From Desulfatirhabdium butyrativorans DSM 18734 (lineage in GTDB: Bacteria > Desulfobacterota > Desulfobacteria > Desulfobacterales > Desulfatirhabdiaceae): DNA of 64,000 nucleotides. Location: assembly GCF_000429925.1 (NCBI RefSeq), contig NZ_AUCU01000016.1:1-64000 (forward strand), written 5' to 3'. The notes beneath the pieces were generated by a model. That model was given only the letters and a program-made list of their open reading frames with translations. It did not search any database and was not told where the DNA came from. Position 1 is the stretch's first letter. The number at the start of each line of letters is the position of its first letter. The position numbers and the translations under genes are program-made. Below are positions 1 through 64,000 of the stretch, piece by piece.

Positions 1-273
1 CTTATCTTGCTCAATAATAGGTTTTCTCCCAGCTCCTTTGCTTCTTATTCTGCGGACATCATTGTCTTTTGGAATTTTTGAAGAGCGTGCAATTTCGGAT
101 TGGCCTATTCTGATGGTGCTTTCGGCAATACCAGTAGCTTTAGATACAGCCCGTGATCCTCCATGTCCTAAAACATTGGCTTCAGTGGCTGCCCAAAGGC
201 GACGGGCTTTTTCGTCAAGTTCAGACTTGAGGGCTTCAAACTTGACCTTTATTGCATGGACTGGTGAAATCAT
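1..273 (-). CDS. ISAzo13-family transposase, N-terminal part (cut by window edge)
   Basis: Minus-strand reading frame open from an ATG at 273 to the window edge, 91 codons. An in-frame TGA directly upstream of the ATG fixes the start. The peptide has a charged helix ending in LDEKARRLWAATEA, then GHGGSRAVSKATGIAESTIR, a helix-turn-helix-like stretch, then a basic GAGRKPI segment. This order is typical of the DNA-binding N terminus of ISAzo13-type DDE transposases, recognised by pattern only. The catalytic domain lies outside the window, so intactness cannot be judged. It marks the left border of the signalling cluster and suggests an insertion next to it. No inverted repeat end was identified between 274 and 341. 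Confidence 0.72.
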   Translation of the reverse strand, partial: MISPVHAIKVKFEALKSELDEKARRLWAATEANVLGHGGSRAVSKATGIAESTIRIGQSEIARSSKIPKDNDVRRIRSKGAGRKPIIEQDK

Positions 274-341
274 TCATCAGCAATAGCATATGCAAAAAGC
301 TAAAGCAATTTTAATATCGATGATTAATTTATTTCCAGTTC

Positions 342-1688
342 CTACGCGACGCCATATTCCTTGAGCCTGCGCCACAGGGTGGTGCGGGGAACACCGAGGA
401 TGTGCGCCGTGAGGTTCCGATTCCGGTTGGTTTTTTCGAAGACCGACAGAATATAGTTGCGGGTGACTTCCTCGAGGTTGGGCAGCTCGTCTCCGTCGGG
501 AAGCTTGTTGAATTCGAGCTGCTGCAAATCGACCGGAAGGTCCGCCGGCTGAAGCAGATGGGTATCGCTCAGCGCAACGGCCCGCTCGATGATGTTTTTG
601 AGCTCCCGGACATTTCCCGGGAAATTGTAGGAAAGCAGCAGGTTCATGGCTTCACGGGAAATCCCCTGAACCGACTTTCCGAAAGCGCGGTTGTAGCGCT
701 GGATGAAATGGTTGACGAGAAGCGGGATGTCGTCTTTCCTCTCGAGAAGCGTCGGCATCCGGATCATGACCACATTCAGCCGAAAGAAGAGATCTTCCCG
801 GAAATTGCCCAGTTCCACCTCCTGTTTCAGATCGCGGTTGGTGGCCGCAAGGATACGGATATCCAGAGCGATGGGCTTGACGCCTCCCACCCGGTAAAAC
901 CATTTTTCCTGGATGACCTGAAGCAGCTTGACCTGCATGGCAAGAGGCATTTCCCCGATTTCATCAAGGAAAACCGTCCCGCCGTTTGCCGATTCCAGCA
1001 GGCCGATCTTCACGGAGTTGGCCCCGGTGAATGCGCCTTTTTCATAGCCGAAAAGCTCGCTGTTGATCAGCTCGGCCGTGAATCCGCCGCAATTGAAGGA
1101 TACGAAAGGCGCATGCCTTCGGGGACTGAGCGCCCGAATCGCCCGGGCAACCAGCTCCTTGCCGGTTCCGCTCGGGCCCTGGATCAGCACGTTGCAGTCA
1201 ACGGCGGCCACTTTTCGAATGAGCTCGAAAATCTCCTGCATGGCCTTGCCGGAGCCGACGATCTGCTCGATGGACTCCTTGTCTTCCATCGCCTCCCGCA
1301 GGCTCCGGTTTTCCGCTCGCAGCACGACTTTCTCCAGAACGCTGTCGGCAATGCTCCGGATCTGTTTCAGGGAAAACGGTTTGGCGATGAAATGGTAGGC
1401 GCCCTGCTTCATCGCTTCCACAGCCGTTTCGATGGATGCGTATCCCGTCATCATGACGACTTCGGTTTCTTCGGAAAGGGCCTTGATCCGGCTCAGCACA
1501 GCCAGGCCGTCCATGTCCGGCAGGCGGATATCGAGCAGGACAAGATGGAACGGATTTTCCTGATGCTCTTTCAAGAAGGGCTCTGCGGCAGGGTACACGC
1601 TGACGGATCGGGAAGGCGTTTCCAGTGTCCGTTTGAGTCGATCCAGAATGATGGTTTCATCGTCGACGACGGCGATGCGTTCGCTCAT
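342..1688 (-). CDS. Sigma-54-dependent response regulator (NtrC family)
   Basis: 448 residues with the classic three-part layout. A receiver domain (about 4-118) carries acidic residues D9/D10 and phospho-acceptor D53 in [17 protein letters not shown]+ domain (about 140-380) carries Walker A GPSGTGKE (171-178) and an intact GAFTGA loop (218-223) that contacts sigma-54. A Fis-type helix-turn-helix ends the protein ([20 protein letters not shown]). It should bind upstream sites and open sigma-54 promoters when phosphorylated. The ATG at 1688 overlaps the stop of the upstream histidine kinase by 4 bases, so the two are translationally coupled and almost certainly a cognate pair. Signal and regulon are unknown; the paired upstream sites at 8286 and 8375 are candidate targets. 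Confidence 0.95.
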
Positions 1689-3127
1689 GGTTTTTGTCCT
1701 GATGCAGTGACCGAATCGCTTGGCGCGACCGGCAGGTAAATGGAAAATGTAGTTCCGACATTCAGTTCGCTTTGCACTTCGATGTGTCCGTTGTGCTTTT
1801 TGACCAGGGCATAGGTTACCGATAACCCAAGGCCGGTTCCTCTGCCGACACTTTTCGTCGTATAGAACGGCTCGAAGATGTGTTCGAGCTGTTCCGGTTT
1901 GATGCCGGTACCGGTGTCCTTTACATCGATGCGGATCTGGCGGTTGTCGGGTTCAAGACCGGCTTTCAAGTCGATTTCGCCCCCCTGCGGCATGGCCTGA
2001 ATGGCATTGAGAAAGAGATTCAAAAAAATCTGCTCCAGGTTCCGGGTATTGCCCATGATTTTCGGAAGCCCTTCCTCGATGGCCGTATTGACCTTGATGC
2101 CGGAAAGAAACGTCTGGTTGCGGACCAGACGGATCGTCTTCTGGATGACCTCCGCCAGATCGAGCGGCGCCATGACAGGCATCTCGCTTCTGGAAAAATC
2201 CAGCAGGTTCTTGATGATTTCGGCTGCGCGCTCGGCCTGGTTCAGCATGTCGAGGATGAGCTCCCGGCCTTCCGGCGTCATGCTTTCCTCATATTCTTCC
2301 AGAAAGGTTTCTGCCGTCAGGGAAATGTTGTTGATGGGGTTGTTGAGTTCATGGGCGATGCCTGCAGTGAAGGTGCCTATGGCCGCAATTTTGCGGGACT
2401 GCACCAGCTGCTCCTGCTTGGATTCCAGCTCGATGGCCATCTGGTTGAAGGCATGGATCAACCGGGAAATCTCGTCCGTTTCCTTCTCGGAATAATCGAT
2501 GGGATGGAAATTGCCGTCAGCCACCTGACCGATGGTCCGCTGAACCAGGGAAAGGGGCCGAAGAATCTTTCGGAAAAACAGGTATCCTACCAGGGCGAAG
2601 AGCACCAAGGATACGCCGAAAAAGGCGATTGGAACCCCCAGCATCCGGTTGACGGCCAGGTGGATTCGCTCCCGCTTGCGTTTGACCAGGTGTTCCGCAA
2701 AATCGCCGATCCGCTTGCCCATGTTTCGAACCTGGTCCGCCTGCCCCTGGGGCAGGTTCTGAAGTTCCTGCTGTTCGGCAAACTGCAGAATGGTGCGGTA
2801 TGTCGTCCAATCCTCACGAAACTGGCTGTATTCTTCTTTACCGATTACCCGAACGATGTCTTCGCTGCACTGGGCGATGATCGTTTCGATGCGGTCGAGA
2901 TAGACGAGGTTTTCTTTCAGGCTTTCGATGTCATGATAGAAGAAGAAATTCTTTTCGTAGCGCCTCGCTTCCAGAATGTCGTTGAACAGATCCTCGAAGG
3001 ATTCGCTGACCGTGAGCTTCTGACCGATGGTGACGATGCTGTACCAGTTGAAGAAGGCCAGGCCGAACACGAAGATGAAAAATCCACAAAAAGCGCCGAT
3101 CAAACGACCTCGAATGGTTGTCACCAT
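1685..3127 (-). CDS. Sensor histidine kinase, HAMP-containing
   Basis: Partner kinase of the regulator that overlaps its 3' end. The ATG at 3127 is preferred over a TTG seven codons earlier because GGGAGA sits six bases upstream of it; this gives 480 residues. Transmembrane segments are at about 9-30 and 165-187, bracketing a periplasmic sensor of about 130 residues; HAMP follows (188-240). The H-box GIAHELNNPINN has phospho-accepting H259. N-, G1- and G2-boxes follow (NLFLNAIQAM, DTGTGI, GRGTGLGLS). The sensor begins with an ARRYEKNFFFY stretch that is also found in the second kinase of the cluster (RRYEKNVLLYG), so the two sensors are likely paralogues reading related signals. Confidence 0.95.
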   Translation of the reverse strand: MVTTIRGRLIGAFCGFFIFVFGLAFFNWYSIVTIGQKLTVSESFEDLFNDILEARRYEKNFFFYHDIESLKENLVYLDRIETIIAQCSEDIVRVIGKEEYSQFREDWTTYRTILQFAEQQELQNLPQGQADQVRNMGKRIGDFAEHLVKRKRERIHLAVNRMLGVPIAFFGVSLVLFALVGYLFFRKILRPLSLVQRTIGQVADGNFHPIDYSEKETDEISRLIHAFNQMAIELESKQEQLVQSRKIAAIGTFTAGIAHELNNPINNISLTAETFLEEYEESMTPEGRELILDMLNQAERAAEIIKNLLDFSRSEMPVMAPLDLAEVIQKTIRLVRNQTFLSGIKVNTAIEEGLPKIMGNTRNLEQIFLNLFLNAIQAMPQGGEIDLKAGLEPDNRQIRIDVKDTGTGIKPEQLEHIFEPFYTTKSVGRGTGLGLSVTYALVKKHNGHIEVQSELNVGTTFSIYLPVAPSDSVTASGQKP

Positions 3128-3151
3128 GAATTGTCTCCCGATAATCAAAAA

Positions 3152-4501
3152 TCAGGCCATCCCGTAGCGTTTGAGCTTCCGCCACAGGGACACCCGGTCG
3201 ATGCCCAGTATTTCCGCTGCCCGGGTCTTGTTGTCTTCGGTTTGCTCGAGCACCCAGGCAATGTAGGTTTTCTCGTTTTCCTCGAGCGTTTGAAAGCCGC
3301 GTTTGGGCATCCGGATATTGCGGGTAAGGGTCCGGATATCCTCCGGCAGCTCCCTGACGGTAATCGTATCGTCTTTTGCCAGCGCGACCGCCCTTTCCAT
3401 GAAGTTTTCCAGCTCCCGGACGTTTCCGGGAAATTCGTAGCTCAGCAGAATCTCCATCACCTCATCGTCGATGGCCGCAACATTCTTGCCTTGGGCCACC
3501 GAAAACCGGCGCAGAAAATGCAGCGCCAGAAGCAGAATGTCATCTTTTCGGTCTGCAAGCCTCGGTACAAAAAGCGAAATGACATTGAGGCGGTAAAAGA
3601 GATCCTGCCGGAATCGGCCCTGAGCCGCCTCCTGTTTGAGATCCTTGTTGGTGGCTGCGATCAGCCGCACATCCACCGGAATTTCGACCGTGCCTCCGAC
3701 CCGCAGCAGCACCCGCTCCTGGAGCACCCGCAGGAGTTTGACCTGCATCGACAGGGGCATGTCCCCGATCTCGTCCAAAAACAAGGTTCCCCCAGAGGCG
3801 GTCTCGATCAGCCCTTTCTTGAGATTTCTGGCTCCGGTAAAAGCGTCCTTTTCATGCCCGAACAATTCGTTTGCCAGCAGCTCTTCGTTGAACGCACCGC
3901 AATTGATGGCAACGAAACGTTTGTCCGCCCGCAGGCTTTTGGCGTGAATGGTTCGAGCGACCAGTTCCTTTCCGGTGCCGGTCTCCCCGAAAATCAGAAT
4001 ATTGCAGTCCGTCGGTGCCACCTGATCGATGGTCTGACGCAGTTTTTCGATTTCGCTGCTGTTGCCGATCAGGCTCAGTTGCTGGGAACTTTCGGTGATC
4101 TGTTTGCGCAGGGACTGTACTTCAGCCTTGAGCGACCGCTTCTCCATCGCCTGGCGGACCTGCGCCCGCATCTCTTCGATCTGATAGGGTTTGGCCAGAT
4201 AGCTGAATGCGCCCGATTGCATGGCCTGAACGGCGGACTGCACCGTGGCGTATCCGGTAATGACGATCACCTCGATATCCGGATAGAGCTGTTTGGCCGC
4301 CTGCAGAACCTCGATGCCCCCGACCGGCTGCATTTTCAGATCGGTCATCACCAGGGCGAATTCGCGTTTTCGCAGCTCTTCGATGGCCAGTTGCCCGTTC
4401 TCCACCGAAACGACATTGTAGCCGTCCTTCAGCAGCACGTAATGCAGGTTGTCGCGGGCAATGGTTTCGTCTTCGGCGATTAGAATCCAGCCTTCTTTCA
4501 C
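3152..4501 (-). CDS. Sigma-54-dependent response regulator (NtrC family), DAFTGA variant
   Basis: 449 residues: receiver (phospho-acceptor D54 in LVMTDLKMQPVGG), AAA+ domain with Walker A GETGTGKE (172-179), and C-terminal Fis-type helix-turn-helix ending LWRKLKRYGMA. The start is a GTG at 4501 that overlaps the stop of the kinase gene upstream. The sigma-54-contacting loop reads DAFTGA (219-224) where the family consensus is GAFTGA; the first Gly tolerates change better than the rest of the loop, so the protein may still activate. It is a paralogue of the regulator at 342-1688 and lies 24 bases before the second kinase gene, so the arrangement is kinase-regulator-kinase-regulator, probably from a duplication. 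Confidence 0.94.
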   Translation of the reverse strand: MKEGWILIAEDETIARDNLHYVLLKDGYNVVSVENGQLAIEELRKREFALVMTDLKMQPVGGIEVLQAAKQLYPDIEVIVITGYATVQSAVQAMQSGAFSYLAKPYQIEEMRAQVRQAMEKRSLKAEVQSLRKQITESSQQLSLIGNSSEIEKLRQTIDQVAPTDCNILIFGETGTGKELVARTIHAKSLRADKRFVAINCGAFNEELLANELFGHEKDAFTGARNLKKGLIETASGGTLFLDEIGDMPLSMQVKLLRVLQERVLLRVGGTVEIPVDVRLIAATNKDLKQEAAQGRFRQDLFYRLNVISLFVPRLADRKDDILLLALHFLRRFSVAQGKNVAAIDDEVMEILLSYEFPGNVRELENFMERAVALAKDDTITVRELPEDIRTLTRNIRMPKRGFQTLEENEKTYIAWVLEQTEDNKTRAAEILGIDRVSLWRKLKRYGMA

Positions 4502-5952
4502 GTCGCACTTCCTTGACCGGCGTCCGTGATCGGTAAAAAGATCGTGAAACAGGCCCCGGCATCCTCGCGGTTTTCCACATGGATGGATCCGCCATGCTGC
4601 TCCACGATGCCGTATACCATTGAAAGCCCGAGCCCCGTTCCCTTTCCGACATCCTTGGTGGTGAAAAACGGATCGAAAATCCGGCCGATCGCCTCGGGCG
4701 CGATGCCGGGGCCGCTGTCAACGACGGTGACTACAGCCTGTTTGCCGGCAGGATCGATCTCTGCCGAAATCCGGATCCAGCCGGGGCTCTCTCCGATGGC
4801 ATGTACTCCGTTTTCGACGAGATTCAAGAACACCTGCTGCATCCGCTGGCTGTCGAGGTTCAGCACCAGGGTCTCCGGCACTTCCTGCAGGATTTCGATG
4901 TGCGGCGGAACCTGACTGGAAATCAACCGGACGGATCGTTCCACAATGGATTTCAGGGGTGTAGGCAACAATTGGAATTCCTTGGCCCTGGAGAATTCGA
5001 GAAGCCCGCGTACAATGTCTCTGGCCCGGTGCACCTCCTGGGTGATATTTTGCAGCATCCGGTTCAGGAATTCCGTATCGCCGCCCTTGAGCTCTTCGAT
5101 GGCGATCTGGCAGGAGGTCGAAATATTGTTCAGCGGATTGTTCAACTGATGGGCGATACCGGAGGTGAGTGTCCCCAGGGAAGCCAGTTTTCTGGCCTCA
5201 ACGAGCTGCTCCTGGCGTTTTTCAAGTTCCGCGATCATCCGGTTGAATGCCTCGATCACCTGCTGAGTCTCATCCCGCAGGTGCACGACCGGTGCAGGCC
5301 GGAAATCCCCTTTGGCGATGCGGTGGGTGGTCTGCTCGATCAATCGGAGCGGCCGGATGATTTTTCGGGCAGCAAAGGGGATGAGGATGACCCCCATCAG
5401 AAAAAAGACGATCATGGAAAAGATCAATTGTCCTTTGAGGCTTCGGATGATGACCAATATCCGCTGACGTTCGAAACTCACCAGTTCCTGCGCCAGATCG
5501 ACCAGAACTTTTCCGCTTTCTCGAAGCTGCTCCTCGATATGCGGAATCGGGGCTGGCGTTTTCTGCTTGCGATGGGCAATCACCTGCTGCATCAGCATGT
5601 CATAGCGCTCGAGCTCCCGTTCGATGCGGGTCAGAAAGCTCGCTCCCTTGAATTCACGGACATCGGGTGTGATGTCTTTCACCAGGCGCATGCTTTGGAG
5701 AACGTATTTTTCGTTCTCCGCCATGTCGTCCTCCGACCCGTAGAGCAGCACATTCTTTTCGTAGCGGCGAATTTCGAGAATGATGCTGTTCAAATCATCG
5801 GCGGTCTCGACAAAATGTTCCTTGTATTCGATCTCCAGCAGGTACCGATATGAAATCATGCCGATGGAGCCGATGATCACCATGACGATGGTCAGACCGA
5901 CAACGATTTTCTGGCGGATATTGAGGTTCAGGGACATGCGTGGAATGTTCAT
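4498..5952 (-). CDS. Sensor histidine kinase, HAMP-containing
   Basis: 484 residues. AAGGATAAACG precedes the ATG at 5952 and supports the start. An N-terminal membrane helix (about 14-36) and a second at about 174-196 flank a periplasmic sensor; a HAMP linker follows (197-250). The H-box is GIAHQLNNPLNN with H268. ATP-binding boxes NLVENGVHAIG, DSGPGI and GKGTGLGLSMVYG complete the kinase core. The gene overlaps the regulator downstream by 4 bases. The sensor shares the RRYEKN motif with the kinase at 1685-3127. Sensor ligand unknown. Confidence 0.95.
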   Translation of the reverse strand: MNIPRMSLNLNIRQKIVVGLTIVMVIIGSIGMISYRYLLEIEYKEHFVETADDLNSIILEIRRYEKNVLLYGSEDDMAENEKYVLQSMRLVKDITPDVREFKGASFLTRIERELERYDMLMQQVIAHRKQKTPAPIPHIEEQLRESGKVLVDLAQELVSFERQRILVIIRSLKGQLIFSMIVFFLMGVILIPFAARKIIRPLRLIEQTTHRIAKGDFRPAPVVHLRDETQQVIEAFNRMIAELEKRQEQLVEARKLASLGTLTSGIAHQLNNPLNNISTSCQIAIEELKGGDTEFLNRMLQNITQEVHRARDIVRGLLEFSRAKEFQLLPTPLKSIVERSVRLISSQVPPHIEILQEVPETLVLNLDSQRMQQVFLNLVENGVHAIGESPGWIRISAEIDPAGKQAVVTVVDSGPGIAPEAIGRIFDPFFTTKDVGKGTGLGLSMVYGIVEQHGGSIHVENREDAGACFTIFLPITDAGQGSAT

Positions 5953-6131
5953 CGTTTATCCTTGACGGCTTCGCATAAAAGTGGGCAGTGGGCAGTAAAA
6001 AGGAAGTATGCCCAAGCTCGTACGGATCGCGTATCGCTCCCTACCTTACCCTGATCATGTTCAGCATTGGACAACGGCACCAAATAGCGATTATTTCCTT
6101 CTCTCACTGCCCACTGCCGACTGCCCACTGC
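5953..6131. repeat. Spacer with 7-bp-period GGGCAGT repeats
   Basis: The 179-base spacer between the Lon-type gene and the first kinase holds GTGGGCAGTGGGCAGT (5981-5996) at one end and CACTGCC-CACTGCC-GACTGCC-CACTGCC (about 6105-6132) at the other, i.e. the same heptamer in opposite orientation. The second block runs up to the stop codon of the Lon-type gene. The two arms could pair in RNA. No promoter is evident; whether the five genes form one transcript is open. Confidence 0.6.
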
Positions 6132-8207
6132 CTATTGCATTTCCAGAACGACGTCGATCAGTGTTTGGATATCCTCTGCCAGAACAATCTCGATGCGTTC
6201 GAGCATTTCCCGATCCATTCCGGCCAGATCGACGGCATTGGCCTTCGGAATGATCACGGTGGCCACACCCGCCCGCTGGGCTGCAAGAAGCTTCTCCCGG
6301 AGTCCTGCGATCTGCAGGATCGTCCCGCTTAACGTGAGTTCTCCGGTCATGGCTACTGCCGGCTTTGCAGGGCGGCGGGTCAACAGGGAAAGGAGTGCCA
6401 TGGCAATGGTCAGGCCTGCAGAGCTGCCTTCCTTGGGAATGGCTCCCGCCGGGATGTGGATGTGAATGTCCCGATCCTGGAAAAAATCGGGATCGATTCC
6501 GAGAATTTCGGCATGGCTTCGCACATAGCTCAGCGCCGTCTGGGCCGATTCCCGCAGGATATCCCCGAGGGATCCGGTCAGCAGAAGCTGCTCCTTTCCC
6601 TTCATGATGCCGGCTTCCACCGAAATGATCTCCCCCCCGAATTCCGTCCACACCAACCCCGTCACCACACCGATGCGGCCGGCCGTCTCGGCGCTCATGT
6701 GGTTGTACCGCCTCGGTCCCAGAAACTGCACGACCATCTGCTCATCGACCCGAATCGGCTTTGCGGGCTCGGCATCGTCTGCTTTCGATGCCTGATCCGG
6801 CTGTTGCCCCCCTGCCCCGCTTTCCTGCAGCAGGCAGATCCGGGCCAGTTTCCGGCATACGGCGGCGATCTCTCTTTCCAGGTTCCGCACCCCGGCCTCC
6901 TGGGTATAGTCCTGGATCAGTCGGGAAACGGCCTCTTCGCTGAACCCGATTCCCCGGTTCGTGAGGCCATGCTCCTGCAATTGCCTCGGAATCAGATAAC
7001 GAAAGGCAATCTGCCGCTTTTCCGTTTCTGTGTAACCGGTGAAGGCAATGACTTCCATGCGGTCTCGCAGGGCGGCGGGCAGGTTTTCGATGCCGTTGGC
7101 CGTCGTGATGAAGAGAACGGCGGACAGATCGAAGGGCAGATCGAGGTAGTGATCCGTAAAATGGCTGTTCTGTTCCGGATCCAGAATTTCGAGCAGGACA
7201 GAGGCGGGATCTCCGCGGAAATCCTGTCCGATCTTGTCGATTTCATCGAGCATGAAGACCGGATTTCGGGCGTTGACCCTTCGGATTTCATTCAGAATCC
7301 GGCCGGGCATCGCCCCGACGTACGTCCGGCGGTGCCCCCTCAGATCCGCCTCGTCCCGGAGCCCCGCAACGGAGACCCGAACGAACGGCCTTTCGAGCGA
7401 TTCGGCGATTGATCGTCCAATGGATGTCTTCCCGGTTCCCGGAGGCCCGGTGAAACAGAGGATGGGGCTTCTGCCGCATTGCAGGGCGCGTTTTCTGCCC
7501 CGGATTTCCCGGATCGTCTCCCGCAGTTCGTCCAGATTGATCGGTTTCGGCAGATAGTGGGTGGCGCCTTTCTTGAGGGCGGCCACGGCCGAGTTGACCG
7601 TCGCATACCCGGTGATGAGAACGATGTCCGTCCTGGGGGATATTTTCCGGGCGGTCTCGAGCAACTGGAAACCATCCATCTTTTCCATTTTCATGTCCGT
7701 CAGGATGAGATCGAATTCCTGGCTTTTCATCCGCTCCAGGGCTTCGAGTCCATTTCCCGCCGTATCAACCCGGTATCCTTCCTTTTTCAGGACATATTCC
7801 AGATTGGTCCGGGCGATCGGTTCATCGTCCACGATCAGAATGAAAAAATCGCGCATGCTGCACAGGGTCCGGACCGCCAGGTATTCGAGAATGCGCTCCT
7901 TGACCTGTCTGAGGCCGTGATGCTGGGATTCCATCACCCGCTCCGCCTGGTTCAGGTCGATGTGGATGTCATGTACTGTGTTCCAGGGCAGGCTGAGAAT
8001 CAAATCGATATAGTTCAGACCGATGGCGTATTCGGGCGCGGAAGGATCGGTTTTCTCCAGACGTTCGAGCTCGGCCATGGCGGCAGCGGCAATCGGTGCA
8101 GGCAGGGCGGCCTGCTGAATTTTCTGATGCAGCGCCGATGGCGTTTCGTTCGATTCCGTGGTCTGCGGGGCAGGTTGCTCCCGCTGCTGGGTTTTCTTGA
8201 AAAACAT
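6132..8207 (-). CDS. Lon-type ATP-dependent protease with an internal response-regulator receiver domain
   Basis: 691 residues from the ATG at 8207, chosen because AAAGGA lies about ten bases upstream; a longer frame to 8300 has no such site. The large N-terminal substrate-binding domain of Lon is absent. Residues 40-113 match the helical segment just before the ATPase (HHGLRQVKERILEYLAVR). A complete receiver domain follows (about 121-240; FFILIVDDEP, phospho-acceptor D171, KP pair at 221). The Lon ATPase then resumes (Walker A GPPGTGKT 254-261, Walker B FMLDEIDK). The Lon protease domain has Ser596 in EGSSAG and Lys639 in GLREKLLAA, the Ser-Lys dyad. The receiver therefore sits in the linker where canonical Lon has a few residues, as if phosphorylation gates proteolysis. 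It heads the kinase/regulator cluster; one kinase may be its donor (inference). Confidence 0.93.
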   Translation of the reverse strand: MFFKKTQQREQPAPQTTESNETPSALHQKIQQAALPAPIAAAAMAELERLEKTDPSAPEYAIGLNYIDLILSLPWNTVHDIHIDLNQAERVMESQHHGLRQVKERILEYLAVRTLCSMRDFFILIVDDEPIARTNLEYVLKKEGYRVDTAGNGLEALERMKSQEFDLILTDMKMEKMDGFQLLETARKISPRTDIVLITGYATVNSAVAALKKGATHYLPKPINLDELRETIREIRGRKRALQCGRSPILCFTGPPGTGKTSIGRSIAESLERPFVRVSVAGLRDEADLRGHRRTYVGAMPGRILNEIRRVNARNPVFMLDEIDKIGQDFRGDPASVLLEILDPEQNSHFTDHYLDLPFDLSAVLFITTANGIENLPAALRDRMEVIAFTGYTETEKRQIAFRYLIPRQLQEHGLTNRGIGFSEEAVSRLIQDYTQEAGVRNLEREIAAVCRKLARICLLQESGAGGQQPDQASKADDAEPAKPIRVDEQMVVQFLGPRRYNHMSAETAGRIGVVTGLVWTEFGGEIISVEAGIMKGKEQLLLTGSLGDILRESAQTALSYVRSHAEILGIDPDFFQDRDIHIHIPAGAIPKEGSSAGLTIAMALLSLLTRRPAKPAVAMTGELTLSGTILQIAGLREKLLAAQRAGVATVIIPKANAVDLAGMDREMLERIEIVLAEDIQTLIDVVLEMQ

Positions 8208-8285
8208 CGTGCGCTTATCCTTTCTGTGCATTCGAACGGCATCTCCGAAAGGGAGCATCCAACATGGAACAGCCCGTTCGGGTGC

Positions 8286-8305
8286 TGCAATCTGCAACAT
8301 GTTGC
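8286..8305. promoter_or_regulatory. Upstream activator-type site, copy 1
   Basis: TGCAATCTGCAACATGTTGC contains the perfect palindrome GCAACATGTTGC. A second copy lies 89 bases further on with 17 of 20 identical positions. Palindromes of this kind, 100-250 bases before a sigma-54 promoter, are typical binding sites of NtrC-family activators. Which regulator binds is not shown; two candidates are encoded at 342-4501. Confidence 0.6.
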
Positions 8306-8374
8306 GTTTTTGGTGTAATAATCGAAAGCGGGTTCCATTTCAACAAGATATGCAAGCCCTCCCTTTGGGAACGT

Positions 8375-8394
8375 TGCAATATGTAACAGGTTGC
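8375..8394. promoter_or_regulatory. Upstream activator-type site, copy 2
   Basis: TGCAATATGTAACAGGTTGC, 17 of 20 bases identical to copy 1. The differences fall in the inner half-site, so copy 2 is the weaker palindrome. It lies about 118 bases before the sigma-54-like promoter. Confidence 0.55.
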
Positions 8395-8511
8395 CGCCCG
8401 GACCGATCCCGATACGGCTTCCTTCGATACCCTGTCTTTCCATATCTTCTGGCTGCCGGAAACCGGTATCCAGGCGCTGCGGCCGGCCGAAGGCCGCAGA
8501 TTCGACCGGTC

Positions 8512-8527
8512 TGGTACGATTCTTGAA
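8512..8527 (+). promoter_or_regulatory. Sigma-54-type (-24/-12) promoter for the usp-tauE-usp operon
   Basis: TGGTACGATTCTTGAA matches the consensus TGGCACG-N4-TTGCW, with the GG and the TTG of the two elements at the right spacing. It points at the Usp gene starting 97 bases downstream and lies downstream of the paired activator sites. Prediction only. Confidence 0.65.
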
Positions 8528-8623
8528 TATTCCGCAAACAGATGCGAAAGCGAATGCAGAAAGCATGCACCAACCGATCCCATTCCCATTACCGGCGCAG
8601 GTTATGCGCATAGAAGAGGCATT

Positions 8624-9397
8624 ATGAATGCAATCCAGAATCCAACGCAGCAGGCGGACATTCGACCGGAAAAGCGGAAGATCCTGGTGCTGAGCGCCGA
8701 TCACCAATTCCGCAGCGAACTGGTCACCCATGCCGTGCATCTTGCCGAACGCATGGATTACGGCATTTATGCGGTCAACGTCAACACGGAAAACAACAAG
8801 GGACCTTTCCGGATGGCTTCCGAACTTTCCTGGCTGCAATTGAAGGCCTATGCCGAAACACTGGGCATCGATTGCAGCCACAGCGTTCGTGATGGGTCCT
8901 TCAAGGACGCCATCGAGGCGATCCGCTCAGAGGTTCGCCGCATCGAAATGATCGTCACGGATACCGAAATTCCCGAACATTTGAACGGGTCGGATCTATC
9001 GATTCCGATCGTCAACGTCATTTCAACCCCCAGAAACGGAAAAGGAGAAAAGATCATGGCAACCCATTCCCCAACATCGAGAAGCAAACACTGGATCCCC
9101 GCCGTTGGTTTCGGATTGGCGACGGCGGCCCTCTATACGGCCGTATTCATGAATGCGGGCACCGTAATGTCCTATTTCACCCGTGGAGGCTGGTATGCGG
9201 CAATGCCCATTGCCACGGTGTTTGTCGTCTCCTACATTCACGGTTCGTTTGCCAGCCATCTGTGGTCCCTTCTCGGTATCGAAGCCATGAAAAAAGACGC
9301 CCTGCGCAAAACCGAAAAAGCCGTCGTGGCGAAAAAGCGGGCTGTCGCCAAAAGACCTCGGGCTTACGCACACATCAATCCGTTTCACAATATTTGA
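8624..9397 (+). CDS. Usp-like protein fused to a small membrane protein
   Basis: 257 residues. Residues 18-133 have the pattern of a universal stress protein fold (KRKILVLSADHQFRSELVTHAV..., ending SIPIVNVIS) but lack an obvious ATP-binding GxxGxxG motif. Residues 145-257 form a second module with two membrane helices (about 156-178 and 187-205) and a very basic C terminus (KKRAVAKRPRA). An internal ATG at 9056 is in frame and is preceded by AAAGGAG with eight-base spacing, so the membrane module may also be made on its own. It is the first gene of an operon with the TauE/SafE permease. The precise role is unknown; it may be an accessory subunit of the exporter. Confidence 0.8.
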   Translation: MNAIQNPTQQADIRPEKRKILVLSADHQFRSELVTHAVHLAERMDYGIYAVNVNTENNKGPFRMASELSWLQLKAYAETLGIDCSHSVRDGSFKDAIEAIRSEVRRIEMIVTDTEIPEHLNGSDLSIPIVNVISTPRNGKGEKIMATHSPTSRSKHWIPAVGFGLATAALYTAVFMNAGTVMSYFTRGGWYAAMPIATVFVVSYIHGSFASHLWSLLGIEAMKKDALRKTEKAVVAKKRAVAKRPRAYAHINPFHNI

Positions 9398-9401
9398 TGG
9401 T

Positions 9402-9451
9402 GGGCAGAAGTCAGGAGTCAGGAGACAGGAGTCAGGAGTCAGGAGTCAGAA
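9402..9451 (+). repeat. Heptamer direct repeat, GGAGTCA type
   Basis: Six or more tandem units with a 7-base period (GAAGTCA, GGAGTCA, GGAGACA, GGAGTCA x3) directly after the stop of the Usp/membrane gene. The reverse complement of the same unit recurs at 15819-15874. Repeats of this type are dispersed in many genomes; function unknown. Confidence 0.85.
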
Positions 9452-9590
9452 GAAAAGTGGATGACTTCTATGTTTATCAGCGGGGGCGGCGTCCCCCGCA
9501 AAGATCCTTGATGACGGAAAGAACATCTTCATATACGGAATATGCCGGGTACCCTGGTGAAGGGGTCGCCCATTGAAAGGAGATACAAGC

Positions 9591-10655
9591 ATGCATGACA
9601 TCGTACAGCAATCGGCCAACTTCATTGATCTGAACGCCCTGTCCATCACATTTCTGTTTCTGGTGGGCTTTATCGGAGGGCTTGTCAGCGGGTTTATCGG
9701 CTCCGGCGGCGCATTTGTACTCACCCCGGGTATGATGAGCCTTGGCGTGCCGGGAACCGTGGCTGTCGCCAGCAACATGTGCCACAAATTCCCCAAGGCC
9801 ATGGTCGGCGCCATCAAACGGTTCAAATACGGCCAGGTGGACCTGAAGCTCGGTATCGTGATGGCCATCTCGGCAGGCGTTGGTGTTCAGGCGGGCATTC
9901 GGCTCCAGCAGTGGATCCTGAGTACATGGGGTCAGGCCGGATCGAATCTCTATGTCAGTCTGAGCTTTGTGGTGGTGCTGGTCGTCGTCGGCGGCTATGT
10001 CTTCAAGGATGCGTTGAAATCGAGCGGAACGGACGGCGCGGACAAACCGGCGGGCCTGGCGAAAAAACTTCAAGGCATTCATCTGCCGCCCATGATTCAC
10101 TTCAAAAGGGCAAATGTTACCATCAGCCTGTGGTTCACCGTTCCTGTCGGGTTTGCCACCGGCATGCTGGCTGCTACGATCGCCGTTGGCGGATTCATCG
10201 GCGTGCCCGGCATGATGTACGTGGTCGGCGTAGGTGGGCTGATCTCATCGGCAACGGAGCTGGTCATTGCCTTTCTGATGGGTCTTGCTGGTTCCATCAA
10301 CTGGGCCATGCACGGCATGGTCGATATCCGGCTCGTGCTGATCATCCTGGCCGGATCGCTTCTGGGTGTGCAGCTTGGCGCCATCGGAACGACCTATGTC
10401 AAGGAAAGCATGATCAAGGTCGTCATGGCCACCATCATGCTGATCGTTGCCGTCAGCCGGGCGCTGGCCGTCCCGCAGTATCTTGTCCAGTTGAACCTGA
10501 TGCATCTCGAACAGAATACCATTGACATTTTGGGCAAAATCAGTTTCGTTATCATGTGTATCGCGCTTCTGGTCGGCGCATCCATCATCCTGGGGGCCAT
10601 GTGGAAAGCCAAACGGGCGGAAATGCTTCTCGATGAAGGCATTGAAACGGCCTGA
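9591..10655 (+). CDS. TauE/SafE family sulfite/organosulfonate-type exporter
   Basis: 354 residues from the ATG at 9591; a TTG 18 bases earlier would place the AAAGGAGA ribosome site inside the gene. Two halves of hydrophobic helices each carry the family signature: GFIGGLVSGFIGSGGAFVLTPGMMSLGVP near the N terminus and ATGMLAATIAVGGFIGVPGMMYVVGV in the middle. A soluble loop of about 45 residues separates the halves. The family moves sulfite, sulfoacetate, taurine and related anions across the inner membrane; the substrate here is unproven. It is sandwiched between two Usp-type proteins and overlaps the next gene by 23 bases. Confidence 0.9.
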   Translation: MHDIVQQSANFIDLNALSITFLFLVGFIGGLVSGFIGSGGAFVLTPGMMSLGVPGTVAVASNMCHKFPKAMVGAIKRFKYGQVDLKLGIVMAISAGVGVQAGIRLQQWILSTWGQAGSNLYVSLSFVVVLVVVGGYVFKDALKSSGTDGADKPAGLAKKLQGIHLPPMIHFKRANVTISLWFTVPVGFATGMLAATIAVGGFIGVPGMMYVVGVGGLISSATELVIAFLMGLAGSINWAMHGMVDIRLVLIILAGSLLGVQLGAIGTTYVKESMIKVVMATIMLIVAVSRALAVPQYLVQLNLMHLEQNTIDILGKISFVIMCIALLVGASIILGAMWKAKRAEMLLDEGIETA

Positions 10656-11646
10656 ACATCTCTGGGTCGGTATCAACGGAAAAGCATCGGGCTATCATGC
10701 CTTGAAAGAGGCCATCTCGATAGCCCGATGGCTGCATGCAAGCGTCACGGCCATTGCCGTGGCGCCGCTGTATGAAGGGGATCTCGATCTTACCGGTGTC
10801 GGATCGGTCCGGAACAACCTCTACACAGACATCGAGACATCCCTCGGTTGCGCACTCGACATCGCCGATGAGCTGCACTATCCTGTCCGGATCGCTGCAG
10901 CAGGCGGCGATGTGTGCGATCAACTCCTTGAACAGGCTATCGACTCCCCTCAAACCGGCTGGATTGTCATCGGTGCAGGCCAATCCTTCTCGGCGCTTCG
11001 ATGGCTCGCCGGAACACCGCTTCTATCCATCTTCACCCACTCTCCCCTGCCTGTTTTGATCGTACCCGAAAAAACCGCCGTTTCCGGAGAAGCGGTTTGG
11101 CTCGATCTGGACCGAATGGAGCTGGATTCCGGATCGGCAGCGCTTTTTCTGGAAGGCTGGATCGAATCGTCCCTGCAGATAGCGGCATGGTTTGGCGTGG
11201 ATCGGCTGATGATCGCCCGCCCGGAAGACTTTCCGGACGGACGTCTGCTGCGGAGCATCCTCTCGGAACGGCAGGAGAAACGAACGCTTCATGATGCATC
11301 CGGAAATAAAGCCCTCTTGTCCATTGAAGCGGTTGATTTTCCCTACAGAGATACGAAGGACATTTTTTCGGCCATGGAAGGCAGCCCTCCCGCCCTGGTG
11401 CTGATCCCCCGGATTTCTTCCGGAACGCTGAATACAGCAGCGCCGGGTCCCAGCCTGAGTTTCAGGGTAAAATCCATTTTGGGGCTGCCATTCGGGCAAC
11501 CAGGCCAAAGCAACGGGATAATCCGCTTCCCCGGAAAATGCCGTTTTTCAATGGCAGCCTGGCATACCGAAAAACGCCTTCGTGCCCTGCCCTGTCCGGC
11601 CCTCATTCTTACCGGAAGCGTGTGTCCGGAAGAAAACCCATCCTGA
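10633..11646 (+). CDS. Tandem universal stress protein-type protein
   Basis: 337 residues from an ATG at 10633 inside the end of the permease gene; the longer frame from 10522 is only overlap. Residues 9-145 match a Usp domain (LWVGINGKASGYHALKEAISIARWLHASVTAIAV, then WIVIGAGQ and a SPLPVLIVPE end strand). Residues 150-337 look like a diverged second Usp domain ending in CPALILTGSV. The second half has lost recognisable nucleotide-binding residues. Co-transcription with the exporter suggests a regulatory or energy-sensing role for transport (inference). Confidence 0.8.
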   Translation: MKALKRPEHLWVGINGKASGYHALKEAISIARWLHASVTAIAVAPLYEGDLDLTGVGSVRNNLYTDIETSLGCALDIADELHYPVRIAAAGGDVCDQLLEQAIDSPQTGWIVIGAGQSFSALRWLAGTPLLSIFTHSPLPVLIVPEKTAVSGEAVWLDLDRMELDSGSAALFLEGWIESSLQIAAWFGVDRLMIARPEDFPDGRLLRSILSERQEKRTLHDASGNKALLSIEAVDFPYRDTKDIFSAMEGSPPALVLIPRISSGTLNTAAPGPSLSFRVKSILGLPFGQPGQSNGIIRFPGKCRFSMAAWHTEKRLRALPCPALILTGSVCPEENPS

Positions 11647-11648
11647 AG

Positions 11649-11679
11649 CGCGGCCCGTAGACGGAGGCCGCGGGATTTT
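11649..11679. terminator. Hairpin between converging genes
   Basis: CGCGGCC (11649-11655) pairs with GGCCGCG (11666-11672), a 7-bp GC stem with a 10-base loop, followed by ATTTTG. It lies between the converging Usp gene and wecB. The T run is short, so a moderate terminator at best. Confidence 0.45.
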
Positions 11680-11688
11680 GAGTTACTA

Positions 11689-12789
11689 TCACACATCGCG
11701 AGCCAGAATGCGGACGATTCGCTCCGCCGCATGCCCGTCCCAGAGCGGAGGCCGTTTCGGCTCGCCCGATCCCGATCGGCCAAGCTGTTTTTCGAGCGCC
11801 CGCAAGATCCCTTCTTTGGAATTCCCCGCCAGAACGTTCGTTCCCATCTCGATGGTGATGGGTCTTTCGGTATTGTTGCGAAGGGTGATGCAGGGGATGC
11901 CCAGGGCCGTCGTTTCCTCCTGAAGCCCGCCGGAATCGGTCAACACGGCCGCCGCATCCTTCCATAGATAAAGCGATTCCATGAAGCCGAGCGGCTCGAG
12001 CAGCACGATAGGCTCATCGAAGTGGATGCCGAATTTTTCCATACATTTTCGGGTTCGGGGATGGATGGGAAAAACAATGGGGTAGGTCCTGGAGATGGTA
12101 TTGAGCGCATCGGCGATCTGGGAGAAAACTTCCGGATCGTCCACGTTGGACGGCCGGTGGAGGGTCAGAAAGAGGTAGGCGCCCAGCCGCTTCTTGAGGG
12201 AGGATGCCGGAAAGCGTTCGCAGGTTGCGGCATCCAGTTTGCCAAGCTGATAGAGCAGGTTGTCGATCATGACATGGCCAACGAAATGGATGCGCTCTTT
12301 TGGCTTTCCCTCGCGGAGCAGGTTGTCCATGCCGCTTTGCTCGGTCACGAAGAACAGATCCGAGATGGCATCCGTCACCATCCGGTTGATTTCCTCCGGC
12401 ATCGACAGATCGAAGCTGCGAAGCCCGGCCTCCACATGACTTACGGCAATTTGCAGTTTTTTGGAGACGATGCTGCAGGCCAGGGTCGAATTGACATCAC
12501 CGACAACCACGACCATGTCCGGCCGGTCCTGCTCACAGACGTTTTCGAAGGCGACCATGATGGCCGCCGTCTGAACGGCATGAGAGCCGCTGCCAGCCTC
12601 CAGATGGTAATCCGGAGCCGGAATGCCCAGCTCCCGGAAGAATGTATCGGACATGTTCTCGTCATAATGCTGTCCGGTATGGACGATCGTTGCCCGAAGC
12701 CCCTCATCTTTTCGGGCTTGAATGGCCCGCACGATGGGCGCGATTTTCATGAAATTGGGTCGCGCGCCCGCCACCAGACAGATGTTCAT
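11689..12789 (-). CDS. wecB: UDP-N-acetylglucosamine 2-epimerase (non-hydrolysing)
   Basis: 366 residues, usual length for WecB/MnaA. It interconverts UDP-GlcNAc and UDP-ManNAc, supplying ManNAc or ManNAcA for surface polysaccharides. Seen in sequence: N-terminal MNICLVAGARPNFMKIAPI, catalytic-region motifs TGQHYDENMSDTFF, HVEAGLRSFD and PEEINRMVTDAISDLFFVT, and the UDP-binding LTDSGGLQEETTALGIPCITLRNNTERP. AAAGGAAGGTGCC precedes the ATG. It lies 76 bases after cimA on the same strand and may be the last gene of the ilv transcript; the functional link to amino acid synthesis is not obvious. Confidence 0.95.
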   Translation of the reverse strand: MNICLVAGARPNFMKIAPIVRAIQARKDEGLRATIVHTGQHYDENMSDTFFRELGIPAPDYHLEAGSGSHAVQTAAIMVAFENVCEQDRPDMVVVVGDVNSTLACSIVSKKLQIAVSHVEAGLRSFDLSMPEEINRMVTDAISDLFFVTEQSGMDNLLREGKPKERIHFVGHVMIDNLLYQLGKLDAATCERFPASSLKKRLGAYLFLTLHRPSNVDDPEVFSQIADALNTISRTYPIVFPIHPRTRKCMEKFGIHFDEPIVLLEPLGFMESLYLWKDAAAVLTDSGGLQEETTALGIPCITLRNNTERPITIEMGTNVLAGNSKEGILRALEKQLGRSGSGEPKRPPLWDGHAAERIVRILARDV

Positions 12790-12865
12790 GGCACCTTCCT
12801 TTCAAGGCGACCGGGATTGTCGCCGTGGTGTTTTTGGGGATTCATGACATCTCATGGAAATGGTG

Positions 12866-14470
12866 TCAAGGGAAAGCCTTCGCTCCCGTATCCGTATTTC
12901 TGGCAAGCTTATACTGAAAACTGTCGGCAAGCGCCTGCCAACTGGCCTCGATGATGTCCTCGGATACCCCGATGGTACTCCAGACATGGTCCTCGTCCCG
13001 GGACTCGATGGACACCCGCACCTTGGCTGCAGTGCCCAACCGGCCGTCGATCACCCGCACCTTGAAATCCACCAGCCGCATCCGGTCCAGATTCGGGTAA
13101 AACTTGTCGAGGGCTTTTCGGAGAGCGTTGTCGAGTGCACTGACTGGCCCGTTGCCTTCTGCAGCGGTAATTTCGTTTCTTCCTTCGACGGAGATCTTGA
13201 TCGTGGCATGCGCCGAGCAAGGTCTGTCCTTATCCTTTTCGATGGTGATGCGGAAGGCCTCCAGATCGAAAAGCGGCTGGTACTGATCCGTGAAGCGCTG
13301 CAGCAGCAGCTTGAAAGAGCCGTCCGCAGTATCGAACTGGTAGCCTTCCTGCTCCATTTTCTTGATTTCCGCCACAATTTTCTGGGCGTCCAGGCCGTTG
13401 CCGTTCAGCTCCACCCCAAGCTCCCGAGCCTTGTATTCGATATTGCTCCTGCCGCTCATGTCGGAGACCAGGACATGCCGTTTATTGCCGACCCGCTCGG
13501 GATCGATGTGTTCATAAGCCCGCGGATTTTTGCGGATGGCGCTGACATGGACGCCGCCCTTGTGCGCGAAGGCGCTCTTGCCGACAAAGGGCCTGGCATT
13601 GCGGGGGATCATGTTGGCCGTCTCGTCCACAAAGCGCGATAACCGCTTGAGCCTTTCGAGTCGTCCTTCCGGCAGACAATCCACATGCATCTTCAGGCAC
13701 AGCACCGGAATGATCGTTGTCAGATCGGCATTTCCGCAACGCTCGCCAAACCCGTTGATCGTTCCCTGGACCATGTCCGCGCCTGCCTGTACCGCAGCAA
13801 GGGAATTGGCTACGGCAAGGCCGCAATCATCATGAGTATGAATGCCAAGACGCACCTGCCTGCCGTTCCATTTGGAAAAACCCTCCCGCACTTCTGCCAC
13901 GATGCGGGCCACCCGGTCGGGCAGCGTGCCGCCATTGGTGTCGCACAGAACGACGGCATCCGCGCCCGATCGGTATGCGGCTTCGAGGGTTCTCAGTGCA
14001 TAAGCGGAATCCTGCTCATACCCATCGAAGAAATGTTCCGCATCGTAGATGACCTCCCGCCCGGCAGCTTTCAGAAAGGCGATGGAATCGGCGATCATGG
14101 CCAGGTTTTCTTCGAGTGTATTGCCCATGATTTCTTCCACGTGCAGGGTCCAGCTCTTTCCGAAAATCGTTACTACCGGCGCGCCCGATTCCAGCAGGGC
14201 TCTCAGATTGGCGTCTTCTGCAGGCGAAATACCGGCCCTGCGCGTCGATCCGAAGGCCGCAATCTTTGCATGCTTGAAGGAGACCCGTCCGGCCAGCTCG
14301 AAAAACTGCATGTCCTTCGGATTGGATCCCGGCCATCCCCCTTCGATATAATGAATACCGAATTCATCCAATCGCATGGCGATGGCGAGTTTCTCTTCCG
14401 CCGTAAAACAAACGGACTCGCCCTGGGTGCCGTCGCGAAGCGTCGTATCGTAGAGAAGCACTGATTTCAT
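12866..14470 (-). CDS. cimA: (R)-citramalate synthase
   Basis: 534 residues. It condenses pyruvate with acetyl-CoA to citramalate, the first step of threonine-independent isoleucine synthesis. The N-terminal TIM barrel starts LLYDTTLRDGTQGESVCFTAEEKLAIA, with metal- and substrate-binding motifs GIHTHDDCGLAVANSLAA and VQGTINGFGERCGNADL. A C-terminal regulatory domain (about 400-530) ends with VRVIDG and RVSIESRDEDHVWSTIGVSEDIIEASW. The sequence fits the CimA branch better than LeuA (KHAKIAAFGSTRRAG and EHFFDGY motifs). It sits directly in an ilv operon. Downstream steps would need leuCD/leuB-type enzymes, which are not in the window. Confidence 0.92.
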   Translation of the reverse strand: MKSVLLYDTTLRDGTQGESVCFTAEEKLAIAMRLDEFGIHYIEGGWPGSNPKDMQFFELAGRVSFKHAKIAAFGSTRRAGISPAEDANLRALLESGAPVVTIFGKSWTLHVEEIMGNTLEENLAMIADSIAFLKAAGREVIYDAEHFFDGYEQDSAYALRTLEAAYRSGADAVVLCDTNGGTLPDRVARIVAEVREGFSKWNGRQVRLGIHTHDDCGLAVANSLAAVQAGADMVQGTINGFGERCGNADLTTIIPVLCLKMHVDCLPEGRLERLKRLSRFVDETANMIPRNARPFVGKSAFAHKGGVHVSAIRKNPRAYEHIDPERVGNKRHVLVSDMSGRSNIEYKARELGVELNGNGLDAQKIVAEIKKMEQEGYQFDTADGSFKLLLQRFTDQYQPLFDLEAFRITIEKDKDRPCSAHATIKISVEGRNEITAAEGNGPVSALDNALRKALDKFYPNLDRMRLVDFKVRVIDGRLGTAAKVRVSIESRDEDHVWSTIGVSEDIIEASWQALADSFQYKLARNTDTGAKAFP

Positions 14471-14519
14471 GGCACATACCTTTTGAAAAAGTCAGCAGGC
14501 GTTACGCATCTAACCTACC

Positions 14520-14612
14520 TAGTGACTGAACGGAAAACCCCTATTCGGAGCAGCGCGTCGCCTGCCCTCCGACTCAGGTTGTACCCAAAACGGGTTTTCC
14601 GTTCAGGTGCTA
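14520..14612. repeat. MITE-like palindromic element, copy 1
   Basis: About 93 bases from TAGTGACTGAACGGAAAACC to the inverted end GGTTTTCCGTTCAGGTGCTA. The interior CCTGCCCTCCGACTCAGGTTGTACC matches other copies. It sits between ilvC and cimA, two bases from the ilvC stop, so it is transcribed with the operon and can fold into a long hairpin that may process or attenuate the message. Confidence 0.85.
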
Positions 14613-14613
14613 C

Positions 14614-15663
14614 CTACCGCCGATTTTCCGGCCGAAGCGAGCGGACTGCCTTGCCGGCCCGCCACATTTCGGAGTTGCGCAACGCGGCCAGCTCGACTTC
14701 GAGCTTTTCCCGGTAATCCGGCGTACTGTTGGCCTCGATCACCCGCCGGGTTTCCTTTCCGGAGATGACGCTGTCATAGAGTTCATCGAAAACCGGGGCG
14801 ACTGCATCCCGGAACCTGGGCGTCCAGTCGAGCGCTCCACGCTGGGCCGTTGTGCTGCAGCTTGCGAACATCCAGTCCATCCCGTTTTGTGCGACGAGCC
14901 GAATGAGGCTCTGGGTAAGTTCTTCGACGGTTTCGTTGAAAGCTTCGCTTGGGCTGTGGCCGTGTTTGCGCAGCAGCTTGTACTGGGCTTCCATGACACC
15001 GGCCAGGCATCCCATGAGCACCCCCCGCTCACCGGTCAGATCGCTGTACACTTCCTTTTCGAAAGTCGTCGGAAACAGATAGCCGGAGCCGATGGCCACC
15101 CCGAGCGCCAGAGCGCGCTCTTCAGCTCTTCCCGTGGCATCCTGATGCACGGCATAGCTTGCATTGATGCCGCTGCCATCCAGGAAATTCGTTCGAACCG
15201 TCCGCCCCGATCCCTTGGGCGCCACCAGAATGACATCGACATTTTCGGGCGGGACGATGCCTGTCTGATCCCGGTAAACGATTCCGAATCCATGCGAGAA
15301 ATACAGGGCGTCTCCGGGTTTGAGACATTTCTGGATGGCGGGCCATGCGGCAACCTGACCGGCATCGGAGAGCAGATATTGAATGACGGTGGCCTGTTTG
15401 GCGGCATCTTCAATGGAGAAAAGGGTTTTTCCGGGAACGAAGCCGTCCGCAACGGCGCGATCCCATGAATCGCCGCCGGTGCGCTGCCCGACGATGACCC
15501 GAATGCCGTTGTCCCGCATGTTGAGGGCCTGCCCCGGCCCCTGCACCCCGTAGCCGATCACGGCAACCGTTTCATTTTCCAGGACCTTTCGGGCCTTTTC
15601 CATCGGAAATTCATCCGCAGTCACCACATCTTCCACCACACCGCCAAAATCGATCTTTGCCAT
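14614..15663 (-). CDS. ilvC: Ketol-acid reductoisomerase
   Basis: 349 residues. It converts acetolactate or acetohydroxybutyrate to the dihydroxy acids using NAD(P)H and Mg2+. The Rossmann motif is VIGYGVQGPGQALNMRDNG; other KARI motifs include ILVAPKGSGRTVRTNF, the SDLTGERGVLMG metal-binding helix and EALFNETVEELTQSL-type residues (here SEAFNETVEELTQSLI). The start has AGGGAAAGG upstream. Length fits class I. It lies between ilvN and cimA; a MITE-like repeat follows its stop codon. Confidence 0.95.
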   Translation of the reverse strand: MAKIDFGGVVEDVVTADEFPMEKARKVLENETVAVIGYGVQGPGQALNMRDNGIRVIVGQRTGGDSWDRAVADGFVPGKTLFSIEDAAKQATVIQYLLSDAGQVAAWPAIQKCLKPGDALYFSHGFGIVYRDQTGIVPPENVDVILVAPKGSGRTVRTNFLDGSGINASYAVHQDATGRAEERALALGVAIGSGYLFPTTFEKEVYSDLTGERGVLMGCLAGVMEAQYKLLRKHGHSPSEAFNETVEELTQSLIRLVAQNGMDWMFASCSTTAQRGALDWTPRFRDAVAPVFDELYDSVISGKETRRVIEANSTPDYREKLEVELAALRNSEMWRAGKAVRSLRPENRR

Positions 15664-15681
15664 TGTTTTTCCTTTCCCTGG

Positions 15682-15894
15682 TTAAAAGTTTTAAGGGTTA
15701 AGTTTTAAGGGTTAAGGGGTGGATGGGAACGGTTTGATTTTGTAAGCACATCGTTTCCATAGGCATTTTCATTCCCGGGGCTTCGACCCTCGCCATCAAC
15801 ATTTCACCCAGCCCCTATCTCCTGACTCCTGACTCCTGTCTTCTGACTCCTGTCTTCTGACTTCTGACTTCTGCCTTCCCCACTCCTTTTCCCC
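15682..15894. repeat. Repeat-rich spacer between ilvN and ilvC
   Basis: Three repeat types in about 210 bases: a tandem TTTTAAGGGTTAAG pair (about 15689-15718); AAGGGGTGGATGGGAACG (15714-15731), which recurs at 40447-40466 and 35999-36017; and a heptamer block CTCCTGA/CTTCTGA of eight units (15819-15874), the reverse complement of the block at 9402. A CCGGGGCTTCGACCCTCGCC stretch near 15774 resembles one at 60064. All would be in the ilv transcript. Confidence 0.8.
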
Positions 15895-16392
15895 TCATTT
15901 CGGCTCCCGAAACAGGGCAACGGTCCCGGTCCTGGCGATTTTCTGGATGCCGATGGGCCGCAGCAGGTTCAACATGGCCGAAATCTTCTCCTCGTCTCCG
16001 GTCACCTCGAGAATGAAATGTTCCAGCCCCGCATCCACGACATTGCAGCGGAAAATATCGGCGATCCGGAGCACTTCGGCGCGCTGATCCGATTTGGTGT
16101 GGACACAGACCAGCGCCATCTCCCGCTGTACGGCCTTTTCCCGCGTCATCCGCCGGACCTTGATGACATTGATGAGTTTTCGAAGCTGTTTCTCGATCTG
16201 CTCGATGAGCAGCTCGTTGGCCCGGGTCACCAGGGTGATCCGGGATACCTTGGGGTCCATGGTCTCCGCCACACACAGGCTGTCGATGTTGAACCCCCTG
16301 CCGCTGAACAGCCCCACCACCCGGGAAAGCACACCGGGCTGGTTGTCCACGAGCATGGTCAGCACATGTTTCGCATTCTCTTTTGCGCCCAT
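15895..16392 (-). CDS. ilvN: Acetolactate synthase, regulatory small subunit
   Basis: 165 residues from ATG 16392 (MGAKENAKHVLTMLVDNQPG); the longer frame to 16905 only reads through ilvB. It has an N-terminal ACT domain (VLTMLVDNQPGVLSRVVGLFSGRGFNIDSL, the valine-binding region) and a C-terminal ACT-like half (VVDAGLEHFILEVTGDEEKISAM). It confers valine feedback on the catalytic subunit. It begins 11 bases after ilvB. Family length is about 160-170. Confidence 0.95.
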   Translation of the reverse strand: MGAKENAKHVLTMLVDNQPGVLSRVVGLFSGRGFNIDSLCVAETMDPKVSRITLVTRANELLIEQIEKQLRKLINVIKVRRMTREKAVQREMALVCVHTKSDQRAEVLRIADIFRCNVVDAGLEHFILEVTGDEEKISAMLNLLRPIGIQKIARTGTVALFREPK

Positions 16393-16403
16393 AAAGCCCT
16401 TCC

Positions 16404-18119
16404 TTATACCAGAAGCATTTCGGTGATGGGCGCTCCGGCAGGGACCATCGGATAGACGCATTCCTCCCGATCCACCCAGAAATCCATGATGGCGACATTG
16501 TCGACATTCAGCCCTGCCTCGAGCACCGCTTCGACCTCCTCCGGCCGTGTTGCCCGAAAACCGGCAGCCCCGTAAGCTTCGGCCAGCTTCACGAAATCCG
16601 GGGCATGGCTCATGTCGGTGCAGGCATACCGTTTGTCGTAGAAAAGCTCCTGCCACTGCCGCACCATGCCCAGATAGCGGTTGTTCAGGATGACAATCTT
16701 GACGGGAAGCCTGTATTGAACCGCAGTGGCCAGTTCCTGGCTGTTCATCTGGATGCTGCCGTCGCCTGCCACGTCCACCACGACCCGATCGGGTTTGGCC
16801 ATCTGTGCGCCGATGGCTGCCGGAAGCCCGTAGCCCATGCATCCCAGACCGCCCGAGGTCAGGAAATGATCCGGGGCGTCGAATTTGTAGTACTGGGCGG
16901 CCCACATCTGGTTCTGCCCGACTTCTGTGGTGATGATGGCCTTGCCCCCGGTCAGGCGATACAGGGTTTCGATGACATATTGCGGTTTGATGATATTGCT
17001 CTGCTCATACCCGAGCGCCCCTTTTCTCAACCAGGTTGCGATCTGATCGAGCCAGGGCCTGCGCCGCTCTTTCAAATCGTCCGGCATTTCCGAATCGAGC
17101 AGCCGGTTCAATTGGCTCAGGGTAATGCGGCAATCCCCCACCAGCGGGACGCTGACCAGAACGTTCTTTCGGATCGATGTCGGATCGATGTCGATATGAA
17201 CGATTTTTGCCTGGGATGCGAAAGCATCGGTCTTGCCGGTGACCCGATCATCGAAGCGTACGCCCACGGCAAGGAGCAGGTCGCAGTGGCTGGCCGCCAT
17301 GTTGGCCGTATAGGTGCCGTGCATCCCGATCATGCCTACGGAGAGCGCATCCGATCCCGGAAAACCTCCCATACCCATGAGGCTTGTCGTTACCGGAATC
17401 TGCAGACGTCTGGCCAGCCGCGTGAGTTCTTCGGATGCCTTCGAGAGGATGACCCCCCCTCCGGCAAAAATAAGCGGTCGTTCGGCCTCCCGGATGAGGC
17501 GCACGACTTTTTCGAGCTGCCACGGGTTGGGGTTGTAAGTCGGATTGTAGGACTTCAACAAAACGGTTTCGCCCGGCTGGAAATCCGTACTTGCCTTGAC
17601 GACATCCTTGGGAATGTCGACCAGAACCGGACCGGGCCTGCCGGATTTGGCGATGAAAAAAGCTTCCCGCAGAATCCGGGCCAGATCTTCCACCCGCTTG
17701 ACCAGATAATTGTGTTTGGTGCAGGGCCGGGTAATCCCGACGATATCGACTTCCTGGAACGCGTCGTTTCCGATGAGATGGGTGGGCACCTGTCCCGTGA
17801 TGACAACGATCGGGATCGAATCCATATAGGCCGAAGCGATTCCGGATACGGTATTGGTGGCACCCGGCCCGGAGGTTACCAGGCTGACGCCCACCTGCCC
17901 CGACGCCCGGGCATAACCGTCCGCCGCGTGAACGGCCGCCTGCTCGTGTCGCACGAGAACATGCCGTATATCGGTTCTGGCCAGCTCATCGTATATGTCG
18001 ATGACTGCGCCTCCCGGAAAACCGAAAATCGTATCCACCCCGTGCTCCTTCAACACGGCCATCAGAATCTGCGCGCCCGTCATGATCCGGCTTTCCGTCA
18101 AGACCGCATTCTGGACCAT
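16404..18119 (-). CDS. ilvB: Acetolactate synthase, catalytic large subunit
   Basis: 571 residues from ATG 18119 (MVQNAVLTESRIMTGAQIL), with AAGGGAG eight bases upstream; an ATG two codons earlier is possible but too close to that site. It is a thiamine-diphosphate enzyme joining two pyruvates, or pyruvate and oxobutyrate. Visible motifs: FGFPGGAVIDIYDEL, the catalytic Glu region RHEQAAVHAADGYARASG, FAD region SLMGMGGFPG, and the ThDP-binding GDGSIQMNSQELATA. The frame upstream of the start overlaps the ilvD end and is not coding. Order ilvD-ilvB-ilvN is co-directional with minimal gaps. Confidence 0.95.
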   Translation of the reverse strand: MVQNAVLTESRIMTGAQILMAVLKEHGVDTIFGFPGGAVIDIYDELARTDIRHVLVRHEQAAVHAADGYARASGQVGVSLVTSGPGATNTVSGIASAYMDSIPIVVITGQVPTHLIGNDAFQEVDIVGITRPCTKHNYLVKRVEDLARILREAFFIAKSGRPGPVLVDIPKDVVKASTDFQPGETVLLKSYNPTYNPNPWQLEKVVRLIREAERPLIFAGGGVILSKASEELTRLARRLQIPVTTSLMGMGGFPGSDALSVGMIGMHGTYTANMAASHCDLLLAVGVRFDDRVTGKTDAFASQAKIVHIDIDPTSIRKNVLVSVPLVGDCRITLSQLNRLLDSEMPDDLKERRRPWLDQIATWLRKGALGYEQSNIIKPQYVIETLYRLTGGKAIITTEVGQNQMWAAQYYKFDAPDHFLTSGGLGCMGYGLPAAIGAQMAKPDRVVVDVAGDGSIQMNSQELATAVQYRLPVKIVILNNRYLGMVRQWQELFYDKRYACTDMSHAPDFVKLAEAYGAAGFRATRPEEVEAVLEAGLNVDNVAIMDFWVDREECVYPMVPAGAPITEMLLV

Positions 18120-18156
18120 TTCCATAGCTCCCTTCTTTCTGCAGCAAGCGTCCGCT

Positions 18157-19827
18157 TCATTTGACAATCGCCCCCCGGCTTGCGGAAGAGACGTTTCGGG
18201 CATAACGGCTCAGGTACCCTTTCTGAATCCGCAATGGAGGCTGTTTCCATGCGGTTTTCCGGCCTGCCAGTTCAGAATCCGAAACGAGCAGGGACAAGGA
18301 TTTTTCAGGAATGTCGATCCGGATCATATCCCCTTCCCGAACGAGTGCGATCGGTCCGCCCTGCATGGCTTCCGGCGAAACATGCCCGATGGCAGCCCCT
18401 TTCGATCCGCCGGAAAATCTTCCGTCCGTGATCAGAGCGACCCGGCTGTCGAGGCCCATGCCGACAATGGCCGAGGTGGGGCTGAGCATCTCCTGCATGC
18501 CGGGGCCGCCCATCGGCCCTTCGTATCGGATGATCACCACATCCCCTGGTTGAATTTTTCCGGAGAGAATGGCTTCGCAGGCTTCGCCTTCGCTGTCGAA
18601 AACGCGGGCAGGCCCTTCGTGGCGGAGCATTTCCGGCAAGACGGCCGACTGCTTCACCACACATCCCTCCGGCGCCAGGTTGCCGAACAGGATGGCAAGA
18701 CCGCCTTCCTCGTGATACGGCGTTTCCACGGAGCGGATGACGCTCGGATCCAGAATGCGGCAATCGGCGATCCGTTCGCCGACAGTCCTGGCGGAAACCG
18801 TCATGCAGTCGAGATGGATGAGCGCTTTCCTGGATAGCTCCTGCATCACGGCCATGATGCCGCCGGCCTCGTTCAGATCCTGCAAATGGTGGGCTCCGGC
18901 CGGACTCAAAGCGCACAAATGGGGGGTTTTCCTGCTGATGGCGTTGATCGCATCGAGATCCAGCGCAACGCCCGCTTCGTTTGCGAGAGCTGTCAGGTGC
19001 AGCACGGTATTGGTTGAACAGCCGAGCGCCATATCCACGGTCAAGGCATTTTCGAAGGCTTCCGGGGTAAGAATGGTTCGAGGCGTGATTCCCTTTTCGA
19101 GCAGAGCGAGAATCTGCATGCCGGTTCGTTTGGCAAGCCGCATCCGCTCTGCCATCACTGCCGGAACCGTTCCGTTTCCCGGCAGGGCCAGGCCGATGGC
19201 CTCGCTCAGACAATTCATGGAATTGGCCGTATACATGCCGGAACAGGAGCCGCAGGTGGGACAGGCGGCATCTTCGATGGTTTCAAGTTCGGCTTCGTTC
19301 ATCCGGCCGGATCGGACGGCGCCGATAGCCTCGAAGACCGTGATCAGATCGATCGATCGACGCTCTTTTCCCAGGCACAGGGTGCCGCTCAGCATCGGCC
19401 CGCCGCTCAGCATGATGGCTGGAATATCAAGCCTTGCCGCAGCCATCATCATTCCGGGAACGATTTTGTCGCAACTGGCCACCAGAACGAGGGCATCGAG
19501 GGCGTGCGCCCGGGCCATCACCTCGACCGAATCAGCGATCAGCTCCCGGCTGGCCAGGGAATATTTCATGCCTTCGTGGTTCATGGCGATCCCGTCGCAT
19601 ATGCCGATCACGCCGAATTCGAGCGGTGTTCCGCCTGCCATCAGAACACCGGATTTGACGGCATCCACGAGCGGATGCAGGTGAACATGCCCCGGAATAA
19701 GGGTGTTGGCAGAATTGGCGATGCCGATCAGGGGCCGATGCAATTCTTCGGTGGTGAACCCCATCGCCTTGAAAAGACTGCGGTGCGGGGCTCTCTCCAA
19801 CCCCCGGGTAACGGTGTGGCTTTTCAT
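18157..19827 (-). CDS. ilvD: Dihydroxy-acid dehydratase
   Basis: 556 residues, standard length. It dehydrates dihydroxy acids to 2-keto acids (valine and isoleucine branches). Iron-sulfur cysteines lie in [12 protein letters not shown] and [23 protein letters not shown], and the Cys of an early motif is replaced by [10 protein letters not shown] (Asn-Thr-Leu), as in [2Fe-2S]/[4Fe-4S] variants. C-terminal [20 protein letters not shown] is intact. AGAAAGGACCC precedes the ATG. It is the first structural gene after the leader peptide and attenuator. Confidence 0.95.
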
Positions 19828-19871
19828 TTCGGGTCCTTTCTGCGCTTTGAATCATCGACAGGTCTTGAAAC

Positions 19872-19914
19872 AAAAAAATCCGTTATCAGCCTCGAGCGGC
19901 TGATAACGGATTTT
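19872..19914 (-). terminator. ilv attenuator terminator hairpin
   Basis: A perfect 17-bp stem: AAAATCCGTTATCAGCC (19875-19891 on the plus strand) with GGCTGATAACGGATTTT (19898-19914), six-base loop. Read on the minus strand it is followed by a run of T residues, i.e. a strong intrinsic terminator. It lies 45 bases before the ilvD start codon and after the leader peptide stop, exactly where an attenuator belongs. Confidence 0.88.
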
Positions 19915-19945
19915 CTGATGTACGGATTGCTATGAAAAAATCAGG

Positions 19946-19957
19946 CCATTATCAACC
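19946..19957 (-). promoter_or_regulatory. Antiterminator segment of the ilv attenuator
   Basis: In RNA sense (minus strand) this reads GGUUGAUAAUGG. It can pair over 12 bases, with two G-U pairs, with CCGUUAUCAGCC, the 5' arm of the terminator, and so exclude terminator formation. It includes the stop codon of the leader peptide, so a ribosome finishing the peptide would cover it and a ribosome stalled earlier would leave it free. Confidence 0.75.
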
Positions 19958-20038
19958 GCTCGCCTCGTAAGGAAGGAGTATCCCCCCTACGAGGACGATA
20001 ATGACGATGAGGTTGATGATGGCAAACAACGGATTCAT
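19952..20038 (-). CDS. ilv operon leader peptide
   Basis: A 28-codon gene, ATG 20038 to TGA 19952, with AGGA seven bases before the start. The peptide begins MNPLFAIINLIVIIVLVGG; 14 of 28 residues are Ile, Leu or Val (6 Ile, 5 Leu, 3 Val). It is too short for ordinary gene finding but has every property of an attenuation leader: promoter just upstream, regulatory codons in runs, and terminator and antiterminator segments just downstream. Inside its second half CCTCGTA and TACGAGG (19963-19969 and 19988-19994) form a further hairpin that could act as pause or protector stem. Confidence 0.85.
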   Translation of the reverse strand: MNPLFAIINLIVIIVLVGGILLPYEASG

Positions 20039-20071
20039 GAACAGTTCCTGTTGGTTCGTAAACTTGTCTGC

Positions 20072-20100
20072 ACCCTATCAGGGAGAAAAAAACGTGTCAA
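20072..20100 (-). promoter_or_regulatory. Sigma-70 promoter of the ilv operon
   Basis: On the minus strand a perfect -35 TTGACA (20100-20095) and a -10 TAGGGT (20077-20072) are separated by 17 bases. Transcription would start near 20065, about 27 bases before the leader peptide. Confidence 0.75.
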
Positions 20101-20139
20101 GAGAAAATCGCTTTCAATGAGACAATTGCAACCCCCCCA

Positions 20140-20235
20140 TTTTTCGTCACCCCGGTGAAAGCCAGGGTCCATAACGCTGGCCTACGCAGAACCTCGTAGG
20201 GGCGAGCCGCCGCTCGCCCCTACAGGCTGTCGTCT
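20140..20235. repeat. Palindromic intergenic repeats
   Basis: Contains CGTCACCCCGGTGAAAGCCAGG-type sequence (related to the CCGGAATGAC repeat family elsewhere in the window) and GTAGGGGCGAG with its inverted partner CTCGCCCCTAC (20198-20224), a long GC hairpin. Nothing coding is seen. Confidence 0.6.
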
Positions 20236-20300
20236 GCCGTATTTTCACGATAGCCATTGATCGGTGAAAGAAAACCGACACCTGAAGCGTACACAGTGCG

Positions 20301-20386
20301 CACCTGACGGCTGCGCAGCAGCCACATGGCGTCCACGAAGTGGACCCATGACAGCCGCCTACGGCCACATGACGCCGCGAAGCGGC
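20301..20386. repeat. Tandem array of four different small hairpins with a shared CATGAC spacer
   Basis: Four units of 20-24 bases, each a spacer related to CACATGAC followed by a perfect small hairpin: GGCTGC-GCA-GCAGCC, GTCCAC-GAA-GTGGAC, GCCG-CCTA-CGGC and GCCGC-GAA-GCGGC. Arm sequences differ between units but pairing is kept, and spacers and loops are similar. It ends 12 bases from the stop of the lipoprotein gene. Function unknown. Confidence 0.7.
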
Positions 20387-20398
20387 AAAAGACATCCG

Positions 20399-20770
20399 TT
20401 ATTGCCGTTTCTGCATCTTCAATGCTTCCACCCGCCGATACCCGTCGACAACGAATTGTCGATGATCCTCTGTCTGATACAACCCCTGCGCTTTGTTCAG
20501 AAGAAGATCGGCGGCTTCGAAGTTTCCTTCATGGGCCTCGACAAGCGCAAGTCCTACCCATGCAGGCGCATAATCTTCATCAAGCTCTGCCGCCCGGTTG
20601 AACTCGAGCCTTGCCGCTTCCAACTTTCCCTTGTCAATGAATTTCATACCTGTTGCCGCATGTCTTGACGGCGTGTCAAGCAGGTATTTCGGCGTAACGG
20701 TTTTCGGGCCGCAGGCCATTCCGAACAGGACAACCAAACCCAATATAACGACGGAGCGAAAACGCACCAT
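20399..20770 (-). CDS. Small TPR-type lipoprotein
   Basis: 123 residues from the ATG at 20770, which has TGAGGA five bases upstream; longer frames lack a ribosome site. The N terminus (MVRFRSVVILGLVVLFGMAC) is a lipoprotein signal with lipobox Cys20, so it is probably membrane-anchored in the periplasm. Residues about 36-115 contain two TPR-like helix pairs (AATGMKFIDKGKLEAARLEFNRAAEL, then GLALVEAHEGNFEAADLLLNKAQGL). It probably acts as a protein-interaction adaptor; partner unknown. It lies 94 bases downstream of nadK on the same strand. Confidence 0.8.
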   Translation of the reverse strand: MVRFRSVVILGLVVLFGMACGPKTVTPKYLLDTPSRHAATGMKFIDKGKLEAARLEFNRAAELDEDYAPAWVGLALVEAHEGNFEAADLLLNKAQGLYQTEDHRQFVVDGYRRVEALKMQKRQ

Positions 20771-20863
20771 AATGGTCCTCATCGACGCGAAAGGCGGAAA
20801 ATTCAGGAATGATGGATATAGAAATAGAAAAACCAACCCACCAAGTCAAGCGGGAATCGACAG

Positions 20864-21721
20864 TTATCTTCCTCCGCTCCATCGCAGCTTTGTTTTCACC
20901 AGATCGAAATAGTCCTGCCCCGGAACAACGATCATGCGGACGGGATGATCGCTTTTTTGAATGGCAAGACGATCGTTTTCCTGCAACTCAAGCCCTGCCT
21001 GCCCGTCAAAGGTAACCATGATGTCCCGGGCCTTTTTTTCCAAGGCAATTTCCACCGAAACGCTATCCGAAACAATGAGCGGCCGGATGGTCAGGGTAAA
21101 GGGGCAAATGGGTGTGAGAATGATCCCCGGCACATCGGGGTGCATGATGGGCCCGCCTGCGGCCAGGGAATAAGCGGTCGATCCGGTCGGTGTCGACACG
21201 ATCAACCCGTCCGCCTTGTACGTGGTAAGATATTTCCCACCGATGGACGTGCGGATGCTGGCCAGACGGGCCAGGGCGCCCTTTGTGATGACCACATCGT
21301 TCAGAACTGTCTGATGGACATCAGCGGTATTGGAGCGAAATACCGTCACATCCAGCCGCATGCGAAGCCTTGTGCGAAATTGCCCGCTCAGGATGCGATC
21401 CGCGACCTGAAAAATGGCTTCCTCACTGATTTCCGCCAGAAACCCCAATTCACCGAATTTTACGCCGAGAATCGGAATATCCTGCTTTCCGATCCATCGG
21501 ACGGCGCTCAGAAATGTGCCGTCTCCACCCAGAACGATCACGGCGCACAATCCGGATGGGGCCGACTCGAAATGATCGTCGACCACTCCCGAGCTCCAGT
21601 TGGTGCGGGTCAGCACCCGAACCCCCCGATTTACAAGCCAGACTTCCAGATCCGCACACAAGCGCATGGCATTCGGATCGCTTTTCACGACAATGGCAAT
21701 TTCTTTCATGAACGCGACCAT
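20864..21721 (-). CDS. nadK: NAD kinase
   Basis: 285 residues (281 if the ATG at 21709 is used; neither has a clear ribosome site). It phosphorylates NAD to NADP. Family motifs: [15 protein letters not shown] (GGDGT), [12 protein letters not shown] in place of NxGxLGFL (here FGELGFL), the NDVVI turn, and [20 protein letters not shown]. The change from GxNxG to GVKFG keeps a common deltaproteobacterial variant. No linked function among neighbours. Confidence 0.93.
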
Positions 21722-22181
21722 TTCTTGAGTGATTCAGGCACAATCCCCACCTCAGTCATGAAATTCCCTTGCCCCTGATCCATAGCCCCTGCTGTATAGA
21801 AGGATAATCCATAAATTGCAATCAGTTTTCGCTTGACGGATTCTGCAGCGCTTCTATATAAGATGACAGGTTCTAATTTAAATTCAGCCCTCTGTTACGA
21901 GGTTTTTCCGAACCGGATTCCCATTGATCGTGAAAATAGTCGGCAGCCTGTAGGGGCGTGATCGGCGGGTCGCCCCTGCGAGTCCCTGCGAATGCCTTGG
22001 TCTGTATTTACCGCATCAGCCGGAATGACGCCCGAATTTTCATCTCCGGTGGCGGCGATGCCGCCATGAGCTTTTATTGTGAACGATCTCGACTCAGGGA
22101 ACGGCAATAGAGGCAGGATCGATCGTTCGCATGTGCCTGGAGCATAAGAAACCATCACCCAAACACAAGGAGGAAAAGGAA
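21722..22181. other. Intergenic region upstream of livK
   Basis: 460 bases between nadK and livK, transcribed divergently. A sigma-70-type promoter is listed separately. Around 21950-22075 are GC palindromes (TGTAGGGGCG with CGCCCCTG; GGTGGCGGCGATGCCGCC) resembling intergenic repeats near 20200, 40490 and 60060. No gene or riboswitch recognised. Confidence 0.5.
21833..21862 (+). promoter_or_regulatory. Sigma-70-type promoter upstream of livK
   Basis: TTGACG (21833-21838) and TATAAG (21857-21862) with an 18-base spacer, pointing at the liv operon, with a long leader of about 310 bases before livK. Confidence 0.5.
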
Positions 22182-23321
22182 ATGATGAAATCGATGGCAT
22201 CTCGAAATGGTTGGCTGTTCGTCCTGTTGGCGCTTGGCATTTTCCTGTGGACAGCCAGCGGCGCCATGGCGGAAGGCGTGTTGAAAATCGGGGTCGGCGG
22301 CGCCCACAGTGGTGACCTGGCTTCCTATGGCCTGCCCATTGTCAAGGCGGCCAAGCTCGTTGTCGAGGACGTCAATGCCAAGGGTGGGATTCTCGGCAAA
22401 AAAGTGGAACTGGTGATTGAAGACGATGTCTGCAAACCCGAAGTTGCCACCAATACCGCCACCAAGCTGGCCTCAGAAGGCGTGCCGATCGTGATCGGGC
22501 ATGTATGCAGCGGCGCCACCAAGGCGGCACTCGGCATTTACAAGGCCAGCAAGATCATCGCCATTTCGGCATCCGCAACCAACCCCGAACTGACCCAAAG
22601 CGGCGAATATCCGAATTTCTTCCGAACCATCGCTTCCGATGATGCCCAGGCCAGACTCGAAGTCGACTTTGCCATCGACAAGCTTCATCTGAAAAAAATC
22701 GCCGTACTCCACGACAAGGGAGATTATGGCAAGGGGCTGGCCGAATACGCCAAAACCTTTATCGAAAAATCCGGCAAGGCACAGGTTGTCCTGTTTGAAG
22801 GCATTACCCCCGGAGCTGTGGATTATTCCGCAGTCGTCCAGAAAATCAAGCGATCCCAGGCCGATGGCGTCATCTTCGGCGGCTATCATCCCGAAGCTTC
22901 CAAAATCGTCAGCCAGATGCGAAAAGACAAGATGAAGACTGCCTTCATTTCCGATGACGGCGTCAAAGACGATACCTTCATCAAAGTCGCCGGGAAATAC
23001 GCCGAAGGCGTTTACGCAACCGGGCCCAAGGACACCACCAAGAACCCGATGGACAAGATGGTTCGGGAAGCCTACAAGAAGGCTTACGGAGAAGATGTCG
23101 GTGTTTTCTCGATCAACGGTTATGCCGCTACCCAGGCTGCACTCAATGCCATCCAGAAAGCCGGTTCGACCGATTATAATGCCATCATCGATGCGCTGCA
23201 CAACGACTGGGTCGAAACCCCTCTGGGCAAAATCAAATTCGATGCCAAAGGCGATGCCATCGGGGTCGGATTCTCGGTCTATGAAGTGAAAAACGGCAAG
23301 TACGTGGAAATCGCCAATTGA
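22182..23321 (+). CDS. livK: Branched-chain amino acid ABC transporter, periplasmic binding protein
   Basis: 379 residues from ATG 22182, with AAGGAGG nine bases upstream. The signal peptide has a hydrophobic core FVLLALGIFLW and probable cleavage after AMA (about residue 29). The mature part is a type I periplasmic binding fold: LKIGVGGAHSGDLASYGLPIVKAAKLVVEDVNAKGG, VIGHVCSGATKAALGIYK, and the hinge region VFSINGYAATQAALNAI. It binds leucine/isoleucine/valine or related ligands and delivers them to LivHMGF. A terminator-like hairpin after the gene should make LivK more abundant than the membrane parts. Confidence 0.93.
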   Translation: MMKSMASRNGWLFVLLALGIFLWTASGAMAEGVLKIGVGGAHSGDLASYGLPIVKAAKLVVEDVNAKGGILGKKVELVIEDDVCKPEVATNTATKLASEGVPIVIGHVCSGATKAALGIYKASKIIAISASATNPELTQSGEYPNFFRTIASDDAQARLEVDFAIDKLHLKKIAVLHDKGDYGKGLAEYAKTFIEKSGKAQVVLFEGITPGAVDYSAVVQKIKRSQADGVIFGGYHPEASKIVSQMRKDKMKTAFISDDGVKDDTFIKVAGKYAEGVYATGPKDTTKNPMDKMVREAYKKAYGEDVGVFSINGYAATQAALNAIQKAGSTDYNAIIDALHNDWVETPLGKIKFDAKGDAIGVGFSVYEVKNGKYVEIAN

Positions 23322-23346
23322 GCAAATACAGATGATGCGATCCCAA

Positions 23347-23381
23347 CAGGGGACAGGACATATCCTGCCCCCTGATTTTTT
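23347..23381 (+). terminator. Intra-operon terminator hairpin between livK and livH
   Basis: CAGGGGACAGG pairs with CCTGCCCCCTG (23347-23374, one bulged base) followed by ATTTTTT. It is a good intrinsic terminator, expected to be leaky, placed between the binding protein and permease genes. Confidence 0.7.
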
Positions 23382-23408
23382 GGACAAAAGGAGTTCGAAC
23401 GCGATTCG

Positions 23409-24311
23409 ATGGAATATTTTCTCGAACTGTTCCTTGGGGGCCTGACGCGCGGCAGCATCTATGCCCTGATCGCCCTCGGATACACCATGGTATACGGCAT
23501 CATCGAGCTGATCAATTTTGCGCACGGCGAAATTTACATGATCGGCGCATTCACGGGACTCATCGTTGCCACCATCCTGTCCGCCTACGGCTTCGGCACG
23601 TTCTCCGTTCTGATACTCACGATCATCCTGGCTGCCATTTATTCGGCGGCATACGGATTCACCGTCGAAAAAATCGCCTACAAACCTCTTCGCCAGGCCC
23701 CGCGTTTGTCTCCGCTCATCAGCGCCATCGGCATGTCGATCTTTCTGCAGAACTATGTGATGCTCGCCCAGACTTCCGATTTTGTCCCCTTTCCCGCGCT
23801 CATCCCCGATTTCGATTTCTGGGAACCCTACAGCCACATCCTGCGATCTTCCGAACTGGTCATTCTATCCTCAACCGCTTCTCTGATGATCGCACTGACC
23901 CTGTTCATCCGATACACCCGGATCGGAAAAGCCATGCGGGCTACGGCCCAGGACAGGACGATGGCCATGCTGGTCGGCATCAATGTCAACCGGGTCATTT
24001 CCAGCACATTCATCATCGGCTCTTCACTGGCTGCCGTCGGTGGCGTGCTCATCGCCTCCCACATCGGCCAGATCAATTTCTTCATCGGGTTCATCGCAGG
24101 CATCAAGGCGTTTACGGCGGCCGTTCTGGGCGGCATCGGCAGCATCCCGGGCGCGGTTCTGGGAAGCATGGTGCTGGGGCTTACGGAAAGCTTTGCCACC
24201 GGTTATGTTTCGAGCGATTATGAGGATGTCTTTGCCTTCCTGCTGCTCGTTTTGATCCTGATTTTCCGCCCTGGAGGACTGCTGGGGCGCTTCACCACGC
24301 AAAAGGTCTGA
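23409..24311 (+). CDS. livH: Branched-chain amino acid ABC transporter permease LivH
   Basis: 300 residues with about eight membrane helices. Typical LivH motifs: GLTRGSIYALIALGYTMVYGIIELINFAHGEIYMIGAF at the N terminus, GKAMRATAQDRTMAMLVGINVNRVI (the EAA-like loop contacting the ATPases) and AGIKAFTAAVLGGIGSIPGAVLGSMVLG. AAAGGAG is 17 bases before the ATG, a long spacing. It forms the inner-membrane channel with LivM, which starts 3 bases after its stop. Confidence 0.93.
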   Translation: MEYFLELFLGGLTRGSIYALIALGYTMVYGIIELINFAHGEIYMIGAFTGLIVATILSAYGFGTFSVLILTIILAAIYSAAYGFTVEKIAYKPLRQAPRLSPLISAIGMSIFLQNYVMLAQTSDFVPFPALIPDFDFWEPYSHILRSSELVILSSTASLMIALTLFIRYTRIGKAMRATAQDRTMAMLVGINVNRVISSTFIIGSSLAAVGGVLIASHIGQINFFIGFIAGIKAFTAAVLGGIGSIPGAVLGSMVLGLTESFATGYVSSDYEDVFAFLLLVLILIFRPGGLLGRFTTQKV

Positions 24312-24314
24312 GCC

Positions 24315-25532
24315 ATGCGTTTCTGGTCTGAAATCAAGCGATCCGTGCTGGTATCTGTCTGGTTCATGTTCCTGACGTTTCCGATCATGGTCATCCGGGT
24401 CAATCCCATCGAAAAGATGATCCAATGGCGATGGTACAACCTGCTGTGGATCGGTATCGGCTCCTTCGTGCTGTCCTTTTTCTGGCGGGCGCTGCTGCAG
24501 CGAAAGGAGCGGGGCAAAGCCAGGGCCAGCAACCCATTGAAAGCGGAGTCGGATCGGAGCTGGATTGAATGGGTCGCTGAGTCCCCGAAGCGCTACATTC
24601 CGGCCTTCGCCATTCTGGGGGTGATCGCCCTGATTTTCCCGTTCATCATGTCCACCTACCAGGTCAACATCATGATCACGGCGCTGATGTATGTGGTGCT
24701 GGGCCTCGGGCTCAATATCGTGGTCGGTCTGGCCGGGCTTCTGGACCTGGGCTATGTGGCTTTCTATGCTGTCGGCGCTTACAGCTATGCCTTGCTGAAC
24801 CACCATTTCGGGCTGGGGTTCTGGACCCTGCTGCCGGTGGGCGCACTTCTGGCGGCCTGTTTCGGCGTGTTGCTCGGCTTTCCCGTGCTTCGTCTCCGGG
24901 GAGATTATCTGGCCATCGTCACCCTCGGTTTCGGCGAGATCATTCGCCTGATCCTGGAAAACTGGAACGAATTTTCCTTCGGGCCATCCGGGATCAGCGG
25001 CATTCCGCGGCCCGGCTTTTTCGGTGTCCATCTCACCCTGAACCAGGCCATCATCTATCTGTACTTCCTGATGATCGGGATGACGCTCTTCACGATTTTC
25101 GTCGTCAACCGGCTTCAGAATTCCCGGATCGGCAGGGCATGGATCGCCCTTCGGGAAGACGAGATCGCCTGCCAGGCCATGGGCGTGGACAAAACCCGAA
25201 CCAAGCTCACCGCCTTTGCCCTGGGTGCCACATGGGCGGGGATGGTCGGGGTGATCTTCGCAGCGAAAACCACCTTCATCAACCCGGCGAGTTTTACCTT
25301 TCTGGAATCGGCCATGATCCTGTCCATCGTCGTTCTGGGCGGCATGGGCTCCATCATCGGTGTCATCCTCGCCGCATTCATTCTGATTTTGCTTCCCGAA
25401 TACCTGCGGGCCTTTTCGGAATACCGGATGCTTGTTTTCGGGATGATCATGGTGCTCATGATGGTGTTCAGGCCCCAGGGGATTGTGGCGACTGTTCGAA
25501 AAACCTATCAATTCAAGCAGAAAACGTCCTGA
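24315..25532 (+). CDS. livM: Branched-chain amino acid ABC transporter permease LivM
   Basis: 405 residues, longer than the usual 300-330 because of an N-terminal extension of about 90 residues with two helices and a charged loop (RKERGKARASNPLKAESD), seen in some LivM proteins. The core begins near YIPAFAILGVIALIFPF. LivM signatures are GLNIVVGLAGLLDLGYVAFYAVGAY, LRGDYLAIVTLGFGEIIRLI and GRAWIALREDEIACQAMGVDKTRTKLTAFALGA. It pairs with LivH in the membrane. Confidence 0.93.
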   Translation: MRFWSEIKRSVLVSVWFMFLTFPIMVIRVNPIEKMIQWRWYNLLWIGIGSFVLSFFWRALLQRKERGKARASNPLKAESDRSWIEWVAESPKRYIPAFAILGVIALIFPFIMSTYQVNIMITALMYVVLGLGLNIVVGLAGLLDLGYVAFYAVGAYSYALLNHHFGLGFWTLLPVGALLAACFGVLLGFPVLRLRGDYLAIVTLGFGEIIRLILENWNEFSFGPSGISGIPRPGFFGVHLTLNQAIIYLYFLMIGMTLFTIFVVNRLQNSRIGRAWIALREDEIACQAMGVDKTRTKLTAFALGATWAGMVGVIFAAKTTFINPASFTFLESAMILSIVVLGGMGSIIGVILAAFILILLPEYLRAFSEYRMLVFGMIMVLMMVFRPQGIVATVRKTYQFKQKTS

Positions 25533-25558
25533 TTGAAACAACAGCCAATGGATGGCTC

Positions 25559-26353
25559 ATGGATTTGATTCTCGAAGTTTCTCATCTGACCATGGATTTC
25601 GGTGGCCTCCGAGCCCTGGACGACGTAACGATGACCATCGCCAAGGGCGAGATCATGGCCCTGATCGGACCGAACGGCGCGGGCAAGACCACTTTCTTCA
25701 ACTGCATCACCGGCATTTATCAGCCAACGGCAGGTGACATTCATGTCAGTCGGCCGGATGACAACGGCAAGAAGAAACGGATCAATGGGCTGAAGCCCAA
25801 TGAAGTGACCGAGGCCGGCATGGCCAGAACATTTCAGAACATCCGCTTGTTTCCCAACATGTCGGTTCTGGAAAATGTCATGATCGGCAGGCATTGCCGG
25901 ACGCATTCCGGCATCGCAGGGGCCATCCTCAAGGGGCCCCGCACCCGCCGCGAAGAGCAGGAAGTCGTCGATCACAGTTATGGTATTCTGGAAAAGATCG
26001 GTCTTGCCGATCATGTCAATGACCTGGCAAAAAACCTGCCCTATGGCGCCCAGCGCAGGCTGGAGATCGCGAGGGCGCTGGCCACGGAACCCTTTCTGCT
26101 GCTGCTGGACGAGCCGGCTGCCGGCATGAACCCCATTGAAACCAGAGAACTGGATGAACTCATCACCCGGATTCGGGATGACGAGCACATTTCCATTCTG
26201 CTGATCGAACACGACATGAAGCTCGTCATGAGCCTTTCCGATCGCATCACGGTCATGGATTACGGAAAGAAAATTGCGGAAGGTACGCCAGCGGAAATCC
26301 GGAACGATCCCATCGTCATCAAGGCCTATCTGGGAGAAGAAATCGATGCTTGA
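25559..26353 (+). CDS. livG: Branched-chain amino acid ABC transporter ATP-binding protein LivG
   Basis: 264 residues from ATG 25559 (MDLILEVSHLTMDFGGLRAL); the frame upstream only overlaps livM. Walker A is GPNGAGKTT, the signature region is KNLPYGAQRRLEIARALA, Walker B is FLLLLDEPAAGMN, and the H-loop is IEHDMKLVM. The NP-variant of the ABC signature (PYGAQRRLE) is typical of LivG. It couples ATP hydrolysis to LivHM transport. It overlaps livF by 8 bases. Confidence 0.93.
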   Translation: MDLILEVSHLTMDFGGLRALDDVTMTIAKGEIMALIGPNGAGKTTFFNCITGIYQPTAGDIHVSRPDDNGKKKRINGLKPNEVTEAGMARTFQNIRLFPNMSVLENVMIGRHCRTHSGIAGAILKGPRTRREEQEVVDHSYGILEKIGLADHVNDLAKNLPYGAQRRLEIARALATEPFLLLLDEPAAGMNPIETRELDELITRIRDDEHISILLIEHDMKLVMSLSDRITVMDYGKKIAEGTPAEIRNDPIVIKAYLGEEIDA

Positions 26354-27053
26354 ACTCGACGGCGTATCCACGTTTTACGGCGGCATTCAGGCGCTCAAGT
26401 CCGTTTCCATGAAGATCGAGCAGGGCGAGATCATTACCTTGATCGGTGCCAACGGCGCCGGAAAAACGACGACACTGATGTCCATCTCCGGTGTGACGCC
26501 TCCAAGAGAAGGAGAAATCCGATTTCTGGGAAAACCCATCCACACCATGAGCCCGGATGACATCGTGGCGCTCGGCATCAGTCAGGTCCCCGAAGGCAGA
26601 AGGATTTTCCCGTATCTGACGGTGAGCGAGAACCTGGAAATGGGGGCTTTTCTGCGGAAGGAAAAAACCGAAATCCAAAAGGACATGGATTATGTGATGG
26701 GGCTTTTCCCCATTCTGGCGCAGCGCCGGAACCAGCCCGGCGGCACCCTGAGCGGGGGGGAGCAGCAGATGCTCGCCATCTCCAGGGCACTCATGGCCAG
26801 ACCCAAGCTGCTGCTGCTCGATGAGCCTTCCCTGGGTCTTGCGCCCATGGTGGTCAGGCAGATTTTCGAAATCATTCGAAAGATCAATGCGGAGAACCGG
26901 ACGACCATCTTCCTGGTCGAACAGAATGCCAATCTCGCGCTTCAGGTGGCCCACCGCGGCTATGTCATGGAAAACGGCAGAATCACGATGGAAGACCGCG
27001 CCGCAACCCTGCTGACAAACGAAAATGTGAAAAAGGCCTATCTTGGCATATAA
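26346..27053 (+). CDS. livF: Branched-chain amino acid ABC transporter ATP-binding protein LivF
   Basis: 235 residues from ATG 26346 (MLELDGVSTFYGGIQALKSVS), overlapping the livG end. Walker A is GANGAGKTTT, signature LSGGEQQMLAISRALMARP, Walker B LLLLDEPSLGLAP, H-loop VEQNANLAL. QVPEGRRIFPYLTVSENLEMGA is diagnostic of LivF. Last gene of the operon; a half copy of the MITE-like repeat lies two bases after the stop. Confidence 0.94.
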   Translation: MLELDGVSTFYGGIQALKSVSMKIEQGEIITLIGANGAGKTTTLMSISGVTPPREGEIRFLGKPIHTMSPDDIVALGISQVPEGRRIFPYLTVSENLEMGAFLRKEKTEIQKDMDYVMGLFPILAQRRNQPGGTLSGGEQQMLAISRALMARPKLLLLDEPSLGLAPMVVRQIFEIIRKINAENRTTIFLVEQNANLALQVAHRGYVMENGRITMEDRAATLLTNENVKKAYLGI

Positions 27054-27054
27054 A

Positions 27055-27083
27055 TAGTGCCTGAACGAAAAACCCCTATTCGG
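27055..27083. repeat. MITE-like palindromic element, solitary left end (copy 2)
   Basis: TAGTGCCTGAACGAAAAACC followed by CCTATTCGGA, matching the left end of the other copies; the right half is missing. It abuts and truncates the iorA remnant on the other strand. Confidence 0.75.
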
Positions 27084-27513
27084 AGTGGATAAACCATTCC
27101 GATTTTCAGCACATCCGGCTTGGGATCGGCATACGCAAGCACATCCATGATCGAAAGAAACGGGAGCCCTGCCGTCAGGATGCCTTGTTCGGCGTTACCG
27201 TTATCGATCCAGGTATGGATATCGGCTTCATCGGCCCATCCTGCCGTATCGGAGAGTCTTTGCAAGGCCCTTTGCTTCATCGGAAAGGCTTCGGATGCAA
27301 TCTGGATATAGGGACCGTTTTTCGGATCGAATCGCGGCGTCTGCTCCCATGGTTGGGGCTGATAACCATCGAAGGAAACGCACTCCTTGGCATGACAGAC
27401 ATGGGTGGTCAGCCGCTGTCCCGGCTTCCAATTGCCCTGACGAGGGCCGTATTGCCCATGACGATCTCCGAGAACGCCGCTTCCCGCATGAGCATTTCAC
27501 CCATGTGTTTCAT
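27084..27513 (-). pseudogene. iorA: Indolepyruvate ferredoxin oxidoreductase alpha subunit remnant
   Basis: The minus strand has a start at 27513 (MKHMGEMLMREAAFSEIVMG, with GGGGAAAGC upstream) that resembles the IorA N terminus, running into a stop after about 34 codons. In another frame follows a long open stretch resembling a mid-IorA region: TTHVCHAKECVSFDGY, RFDPKNGPYIQIASEAFPMK and GLPFLSIMDVLAYADPKPD, ending KIGMVYPL, where the repeat element at 27083 takes over. About a hundred codons between the two parts and the whole C-terminal half are missing. IorA oxidises aryl pyruvates from amino acid breakdown. Identification is from motif memory and should be confirmed. Confidence 0.65.
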
Positions 27514-27553
27514 GCTTTCCCCTGTTTGTTTGCCAGTGAACGGATCTTGTTGA

Positions 27554-29440
27554 TCATCGGGCGTGTATCAGAACCGATCGGTCGAAAAGCAAAACCGGTG
27601 GGCCTTCCATGAACCCGACCCCTCCCGGCTGCAACCGAAGGCCTTCGCTCAGTGTGTTCTCATCGATCCGGAGTTTTTCGGCCATTTCCGAAAGGTAGAG
27701 GATACGCTCTTCCTGCAGAATTTCCTGAAGACGGGTCTCGATCTCCGGCGATAACACCGGAGGCATTCGGGGTGGTTGAACAATTTCATTGAGCAGGGAG
27801 CAGGCTGAATCATCTCCGCTTTGCTGGATCCATTGCCGCACCGTCTCCGGTGCAATGGATTTCCCGGATGCTGCCAGATCGCCGCTCTGCGCATCCGCCA
27901 GCAAATCCCGCATGGCCGCGAGGGTTGCAATGGCCTCTTCGGAAGGCACGACCCATTTGGCTCCTTTCCGCTTGAGACCGTTGAGGTACTCGTTGGCCTT
28001 CCGTTGCCCCCCCGGCAGCGGCCGTCCGGGATGGCGAATCATCACCGGTGCGGGGATACCCCCGGATTCGAGAAGCGAAAGCAGTCTGCGCAGCCGGCCT
28101 GCCAGACTGGTCAAATTTGCCTGGTTGCAGAAACTGACCGGGATGGTCCTGCCCTGATGGCGCAAGAAGACGTCGATATCCGGCTGGGGTTTGGTGTCGA
28201 CTTCGGTACAACCGGCGTGGTAGAGCGGACAAAGCACCGGGATGGCCGAATGCAGGACGGCATCGAGATCGTCTGCGGAAAGTGTTTTCAGCCCATTCTC
28301 CACACGGTTTTCGAATTCGTTCTGCAGAAAATGGGTGGTCAATGACTGTGCATCCGGATGTTCGCTGTGAGAATGCTGTGTAGGTTGCTCCGTGAGTTCG
28401 TCGTATAACGCTGCCGCAATGTTCAATGCATCCCTTGCCGTCTGCTCCGAATCGGCCCATTTTTCTCTCAGGCCGGCAAGGATCGTCGGCATCAGTCGTT
28501 GTTTATGCGCCTGGTTGCCTACCCCCGCCATCCGGGCTTCGATCAGCCGGCAGGCCTGCTCCAAGGAAATCGATTTCAGGGCGATCTGGTATTCGGTCAT
28601 GCCATGGAAATCCGGATCACTGACCGCTTCTTTCAGGGTCCCGTAAAATGTGGTCTGGATGCAGGAGATCAATACCAGGTTGCGGGTGTCGTTGTACAGG
28701 CTGCGAACCGCCTGGCCGAAAGCAAACAGACCTGCTTTGTCATGGGCATCCCGCTGCAGGGCTTCCACCTGATCGAAGCACAGCACCACGGGCACCTGTG
28801 GCCCGATCATCCGGAAGAGTTCTTCGAGAAAATCCCGTGCTTGATCTTCGGCACAGGTTTCATCTTCTGGCGGATTCGGCAGGGACAGCAAACCGAGATT
28901 TTCTTCGGGGAGCGAATACCCTTTGAGCCATGCCAACACATCCGTTTTGCGATGTCGCCTGATCAGATGTGTCATGGCAAGCGCAAGCGAAGGGCTGATA
29001 TTCGCTTCGAGGCGAAGCTCATCGAGGATCTGCTGGAACCGGGATAAGCGTACTGCATCGGTATTTGCTTTTTCCCAGATACGACGGAGAATGAGCGTTT
29101 CAATCTGTGGGCGGGATTTTCGCGCTGGCCGTTGAAGACTCTCGATGCATGAAGTCCGCAAATGACGCCAGAAACGTTTGGCGCTGGTATGCAAGCGTAC
29201 GGCGATGAAGGCATGAGGCATTTTGTCTTGGAGCAGCGCCTCGTGAATGCGGTGCAGCAGATGGGTCTTCCCGGATCCCGATCGCCCCGTAACGAGCATG
29301 GATGCTGTTCGGTGCTCCCGACGCACAACGTCAATGAGACGAAGGCAGCGAACGAATGCATCCTGGTGAATTTCGGCAATGGTCGATTTCGGACCGCTGA
29401 AAGGGTCTGAAACGATGCGATGTCGAAACGGGTTGTCCAT
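27554..29440 (-). CDS. AAA-type ATPase of unknown function with C-terminal unknown domains
   Basis: 628 residues from ATG 29440, preceded by GGAAGG at good spacing; a longer frame to 29536 exists. Walker A is GRSGSGKT (52-59) and Walker B reads VVLCFDQVEAL (D223-Q224 rather than DE). A sensor-like strand LVLISCIQTTF follows, as in STAND/ORC-type ATPases that load or guard DNA. Residues about 390-520 form a separate alpha/beta domain (DIDVFLRHQGRTIPVSFCNQ, PVMIRHPGRPLPGGQRKA) which could be a degenerate nuclease fold, and the last 60 residues look like a winged helix. The upstream gene ends 95 bases before this start. It has no metabolic neighbours and lies beside an integrative element. DNA-maintenance or defence role is inference only. 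Confidence 0.72.
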   Translation of the reverse strand: MDNPFRHRIVSDPFSGPKSTIAEIHQDAFVRCLRLIDVVRREHRTASMLVTGRSGSGKTHLLHRIHEALLQDKMPHAFIAVRLHTSAKRFWRHLRTSCIESLQRPARKSRPQIETLILRRIWEKANTDAVRLSRFQQILDELRLEANISPSLALAMTHLIRRHRKTDVLAWLKGYSLPEENLGLLSLPNPPEDETCAEDQARDFLEELFRMIGPQVPVVLCFDQVEALQRDAHDKAGLFAFGQAVRSLYNDTRNLVLISCIQTTFYGTLKEAVSDPDFHGMTEYQIALKSISLEQACRLIEARMAGVGNQAHKQRLMPTILAGLREKWADSEQTARDALNIAAALYDELTEQPTQHSHSEHPDAQSLTTHFLQNEFENRVENGLKTLSADDLDAVLHSAIPVLCPLYHAGCTEVDTKPQPDIDVFLRHQGRTIPVSFCNQANLTSLAGRLRRLLSLLESGGIPAPVMIRHPGRPLPGGQRKANEYLNGLKRKGAKWVVPSEEAIATLAAMRDLLADAQSGDLAASGKSIAPETVRQWIQQSGDDSACSLLNEIVQPPRMPPVLSPEIETRLQEILQEERILYLSEMAEKLRIDENTLSEGLRLQPGGVGFMEGPPVLLFDRSVLIHAR

Positions 29441-29535
29441 CCGATACCCTTCCTCTTTCCTGTCTAAACGAAAATTCCGATTCCGGACAACACCTCGCCT
29501 GCTGCAAGCAAAAAAACGAAATTCCCGTTCATGCA

Positions 29536-30468
29536 CTATTTCAGCACGGCGACCACATACGATACACCGGCTTCATCCTGAACGAACGGCTCCCGGGACT
29601 TTTCATCGAGAGATCCGGGATGGTTGTGTCGGTCCAGATGCAGTTTCCCGCTCCGGGCCAACTGGACAATGGCCCGATCGAATTCAGGTTTGGCAAGCCC
29701 TGCGTATCCGCGCAATTCCGGAAGCCAGATGGGCAAACTGTTCTTGGCGCCCGGAAACCGTGTATCGATGACCTGAAGCACTTGATCACACCAGTCGGAA
29801 AGGGTTTTCCGGGGAGGGCCTTCTTCGATAGGAGCTGATGCGGGGCCTGGAATCAAGACATTGATTCCTATCGTTTCCAACAGCCCTGGATCGATGGACC
29901 TTGCCAGGGTTTTCAGAATATCGGCTGCTTCGATTCCGGAGTTCTGAAACAATTTCATGACCCGTTCAAATTCGGACCGGAGCCTTTTGAGGTATGGCGC
30001 CGGATCCACCGGCGAAGCGCCATAGCGGGGAAGCATTCTTGCTCTGAGCGGCGGGTGCCGGAACAGCCGCTTTTCGGCAATGAGACCGCTCAGAGAATGT
30101 TTCACGACGGATTGAACCATTGCAGCCGGCAATCCGAACAGCCTGGATCGCAGTTTCTTCTGCAGTTCCCTATCGGTCAAAGGTTTGGGACCGATCAGCG
30201 AAAGGATATCCTGTCTGCAGTGCTGAATATCGCCAACTTTCCAGAATCGCGGTGCCTTCGATCGGGATTTGGGTTTCCATGAAAAGATTTTTCCGGATTG
30301 GGTCAACTGATCGAGCAGCTTCATGGCGGTGCCGGCATCGACACGAAACGCGACCGGAATATCCGAAAGGATGCGATCGATATCGAGAGGCTCGTTGGCC
30401 TTGAGAATCGCTTTTTCAATCAGCGACAGGGTATCTTGCAGGTTTTCTTGCGAAACGGGCCGGGACAT
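29536..30468 (-). CDS. Winged-helix-type protein of unknown function, partner of the AAA ATPase
   Basis: 310 residues, ATG 30468 with GAGGAAA 11 bases upstream. Not assigned to a family. The N-terminal 90 residues read like winged helices (DIDRILSDIPVAFRVDAGTAMKLLDQLTQSGKIFSW), a second such unit follows (PLTDRELQKKLRSRLFG...), and the C terminus has another (LAKPEFDRAIVQLARSGKLHLDRH). There is a flexible Pro-rich middle (IPGPASAPIEEGPPRK). No catalytic motif was seen. Its end overlaps the longest frame of the ATPase, so the two are probably one operon and one complex, with this as DNA- or protein-binding subunit (inference). Confidence 0.7.
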   Translation of the reverse strand: MSRPVSQENLQDTLSLIEKAILKANEPLDIDRILSDIPVAFRVDAGTAMKLLDQLTQSGKIFSWKPKSRSKAPRFWKVGDIQHCRQDILSLIGPKPLTDRELQKKLRSRLFGLPAAMVQSVVKHSLSGLIAEKRLFRHPPLRARMLPRYGASPVDPAPYLKRLRSEFERVMKLFQNSGIEAADILKTLARSIDPGLLETIGINVLIPGPASAPIEEGPPRKTLSDWCDQVLQVIDTRFPGAKNSLPIWLPELRGYAGLAKPEFDRAIVQLARSGKLHLDRHNHPGSLDEKSREPFVQDEAGVSYVVAVLK

Positions 30469-30621
30469 TGTCTACGGTTTCCTCGTTTATAAAAGCGAAA
30501 GGAGTTTTTTGGGGATTTTGTGCAGTGCCTGAGCCGCGGCTTGCTGAATCGAATCAAGGTTCACCCGGATCGATGTTGACAAGGGTATCCGAAAACGATA
30601 AACAATCAACCCGTAATATGG

Positions 30622-30709
30622 GCCTGGGTGGCGGAACAGGTAGACGCAAGGGACTTAAAATCCCTCGGGGCTTCGCCCTGTACGAGTTCGATTCTCGTCC
30701 CAGGCACCA
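30622..30709 (+). tRNA. tRNA-Leu (anticodon UAA)
   Basis: 88 bases including encoded CCA. Acceptor GCCTGGG pairs with CCCAGGC. The anticodon arm GGGA-CTTAAAA-TCCC gives anticodon TAA. A long variable arm (CTCGGGGCTTCGCCCTG) is typical of class II leucine tRNA. The T arm is ACGAG-TTCGATT-CTCGT. Its 3' 58 bases are duplicated imperfectly at 32513-32570, marking it as the integration site of a mobile element. Confidence 0.95.
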
Positions 30710-31082
30710 ATAAAATCAAAAAGCTATAAGAAAATGCCAGTTTCACGTTTCTCCTTGGATAATCAAAAAAGCCTTTTTGTACAACCATAGCACAACCTTT
30801 TTCGATTCTTTATCCTTGATGTAATCCTTCCCCTTCCTTTTCGCAACCCCTATTTCCATCTCACAGGACAAAGAAGGGGAAGATTTAGCTGATGCAGTTC
30901 TCCCTTGTACTGGCCAAAACCAAACCCGGTATCCCTTCTGTTGGCGGCGGCGCGAAAATGTACCCAAATGGGCGGTTTGAAAATGTTTGATAAAAATGCG
31001 GGTAGAAGCGGTCACCGCAGTTGAATTTCACCAGATATCAGTGACCGCCTGATGTTTGTTGTGCCTGGTTATGGTTCTATAA

Positions 31083-31398
31083 TAGTGCCTGAACGAAAAA
31101 CCCCTGTTTGGATCAGCGCGCCGCCTGCTGGCAGGCAATTTTGCGATACAGCGTGAAATCCTGCGGAACACAGGACAGCCGCCCGGTATCGTAAGAGCCG
31201 GGCGGGTCCGGATTCATCCAGAAAAGCCGAATCGAATGAATGAGGGGGGTTATATCGTGCTTTCTCCTGGAGAACGCCCGGCCCAGTCACGCCTTTGGCG
31301 TGATCTCCGGCGGCTTCAGACAAGTTCCCGCTGCATCGCAAAACAGTCTGCCCTCCGGCTCAAGTTGTAACCAAAACTGGGTTTCCGTTCAGGCACTA
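31083..31398. repeat. MITE-like palindromic element, long copy 3
   Basis: Left end TAGTGCCTGAACGAAAAACC at 31083 and right end GGTTTCCGTTCAGGCACTA at 31398, i.e. inverted termini flanked by TA. It is about 316 bases because of extra sequence in the centre, which itself has palindromes (GCCCGGTATC.../GCCGGGC; GGCGTGAT/ATCACGCC-like). It carries the TTGCGATACAGCGTGAAA and CTGCCCTCCGGCTCA blocks found in the other copies. Confidence 0.8.
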
Positions 31399-31399
31399 T

Positions 31400-31816
31400 T
31401 TATGCTCCCATAATCTGCTCGGTTGTGTATGGACAGGTTTCCGGAAATGTGGATTCTGGCAAGCCGGTTTCATCAGCAGCGAAAATAACCGCTTTTGCAT
31501 AAGCTGAAACAACGGCATCGTTAAATTGATTCTTCAGGCCAGGGGAAGATTTCAATACTTGATGAATATCCATTCGTTGAATTCTGATTGTATTCTCCCA
31601 ACTCCGCCCACGCCGTTCCGGTTGGTGATCCCACGTTAGCAGATGGGTTATCAAAACCGTCAGCCGGTGTTCCAGTTCCCGTTTTTCCGATCTGCCCATG
31701 CTTTCGACTTCCTCAATCAGATTCTCAATATCCAGCTGTCACAGCGCCCCGGCCCTTAACAGGTTTGCTTGTTCGACTGTCCATTGATAAAAATCCTGTT
31801 CATAAAGATTGCCCAT
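31400..31816 (-). pseudogene. DUF29 family protein interrupted by an in-frame TGA
   Basis: ATG 31816 is preceded by a perfect AAGGAGG. The reading begins MGNLYEQDFYQWTVEQANLL and continues RAGAL, then TGA (31741-31739), then resumes in the same frame QLDIENLIEEVESMGRSEKR through HLLTWDHQPERR to the stop at 31400. The two parts together (about 138 residues) make a full DUF29-type protein. A second start after the TGA could give a 99-residue fragment. DUF29 proteins are uncharacterised and often linked to mobile DNA. A Sec codon is unlikely as no SECIS-like reason exists. Confidence 0.75.
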
Positions 31817-32014
31817 GGTGCATCCTCCTTTTTCACCTGGCCAGGCCTTTCATGGGAATGACTTTGCTCGAATTATTCATACGCTCCATATCCTTGATTG
31901 CCGATCTCAGCCGGTCAGTCCTTATTCCATTTTGCTTTCAAAATGATATTCCAGCAAGCATTCGAGCTGAGACTGCGAAAGCAAGCGAGCAGCGATGAGA
32001 CCGTACATTCAGTA

Positions 32015-32066
32015 CGTCGAATCGCGGCGCAGCGAAGCTGACAAAGGTATCAGTTTGAATGCGAAC
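32015..32066. repeat. Dispersed 52-bp repeat, copy 1
   Basis: Shares most positions with 49153-49204, including the blocks GACAAAGG and TTGAATGCG at the same spacing. Here it overlaps the 3' part of the integrase remnant. Confidence 0.55.
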
Positions 32067-32465
32067 TGGAATTACATGACTGTATCGTGCGGTCGCAGTA
32101 ATGTTGCGATGGCCCAGCAGTTCTTTAGCCCTGTACAAATCCAACCCGGCATCCAACGAAATCAGCGCCATACAATGCATCTTCGTTGATCGCTTTTGAA
32201 GCTCTTGCAATAGGGCATCGCATTCTTCCTGGGTCAGGTACCTTTGCCGTCGGTTATCAAATCTCGGAAGCTTAACGTTTCGAGTTGGGGAATCTGCTGA
32301 AACGATTCACGCCCGCCGGGCATGGTTCCATGTCTGCCGGAAAGTCGCCAGAACGTGTTGAAGTGTTCGAGGGGTGCGCCCTGCATCCAGAAGGGCCTTT
32401 TTGATCCGCTCGATGTGGAATGCGGAGATTTCTCTGATGGGAACGTGCTCCACAACTTGATTTAT
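32060..32465 (-). pseudogene. Tyrosine recombinase (integrase) remnant
   Basis: Minus-strand reading from about 32465: VPIREISAFHIERIKKALL and TPRTLQHVLATFRQTWNHARRA (core-binding domain), an in-frame TGA, then SADSPTRNVKLP and YLTQEECDALLQEL, then a jump to DAGLDLYRAKELLGHRNITATARYSHV, the C-terminal catalytic block with the nucleophile Tyr (ARYSH). Most of the catalytic domain with the Arg residues is deleted. It lies next to the right tRNA copy, as expected for the integrase of the element. Confidence 0.8.
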
Positions 32466-32512
32466 AATGGTTATTGAGAAACCATTGAAAAGATAATGAA
32501 ACTACAAATACA

Positions 32513-32570
32513 GACTTAAAATCCCTCGGGGCTATGCCCGGTACGAGTTCGTTTCTCGTCACAGGCACCA
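32513..32570 (+). repeat. Attachment-site copy: 3' half of tRNA-Leu
   Basis: 58 bases matching 30652-30709 at 53 positions, covering the anticodon loop to the CCA. Direct repeat of the tRNA end, as left by site-specific integration. Confidence 0.85.
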
Positions 32571-32720
32571 CGGAGGTCTGTTGATCGTTTGATAGGATCC
32601 TTTTCACCCTCAACACGGAAGCAATACACACAAGACAATCCAGGCGGACCTACTGGCTTTTGATTGCCCTGATAATACTCGGTATTGTGAAAATACGCCT
32701 CCTCAGACTTACGCATACAG

Positions 32721-32753
32721 CAATCAGGCACACCCGGTGGGTATGCCTGATTG
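32721..32753. terminator. Hairpin downstream of the OmpA-type lipoprotein
   Basis: CAATCAGGCA pairs with TGCCTGATTG, and the inner ACCC with GGGT, around a three-base loop: a very stable stem 31 bases after the gene. A clear T run is missing on the minus strand. Confidence 0.5.
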
Positions 32754-32784
32754 TCCATTGAATCCGTCTTCATCTCACCGAGAC

Positions 32785-33504
32785 TTACTTCAGGATCACC
32801 ATATCCACGCGGCGGTTCTGGGCGCGGCCTGCTGCTGTCGTATTCGGGGCGACGGGACGGTCCTTTCCGAAACTGACAGCTTTGAGTCGGCTGGGATTGA
32901 TGCCTTTCGATTTCAGATAGCCAAACACCGCCTTTGCCCTTCTTTCGCCCAAAGCCTTGTTGTATGCTTCTGTCCCGATAGCGTCGGTGTTGCCCTGGAG
33001 CTCGAGCACCACATCGGGGTTATCCTTCATGATCGCTGCGGCGCGATCCAGTTCAGCCTTGGCCTTTGGTTTCAGATTCGATTTGTCGAAATCAAAATAC
33101 ACGGAATGGAAGCTGATGGGCTGTCTTGCGGCTGCCGCGGGCGGCGCTGGTGGTGGAGAGGCCGGAGCGGGTGCAGGTGCCGGAGCTGCCTTTGGGGGAG
33201 CCTGGCAAGATTCGGCTTCTTTTGCCAGTTTCCGGGCTTCAGCCAGGAGGGCCATGGCCTCGTTCGTGTGGCAGGCCCAATACACTTCAGCCGCACGTTT
33301 GCCTTTCTGCTTCGCCTGGGCGATCTTGTCCGGACAATATTGCGCATTTGGCGATTTCTCAGCGCTTGCAATGGCCGCTTCCGTCTGATCGAAATCAGAA
33401 GGCGGTACCAGAGACTGGTCCGGGATGCCGAAATGAGACCTCGTTGCACACCCGACCATGACCAAAAACATACCACATACCACCCAGACCAATTTCGCTC
33501 TCAT
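32785..33504 (-). CDS. OmpA-family peptidoglycan-associated lipoprotein
   Basis: 239 residues from ATG 33504, preceded by AAAGGAG. The lipoprotein signal MRAKLVWVVCGMFLVMVGC gives lipid-modified Cys19. Residues 25-105 are an alpha-helical Lys/Ala-rich region, then a Pro/Ala linker (APAPAPAPASPPPAPP). The C-terminal OmpA/MotB domain (about 130-239) has SVYFDFDKSNLKPKAKAEL and NTDAIGTEAYNKALGERRAKAV and binds peptidoglycan. It anchors the outer membrane to the cell wall. No tol genes nearby. Confidence 0.92.
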   Translation of the reverse strand: MRAKLVWVVCGMFLVMVGCATRSHFGIPDQSLVPPSDFDQTEAAIASAEKSPNAQYCPDKIAQAKQKGKRAAEVYWACHTNEAMALLAEARKLAKEAESCQAPPKAAPAPAPAPASPPPAPPAAAARQPISFHSVYFDFDKSNLKPKAKAELDRAAAIMKDNPDVVLELQGNTDAIGTEAYNKALGERRAKAVFGYLKSKGINPSRLKAVSFGKDRPVAPNTTAAGRAQNRRVDMVILK

Positions 33505-33926
33505 AGAACACTCCTTTCTGAAAATAGATTGGTGATTCCAAACGAAGGACCCCACCATTTCGGATCCCTCGGCCTGCAGACGTTTCTTGAACAATCCAGT
33601 TGCGTATCTATTCAGATATGGAATGAATTTTGACTCTGGGAAAGACAGATTTTTTCATATATATCCCTATGTGCCAACAGATCGCAAGGATATATTTTGG
33701 CTTGTTCCGTTTTCAATGGCACCTTCACAGGATGAGAAGGCAGGATATTCATGTTTGCATCAAAATTCGGAAAAGGCCTGCGCACCTTCCTTGACACCCG
33801 ATCATGAATGATTAAATTCAGTCACGAATTGGCCATTATCATAATAACTACCTGTTATAACAAACAAAATGGCTGCGTTTCCAACCACATGAAAACACAA
33901 TCAGAGGGAAAGGAGAAGCAAGACGT
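33505..33926. other. Intergenic region between the OmpA lipoprotein and groES
   Basis: 422 bases, divergent. A promoter candidate for groESL is listed. No CIRCE inverted repeat (TTAGCACTC...GAGTGCTAA) was found, so HrcA control is not supported. Short reading frames here have no ribosome site or family resemblance. Confidence 0.5.
33791..33818 (+). promoter_or_regulatory. Promoter candidate for groES-groEL
   Basis: CTTGACA with TTGACA at 33791-33796 and TAAATT at 33813-33818, spacer 16. The CTTGA start also resembles a sigma-32 -35 element but the CCCCAT-type -10 is not seen. Confidence 0.4.
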
Positions 33927-34214
33927 ATGAAGATCAGACCGTGTAATGACAATGTGCTGATTTTTCGAGTCGAGGAGGAGCAGAAAACCGCTGGCGGCAT
34001 CATTATTCCGGATACAGCAAAGAAAAAGTCCCAGGAAGGAAAGGTCATTGCTGTCGGCTCGGGAAAAATCGGTGCGGACGGCAAGCGGGTTCCTCTCGAT
34101 GTCAAGGCAGGGGATCGCGTGTTGTTTTCCAAATATGCAGGGACGGAAATCAAAATTGATGGTGTCGAGCATGTTTTCATGAAAGAATCCGATATTTTAG
34201 CAATATTTGAGTGA
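33927..34214 (+). CDS. groES: Co-chaperonin GroES
   Basis: 95 residues. GroES lid subunit: N-terminal [12 protein letters not shown] replaces the usual RPLHDRVLV, mobile-loop region [32 protein letters not shown], and [34 protein letters not shown] precedes the ATG. It caps the GroEL barrel during protein folding; groEL follows 21 bases downstream. Confidence 0.95.
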
Positions 34215-34220
34215 TCATAA

Positions 34221-35870
<1,650 letters not shown>

Positions 35871-35922
35871 TCCTTTTGACCGCTTCTAAAAAAAGCGCTT
35901 GCCCCATTGCTGGAAATCGTTT

Positions 35923-35963
35923 AAAGGGTAAAAGACACGCTGATGTCTTTTACCCTTTTTTAT
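35923..35963 (+). terminator. Terminator after groEL
   Basis: AAAGGGTAAAAGACA (35923-35937) and TGTCTTTTACCCTTT (35944-35958) form a perfect 15-bp stem with six-base loop followed by TTTT. Strong intrinsic terminator 52 bases after groEL. Confidence 0.85.
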
Positions 35964-36017
35964 CGTGAAAATCTGAATGAAGGAAAAAGGGAAGAAGGAA
36001 AAGGGGTGGATGGGGAA
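35956..36017 (+). repeat. Composite repeat shared with the ftsK 3' end, copy 1
   Basis: TTTTTATCGTGAAAATCTGA and following ATGAAGG, then AAAAGGGGTGGATGGGG; nearly the same run occurs at 40405-40466. It joins the groEL terminator to the ribosome site of the next gene. Confidence 0.8.
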
Positions 36018-36029
36018 GGAGACAGCGCT

Positions 36030-36710
36030 ATGGATATGCTCAATCTGGACAATACAATCGTGATGTACGAAGGGCAGCAGTACTCCGCCAAGAACCTGAT
36101 GCTCAAGCTTCAGGAGCAAATACGGGATGCTGCCACCCGGTTGAACAGCATCGCCTTTCTGCTGGACGAACTGTATAAGGCGATGGAAAACACCAAAACG
36201 ATCGAGGTGAAGCTTTCACTGACCAAAGAGGAATACGAACGATTCAAATCCATCGGCGGTGAAAATGATCGCGAGCGCATTCTTCAGGCCATTCGAACCG
36301 CCATCGAACCGCATCATGCTTCCCAATCCACAGGTATTCCGGCTTCCATCGAACCGATGATGGCATCCCTCAGTGTGCCCAAGACGCCTCAGGTTCATTC
36401 CGCTCCCAAAACCAATCCGAGGCAGGCGCTGGTCGAAGAGCTTTCCGTGTCGGTATCCCCGATCGACGAACCGGCCCCTGTTGCCGCACCTGCAAAAAAG
36501 AAGGCAGCACCAAAATGCCCGAGATGCAGCCAACCCCTCAATATTCCGGATGTGCCCGCCAGCTCGCTGCCCATCGAAGTCAAATGCGACAACTGCGGCG
36601 CAAAATGCCTCATCAAATCCAAAACGAATGCGGCCAAGGCCGAAAAAGCCGGCTTCGAATCCTTTGACGATCCGTCCTTCGGAAATATTTTCGATATGTT
36701 ATCAACCTGA
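36030..36710 (+). CDS. Zinc-ribbon protein of unknown function
   Basis: 226 residues from ATG 36030 (AAGGAGA seven bases upstream); a longer frame from 35943 merely translates the repeat. Residues 1-60 are helical (YSAKNLMLKLQEQIRDAATRLNSIAFLLDELYKAME). A Pro/Ala-rich linker follows. Near the C terminus CPRCSQPLNIP and VKCDNCGAKCLI hold two CxxC knuckles forming a zinc ribbon. No family recognised; likely a soluble regulatory or adaptor protein. Separated from groEL by a strong terminator. Confidence 0.75.
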   Translation: MDMLNLDNTIVMYEGQQYSAKNLMLKLQEQIRDAATRLNSIAFLLDELYKAMENTKTIEVKLSLTKEEYERFKSIGGENDRERILQAIRTAIEPHHASQSTGIPASIEPMMASLSVPKTPQVHSAPKTNPRQALVEELSVSVSPIDEPAPVAAPAKKKAAPKCPRCSQPLNIPDVPASSLPIEVKCDNCGAKCLIKSKTNAAKAEKAGFESFDDPSFGNIFDMLST

Positions 36711-36875
36711 TCCTCCAAAGGCCATTAGCCGCTCCATTCGAGAGCGATCAACGCAATCGGCATCGACGGTTCGTCCTGCAGTTCAATTTTCGCCATCATC
36801 GGACGCCGCTTTCCGTTTCTTTCGGAAAACGGCGTTTTTTCATCCAGTTCATCCATTACACATCATCAGACACCC

Positions 36876-38561
36876 ATGTCTATCTTTCTGCCAGCGACAA
36901 TATCGGAAATGGAGCGTCTCGGTTGGCACCGGCTCGATATTGTACTGGTTTCCGGCGATGCCTATATCGACAGCCCGCAATCCGGCATCAGCCTCATCGG
37001 AAAAGCCCTTCTGCATGAAGGCTTTCGGGTCGGGATCATTGCACAACCCGATATCCAGTCTCCGGATGATATCCGCAGACTGGGTGAGCCCGAACTCTTT
37101 TGGGGAGTCACTGCAGGAAGTGTAGATTCGATGGTGGCCAACTATACGGCATCCCGAAAGCGGCGCCAACGCGACGACGCCACTCCTGGTGGCATCAACA
37201 ACCGAAGGCCGGATCGGGCAACAATCGTCTACACCAATCTCATTCGGAGGGCCTTCAAATCGTCCCGGCCGATCGTTCTGGGCGGCATCGAGGCAAGCCT
37301 GAGACGGATCGCCCACTACGATGCCTGGGATCGATCTGTCCGGCGTTCCATACTTTTCGATGCCAAGGCGGATATACTCGTTTACGGCATGGGAGAGCGG
37401 ACCGTCGTTGAACTGGCCAACTGCATCGCTGCATCGGGTGATCTCCGCCGCATTCGCGGCATCTGCACCATTTCGACTGCCAAACCCGAAGGATTTCTGG
37501 AACTGCCCTCTTACGAGAGCGTTCGGGAAAGCCCTGCCTGTTTTCGAGACATGTTTCACCTGTTTTCCGAGAACCAGGACCCGATTGCCGCATCCGGGCT
37601 CGTTCAGGCTCATGGCGGACGCTTCCTGGTGCACAACCCGCCGGCAGAACCGCTTTCACCGGCGGAACAGGATGCGATTCATACCCTTGGCTTCGTCTAT
37701 GACGTCCATCCGCTGCATCGCTCCCAGGGCGTTGTCCGGGCTTTGGATACCCTGGACTTTTCCATTACGACCCATCGGGGCTGTTTCGGCCAATGCAGCT
37801 TTTGCGCTATCACCCTGCATCAGGGAAGAACGGTTGTTTCCAGAAGTCCGGACTCCATCCTGGATGAAATCGAACGCATGAGTCATCATCCGAGATTCAA
37901 GGGCATGCTGCGGGATGTCGGCGGCCCGACGGCCAATATGTATGGCATGGATTGCCGGATAGCCAGCAAGCGAGGCGCATGCAACCATCAGGCGTGCCTC
38001 TTTCCTGCTCCTTGCAGAAAACACCAGCCGGATCATGGACCGCTAATCGCGCTTCTCGAGAAAATCCGCTCGTTGCCGCAGGTTCGAAAAGCACATATCG
38101 CATCCGGTGTCCGCCATGATCTGATCCTCTCGGATCGGAAAAATGGGTTGGCTTTTTTGAAGGATTTGATATGGTATCATCTGTCCGGGCAACTGAAGGT
38201 CGCGCCGGAGCATACCGAAGCCGACGTGCTCCGGTGGATGCGCAAACCCGAATTTGATACACTGATCGCATTCAAGCGGCATTTCGATGCCATCAACCGG
38301 GCTCGCGGGAAAAAGCAGTTTCTGACGTATTATTTCATGGCCGCACATCCCGGTTGCACGCTCGATCATATGAAGAACATGAAACGGACGATCGACCGCT
38401 ATCTGAAACTCGTTCCCGAACAAATTCAGATATTCACACCGACACCATCGACCTGCTCCACCATGATGTACCATACGGGAGAAGACCCGGACACCACGGA
38501 AGCCTTGTTTGTGGAACGGGATGAAGGGCGACGGATGCAACAGAAGCGGGTGATTCTGTAG
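36876..38561 (+). CDS. YgiQ-family radical SAM protein
   Basis: 561 residues, ATG 36876. N-terminal region (LDIVLVSGDAYIDSPQSGISLIGKALLHEGFRVGIIAQPD) is the B12-binding-like/UPF0313 domain. The radical SAM cluster motif CFGQCSFCAITLHQG has the CxxxCxxC cysteines. Later GMDCRIASKRGACNHQACLFPAPCRK is a YgiQ-specific cysteine-rich stretch, and SGQLKVAPEHTEADVL and FTPTPSTCSTMMYHTG complete the family. It is somewhat shorter than typical YgiQ (about 600-700). The substrate is unknown in the family. Confidence 0.9.
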   Translation: MSIFLPATISEMERLGWHRLDIVLVSGDAYIDSPQSGISLIGKALLHEGFRVGIIAQPDIQSPDDIRRLGEPELFWGVTAGSVDSMVANYTASRKRRQRDDATPGGINNRRPDRATIVYTNLIRRAFKSSRPIVLGGIEASLRRIAHYDAWDRSVRRSILFDAKADILVYGMGERTVVELANCIAASGDLRRIRGICTISTAKPEGFLELPSYESVRESPACFRDMFHLFSENQDPIAASGLVQAHGGRFLVHNPPAEPLSPAEQDAIHTLGFVYDVHPLHRSQGVVRALDTLDFSITTHRGCFGQCSFCAITLHQGRTVVSRSPDSILDEIERMSHHPRFKGMLRDVGGPTANMYGMDCRIASKRGACNHQACLFPAPCRKHQPDHGPLIALLEKIRSLPQVRKAHIASGVRHDLILSDRKNGLAFLKDLIWYHLSGQLKVAPEHTEADVLRWMRKPEFDTLIAFKRHFDAINRARGKKQFLTYYFMAAHPGCTLDHMKNMKRTIDRYLKLVPEQIQIFTPTPSTCSTMMYHTGEDPDTTEALFVERDEGRRMQQKRVIL

Positions 38562-38593
38562 GAGCCATCCTCTCACGCGACGCCAAAGGACTT

Positions 38594-40444
38594 ATGCCGG
38601 TTCATCTCAGTGTCAGCCAGATTCGGGAAGCACTGTTTGCCGCAGTGAGCAAGACGAGAAAAATCCCGAAGCCATCCGCCCAGCAGCGACTTGCTGGAAG
38701 GCTTTTCCATGAATGTTTCGCTGCCCTGATCTGCTCCATCTCCGAATCCTCCGGCTCTTCTTCAGCCATGCAGGGACTCGAAACACTCGAGAAAACGCTC
38801 TACGAGCGGTATCTTGGACCCAGGCTCATCACCCATCTCGTTTACCTCAGAAAGCATACGGCCTGCGTCCGAACCCTCTGGATTGCTTGCCGAAACATGT
38901 GTAAATGGCTCTCCGAGCTGAGGCAAAGCGCTGCATCGCAGAAGATCGAGCTGCTTTTTCATCCGGAAGAAGCCTTTTCCATAACGCTATCCATGCCCCA
39001 CTGGTCCGATACGATCATCCTCTCCGGTGTGGCCGATCTCATGCTTTCCATCGATAAAAGCCCCCAATGGTGCCTCGTGGAGCTCAAGCTCTCCCGGTCC
39101 GTTCCCGAACTTGACCTCTCACAAGCCTGCCTCTACCACCTGATGGCATCCCGGCAGATGCCGCAAGCTTCCGGGAAACTGGCGCTCGTTCGATTCTGTC
39201 CGGAAAAATCCGAAACACTTTTGGAAGAATCGGAGTTGGCCCATGTCAGACCCCGACTGATCGAATGGATTGGGCGGTTCGCCGGTGTGCGGGACGAAAG
39301 AACGCGTCCATCGCAGGGCGTCGCCTCCCGATCCTTCGGGACAGATATCCTTCAGCAGGCAATCCGCATCGAAGAAATTTTTCACGAATACGGTCTCAAC
39401 GTTACCCGATGCGGAGATCCGATTGTCGGACCATCCTATATCCGATATCCCATCCAACTGGGAAAAGGCGTCAAGATCGGCGCCGTGCAGAAAACAGCAA
39501 CCGAAATCCAGCATCGGCTCGGCTCGCAGAGCCCCCCCTTCATTCACCTGAGCGAAGGCCAGGTTTTCGTAGACCTGCAGCGTGAAGACCGTCAGATCGT
39601 ATGGTTTCGGGATGTTCTGGGCCAACTCCGGAAAAGCGGGCCATTTGGAGGCTGCTCGCGCGTGATTCTGGGGGTCGATCTGTCCAATCGCCTGTATACG
39701 GCCGATCTTGCCGAACCGGAAAATGCCCATTTTCTGGTGGCAGGAACTACAGGAAGCGGCAAGACGGAGTGGCTTCGTTGTGTCATTGCAGGGCTCATCA
39801 TGACCAACACGCCCCAAACCCTCCGGCTGGTGATCATCGATCCCAAAAGGAGCGGTTTCTCCGAACTGCAGACATCTCCTTTCCTGCTGCATGCCAGAGC
39901 CCTCGTCTATCCGGATGAGCAGAACGCAGCTGACGTACTTGGCGATCTTGCCGACGAGATGGACCGGCGATACAGACATTTCGAAAAACTGCATACCGAC
40001 GGGCTCGATCAGTACAACCGATCGGGAAGTCCCCCGCTTCCCCGGATCGTATGCATCTGCGATGAATACGCCGATCTGATCAACCGGGACCGGGAAGAGC
40101 GAAAACACATCGAATCGCGCATCAACCGTCTCGGACAAAAGGCGCGTTCCGCAGGCATCCATCTGGTGATCGCCACCCAGCATCCCAGCCGCCAGATCGT
40201 CAAGGGAACGCTCGATGCCAATCTGCCGGCCCGTGTCGGTCTTAAAATGAATCGGGACATCGAATCCAAAATGGTTCTCAACCAGCGGGGGGCAGAGCAT
40301 TTGCTGGGGAATGGAGACATGCTCTTCAAGAACATCGGTGAGCCCATGCGGCTTCAGGCTCCGCTGATGAGTCCCGAAGAACGCCACCGGATATTCTCGA
40401 GCAATTTTTATCGTGAAAATCTGAATGAAGGGAAGAGCGAATAG
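38594..40444 (+). CDS. RecB-family nuclease fused to an FtsK-type DNA translocase
   Basis: 616 residues. N-terminal half: a PD-(D/E)xK nuclease of the RecB/Cas4 type with H39 (GRLFHECFAAL), D148 (SGVADLM), E163 and K165 (LVELKLS), and the QxxxY pair Q177/Y181, all intact. Then an FtsK-like alpha/beta clamp region (about 255-345; YIRYPIQLGKGVKIGAV). The FtsK/SpoIIIE motor has Walker A VAGTTGSGKT (382-391) and Walker B IVCICDEYADLI (D490-E491). There are no membrane helices or gamma domain, so it is not the cell-division FtsK. It likely moves on DNA and cuts it; a role in defence, plasmid or element biology is inference. The last dozen residues (FYRENLNEGKSE) come from a dispersed repeat. It starts 32 bases after the radical SAM gene. 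Confidence 0.85.
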   Translation: MPVHLSVSQIREALFAAVSKTRKIPKPSAQQRLAGRLFHECFAALICSISESSGSSSAMQGLETLEKTLYERYLGPRLITHLVYLRKHTACVRTLWIACRNMCKWLSELRQSAASQKIELLFHPEEAFSITLSMPHWSDTIILSGVADLMLSIDKSPQWCLVELKLSRSVPELDLSQACLYHLMASRQMPQASGKLALVRFCPEKSETLLEESELAHVRPRLIEWIGRFAGVRDERTRPSQGVASRSFGTDILQQAIRIEEIFHEYGLNVTRCGDPIVGPSYIRYPIQLGKGVKIGAVQKTATEIQHRLGSQSPPFIHLSEGQVFVDLQREDRQIVWFRDVLGQLRKSGPFGGCSRVILGVDLSNRLYTADLAEPENAHFLVAGTTGSGKTEWLRCVIAGLIMTNTPQTLRLVIIDPKRSGFSELQTSPFLLHARALVYPDEQNAADVLGDLADEMDRRYRHFEKLHTDGLDQYNRSGSPPLPRIVCICDEYADLINRDREERKHIESRINRLGQKARSAGIHLVIATQHPSRQIVKGTLDANLPARVGLKMNRDIESKMVLNQRGAEHLLGNGDMLFKNIGEPMRLQAPLMSPEERHRIFSSNFYRENLNEGKSE

Positions 40445-40466
40445 GGAAAAGGGGTGGATGGGAACG
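40405..40466 (+). repeat. Composite repeat overlapping the ftsK-like 3' end, copy 2
   Basis: Matches 35956-36017: ATCGTGAAAATCTGAATGAA then AAAAGGGGTGGATGGGAACG. It encodes the last residues and stop of the nuclease-FtsK gene. Confidence 0.8.
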
Positions 40467-40864
40467 TTTTATTTAGTAGGGGCGGCCCTATGTGGCCACC
40501 CTTCCGGAAGCAAGAATCGTATTTTCATCTCCGGGGGCGGCGAAATCCCTTCATCATGAGCCGTAATCGTTAAAATACCCCTCCACGCAACGTGCGGAAG
40601 ACTCGTTGTCGGAATCGCAATTCCCTGGATCCGCCCCCCGGCTTCCGCCAAACTGACGGCCGGATTTTCATATCTGTGGATGGTGTTGCCTGCCATGAGC
40701 ATTCATGCGCATTCGTCTTGAAAATGGGTTTCAGTTCAGGCACTATATTGTTTCTGAACCGAAACCCCGTTTTTCGTGCGATCTGAGCCGGAGGGCTGGC
40801 TGTTTTGCGATGCCCACGCGGCCATCCATCCCAAAGCCAGCGGTAACCAGGGAGGAAAAATCCA
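40445..40864. other. Repeat-filled intergenic region before the DapA-like gene
   Basis: 420 bases with no gene. From left: the GGGGTGGATGGGAACG repeat; GC palindromes with GTAGGGGCGGCCCTATGTGG; TTTTCATCTCCGGGGGCGGC, which recurs near 60060 and 22035; and MITE-like ends. No promoter was convincing. Confidence 0.55.
40721..40813. repeat. MITE-like element ends (copy 4): a right end next to a left end
   Basis: AAAATGGGTTTCAGTTCAGG plus CACTA (40721-40745) is a right terminus. TTTCTGAACCGAAACCCCG and then GAGCCGGAGGGCTGGCTGTT (40751-40804) is a left terminus with interior. Both are diverged; possibly two truncated elements. Confidence 0.65.
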
Positions 40865-41779
40865 GTGAAAGAGTGGACGGGAAGTTACGTTGTCTGTATC
40901 ACACCCATGAGCGAAGATCAGGAAATCGATGAACAGGGTCTGAAAGACAACATCGAATGGTATATCGAAATGGGCTCGGCAGGTATCTGCTGCTGTGGCA
41001 GTACGGGGGAATTTGTCAGTCTGACCCGAGAAGAGCGGCTTCGCGTCGCCCGCATCACCGTAGATCAGGTGAAAGGCCGAATTCCGGTCCTGGTGGGGAC
41101 AGCATCTGAAACCACCCGGGATACGATCGCTTATACCCGGCATGCCCGGGAAATCGGCGCAGATGGCGTGCTGATCATCAATCCATACTACTGCAAGCCA
41201 TCGGAGAATGAAATTTATCAGCATTTCCGGGCAGTCTCAGAAGCCGTCGATATACCCATCATGCTCTACAACAACCCGCACACCAGCGGAATTGACATGA
41301 GCGACGAGCTGATCGTGAAACTCTGTTCCCTTAAAAACATCAAATATGTCAAGGAGGCTTCCGGAGAAATCCGGCGGGTGCGAAACCTCCTGCGACTATC
41401 CCGAGGATCGATTCGGGTCTTCTGCGGCGCCGACGATCTGGCTCTCGAATCTTTCCTGATGGGTGCATGCGGCTTCATTTCCGTATGTGGCAACATCATT
41501 CCCGATCTCTCGCAGCAGTTGTTCAATCTCGTTCAGGCGGGTGACATTGCAGGCGCGAAAATCCTTTACGACCGAATGCTTCCCCTGTGCGTCCTGATCG
41601 AAAAATCCGGGAAACTTGTCCAGGTCGTCAAGGCCGGTGTACGGAAACTCGGGCATGCTGCAGGTCCTTGCCGGCTGCCCAGGCTTCCGCTGACGCAGGC
41701 CGAAGATGAAGCCCTCGAATCCGTGCTGCGCGATATGGGATTGCTCTCATGCACCATTGCAACAAGCTCGTGTCCATAA
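40865..41779 (+). CDS. DapA/NanA-family lyase or deaminase
   Basis: 304 residues from GTG 40865, with GGGAGGAAAAA upstream. TIM-barrel aldolase superfamily: GCCGSTGEFVSLTREER, the catalytic Tyr in ILYNNP-type MLYNNPHTSGIDM, Schiff-base Lys in KYVKEASGEIRRV, and FCGADDLALESFLMGACGFISV. Family members include dihydrodipicolinate synthase, but context (next to a 2Fe-2S protein, an FAD oxidoreductase and PxpBC) fits the pyrroline-hydroxycarboxylate deaminase of hydroxyproline catabolism. The function is therefore inferred from neighbours. It overlaps the next gene by 31 bases. Confidence 0.85.
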   Translation: MKEWTGSYVVCITPMSEDQEIDEQGLKDNIEWYIEMGSAGICCCGSTGEFVSLTREERLRVARITVDQVKGRIPVLVGTASETTRDTIAYTRHAREIGADGVLIINPYYCKPSENEIYQHFRAVSEAVDIPIMLYNNPHTSGIDMSDELIVKLCSLKNIKYVKEASGEIRRVRNLLRLSRGSIRVFCGADDLALESFLMGACGFISVCGNIIPDLSQQLFNLVQAGDIAGAKILYDRMLPLCVLIEKSGKLVQVVKAGVRKLGHAAGPCRLPRLPLTQAEDEALESVLRDMGLLSCTIATSSCP

Positions 41780-42030
41780 CGGTAAACGGCAGATCCATCA
41801 AGGTTCGAGAGGGGCAGACCGTCGCACAGGCCATGCTTGCCGAGGGCATGATCCATTGCCGCACCACCTTGGATGGGAGGCCTGTTTCCGTTTTCTGCGG
41901 CATGGGTATATGCGGCGAATGCCGGATGGTCGTCAATGGCATCCCCAATACCCGCATTTGTCAAACCCTTGCACAGGAAGGCATGACCGTTCGGCAGCAA
42001 GACGATGCAACGCTCGGGATGGCATCATGA
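41749..42030 (+). CDS. (2Fe-2S)-binding protein, oxidoreductase small subunit
   Basis: 93 residues. Cysteines C50, C55, C58 and C71 in the plant-type ferredoxin pattern (FCGMGICGECRMVV...RIC). This is the small electron-transfer subunit seen with FAD amino acid dehydrogenases of the HcnA / hydroxyproline dehydrogenase kind. It overlaps the FAD subunit start by four bases (ATGA), so they are coupled. Confidence 0.88.
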   Translation: MHHCNKLVSITVNGRSIKVREGQTVAQAMLAEGMIHCRTTLDGRPVSVFCGMGICGECRMVVNGIPNTRICQTLAQEGMTVRQQDDATLGMAS

Positions 42031-43502
42031 AGCGGGTGGATGTCGCCATCGTCGGAGCTGGTCCGGCAGGAATGGTCGCAGCCTCGACAGCCGCCTCCAA
42101 TGGGCTCAGCATCGCCTGGATCGACGACCAACCGGACGTCGGTGGCAAGGTGCTTCAGAAAGCGTTTCTCTCCGGTAAAATTTCCGATCTTTCCAAAACC
42201 AGCCTTGTCGGGATCCGGAAAACCTGTGAACATGAACTCTCGAAGGCGGCAGGCGGTATCGAGCGATTCTTCGGAACCCAGGTCTGGGAAATCGAGCAGA
42301 ACCGCACCCTGCATCTTGCACCCATCCAGCGCGGGGCATCCTGCCCATCGGCGATCAAGGCGGAGGCCATCGTGCTGGCGGAAGGCGCTGTCGAGCGGCA
42401 TGTTCCCTTTCCCGGTTGGACCTTGCCGGGAGTGATGGCTGCCGGCGGACTCGGGCTTTTCGTCAAACGAGGCATCATACCTGGACATCGTGTTTTTCTC
42501 GCTGGAAGCGGTCTGCTGCAGCTTGCCCTGCTGCGGGATCTTGCCCAAATGGGTCTTCGCCCAGCGGGGATCAGCCTTCCTTTGTCCTTTGCTGAAACCC
42601 TCGCCTTTTTCTTCGGATCGGTCCTCTGGATGGGATCGAGCCGCCTGCTCTTTCTGGCCGCGGCCTTATATGATCTGATGCGCTCCCGGATCCCGGTATA
42701 CTTCCGGAGCGCCGTAACCGAAGCCGATGGAGAAGAGCGGCTCTCTGCCGTCCGGCTGCAATCCATCGATCCGAAATGGCGACCCATTGCCAACACCGGA
42801 AACAGGATACCGGCTGACACGCTGGCAATCGGATACGGTATCCAGCCTTCATGCGACCTGAGCCGGTTGTGCGGATGCCTCCATATCTGGGAAGATAATG
42901 CGGGCTACTGGAAACCGCTTCGGGACCGGTGGCTCGAAACATCCGCGCCGGGCATCTGGGCCGCAGGGGATGGAGCCCGTATTGCCGGTTATGAGTCGGC
43001 CTGGCTCGAAGGACAAATTGCAGGACTGGCGGTGTGCGCTTCCCTGGGGAACATTCCACCCGCACTCGCCGAAAAGCGGATCAAACCACTACTGCAGCGC
43101 CTTGCCATACACGATCGCATGGCCAAACGGATCGATGCCCTTTCCAGACCCCGGGATGGGATCTGGAACGTTGTCACCGACAACACCATCATATGCCGCT
43201 GTGAATCCGTGCGGGCCGGCGATATCCGGAAAGCCGTCGCGAGCGGTGCTCAGGACATCGGGGATATCAAGCGCCGCACCCGCCTGGGAATGGGGCCTTG
43301 CCAGGCCAGATTCTGCACCCGGAGTATCAACGAATTGCTGGCACGATACGGAAGAAAGCAGCGTATTGCGGATGCCCTATTCCGCCCGCGGACCCCCGCA
43401 AAGCCGGTCCGATTCGAAAACATGGCAGAGGATGTCCCGCAGGCATTATCCGGTGACAGCGGACGGGAAACGGCCTGTCAACCAGATGAGGAAAGCATCT
43501 GA
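42027..43502 (+). CDS. FAD-dependent oxidoreductase, HcnB/D-hydroxyproline dehydrogenase alpha-type
   Basis: 491 residues from ATG 42027. FAD-binding GAGPAG (10-15) opens the protein; a second dinucleotide region is VFLAGSGLLQLALLRDLAQMG, and GIWAAGDGARIAGYESAWLEGQIAG is the C-terminal FAD motif. A BFD-like [2Fe-2S] site ends it (IICRCESVRAGDI...CQARFC, four Cys). It probably oxidises a cyclic or D-amino acid and passes electrons to the small 2Fe-2S subunit. The substrate is inferred, not shown. Confidence 0.87.
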   Translation: MKRVDVAIVGAGPAGMVAASTAASNGLSIAWIDDQPDVGGKVLQKAFLSGKISDLSKTSLVGIRKTCEHELSKAAGGIERFFGTQVWEIEQNRTLHLAPIQRGASCPSAIKAEAIVLAEGAVERHVPFPGWTLPGVMAAGGLGLFVKRGIIPGHRVFLAGSGLLQLALLRDLAQMGLRPAGISLPLSFAETLAFFFGSVLWMGSSRLLFLAAALYDLMRSRIPVYFRSAVTEADGEERLSAVRLQSIDPKWRPIANTGNRIPADTLAIGYGIQPSCDLSRLCGCLHIWEDNAGYWKPLRDRWLETSAPGIWAAGDGARIAGYESAWLEGQIAGLAVCASLGNIPPALAEKRIKPLLQRLAIHDRMAKRIDALSRPRDGIWNVVTDNTIICRCESVRAGDIRKAVASGAQDIGDIKRRTRLGMGPCQARFCTRSINELLARYGRKQRIADALFRPRTPAKPVRFENMAEDVPQALSGDSGRETACQPDEESI

Positions 43503-44194
43503 TGCCCGATTATCCGCGATTTCGACTCTGCGGCGATACCGGGTTGCTGATCGAATTCGGCGACAACATCGATCCACATACCCACCAGCGCCTCATGCGA
43601 CTGTATCATGCCCTGAAGACCCCGGCCATCCAGGGCATTCTCGATCTGGTGCCAAGCTATGCCAGTTTACTGGTACACTTCGACCCCTGGCAGATTTCCT
43701 ACGAAAGACTTTTGCTCTGCATGGACGATTGCATGAAGGAAAACCGGGAAACCGTTGACAGTGCACCCAGCCGTATTGTCGAAATTCCGGTACACTACGG
43801 CGGCAGCTCCGGCCCCGACATGGAAGAAGTGTGCCGCTACCATCGCATGCATCCGGAAGAAGTGATCGCCTTGCATTCAGCTCCGGTATATACCGTTTAC
43901 ATGATCGGCTTTACCCCGGGATTCCCGTATCTGGGCGGACTCGATGAGCGGCTGTTTACCCCGCGGAAACAGACACCGCGCAAAATTGTTCCGGCAGGAA
44001 GTGTCGGCCTGGCAGACAAACAAACGGGCATTTACTCCATCGACAGCCCCGGCGGGTGGCAACTGATCGGCCGGACCCCGCTCCGACTTTTCGACCCGGA
44101 CACAGAACCGCCTTTTTTGCTGGAGCCCGGAGATCGGATTCGGTTCATCCCCCTATCGACCGAAGATGGCGCTGCAGATGATCCATATTCTTGA
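43502..44194 (+). CDS. pxpB: 5-oxoprolinase subunit PxpB (KipI family)
   Basis: 230 residues, one base overlap with the FAD gene. Motifs VHYGGSSGPDMEEVCRYH, MIGFTPGFPYLGGLDERLFTPRK and VPAGSVGLADKQTGIYSIDSPGGWQLIGRTP define PxpB/KipI. With PxpA and PxpC it forms ATP-dependent 5-oxoprolinase; no pxpA is present here. It overlaps pxpC by 29 bases. Confidence 0.92.
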   Translation: MPDYPRFRLCGDTGLLIEFGDNIDPHTHQRLMRLYHALKTPAIQGILDLVPSYASLLVHFDPWQISYERLLLCMDDCMKENRETVDSAPSRIVEIPVHYGGSSGPDMEEVCRYHRMHPEEVIALHSAPVYTVYMIGFTPGFPYLGGLDERLFTPRKQTPRKIVPAGSVGLADKQTGIYSIDSPGGWQLIGRTPLRLFDPDTEPPFLLEPGDRIRFIPLSTEDGAADDPYS

Positions 44195-45125
44195 GCCTGG
44201 CGTACTTTCGACCGTTCAGGATCTGGGCCGATACGGTTTTCAGGATCGCGGCGTTCCAGTGTCGGGGGCCATGGATGTTTTTTCGCTTCGTGTGGGCAAC
44301 GCCCTGGTTGGAAATGAGGCCCATGCGGCAGGCATCGAAATCTCTTTCGGCGGATTCATTGCGGATTTCGGCTCCGATTTGGTTTTCAGTCTCACAGGGG
44401 CAAAAGCGCCTGCCCGATTGAACCAAGAGAGCATTCCTTTCTGGCACAGCATTAACGCCCAATGCGGCGATCGACTCTGGATCGGCACTGCACCAAAGGG
44501 TGCGAGAATTCTGCTGTGTGTTGCGGGCGGAATTGATGTCCCTGCCGTCATGGGCAGCCGCTCGACGTATCTGAAGGCCGCTTTCGGCGGATACAAGGGC
44601 CGGGCGCTGAAACCGGGGGATCGGCTTTGCTGCGGCAAGCCTCATCATCGGCCATTGCCTCGGCTCGATCCAGGACTCATTCCCGAATATGGGGGTTACA
44701 TCCAAGTCCGGGCCGTGCCCGGCCCCCAAGACCATGCTTTTACTGCCGAAGCGCTGGAGCGTTTCTTTACATCCGGGTACACTGTAACGCCCCGCTCGGA
44801 TCGCATGGGGCTGATGCTCGAAGGTCCGCTTCTTGCCCATCGGGCAGGGGCAGATATCCTCTCCGATGGCATCTTGCCCGGATCGGTGCAGGTCCCCGGA
44901 AGCGGTCAGCCCATTGTCCTGATGGCAGACCGGCAGACCATTGGCGGCTACGCCAAGATCGCCACCGTCATCAGCGTGGACATTTCCCGGCTAGCGCAGA
45001 CCCTTCCCGGTGATCGGGTCCGTTTCGAGCCGATCGACGCATTCGAAGCCAGGGAGATCTCGTTAAGAGAGACATTTCGTCTTCGCCAATGGGCTCTTGG
45101 TGTTCGAACCGATGGATTGGATTGA
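44166..45125 (+). CDS. pxpC: 5-oxoprolinase subunit PxpC (KipA family)
   Basis: 319 residues. The sequence [32 protein letters not shown] is the family start; [11 protein letters not shown] and [36 protein letters not shown] are core motifs. It works with PxpB as one enzyme component. Last gene of the five-gene cluster, whose consecutive overlaps argue for one transcript. Substrate may be pyroglutamate or another lactam-related product of hydroxyproline breakdown. Confidence 0.92.
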   Translation: [319 protein letters not shown]

Positions 45126-45203
45126 TTTTACCGTCATTTTCCTGTAGTGGGACAAACATCGATTACGGAACCCATAACACCATTTCAACCCAAGGAGGAA
45201 TGT

Positions 45204-45995
45204 ATGAGAGCAACTGACCGAAAAAGATGGATGATCGCTTTATGCATGCTGGTTGTCTGTTTTGCCGCATGTGCACCGATCCAGAGAGGAATCGACTACA
45301 GCCAGATGCAAACGGATGTGGCCATGAGCGAAACGATTTTTCTCAGCCCGACGGATGCCCCGAAAACCATTTATATCAAGGCGCAAAACACGAGCAGTTA
45401 TCAGGCGGCGACGGGATTCTTTCAGGAGGGGTTGAAATCGAATCTGATGTCCAAGGGATACACCATCGTGCAATCGGTAAAGGAGGCGACCTACATCCTG
45501 CAGGCAAATATCCGGTATGTGGGTGAATGGAAAGATGACATCACGTTCGAAGGGGCCGGAACGGGCGCTGTGGCTGGCGCACTGGCAGGCGTCGGCCTGG
45601 CAGGGCAAGGACATGGTGTAGGTGGAGGCATCATCGGCGGATTGGTTGGCGCCGGTATCGGCCTGGCCGCCGATTTGGCGACGAGACCCAAAACAGCCGT
45701 TGCGGTCATCGATTTTCAATTGACGGAACGCCTGAACCCCGATGAGGACATTATCGATCAGCGGGTGGACAAGACAACCGCGACAAGCGAGTCGAAGACC
45801 CTCGGTGGAATCGGAAGCAAGGCCAACAGGCCAACCTCCAGCACAAGCGTCAAAACCGTCACCAGCGGCAAAGCCGGAACAAAGATTTATACGGCAGGTG
45901 TCGCAGCCAAAGCGATTCAGATCAACCTGAACGTCGACGAAGCGATGCAAAAGCTCATTTACATTGCGGCAAACCAGATCGGAGGCATTTTTTAG
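45204..45995 (+). CDS. TraT-like outer-membrane lipoprotein
   Basis: 263 residues from ATG 45204 with AAGGAGG seven bases upstream. Lipoprotein signal MRATDRKRWMIALCMLVVCFAAC with Cys23. TraT family hallmarks: SYQAATGFFQEGLKSNLMSKGYTIVQSVKEATYILQANI and a glycine-rich hydrophobic stretch GTGAVAGALAGVGLAGQ...GGIIGGLVGAGIGLAADL (about 120-160). In plasmids TraT gives surface exclusion and complement resistance; chromosomal homologues are of unknown role. No conjugation genes nearby. Confidence 0.88.
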   Translation: MRATDRKRWMIALCMLVVCFAACAPIQRGIDYSQMQTDVAMSETIFLSPTDAPKTIYIKAQNTSSYQAATGFFQEGLKSNLMSKGYTIVQSVKEATYILQANIRYVGEWKDDITFEGAGTGAVAGALAGVGLAGQGHGVGGGIIGGLVGAGIGLAADLATRPKTAVAVIDFQLTERLNPDEDIIDQRVDKTTATSESKTLGGIGSKANRPTSSTSVKTVTSGKAGTKIYTAGVAAKAIQINLNVDEAMQKLIYIAANQIGGIF

Positions 45996-46017
45996 GGACA
46001 GCCTTAATGCCTTCGGA

Positions 46018-46110
46018 AAAGTCGTCACCCCGGCGGAAGCCGGGGGCCATCATCGGTTCAACCACCGGATTTAACCAGTTTCCGGATTCTGCCGGAATGA
46101 CAGAATGATG
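46018..46110. repeat. CCGGAATGAC-type palindromic repeat
   Basis: GTCACCCCGGCGGAAGCCGG and its counterpart CCGGATTCTGCCGGAATGAC flank a short palindromic interior. Very common in proteobacterial intergenic DNA; related pieces at 20140, 52974 and 60010. Confidence 0.7.
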
Positions 46111-46235
46111 GAAGGGTTTATTCTGCGACTTTTTGCGAGCCCGGCGGTTTGGATGGTTTCGTGAAGAGTCGCCCCTGCCCCGATGTCCATTCCAGCCGGA
46201 CCTGGGCAGGGAGGCGGGCCGTTTTGGTGAAGCCA

Positions 46236-48269
46236 TCACAACTTGTCGAAGTGGGAGAATTTCATCGTATAGGTACCCCTCCCCTGAGTCGCCGAGCGCA
46301 GCGATGTGGAATAGCCGAACATCTTCGCAAGCGGCACGATGGCCCGGATAGCCTGAAGCCCGTGGCGCTGTTCGATCGATTCGATTTTCCCTCCCCTTGC
46401 ATGAATATCGCCGATCACATCCCCGGTATGGTTTTCCGGCACCTGAACTTCCACATCCATGATGGGGTCGAGCAGAAAAGGCGAAGCATTGGCCAAGGCG
46501 TTTTTTACAGCCATGGAAGCGCTGACCTTGTAGGCGAGCTCCGTCCCCTGCCCTTCCCGCCACAATGCATCGATGAGAACCGCCTGTACATCGACAACCG
46601 GATACCCCATCAGGGTGCCGCTCTCCAGAGATTCCATCACCCCTTTTTCCACTGCAGTCACAAAAAGCGCCGGCAGCGCATCCGCAGCAAGTCCGGATTC
46701 GAAGCGATTTCCCGTTCCCCGTTTGAGGGGAATCAATCGCAGGGAAACCTGGCCGAAATGATGCTGGCCGGCAATGTCGCGCTCGAATACGGCGCTGCCT
46801 TCGCTTTCGGTCTCGATCGTTTCCCGGAAAACGACCTGGGGTTTCCCGACATTCACATGGGTGCCAAACTCCCGGATCATGCGGCTGACGATGACCTCCA
46901 GATGCAGCTCGCCCATGCCGGACAAAATCTTCTGACCGGTTTCCTCATCTTCCCGAACCCGAAGCGTCGGATCCTCGGCCAGGAATTTCTCCAGCACCTG
47001 GTCCAGTTTCTCCTGGTCAGCCCGGCTTTTGGGTTCGATGGCAACGGAAATGACGGGCTCGTAAACATCGATTCGTTCCAGAAGCACCGGATGATCCGCA
47101 TGACAGATGGTTTCACCCGTTGATGAATCCTTGAGTCCCATCACACCGACAATGCTGCCCGGCCCCGTCTCTTCGATCCGATCCTTCTTGTTGGCATGCA
47201 TCCGCAGGATCCTGCTGAGTTTTTCTTTTTTGTTCCGGAAAGGGTTGTAGACATCGTCACCGGTGACCATCTTTCCGCTGTAAACCCGAACGAAACTGAG
47301 CCTGCGACCTTCCAGCATGGCGACCTTGAAAATGAGGGCAGCAAGCGGCGCCTTCTCTTTGGCTGGGCATTCGACCGGCTCACCATTGATCGGATTGATG
47401 CCCCGGATCGGTGGCACATCCGCCGGGCTGGGCAAATACAGAAGGATGGCATTCAGAAGCGGTTGAATCCCCTTGTTTTTAAGGGCCGATCCGCACAATA
47501 CCGGTGTCAGCTTCAACGCGATGGTCGCCCGGCGAATGGCGGCCTGCAACGACTCGATATCGATGGGCTCTTCCGCGACCCATTTTTCCATGAGACCATC
47601 ATCCATCTCCGCTACCGTTTCCACCAGACGATCCCGATGGGATTGGGCGCTTGCGAGAAGATACTCCGGAATGGGCAATTCCTGAAAGGTAGCCCCAAGT
47701 GTTTCTTCATCCCATGTAATCTTCTTCATCGAAATCAGATCGATGACACCCTCGAAACCGTCTTCCTCGCCGCAGGGGATCTGAAGCAGAAGCGGAACGG
47801 CATGCAGCTTGGTCCGCATCATCTCGACGGTACGCTGGAAATCGGCGCCAATGCGATCCATCTTGTTGACGAAGGCGATTTTGGGTACATGGTATTTGTC
47901 CGCCTGGCGCCAGACCGTCTCGGATTGCGGCTCGACGCCGCCTACGGCGCAGAACACGCCAACCGCCCCGTCCAGCACCCGCAGCGAGCGTTCGACCTCG
48001 ATGGTGAAATCGACATGCCCCGGTGTATCGATCAGTTGAATCTGGGCATCTTTCCACTGGCAGGTGGTAACGGCGGATGTAATCGTTATCCCCCTTTCCT
48101 GCTCATCTGCCATCCAGTCCATGACCGCCTCACCGTCATGCACCTCTCCGATCTTGTGGGATTTTCCCGTATAGTAGAGAATCCGTTCGGAAACCGTCGT
48201 CTTTCCGGCGTCGATGTGGGCGATGATGCCGATGTTGCGAATTTGGTGAATGGGAATGCTCTTGCTCAT
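46236..48269 (-). CDS. fusA: Elongation factor G (translocase GTPase)
   Basis: 677 residues. G1 AHIDAGKTT, switch region [14 protein letters not shown]3 [26 protein letters not shown], and NKMD are present. Domains II-V follow: the G-domain insert is short, as in EF-G2-type paralogues, and the tail has GNIHARGG-type [36 protein letters not shown]. Drives ribosome translocation with GTP. It stands alone with no rpsL/rpsG/tuf neighbours, so it is likely a second EF-G copy (inference). Confidence 0.93.
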
Positions 48270-48625
48270 AAAATCTCCCGAATCGGTGCATGACCGATGA
48301 TTCGTTTTCGTAAATAGTGCCCGAACAAAAAAACCCTGTTTGGAGTAGTGCGCCGCCTGCCCTCCGGCTCAGGTTGTACCCAAAACGGGTTTTCCGTTCA
48401 GGCACTAAATCGAGATGACGTGATCCGACGAAAAGCCGGAAGAATGTACGGTAAGCCAAAAGGGAAGTCAACAGGGTTGCTCTCATATAATGATAGGAAA
48501 TTTCTTGATTCTTGGGATGTAACCATATAAAGAGCAAACTCAAGGGATAGGATGGTTCTTCGCAAATGAGAATTTGAACAGCACTGTGCGTTGACTTGAT
48601 GTCATCTCTATTTTTAGGAGGCGTT
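48270..48625. other. Intergenic region between fusA-like gene and the PEP-CTERM gene
   Basis: 356 bases between divergent genes. The first part is MITE-like copy 5. The rest (48410-48625) is AT-rich and no promoter matches well; a TTGACT at about 48593 has no good -10 partner. Confidence 0.5.
48315..48407. repeat. MITE-like palindromic element, copy 5
   Basis: TAGTGCCCGAACAAAAAAACC to GGGTTTTCCGTTCAGGCACTA, 93 bases, the cleanest short copy besides copy 1, with the interior CGCCGCCTGCCCTCCGGCTC and AGGTTGTACCC. TA at each end suggests a TA target duplication. Confidence 0.85.
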
Positions 48626-48901
48626 ATGAAAAAGATGCTTTGCGTTTTCACGTTGGCAATTGCCCTTGTAGCCCTTTCGATGCCGCCACTGTGGGCAGCC
48701 TCTCCTGCTACAATTACGCTGGCTGCCGCCGATACGCCTTCTGTTGCTGGACCAACGGCTGGCGGAAAGCCTGGCGGTGGGAATATTGAGGAGTGTACTA
48801 AGCCAACGCACTCGGGCAAAGCCCCCGAGCCCCTGACCGTTCTCTTGCTTTCTGCAGGCGGCGCGGGTGTTTTGGCCCTTCGGAAGCGATTGAAAAAGTA
48901 A
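48626..48901 (+). CDS. Small secreted PEP-CTERM protein
   Basis: 91 residues from ATG 48626 with AGGAGG just upstream. Signal peptide: hydrophobic stretch LCVFTLAIALVALS, cleavage near PPLWA|ASP. The C terminus has the exosortase sorting signal: APEP (residues 66-69), a hydrophobic segment LTVLLLSAGGAGVLAL and basic RKRLKK. In between is a short Gly/Pro/Thr-rich region with one Cys. It should be exported and processed by an exosortase, such as the one encoded 1 kb downstream. A surface or matrix protein; role unknown. Confidence 0.85.
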   Translation: MKKMLCVFTLAIALVALSMPPLWAASPATITLAAADTPSVAGPTAGGKPGGGNIEECTKPTHSGKAPEPLTVLLLSAGGAGVLALRKRLKK

Positions 48902-48954
48902 TCGATTCCCTTCCCGGCTCCCTTGTTATCCAACCGATGTGAGCGCTACATTCT

Positions 48955-48986
48955 CCTCCGGGATGCCCGTTCATCTTCCCGGAGGG
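48955..48986. terminator. Hairpin downstream of the PEP-CTERM gene
   Basis: CCTCCGGGA (48955-48963) pairs perfectly with TCCCGGAGG (48977-48985), loop 13 bases. It has no T run; possible end of transcription or mRNA stabiliser. Confidence 0.4.
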
Positions 48987-49152
48987 AGCGAGGCCGTTTC
49001 AGACGCTCTCAGAGCCCGGTTGTATGCGCTTTCACATCACCCCTGCCTTATTTTTTTCACAAATTCTTCCGCTCAGCACCCGGCCTCTGGATCAGAAAGC
49101 TACTTGTTGATTCAGCGAGCAAACAGAACGGAAATATGAATGCGCCTGGGCA

Positions 49153-49204
49153 GGTCAAGTCGAGGCACAGAATGGCCGACAAAGGCATTACCTTGAATGC
49201 GCAC
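49153..49204. repeat. Dispersed 52-bp repeat, copy 2
   Basis: Matches 32015-32066 at most positions, including GACAAAGG and TTGAATGCG. It overlaps the last codons of epsI. Confidence 0.55.
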
Positions 49205-49874
49205 AGGCATAAGGCGTCAGTTTGTCGGCGAAAACCTTGAGATCATCCCGCATGAGCGGAACAGTGGAATCACAGACCGAAGAGATGGAGATCATCGCGC
49301 CATCGGAGCGGCCGGATATCATGCTGTTCCACAGGGTTTTCCATTTGTTTTCGAATTCATCACCAACGACATCGTCTCCGGCAACAAACCAGTAAATCGT
49401 CTCCATTCGATAGGTTCCATAGCTCATCAGCAGGTATCTGGCTTGAAATCCCGATTGCATTTCAACATATCCCTTTTCTTTCAAATCCCATCCCGCTGCC
49501 GGCAAACAGTTTCTGGGAGAATGCATGGTTTTTCCCTCACCCTGAAAGTTGTATCCGACAAAAAACAGCTCGATTTCGCGGCCATCCGGATGTCGATATT
49601 GACGGTAGATGGTGACATCTGCTGAGAGCATCGAAGCGACTTCGGGCTCGAGAATGAGATCGCTGCCGGTCCATTCCCCGATTGTTTTTGGGATGTCCGC
49701 ATCGGAGTACCGATGAAATGCGGCCTTTCGCTGGTGATCGATCCACGAGATCATACCCAGTGCAACAAGCAGGCAGACCAGGGGGGCCAGGTAACGGGTA
49801 TCCAGAACGCTTCGTCCGCAGCCTCCAGGACCGAACAAGAACACACCGGATTTTTCCCCGATACCTATCTTCAC
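49188..49874 (-). CDS. epsI: EpsI family exosortase-associated protein
   Basis: 228 residues from GTG 49874, placed two codons after the exosortase stop with AAGGGAGAG nine bases before it; a TTG start nine codons earlier is less likely. One N-terminal membrane helix (YLAPLVCLLVALGMISWI) then a periplasmic domain: IPKTIGEWTGSDLILEPEVASML, RQYRHPDGREIELFFVGYNFQGEGKTMHSPRNCLPAAGWDL, which is the EpsI signature with a conserved His and Cys. EpsI is found next to exosortases and in extracellular polysaccharide operons. Confidence 0.9.
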   Translation of the reverse strand: MKIGIGEKSGVFLFGPGGCGRSVLDTRYLAPLVCLLVALGMISWIDHQRKAAFHRYSDADIPKTIGEWTGSDLILEPEVASMLSADVTIYRQYRHPDGREIELFFVGYNFQGEGKTMHSPRNCLPAAGWDLKEKGYVEMQSGFQARYLLMSYGTYRMETIYWFVAGDDVVGDEFENKWKTLWNSMISGRSDGAMISISSVCDSTVPLMRDDLKVFADKLTPYACAHSR

Positions 49875-49878
49875 GGTT

Positions 49879-50736
49879 TCATTCTCTCCCTTTTCGGGCA
49901 ACGCTCAGTCGGTCAATTGCCATTCTAACTCCAACAATGAAACCGAAAGCGCCCAAAAAAGCCGCCCATCCGGCGAACCCATCATAGAATTCCACGGAAT
50001 GCGCCGGAAAACGCAAGGAGAGTGCGGCCGTTGAAACGATCCGAAGGGCATTGCTCAGGATAACGACAGGGACCAGCAGAAAGAAAAGCGAAAGGCGGCT
50101 GAAAATCGATCGCATGCCGGCGCTCAGCACAATGGTGATGGCGAGCAAGGCAAAAAAAGAACGGATTCCGCTGCAGGCGGAGACCACTTCCAGGTGAAAA
50201 CCGGATATGTCGAGAATGTTTCCATAACGAACCACCGAATACCCGGATACGTGCAACATGGCTGCAGCAAGGATACTGACCAGGGTCTTCAGTGGCAGCG
50301 TAATGGTATCCACTACGATGGCAGGAAGCGGGACGGCCATCATCATCAGAACGGCAGGTTCCCACAAGATGCTTATCGCCTGTGGTCCCATGCCGTAGGC
50401 AATCAGCCCCCATAGCACGATAAAAAAGGAGATACGCTGGCTGAAAAATTCTGTTGCGGCATGCCCGATGGTCAACAGCAGGAGGCCTGTAATGATGATG
50501 ATCCATGAACCCCGCCAGCAGACAGGTTCTTCAACCATTTGGAACCAGCAGGGCGCATTTCTCCGATCCCACACCAGATACGATGCCAGTACCGTCAGAA
50601 CGATCCCCTGGGCATATTCCGGTTCCTGAAACCAGAGCGAAACCAGTTTGGACAGGATCGGCATATACAACCAGGCAAGGATACCGGCTGCGGCAATCCC
50701 CAGAACCGGCATCCTGTGTCTGGTTGCAATGGGCAT
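49879..50736 (-). CDS. Exosortase with a substituted catalytic His position
   Basis: 285 residues, about eight membrane helices. It is a transpeptidase-like membrane protease that recognises PEP-CTERM tails. The catalytic Cys188 lies in VVSACSGIRSFFALL, and Arg232 in SNALRIVSTAAL. The third residue should be His in an HxxxGW motif, but here the motif reads YDGFAGW, i.e. Asp252 at the His position; the only nearby His is H246. Either a different residue serves or the enzyme is weakened. The gene begins 6 bases after aacS. Confidence 0.88.
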   Translation of the reverse strand: MPIATRHRMPVLGIAAAGILAWLYMPILSKLVSLWFQEPEYAQGIVLTVLASYLVWDRRNAPCWFQMVEEPVCWRGSWIIIITGLLLLTIGHAATEFFSQRISFFIVLWGLIAYGMGPQAISILWEPAVLMMMAVPLPAIVVDTITLPLKTLVSILAAAMLHVSGYSVVRYGNILDISGFHLEVVSACSGIRSFFALLAITIVLSAGMRSIFSRLSLFFLLVPVVILSNALRIVSTAALSLRFPAHSVEFYDGFAGWAAFLGAFGFIVGVRMAIDRLSVARKGRE

Positions 50737-50742
50737 CTCGAT

Positions 50743-52698
<1,956 letters not shown>

Positions 52699-53256
52699 CG
52701 AATATCCTCCTTGATCTCTCATCTCACATGTTGATCCCCGTTCCGAGGAAAAAGATGACCCGGGTTTCCGTTCATGCCTGCCCCCGGTCTACCCCGATTG
52801 CAAAAACGCCTGACCGGAAGCACACGGTCGAAAGACAAAACGCAACGATACGACAAACAAATCCTTTTGACAGAATCGCACTGTACCTGATAGAAAAAGT
52901 CCACGAATGCACACGACGAGGAAAAAATCCGGTGACGGCAGGCTCGATGATTTTGCAAAAAGTCTTTCCCGCAGCCCGGGATTGCAATCCCGGCTTTAGA
53001 AATCCCGCCATAGGCGGGACTACGAGCAGATTCCCTGCATCGCTGAAGGAAGATTTTCGATGGTTTTGGGTTCTTTGCGAAGTCATCCTGTTTAAAAAAT
53101 CGTCAAGACTGGAAGAACGGCGAAACACGCTTGCAGGATGCCAGCCTTCATGAGCCGTCCGGAAGTGTTTGTAATCAAATCCAGATGATTTTTCAATCGC
53201 TAAATCACGATCAAGCGCTGCAATTTCCATCAGCATTTCTTTAGGAGAACCCACCC
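52699..53256. other. Intergenic region between aacS and the hybrid kinase
   Basis: 558 bases between divergent genes. It contains a palindromic repeat (about 52974-53032: CCCGGGATTGCAATCCCGG and ATCCCGCCATAGGCGGGAC). Longer minus-strand frames cross this repeat and have no ribosome site, so they were not called. No clear promoter. Confidence 0.5.
52974..53032. repeat. Palindromic intergenic repeat
   Basis: Two adjacent perfect palindromes: CCGGGATTGCAATCCCGG and TCCCGCCATAGGCGGGA, the second resembling the GCGGGA repeats near 60019. Confidence 0.65.
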
Positions 53257-55848
53257 GTGCCTGGAGCAACATGCATTCTGGTCGTGGAAGACAGCAAGAC
53301 ACAGGCTTTGATTCTGAAAGACATCCTGAGCCATCATGGTTTTCAGGTCATTGTCAGCCATGATGGATACCAGGCTCTCGATGTGCTTCAACACACTACG
53401 CCCGATCTGATCATCAGCGATATCATCATGCCGAACATGAATGGATTCGAATTTTGCCAGCGGATCCGATCGAATCAACGATTGAAGAATCTTCCGGTCG
53501 CGCTGCTCACTTCCTTGTCCGATCCGGGCGATGTGCTCAAGGCATTGGTGAGCGGAGCCGACTTTTTCCTGACCAAGCCCTACGAGGAACATCGTCTGAT
53601 CCAGCGGGTCCGATCCATCCTCGATTCATTTCATCTCAGGCGTTCCGGAGATCTGAATGGTTCAGCCGAAATCTTTCTCGCAGGCAAACCGCATCGGATC
53701 AACGCATCCAAACAGCAAATTGTCGACCTGCTGTTTTCCACTTATGAAAATGCGACACTCAAGAATCAGGAGTTGGAAAATCTCAATCGGGAGTTGACCT
53801 TTCTGAAATTCAAACTGGAGCAGGATATCCAGCGCCGGAAACTGACGGAAGAAAAGCTTCAGGAAAGCGAAAAACGGCTGCAGCTTGTACTGGATTCGAT
53901 TCAAACGGGCGTCATGATCATCGAATCGGAATCCTGCCGTATTGTTGACGCCAATCCCTACGCCGTCGACTTGATCGGAATGCCGAAAGAAAAAATCCTG
54001 GGCGCCACGTGTGATCTTTTTCTCTGCGACGGCTCGTCTTCCGTCTGCCCTGCCAGGCAGGCCACCCGGTTCCCGCTGGAAACCGAATTGTATATCAATA
54101 ATGCCCAGGGGAACAAGGTGCCGATTCTGAAAAAAGTCTCCCCGATCACCCTCAGACAACAATCCTATTTCCTCGAAACCTTCGTCGATATCACAGAACA
54201 GGTCCGGGCAAAGGAAGAGATTTTCAAGGCCAAGATCGCTGCGGAAAATGCGAGCCGGGCAAAGAGCGAATTTCTGGCCAACACCAGCCATGAGCTGCGC
54301 ACCCCCATGAACGGGATTATCGGGATGTCCTCGCTGCTGCTGGATACCGATTTGTCTCCCGAACAACGCGACTATACGGAAACCATCCGGAACAGTGCGG
54401 AATCCCTGCTGACCATCATCAACGACATTCTCGACTTTTCCAAAATCGAAGCCGGCAAGATGGATCTTGAAATCATTGACTTCGATCTGCGGGTGACCAT
54501 CGAGGAAGTGATCGATCTGCTTTCTGTAAAGGCCGTCGAAAAAGGCATCATGTTTCGCAGCCTGGTGCATCACGATGTTCCATCTGCCCTGAAAGGGGAT
54601 CCGGGAAGGCTCCGGCAGGTCTTGCTGAATCTTGCCGGTAATGCCATCAAATTCACCGAAACCGGCAGTGTGTGCATCGAGGTCATCCTGGAAAAGGAAA
54701 CGGAATCTTTGGCCTATCTGCTGTTTTCGGTGATCGATACCGGCATCGGCATACAAGAAGAGAAACTGAGCCTGCTGTTTCAATCGTTTTCACAGGTAGA
54801 CACATCAACTACCCGAAAATATGGGGGAACGGGACTGGGGCTCGCCATTTCCAAACGGATCGTGGAAATGATGGATGGAAACATTGGGGTCGAAAGCAAA
54901 CCCGGCAATGGATCGACCTTCTGGTTCAGGGTTTCTCTGGAAAAGCAAACGGCTGAAGAAATCGCCCGGTCCGTTCAGCCCGTCGATCTGAAAAACAAGC
55001 GCATCCTGATTGTGGATGACAATACATTGAACCGGACCGTACTTCGGGAACAACTGCTTGCATGGCAATGCCGGGTTTGGGAGGCAGCGGGTGGAACGGA
55101 GGCGCTTTTCTTGATGCATCGCCAGTTGGCCGAAAAGGAGCCGTTCGACGCCGTCATTCTCGACATGCTGATGCCCGAAATGGATGGAAAAACGCTCGGC
55201 AGAAGGATCAAATCCGATCCGCTCCTGACCCAGACCATTCTGGTCATGCTGACATCCGCCGGGAAACGGGGAGATGCCACAATGCTGCAAGATATCGGTT
55301 TTGCAGCATATCTCATCAAGCCCGTCAAACAGCAGCAGCTTCGCGAGTGTTTATCCACCGTGCTTGGCATTCCGCAGCGGGCCGTTTTCAAACCGGCGGC
55401 TCCCATCATGACCAGGCATCGGTTGACCGAAGAGCGAAAACGCAGTATTCGAATCCTGCTGGTGGAAGACAATCCGGTCAACCAGAAAGTCGTCCTCAAG
55501 ATGCTGAAAAAGTTTGGTTATCATGCCGATACGGCCGCCAGCGGCGCACAGGCGCTCAAGCTGCTTGGTGAGAGGACCTATCATATCGTTTTAATGGACG
55601 TCGGCATGCCGGATATGGACGGTTTCCAGGTGACTTCCGTGATTCGTGATCCCAAATCGCCTGTGCGGCATCACACGGTTGTTGTCATCGCTTTGACCGC
55701 TCACGTCATGCAAGGGGATCGGGAAAAATGCATCGCTAACGGGATGAACGATTATCTGCCCAAACCCATCAATCCCCAGGACCTTCTCGATACGGTCGAG
55801 AAATGGGTAGTCACCCTCATCAAGGAGGAGGTGGAGAAGACATCATGA
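53257..55848 (+). CDS. Hybrid sensor histidine kinase with three receiver domains
   Basis: 863 residues from GTG 53257 after TTTAGGAG. Order: receiver 1 (6-120, phospho-acceptor D55), coiled linker (165-205), PAS domain (about 205-315), histidine kinase with H345 in [21 protein letters not shown]-binding domain (about 455-580; [26 protein letters not shown]), receiver 2 (about 590-715; [12 protein letters not shown]), receiver 3 (about 735-855; [13 protein letters not shown]). No membrane helix, so a cytosolic sensor. No Hpt domain, so phosphate may pass to a separate Hpt protein. It overlaps trmO by four bases. Confidence 0.94.
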
Positions 55849-56261
55849 TCGAAATGCATCCCATTGGTTATGTGCGTACGGACGCCCATAATCTTCCCCG
55901 GCACTGGTCCGTGTCCGATGTAGAAGGAACCCTGGTCATCGATGAAGCCTATCGGGAGGGGTTGCGGGACATCCGGCCTGGAGAGAGAATCGTGGTGCTG
56001 TTCTGCTTCGACCGGAGCCCCCGATTCACACCGGAGCTGTTGCGGCAGAAACCGCCCCATCGAGACCGGGAGTATGGGGTATTCAGCATCTGCTCGCCCA
56101 GGCGCCCCAATCCGATCGGGCTTTCGGTCGTTACCGTGCTTGCTGTCGATGGCACCAGCCTGCAGGTCAAAGGTATCGACATGCTCGATCGAACCCCGAT
56201 TCTCGATATCAAGCCCCACATCGAGGCTGCGACGCCATCAGGGCAGGCAGACGAGAAGTAG
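55845..56261 (+). CDS. trmO: tRNA (t6A37) N6-methyltransferase TrmO
   Basis: 138 residues from ATG 55845 ([20 protein letters not shown]). Family: TrmO/TsaA beta-barrel (formerly VirR/UPF0066). Motifs IGYVRT, RIVVLFCFDRSP, YGVFSICSPRRPNPIGLSVVTVLAVD and DMLDRTPILDIKPHI match. It methylates N6-threonylcarbamoyladenosine in tRNA-Thr using SAM. Shorter than E. coli TrmO, as in many bacteria that lack the C-terminal domain. Its overlap with the kinase is probably accidental to function. Confidence 0.9.
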   Translation: MIEMHPIGYVRTDAHNLPRHWSVSDVEGTLVIDEAYREGLRDIRPGERIVVLFCFDRSPRFTPELLRQKPPHRDREYGVFSICSPRRPNPIGLSVVTVLAVDGTSLQVKGIDMLDRTPILDIKPHIEAATPSGQADEK

Positions 56262-56294
56262 GGATCGAGCCGGGAAAGGAAGGCGACATTACCA

Positions 56295-56425
56295 TAGCGC
56301 CTGAACGGAAAACCCGTTTTGGGTACAACCTGAGCCGGAGGGCAGGCTGTTTCACGCTGTATCGCAAAATTGCCTGCCCGCAGGCGGCGCGCTGCTCCGG
56401 ATAGGGGTTTTCCGTTCAGGCACTA
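56295..56425. repeat. MITE-like palindromic element, copy 6 (fullest copy)
   Basis: 131 bases: TAGCGCCTGAACGGAAAACC through CTGAGCCGGAGGGCAGGCTG and a central TATCGCAAAATTGCCTGCC, to GGGGTTTTCCGTTCAGGCACTA. Both inverted ends and TA flanks present. It is in the spacer between trmO and trxB. Confidence 0.88.
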
Positions 56426-56529
56426 CCATACCAGCAGGTATTGCCTTCGACAGGCCGGTCCATTGCGGATGCCCGTGATCCGAGTGCTTATCAGGATCAG
56501 CAATCGATCGATAAAAGGAGAAAGAATTC

Positions 56530-57495
56530 ATGCCAACTGATGCAACGTATGATCTGATCATTGTCGGCGGAGGCCCGGGAGGACTTACTGCAGGCATTTA
56601 TGCCATGCGGGCCGCGCTCAAGACGGTGCTTATCGAAAAAAGCGCCTATGGCGGCCAGATATCGCTTTCCGGCGAAGTGGAAAACTATCCCGGATTTGAG
56701 CATATTTCGGGCTATGAGCTGTGCGAAAAGCTGCAAAAACATGCCGAATCTTACGGCATCGAGATGATTCAAACAGAAGCGGTCGCCATCGATCCCGGTA
56801 TGGATATCCATTCGGTACGACTCGAAGACGGGCGCACCCTCCAGAGCCACGCGATCATCCTGGCCTCAGGCGGTAATCCCAGGAAACTCGGTATTCCGGG
56901 AGAAAATGAATATTATGGCAGGGGGGTCAGCTACTGTGCGGTATGTGATGGATTTTTCTTCCGGAACAAGACGGTAGCCGTCATCGGCGGCGGGGACAGT
57001 GCCTGCGAGGAAGGCTTGTATCTTTCGAAACTTGCAAAGAAGGTCTATCTCGTTCACAGAAGGGATGCCCTTCGAGCAAGCCGAATCCTCCAGCAACGCG
57101 TACAGAACGATTGCCATATCGAAATCCTCTGGAACAAGATACCCGTCGAGGTGGAAGGCGGCGATGCGGGTTTGCGCGCCATCCGGCTCAAAGATACCCA
57201 GACCGGTGAAACCTCCGAATTGGCGGTGGACGGCATGTTCGTTTTCGTCGGCTTTTCACCCAACAACGCACTGGTGCCCGCAGGCGTGCGCATGACACCC
57301 GAAGGCCATGTGATCACGGATGAAAAATGCGAAACCGCTATTCCCGGCCTGTTTGTGGTAGGCGATCTGCGGCAGAAATACGCCAGACAAATTGTGATCG
57401 CTGCAGGCGAAGGCTGTACGGCGGCCCTTGCTGCAGCACACTTCGTGGAAAACAAGAAAGCCAGGCTCGCCGACAGTTGCGAACTTTCCGAATAG
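56530..57495 (+). CDS. trxB: Thioredoxin reductase
   Basis: 321 residues. FAD motif GGGPGG (13-18), GGQISLSGEVENYPGF, redox pair C136/C139 in SYCAVCDGFF, NADPH motif VIGGGDSACEEGLYL, and C-terminal GLFVVGDLRQKYARQIVIAAGEGCTAALAA. It transfers electrons from NADPH to thioredoxin. AAAGGAGAAAG precedes the ATG. Confidence 0.95.
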   Translation: MPTDATYDLIIVGGGPGGLTAGIYAMRAALKTVLIEKSAYGGQISLSGEVENYPGFEHISGYELCEKLQKHAESYGIEMIQTEAVAIDPGMDIHSVRLEDGRTLQSHAIILASGGNPRKLGIPGENEYYGRGVSYCAVCDGFFFRNKTVAVIGGGDSACEEGLYLSKLAKKVYLVHRRDALRASRILQQRVQNDCHIEILWNKIPVEVEGGDAGLRAIRLKDTQTGETSELAVDGMFVFVGFSPNNALVPAGVRMTPEGHVITDEKCETAIPGLFVVGDLRQKYARQIVIAAGEGCTAALAAAHFVENKKARLADSCELSE

Positions 57496-57502
57496 AGTGC
57501 TT

Positions 57503-58801
57503 ATGCGGTATACGTCCCCGCCATCCGAGCTGTTTATCGAAAACCGAAGAAGGCTTGCCGCACGTCTGAAGCCTTCTTCGATCGCCGTCCTCCACGCCAA
57601 CGACCTGATGCCCTCAAACGCCGACGGTGTGCGAAGTTTCATCCAGAATGCCGATCTGTTCTATCTGTCGGGTATCGATCAGGAGGAAACCATCCTGGTG
57701 CTTTTTCCCCAGGCGCCTGATCCCCAGTTTCGGGAAATCCTGTTCATCCGCGAAACCAGCGAGCAACTCGTTACCTGGCAGGGACCGCAATTTTCCAAAG
57801 AGGAGGCCGCGTCTCTTTCGGGCATTGCTACGGTACGATGGACGCATGAATTCGAAACGGTGTTTCGCCCGTTGGTCGTAGAAGCCAGGCATATCTTTCT
57901 CAACACCAACGAGCACGCCCGGGCCACGCCCATCGTCGAAACCCGGGACATGCGCTTCATCCGCTGGTGCATGGAGCATTTCCCCCTGCACCGCTATGAA
58001 CGGCTTGCACCCATCCTGCAAGAGTTGCGCATCATCAAGTCAGAGCCGGAATTGGCATTGATCCGGGAGGCCTGCCGTCTCGGGGCCGAAGCTTTCCGGC
58101 AGATGATCGGCATTGTCCGGCCCGGTGTGTGGGAATTTGAAATCGAAGCGGAGCTGTTTCATTGTCTCGTCCGCAATCGTTCGAAAGGCCCGTCCTTTCT
58201 TCCGATCATTGCCTCCGGGCCCAATACGTGCATCCTGCACTACGAAAGAAACGAGCGCCAATGCCAGGCAGGCGAGCTGATTCTGATGGATTTCGGTGCG
58301 GAATATGCCAATTACGCCAGCGACATCACCCGTACCGTTCCGGTTGACGGAAGATTTACCCCAAGACAGCGGGCCGTATACGATGCGGTGCTGCGTATCC
58401 ACAACGAGGCGATGCGCCGCATGATCCCGGGGAACACAATGCCGAATCTGGTCAGGGAAGTGGGCGAACTGGTGGAATCGGAGCTCGTTGGGCTCGGACT
58501 TCTGGATCGGGAAGCCATCCGCAACCAACCCACCGAAGGGCCGCTTTACAGGAAATATTTCATGCACGGCATCTCCCACCATCTTGGCCTTGCCGTCCAC
58601 GACGTCGGAAGCCGATACCAGCCTTTCGCTCCGGGTATGGTGATGACCTGTGAGCCAGGAATTTACATCCGCGAAGAAGGTATCGGTATCCGGATCGAAA
58701 ACGACATCCTGCTGACGGAAAGCGGCCCTGTCAACCTGACGGCGGAAATCCCGTCAACAGCGGAAGATATCGAATCCTGGATGAAACATGCCGCATTCTG
58801 A
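57503..58801 (+). CDS. pepP: Xaa-Pro aminopeptidase (M24 family)
   Basis: 432 residues from ATG 57503, 7 bases after trxB. It releases N-terminal residues before Pro using two metals. The N-terminal creatinase-like domain (FYLSGIDQEETILVLFP) is followed by the pita-bread domain. Metal ligands: Asp pair in ILMDFGAEYANYASDITRTVPV, His in FMHGISHHLGLAVHDVG, Glu in MVMTCEPGIYI and in GIGIRIENDILL. Cytosolic. Confidence 0.93.
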   Translation: MRYTSPPSELFIENRRRLAARLKPSSIAVLHANDLMPSNADGVRSFIQNADLFYLSGIDQEETILVLFPQAPDPQFREILFIRETSEQLVTWQGPQFSKEEAASLSGIATVRWTHEFETVFRPLVVEARHIFLNTNEHARATPIVETRDMRFIRWCMEHFPLHRYERLAPILQELRIIKSEPELALIREACRLGAEAFRQMIGIVRPGVWEFEIEAELFHCLVRNRSKGPSFLPIIASGPNTCILHYERNERQCQAGELILMDFGAEYANYASDITRTVPVDGRFTPRQRAVYDAVLRIHNEAMRRMIPGNTMPNLVREVGELVESELVGLGLLDREAIRNQPTEGPLYRKYFMHGISHHLGLAVHDVGSRYQPFAPGMVMTCEPGIYIREEGIGIRIENDILLTESGPVNLTAEIPSTAEDIESWMKHAAF

Positions 58802-58817
58802 ATCATCCGGATAGGCG

Positions 58818-58860
58818 GCACCTGACTGGAAACCCATCGTACGGAGTGGCGCATCGCCCC
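58818..58860. repeat. Degenerate MITE-like end (copy 7)
   Basis: GCACCTGACTGGAAACCCATC followed by GTACGGAGTGGCGCATCGCC resembles a left end of the family with several changes. Confidence 0.45.
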
Positions 58861-58876
58861 GGCAATCCGGCATTTT

Positions 58877-58898
58877 GACGACTTTGTAAAAAGTCGTC
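58877..58898. terminator. Hairpin between converging pepP and C39 genes
   Basis: GACGACTTT and AAAGTCGTC with four-base loop, a 9-bp perfect stem placed between the converging genes. It could serve both directions. Confidence 0.5.
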
Positions 58899-58946
58899 TG
58901 AAATTTGACTTTTGTCGAGTTCATCAATTTTGGCAAACAGTCGGGC

Positions 58947-59903
58947 TCATCGCCGCAGCTCGACAACCAGATACGGCTGCAATTGATACGGTTTTGGGGC
59001 GATCCGGGTATCGCTCCAAAGTTGAAACCATCGTTCCAGAGGATAATAGAAATACCCGTCCTGCCAATGGTCCGAAGTGTCATAGGGATCTGCAAAAATC
59101 AGAATATCGTCCCCGATTCCCGGAGTTCCGTTGTTGTCGTAACCGATAATCACCTGCCAATGCCCGCCCCAATCGGCCCATTCCACGAGAATCGGCCTCC
59201 CGGCAATCAGGTGTCCGGTGAGCCACTTGACGAAATACGAGTCCCGGGCGTCCTTCACCCAGGCTTCGCTTCGATCGTCGTTTCCGGCCGTGTACAACGA
59301 CTTGGTGGAAAAAGTCCTGGCAAGGTTTCCCCGCTCCGAGGGAGCGTAATCCGGCAGGTTACCGGCCACAATGTCTTTTTCCGAAAAGTCTTCTCGATAG
59401 CTTGTCTCGACGATTCGAAGGGATGGAATCCGGGAAAAGAACTGGACCATCTGGGCAACCGAGGTCCCGTAAGCGCCAAATTGCCTGGCTGATCCCGGCA
59501 AGGCGCCGGGGGTATTCCTGTCTGTATGGGCCTTCATGGCGACTGCGATATCCCACTCGGCGTATTCGGTAATTCCGAAATGCCACAGGACCATCAAGGC
59601 CGCAGCCGGCCCACAGGACCACTCCGATGTCTGCTGATAGGTTTTGAATCGCTCAATCAGGATAATCCGTTCATCCGATTGCATTGCATAGAAATCCGGA
59701 TTGACATAATAGCGTGAGTCTGGATGGTCGCCGCGATTCCCATACTGATGGGCCCCGCCGTTTGGCTCGATATAGGCGGAGGCGGGAATAACCTCCGGTT
59801 TCCCCTTTGGAATGCGCGCCATGGTGTGATCGGTGGAGCATCCGATCAGAAAACAGCAAATGCCCGGGATCAGGCAGAACCATACGGTTGTTTTGCGCTT
59901 CAT
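58947..59903 (-). CDS. C39-type papain-like peptidase lipoprotein
   Basis: 318 residues from ATG 59903 with GAAGGAG at suitable distance. Lipoprotein signal MKRKTTVWFCLIPGICCFLIGC with Cys22. Catalytic triad of the C39-like fold: Cys97 in QTSEWSCGPAAALMVLWHFG, His248 in GGHWQVIIGYD and Asp272 in IFADPYD. It may process peptides in the periplasm or at the outer membrane. There is no ABC transporter partner, unlike bacteriocin C39 enzymes. Targets unknown. Confidence 0.88.
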   Translation of the reverse strand: MKRKTTVWFCLIPGICCFLIGCSTDHTMARIPKGKPEVIPASAYIEPNGGAHQYGNRGDHPDSRYYVNPDFYAMQSDERIILIERFKTYQQTSEWSCGPAAALMVLWHFGITEYAEWDIAVAMKAHTDRNTPGALPGSARQFGAYGTSVAQMVQFFSRIPSLRIVETSYREDFSEKDIVAGNLPDYAPSERGNLARTFSTKSLYTAGNDDRSEAWVKDARDSYFVKWLTGHLIAGRPILVEWADWGGHWQVIIGYDNNGTPGIGDDILIFADPYDTSDHWQDGYFYYPLERWFQLWSDTRIAPKPYQLQPYLVVELRR

Positions 59904-60336
59904 CTCCAGTTCTCCTTCAGTCGGCAGTGGGCAGTGTGGCCCGTTACCCCTGCGAAATCCTGCCTCCGGCAGGAGGGGTTCAGAACCGGTCATACTCCCG
60001 CAGAATAAATCTGGATTCCTCCCGCCAAAGGCGGGATTCCGCCGGAATGACTGGCCTTTTCATCTCCGGAGCTGGCGCCCTTCGCCATCAACATTTATTT
60101 GGTTTCGCTTCAGACTTTTGATATATGCCGAATAGATCGTGTCTGAACGGAAACCCCGCTTTTTTGTGCGACCTGCCCGCAGGTGCCTCACTGCTCCAAA
60201 CAGGAGGTATCCGTTCAGGCACCCGATAGATCATTGTTCGTTCGTCCGGCAACGTCGATTTGATCCGACAGGGTTCATATCCAATCTCATCCGGATCACC
60301 AAAGGATGACATCACCATCCAGAAGCAGGTATCCCC
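59904..60336. other. Repeat-rich intergenic region between the C39 gene and the STAS gene
   Basis: 433 bases, divergent. Holds a short GGCAGTGGGCAGT heptamer block (about 59922-59936), CCTGCCTCCGGCAGG and CCCGCCAAAGGCGGGATTCCGCCGGAATGAC palindromes (59965-60051), TTTTCATCTCCGGAGCTGGC (60058-60077), and MITE-like copy 8. No gene recognised. Confidence 0.55.
60138..60222. repeat. MITE-like palindromic element, copy 8
   Basis: Diverged copy: GTGTCTGAACGGAAACCCCG at the left, TATCCGTTCAGGCAC at the right, with GCCCGCAGGTGCC in the interior. Confidence 0.65.
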
Positions 60337-61590
60337 ATGATTGAATACGCCATAACGGAACACCCATTCGGCAAACGCCTGTCCGCCAGGGGCCGTATCG
60401 ATGCACTTTCATCACCCGAAATTCAGGCCGCTCTGATGGCGCTGATCATGGAGGGCACCCGTACAGTGCTGATCGACCTTTCCGGGGTCAACTACATCAG
60501 CAGCGCCGGGCTGCGCCTCTTCATCAGTATACAAAAACAGATGCAGAACGTTGGAGGGGAAATTCTGCTGACCGGTCTTCTCCCCCAGGTGCTCGATGTC
60601 TTCAAAATGAGCGGCTTTGATCGGTTTTTAACGATCCTATCCGGTATGGATGAGATCGACAGACGTACAAAGGGTACAGGCGATGATGTCATAACGCCTT
60701 GCCACATCCAATGCAACGGTTTTCAGATGAGCTTCATCGAAAACCCGGTGGCATCCGGAGAGCTTTTTGTGGTGGGATCGAGCGCGAAGCTGGAAAACGC
60801 CGGCTACACCGAACAGGATATGATACCGTTTCCCATATCCGAATTATGGTGCGGCTGCGGATTGGCGGCACTTGGCGATTCATTTGAAGAGTGCTCGTCC
60901 CTGTTCGGAGAAGCCATGGCCATCCACGGCAATTTTTTCTATTACCCCGCCGCCCGCCATTCTTCCGTCGATTTCCTGCTGAACACACACGCCAACCCCG
61001 ATGTTACCGGCAAGTTCCTTCACGGCTTCAGCTTCCGGGGCGAAAGCAGATTTTTTCTGTATTTCCAGGCTGAAACGGATACGGCCGATCTCGCTGACCT
61101 GATGCACGGTTTTCTGGAACTTGCCAACACCGATCTGATCGGTGTCAATTTGCTTGCCGAAAGCTGCGGCATTTGGGGCATGCACCTGAAAAAGCCGCCG
61201 ATTGCAGGCCGGGATTCGGTTCCGGAAGAAAGCATTTTTTCGTGCCGTCTTTTTCCGGAGTGGTTCCATTTTTCCGTAGAGCCGGCATTCACTGAATCGA
61301 TTGTTGCCGCTACGGGTATCGCTGCTCGCGATATGGCGACGCTTTCGCCGAATTTCGGCGAGCTGTTTTCGGATGGACAGGGGTTTCACCTGCACGGCGG
61401 CATTTTCGACAAAATACCGATCAAACACAACCCGGCTGACTTCAGATCGGAATTGAATCGTGTCTTTGCAGAATTGAACGTCCACAAGATTCAACATTTG
61501 TTTGGAAGGACCCGTTTCGTGCGTGGTCTGGCAGAAATCACGGTTTTGACTGATGGCAACCTGTTCCATGAACGGAATACCGATGAATGA
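60337..61590 (+). CDS. STAS-domain protein with a large unknown C-terminal domain
   Basis: 417 residues. Residues 1-105 are a STAS anti-sigma-factor-antagonist domain with the phospho-Ser region NYISSAGLRLF. Residues about 125-417 match no family I recognise; they include HIQCNGFQMSFIENPVASGE, ELWCGCGLAALGDSFEECSSLFGEAMAIHGNFFYYPAARHSSVDFLL and a repeated FxEL motif. The length is far beyond ordinary STAS proteins. It overlaps the GNAT gene by 8 bases. It could be a stress-signalling adapter (inference). Confidence 0.8.
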   Translation: MIEYAITEHPFGKRLSARGRIDALSSPEIQAALMALIMEGTRTVLIDLSGVNYISSAGLRLFISIQKQMQNVGGEILLTGLLPQVLDVFKMSGFDRFLTILSGMDEIDRRTKGTGDDVITPCHIQCNGFQMSFIENPVASGELFVVGSSAKLENAGYTEQDMIPFPISELWCGCGLAALGDSFEECSSLFGEAMAIHGNFFYYPAARHSSVDFLLNTHANPDVTGKFLHGFSFRGESRFFLYFQAETDTADLADLMHGFLELANTDLIGVNLLAESCGIWGMHLKKPPIAGRDSVPEESIFSCRLFPEWFHFSVEPAFTESIVAATGIAARDMATLSPNFGELFSDGQGFHLHGGIFDKIPIKHNPADFRSELNRVFAELNVHKIQHLFGRTRFVRGLAEITVLTDGNLFHERNTDE

Positions 61591-62602
61591 TGAAAATTCA
61601 AATATCCAGGAAGCGAAAGCCTTTGACATCGGCGCTTTTCGTCCGGAAGACGCCGAGGGGATCGTTCAGCTTTTTCGGGCCGTATATGGGGATGGATATC
61701 CCATCCGGCTGTTTTATGACCCGAATGCCATCATCGCCGCCAACCAGGAGGGGCTTTATTGTTCAATCGTCGCCCGAACCCCCTGTGGAAAAGTGATCGG
61801 AGTAGGCCATCTTTGCCGTTCCGCCCCGTTCAATTTCCTCTACGAATGGACTGCAGGCCTGGTGCTGAAGCAATATCGGAATCTTGGTGTCAACAAGGCG
61901 ATCGCCCAATTCCTGCACCAGACATTCGTTCCCGGAAAACCGTTCATCGAAGAGTTGTTCGGAGAACCGGTCTGCAATCATACCCAGTTGCAAAAGGTAA
62001 CCCGGGATCTGGGCTACGTGGAAACCGCAATCGAAGTGGCCCTGATGCCTGCAGAAGCTTACACCCGCGAAAAGAGCGCCACAGGACGCGTGGCGACGTT
62101 GATGACTTTTCGCTGCAACAAGCCCAGGCATCACGCTGTTTTTCTGCCGCCGGTTTATGAAGTGATCCTGCGGCAGATTTATGCGCGCCTCGATGACGGT
62201 CGAACCATCACCCTGGACCGGGCCAATACACCCTCAGGGAAGCAGACACGCACCGATATCACGATTTTTGGATTTGCACGGGTGGCTCGCATTGCCGTTC
62301 ACGAAACAGGAAGTGATTTCGATACGTGTCTTGATCAACTCGAAAAGCAGGCGAGGGATCAGGATGTTCTGGTCTTTCAGGTGTGGCTGAAACTCACGGA
62401 GCCGTGGGTTGGCGAAGCCGTGGTCATTCTGAGGTCCAGGGGATATTTCTTCGGAGGGGCGCTCCCAAGGTGGTTCGATGAAGATGGCTTGCTCATGCAA
62501 AAAATCGATTGCCCGCCCGATTTCGAACGGATCGCATTGCTGAGCGGATTTTCCAGGGAATTGCTGGCCGTAATTCGGGCTGACTTCGATAGATCGTTCT
62601 GA
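61583..62602 (+). CDS. GNAT-type acetyltransferase with extra C-terminal domain
   Basis: 339 residues from ATG 61583, overlapping the STAS gene. N-terminal GNAT fold (about 20-150): DIGAFRPEDAEGIVQLFRAVYGDGYPIRLFYDP, GKVIGVGHLC, and LKQYRNLGVNKAIAQFLHQTF as the acetyl-CoA-binding segment (RNLGVN in place of RxxGxG/A). The C-terminal half (about 180-339) has no familiar motif. The target substrate is unknown; pairing with the STAS protein suggests a joint regulatory role (inference). Confidence 0.78.
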   Translation: MNDENSNIQEAKAFDIGAFRPEDAEGIVQLFRAVYGDGYPIRLFYDPNAIIAANQEGLYCSIVARTPCGKVIGVGHLCRSAPFNFLYEWTAGLVLKQYRNLGVNKAIAQFLHQTFVPGKPFIEELFGEPVCNHTQLQKVTRDLGYVETAIEVALMPAEAYTREKSATGRVATLMTFRCNKPRHHAVFLPPVYEVILRQIYARLDDGRTITLDRANTPSGKQTRTDITIFGFARVARIAVHETGSDFDTCLDQLEKQARDQDVLVFQVWLKLTEPWVGEAVVILRSRGYFFGGALPRWFDEDGLLMQKIDCPPDFERIALLSGFSRELLAVIRADFDRSF

Positions 62603-62616
62603 TCCCCTGCTGTCTC

Positions 62617-63444
62617 TCAATAGCTTGCAGAATCACCGGCAGCAAACGCTCTTTCTGAACGGGCTTCCTTGACCGCCTTGACCAGGATGTTCCAGCCAAG
62701 GCGGTTCCAGGGGAAGAAGCTTCCGAGGATATGATCGACGTTAGATAGAAATTCGAGGCGGTAAAAGGCTTTTCGGGAAGAAGCCGGCGCCGGAATTTTG
62801 TGGGGAACAATATAGGCGGATCGCCAGGCAACCGGTTTCAGTCCCGCTTGACGCAGCAGTTGCTGAAGGCTCCTCGGTGTATAGAAACGCAGATGGGTTC
62901 TGTCCCAGCCGTACCAGTTCCTGTTGCCCCGCAATAAGCGATGGTAGGATCCTTCGATGAGGTAATTGAGGCTGAATGCATTCTGGGTGGACAGCACCAG
63001 GGCACCATCTGGCGTGAGCGCCCGGGATGCCGAACGAATCATGGCCGCATCATCCGGAACGTGTTCGAGAACATCTTTGATCAGGATGGTATGGAACGCG
63101 CCGGAAGATGAAAAGGCGGGAAAGACCTGGCTCACCAGAAATTCGCATTTTTCGCCAACGCCTTCCCGACTGGCAAGAAGACGCGCAGCGGCCAGCACCG
63201 TCTCTTCGGCATCGATGCCCAGCACCGCTGAAGCACCCTGGGCCGCCCCATAGGCCACGAACAGGCCTGCCCCGCAACCATAGTCCAGAAACCGACTGCC
63301 CCGAAGGTTCCCCAGCAGCGAACGGATAAAACGGTTTTTCGTTTTGCTGTACGTCTTGCTTTGCTGCTCCAGGTAGGCTTGCAGCGACCGTTCGGTATCC
63401 CGTGATCGAATCCAGTGATCCTCCGGATAGCGGATACGATTCAT
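62617..63444 (-). CDS. Class I SAM-dependent methyltransferase
   Basis: 275 residues. SAM-binding motif I FLDYGCGAGLFVAYGAAQGASAVLGIDAEE, motif II region TILIKDVLEHVPDDAAMI and RALTPDGALVLSTQNAFSLNYL. The last 50 residues are amphipathic (FFPWNRLGWNILVKAVKE). It is likely a surface-polysaccharide or lipid-linked methyltransferase since a glycosyltransferase lies 10 bases upstream on the same strand. Confidence 0.88.
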   Translation of the reverse strand: MNRIRYPEDHWIRSRDTERSLQAYLEQQSKTYSKTKNRFIRSLLGNLRGSRFLDYGCGAGLFVAYGAAQGASAVLGIDAEETVLAAARLLASREGVGEKCEFLVSQVFPAFSSSGAFHTILIKDVLEHVPDDAAMIRSASRALTPDGALVLSTQNAFSLNYLIEGSYHRLLRGNRNWYGWDRTHLRFYTPRSLQQLLRQAGLKPVAWRSAYIVPHKIPAPASSRKAFYRLEFLSNVDHILGSFFPWNRLGWNILVKAVKEARSERAFAAGDSASY

Positions 63445-63454
63445 GAGAGCCCCT

Positions 63455-64000
63455 TCACCACTGTTGGTGGCAATCGGCCAAAGGATGGATCAGATCCCGA
63501 TAAATCCCCTGCCATGCCATCCGCTCTCTCGCCCGGGAAAACGCCCGCATCCGCTTTCTGGCGGATGCACCAAGGGATTGGCCCCTGTCCGGAAGCAGGA
63601 GTATCCGCTCGATCGCCGCCGCAAGCACATCCGCCCTGCCCTTTGGAAGGACAAAACCCGAAATGCCATCCTGCATCAGCACGGTCACGGCGCCAACATC
63701 GGTTGCAACGCAGGGAAGCCCTGCTGCCATCGCCTCCATCAGAATGTTTGGGCAACCCTCCGAGACAGAGGGCAGCACAAAGACATCGAGTCCCAAAAAC
63801 CATGCGCTCACCTCCTGGTGTGGAACGGCGGGACGACGAACGAGGACGTCTCCAATACCCGATTTCTCAACCATGTAATGGAAGGCTTTGGATTCCGTAT
63901 CGCGGATTTCTCCGAGAAGTTCCAGCGTCACCGGGTATTGTTTTCGCAGTTGCGCAACAGCCTTGATCAGATAGGGAAGTCCCTTGGCATATTTGAAAAT
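63455..64000 (-). CDS. Glycosyltransferase family 4-like (C-terminal part, cut by window edge)
   Basis: About 181 codons to the window end in one open frame, starting FKYAKGLPYLIKAVAQLRKQYPV at the edge; no start codon is needed within the window. The GT-B C-terminal domain shows LELLGEIRDTESKAFH, VSAWFLGLDVFVLPSVSEGCPNILMEAMAAGLPCVATDVGAVTVLMQDGISGFVLPKG, the conserved EGCPNILMEA acceptor/donor motif, and a closing KRMRAFSRARERMAW. It transfers a sugar from a nucleotide-sugar to a glycan, and probably belongs to a polysaccharide cluster beyond the window. Confidence 0.9.
   Translation of the reverse strand: MFKYAKGLPYLIKAVAQLRKQYPVTLELLGEIRDTESKAFHYMVEKSGIGDVLVRRPAVPHQEVSAWFLGLDVFVLPSVSEGCPNILMEAMAAGLPCVATDVGAVTVLMQDGISGFVLPKGRADVLAAAIERILLLPDRGQSLGASARKRMRAFSRARERMAWQGIYRDLIHPLADCHQQW

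Follow-up and report, generated by a model that had tools for sequence, protein, structure and literature searches.

A Lon-type protease with a receiver domain inside its AAA+ module, encoded beside histidine kinase and sigma54-type regulator genes in Desulfatirhabdium butyrativorans

The DNA analysed here, referred to as the window, is a stretch of 64,000 nucleotides from Desulfatirhabdium butyrativorans DSM 18734 (contig NZ_AUCU01000016.1, positions 1 to 64,000). It contains a gene for a Lon-type protease that carries a receiver domain (REC), and we call the product REC-Lon. The start assigned to REC-Lon matches the MxFF start of its homologues. Downstream, on the same strand, are the genes for two histidine kinases and two response regulators, in the order HK1, RR1, HK2 and RR2; these four are tightly packed. 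Transcribed in the other direction are a TauE/SafE-type transporter gene, a gene for a Usp-like protein, and a gene at 8624-9397 that had no match to any curated family. The region also includes two palindromes and a sigma54-like promoter. Features of the locus are listed in Table 1.

Table 1. Genes, protein domains and regulatory elements of the REC-Lon locus (nucleotide positions are those of the window).
Feature	Position	Strand	Evidence and remarks
REC-Lon gene, 691 aa	6132..8207	-	Start codon ATG at 8207; stop codon ends at 6132; no internal stop
Lon helical segment, aa ~21-115 (three-helix bundle and helix preceding AAA+ b1)	7863..8147	-	BLAST against homologues; AlphaFold2 helices 23-118
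Receiver domain (REC), aa 123-233, candidate phosphoacceptor D171	7509..7841	-	Pfam PF00072 Response_reg, E 9.7e-32
AAA+ ATPase, aa 250-390	7038..7460	-	Pfam PF00004 AAA
Lon AAA+ lid (Lon_lid), aa 411-462	6822..6977	-	Pfam PF22667
Lon_C S16 protease domain, aa 487-688, S596/K639 dyad	6144..6749	-	Pfam PF05362, E 7e-75, 251 bits
HK1, HAMP-containing histidine kinase	4498..5952	-	Pfam; co-located in homologous loci
RR1, sigma54-type (NtrC-like) response regulator	3152..4501	-	Pfam; REC is reciprocal best paralogue of Lon REC
HK2, the second histidine kinase in this run of genes	1685..3148	-	Pfam; HK2-like gene adjoins REC-Lon in locus L139
RR2, second sigma54-type response regulator	342..1688	-	Pfam
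Divergent gene, weakly Usp-like N-terminal part and hydrophobic C-terminal part	8624..9397	+	Pfam Usp E 0.08, below cut-off; homologues in same place
TauE/SafE-type anion transporter	9573..10655	+	Pfam PF01925, E 1.2e-35; kept beside REC-Lon
Usp-like protein	10582..11646	+	Pfam Usp E 0.0014, below cut-off
Palindrome GCTGCAATCTGCAAC	8284..8298		One mismatch to GTTGCA-N3-TGYAAC
Palindrome GTTGCAATATGTAAC	8373..8387		One of two places in the genome matching GTTRCANNNTGYAAC
Sigma54-like promoter TGGTACGATTCTTGAA	8512..8527	+	Directed at Usp-like gene; comparable sites recur at homologous loci

REC-Lon scores 698 bits with the NCBIfam model TIGR00763 (lon), for which the cut-off is 608. The Lon N-terminal substrate domain, however, gave no Pfam match in REC-Lon even at E ≤ 5, and the homologues are just as short. 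By its domain content, REC-Lon is a truncated, Lon-derived protein and not a full LonA. The catalytic residues have been retained. No substitutions occur among 32 REC-Lons at D171, K260 (Walker A), E322 (Walker B), S596 or K639, and the S596/K639 dyad is invariant in 101 Lons. All motor residues examined, namely the Walker A and B, N371, R383 and R441 columns and the pore-loop residue Y296, are the same as in canonical Lons. Within the receiver, which resembles those of the NtrC family, D128, D171 and K221 are invariant among the 32 proteins. D127 occurs in 31 and T199 in 30, the other two having serine. The acidic pair D127/D128, together with D171, T199 and K221, shows the REC to be catalytically complete at the level of sequence. 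These results confirm what a preliminary description of the locus, made from the DNA letters, had observed. It had placed a receiver between the Lon helical segment and the ATPase, in agreement with the order of Pfam matches and the alignment of homologues. It had also noted the absence of the substrate domain and that the Walker motifs, Ser596 and Lys639 look intact; the residues it named, D171, S596 and K639, are correct.

The position of the receiver can be defined more closely. In 69 canonical Lons, the gap between the helix ending 'EYLAVR-L' and the strand 'GPILCF', which runs to Walker A, has a median length of 6 residues. The same gap measures 132 residues in all 32 REC-Lons. Since the 'EYLAVR' helix is the one just ahead of AAA+ strand b1, the REC lies inside the AAA+ module and not merely before it; the alignment shows the site to be between this helix and b1 itself. 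The constant size of the insert favours rigid, functional coupling. Structure prediction, which the preliminary description had put forward as a check, gave a confident AlphaFold2 fold for a single, unphosphorylated chain (pLDDT 90.4, pTM 0.86, using 101 sequences). Note that an alignment of only 32 sequences modelled the AAA+ part poorly (mean pLDDT 72), and that this was remedied by the deeper one. In the model, a helix (residues 100-118) leads into REC b1 (122-126). REC a5 (225-245) is followed, three residues later, by AAA+ b1 (249-253). Compared with hexameric LonA (4ypl), the model gave a Z score of 32.9 and an rmsd of 2.5 Å for 523 aligned residues. We infer that the a5-to-b1 joint of the model may act as the signal carrier. 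A sequence search of the PDB returned no solved REC-Lon structure.

A search for other proteins with the order Lon helical segment, REC, AAA+ and Lon protease, also proposed at the outset, identified 31 from other assemblies. Each has the same junctions and the 132-residue insert. A frameshift or assembly error at the junctions had been named among the findings that would undo the description. Such an artefact, or a fusion, is ruled out; the frame is open and the junctions are shared by 31 independent homologues. Scanning of contigs yielded eleven full-length relatives (51-63% identity), with record labels that include Syntrophales, Syntrophobacteraceae, Desulfomonile, Desulfobacterales, Desulfobacula and Nitrospirae, among others. 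The domain order is also present in genomes of the D. butyrativorans family. In a homology search with the helical/REC/AAA fragment (E ≤ 1e-60), 81 of the 389 class genomes and 49 of the 395 phylum genomes gave matches. Most of these genomes had a single match, and a few matches span just part of the fragment. REC-Lons are thus common; roughly one in five of the class genomes sampled has one. In a tblastn search for plasmid-borne REC-Lon, the matches listed spanned no more than 86% of the query, split over two pieces; those with an annotation were ordinary Lons.

We also built a tree from the AAA+ and protease regions of the 32 REC-Lons and 69 canonical Lons, with REC columns excluded. All REC-Lons are on one side of a single branch of this unrooted tree, with an SH-aLRT value of 94, slightly below the 95 mark. 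This arrangement is compatible with a single origin. The host genome has four Lon-type proteases, REC-Lon included. The other three have full Lon_C scores and come from different parts of the Lon tree. Given these three proteins, REC-Lon is accessory.

Neighbouring genes are often conserved. Of 30 distinct homologous loci, 19 have an RR1-type regulator, in most cases together with HK1, and 14 have the divergent Usp-like/TauE pair; several of the loci without one or the other are cut at contig ends. In one locus (L139, 11374-14195), an HK2-RR2-like pair directly follows REC-Lon, at the position taken by HK1-RR1 elsewhere. The receivers of REC-Lon and RR1 are close relatives. In the genome, which gave 56 REC matches counting the Lon REC, the REC of RR1 is the latter's best paralogue (110.7 bits, compared to 94.3 for the next), and the reverse comparison returns the Lon REC. 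In two further genomes, where one direction was compared, the neighbouring RR1-type REC is likewise the best paralogue of the Lon REC. Within a locus, the Lon REC and the RR1-type REC are mostly 45-54% identical. In two-component systems, kinase choice is set by the first helix of the REC, and this helix is alike in the Lon and RR1 receivers (DE-IAR-NL-YVL in the window). Since the two receivers are best paralogues in three genomes, a shared kinase is likely, and HK1 is the likely kinase for both. HK2 may also signal to REC-Lon, or be its kinase.

The two palindromes are upstream of REC-Lon; across the whole 4.48 Mb genome, GTTRCANNNTGYAAC has just two matching places. Upstream of REC-Lon genes, GTTGCA-N3-TGCAAC is matched with one mismatch or none at 39 sites, compared to 0.06 expected from Markov-resampled sequence; these counts are not independent, given the relatedness of the loci, and some of these loci are where the pattern first came to notice. 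In 22 of 31 distinct loci, the palindromes form a pair spaced by 85-90 bp, or about 8-8.5 helical turns. This near-constant spacing, in loci of different families, is striking. We consider the palindromes to be putative RR1 sites. Because the sigma54-like site in the window is, by itself, within chance (25.0 compared to a 95% shuffle level of 25.8), the case for it lies wholly in the recurrence of similar sites at homologous loci. For the promoter of REC-Lon itself, no sigma54 site was consistent across homologous loci.

The architecture of REC-Lon is not new; it has been on record since at least 2011. The preliminary description did not recognise it as a characterised one, and its interpretation is supported in part. 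In its passages on DVU3303 of the sulfate-reducing Desulfovibrio vulgaris, a 2011 paper describes a response regulator "containing a lon protease" that, with the kinase DVU3304 and the sigma54 regulator DVU3305, forms a "three-component system" (PMC3333781). The same passages already suggest a phosphorylation switch for DVU3303. They give the DVU3305 targets as its own operon and DVU3302-3298, and the general form of its motif as inverted repeats of 4-6 bp, 3-8 bp apart. A sigma54 study from 2015 lists DVU3305 with the same targets (PMC4641369). Genetic data followed in 2023. Briefly, a transposon study found DVU3303-3305 to be detrimental in chlorate, with pairwise cofitness >0.9, and DVU3299, a putative anion transporter and DVU3305 target, to be important in the same condition (PMC10102598). 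The signs are puzzling. Loss of DVU3303-3305 helps, yet a target is needed, and an activator role alone does not explain this. Note that the cofitness could partly stem from polar insertions, the three genes being neighbours. Literature searches found no REC-Lon biochemistry.

We favour the view, with a probability of roughly 70%, that REC-Lon is a response regulator with a Lon-type ATP-dependent protease as its output, of the DVU3303 type, driven by HK1 and switched by phosphorylation. With a built-in REC and a likely kinase adjoining, REC-Lon is probably signal-switched. Our hypothesis that the switch is phosphorylation is reasonable in view of the catalytically complete REC, the adjoining kinase genes and the rigid conservation of the insert. 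In outline, HK1 would phosphorylate RR1 and the Lon REC together, and a stress signal would alter transcription and proteolysis. Phosphorylated RR1 would bind the paired palindromes and activate the divergent Usp-like and TauE genes via sigma54. The least certain steps concern REC-Lon itself. Here, phosphorylation of D171 might move REC a5, which is nearly continuous with AAA+ b1 and Walker A, and this shift might alter ring assembly, ATPase activity or substrate engagement. The REC would then stand in for the missing substrate domain, determining the timing of degradation and perhaps the choice of substrate. Our guess is that phosphorylation activates, rather than inhibits, the protease. The substrate is less likely to be RR1 itself than a factor that acts negatively in this pathway. 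As to whether aspartate phosphorylation of a receiver embedded in the AAA+ module gates a Lon motor, while one kinase sets both transcription (via RR1) and degradation (via REC-Lon), we would offer even odds.

The same components could instead end a response, if phosphorylated REC-Lon degraded RR1, HK1 or the Usp-like products. REC-Lon, RR1, HK1 and the Usp-like genes are indeed in one locus with a common regulatory region, and Lon is known to degrade regulators, for example HrpG in Xanthomonas. However, D. vulgaris mutants lacking the protease, kinase or regulator are alike and not opposite (cofitness >0.9, PMC10102598), and while polarity could mask a difference, we think such negative feedback unlikely. 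Equally doubtful, in our estimation, is a REC that serves mainly as a phosphate sink, or as a docking platform for HK1 or RR1, attached to a protease that is active whatever its phosphorylation state. The Lon REC so closely resembles the neighbouring RR1-type REC that it should compete for the kinase, and it could recruit substrates in place of the lost N-terminal domain. Nonetheless, an insert of 132 residues in every REC-Lon exceeds the need of a loosely tethered sink, and the protease dyad is fully conserved.

Agreement with canonical Lons, at all motor and protease residues examined, is also what one would expect of a plain housekeeping Lon in which the REC insertion is neutral. We give this very little credence. 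The genome encodes three further full Lon_C proteins, both the gene neighbourhood and the cis elements of REC-Lon are conserved and, as strong counter-evidence, so are the active-site residues of the REC.

If the phosphorylation switch is real, a protease is wired directly into two-component signalling and one kinase governs both transcription and proteolysis. A candidate switch residue, an insertion site and a likely partner kinase are now defined. Since D. vulgaris provides a genetic system, the 2011 proposal is directly testable. What is new here, from comparison of sequences, is the insertion site with its constant insert length, the kinship between Lon REC and RR1 REC in three genomes, and the paired palindromes.

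By layout, and by the predicted function of neighbouring genes, the window very probably contains a DVU3303-type system, DVU3303 being known here by its description. In both cases, REC and Lon protease are combined in one protein, and a histidine kinase and sigma54 regulator are adjacent. Both also have a neighbouring membrane/Usp-type operon, for which the TauE match in the window is significant and the Usp matches are weak and below cut-off. In D. vulgaris, this operon is situated upstream and controlled by the regulator. Unlike the D. vulgaris system, the operon in the window has an extra kinase-regulator pair, HK2-RR2. With canonical LonA (family S16; E. coli, B. subtilis and Meiothermus), REC-Lon shares the helical segment, AAA+ module, lid, Ser-Lys protease and catalytic residues. 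It differs in lacking the N-terminal substrate domain and in having the 132-residue, REC-containing insert ahead of AAA+ b1. A Lon whose activity is altered by phosphorylation has been described in Xanthomonas citri, but that protein is an ordinary Lon, without a receiver domain, and phosphorylation of Ser654 is inactivating (PMC5784255). As in NtrC-type regulators, where the REC is known to control the ring, REC-Lon has a REC beside an AAA+ ring. The ring, however, is a Lon protease motor rather than a sigma54 activator, and the REC is inserted rather than N-terminal.
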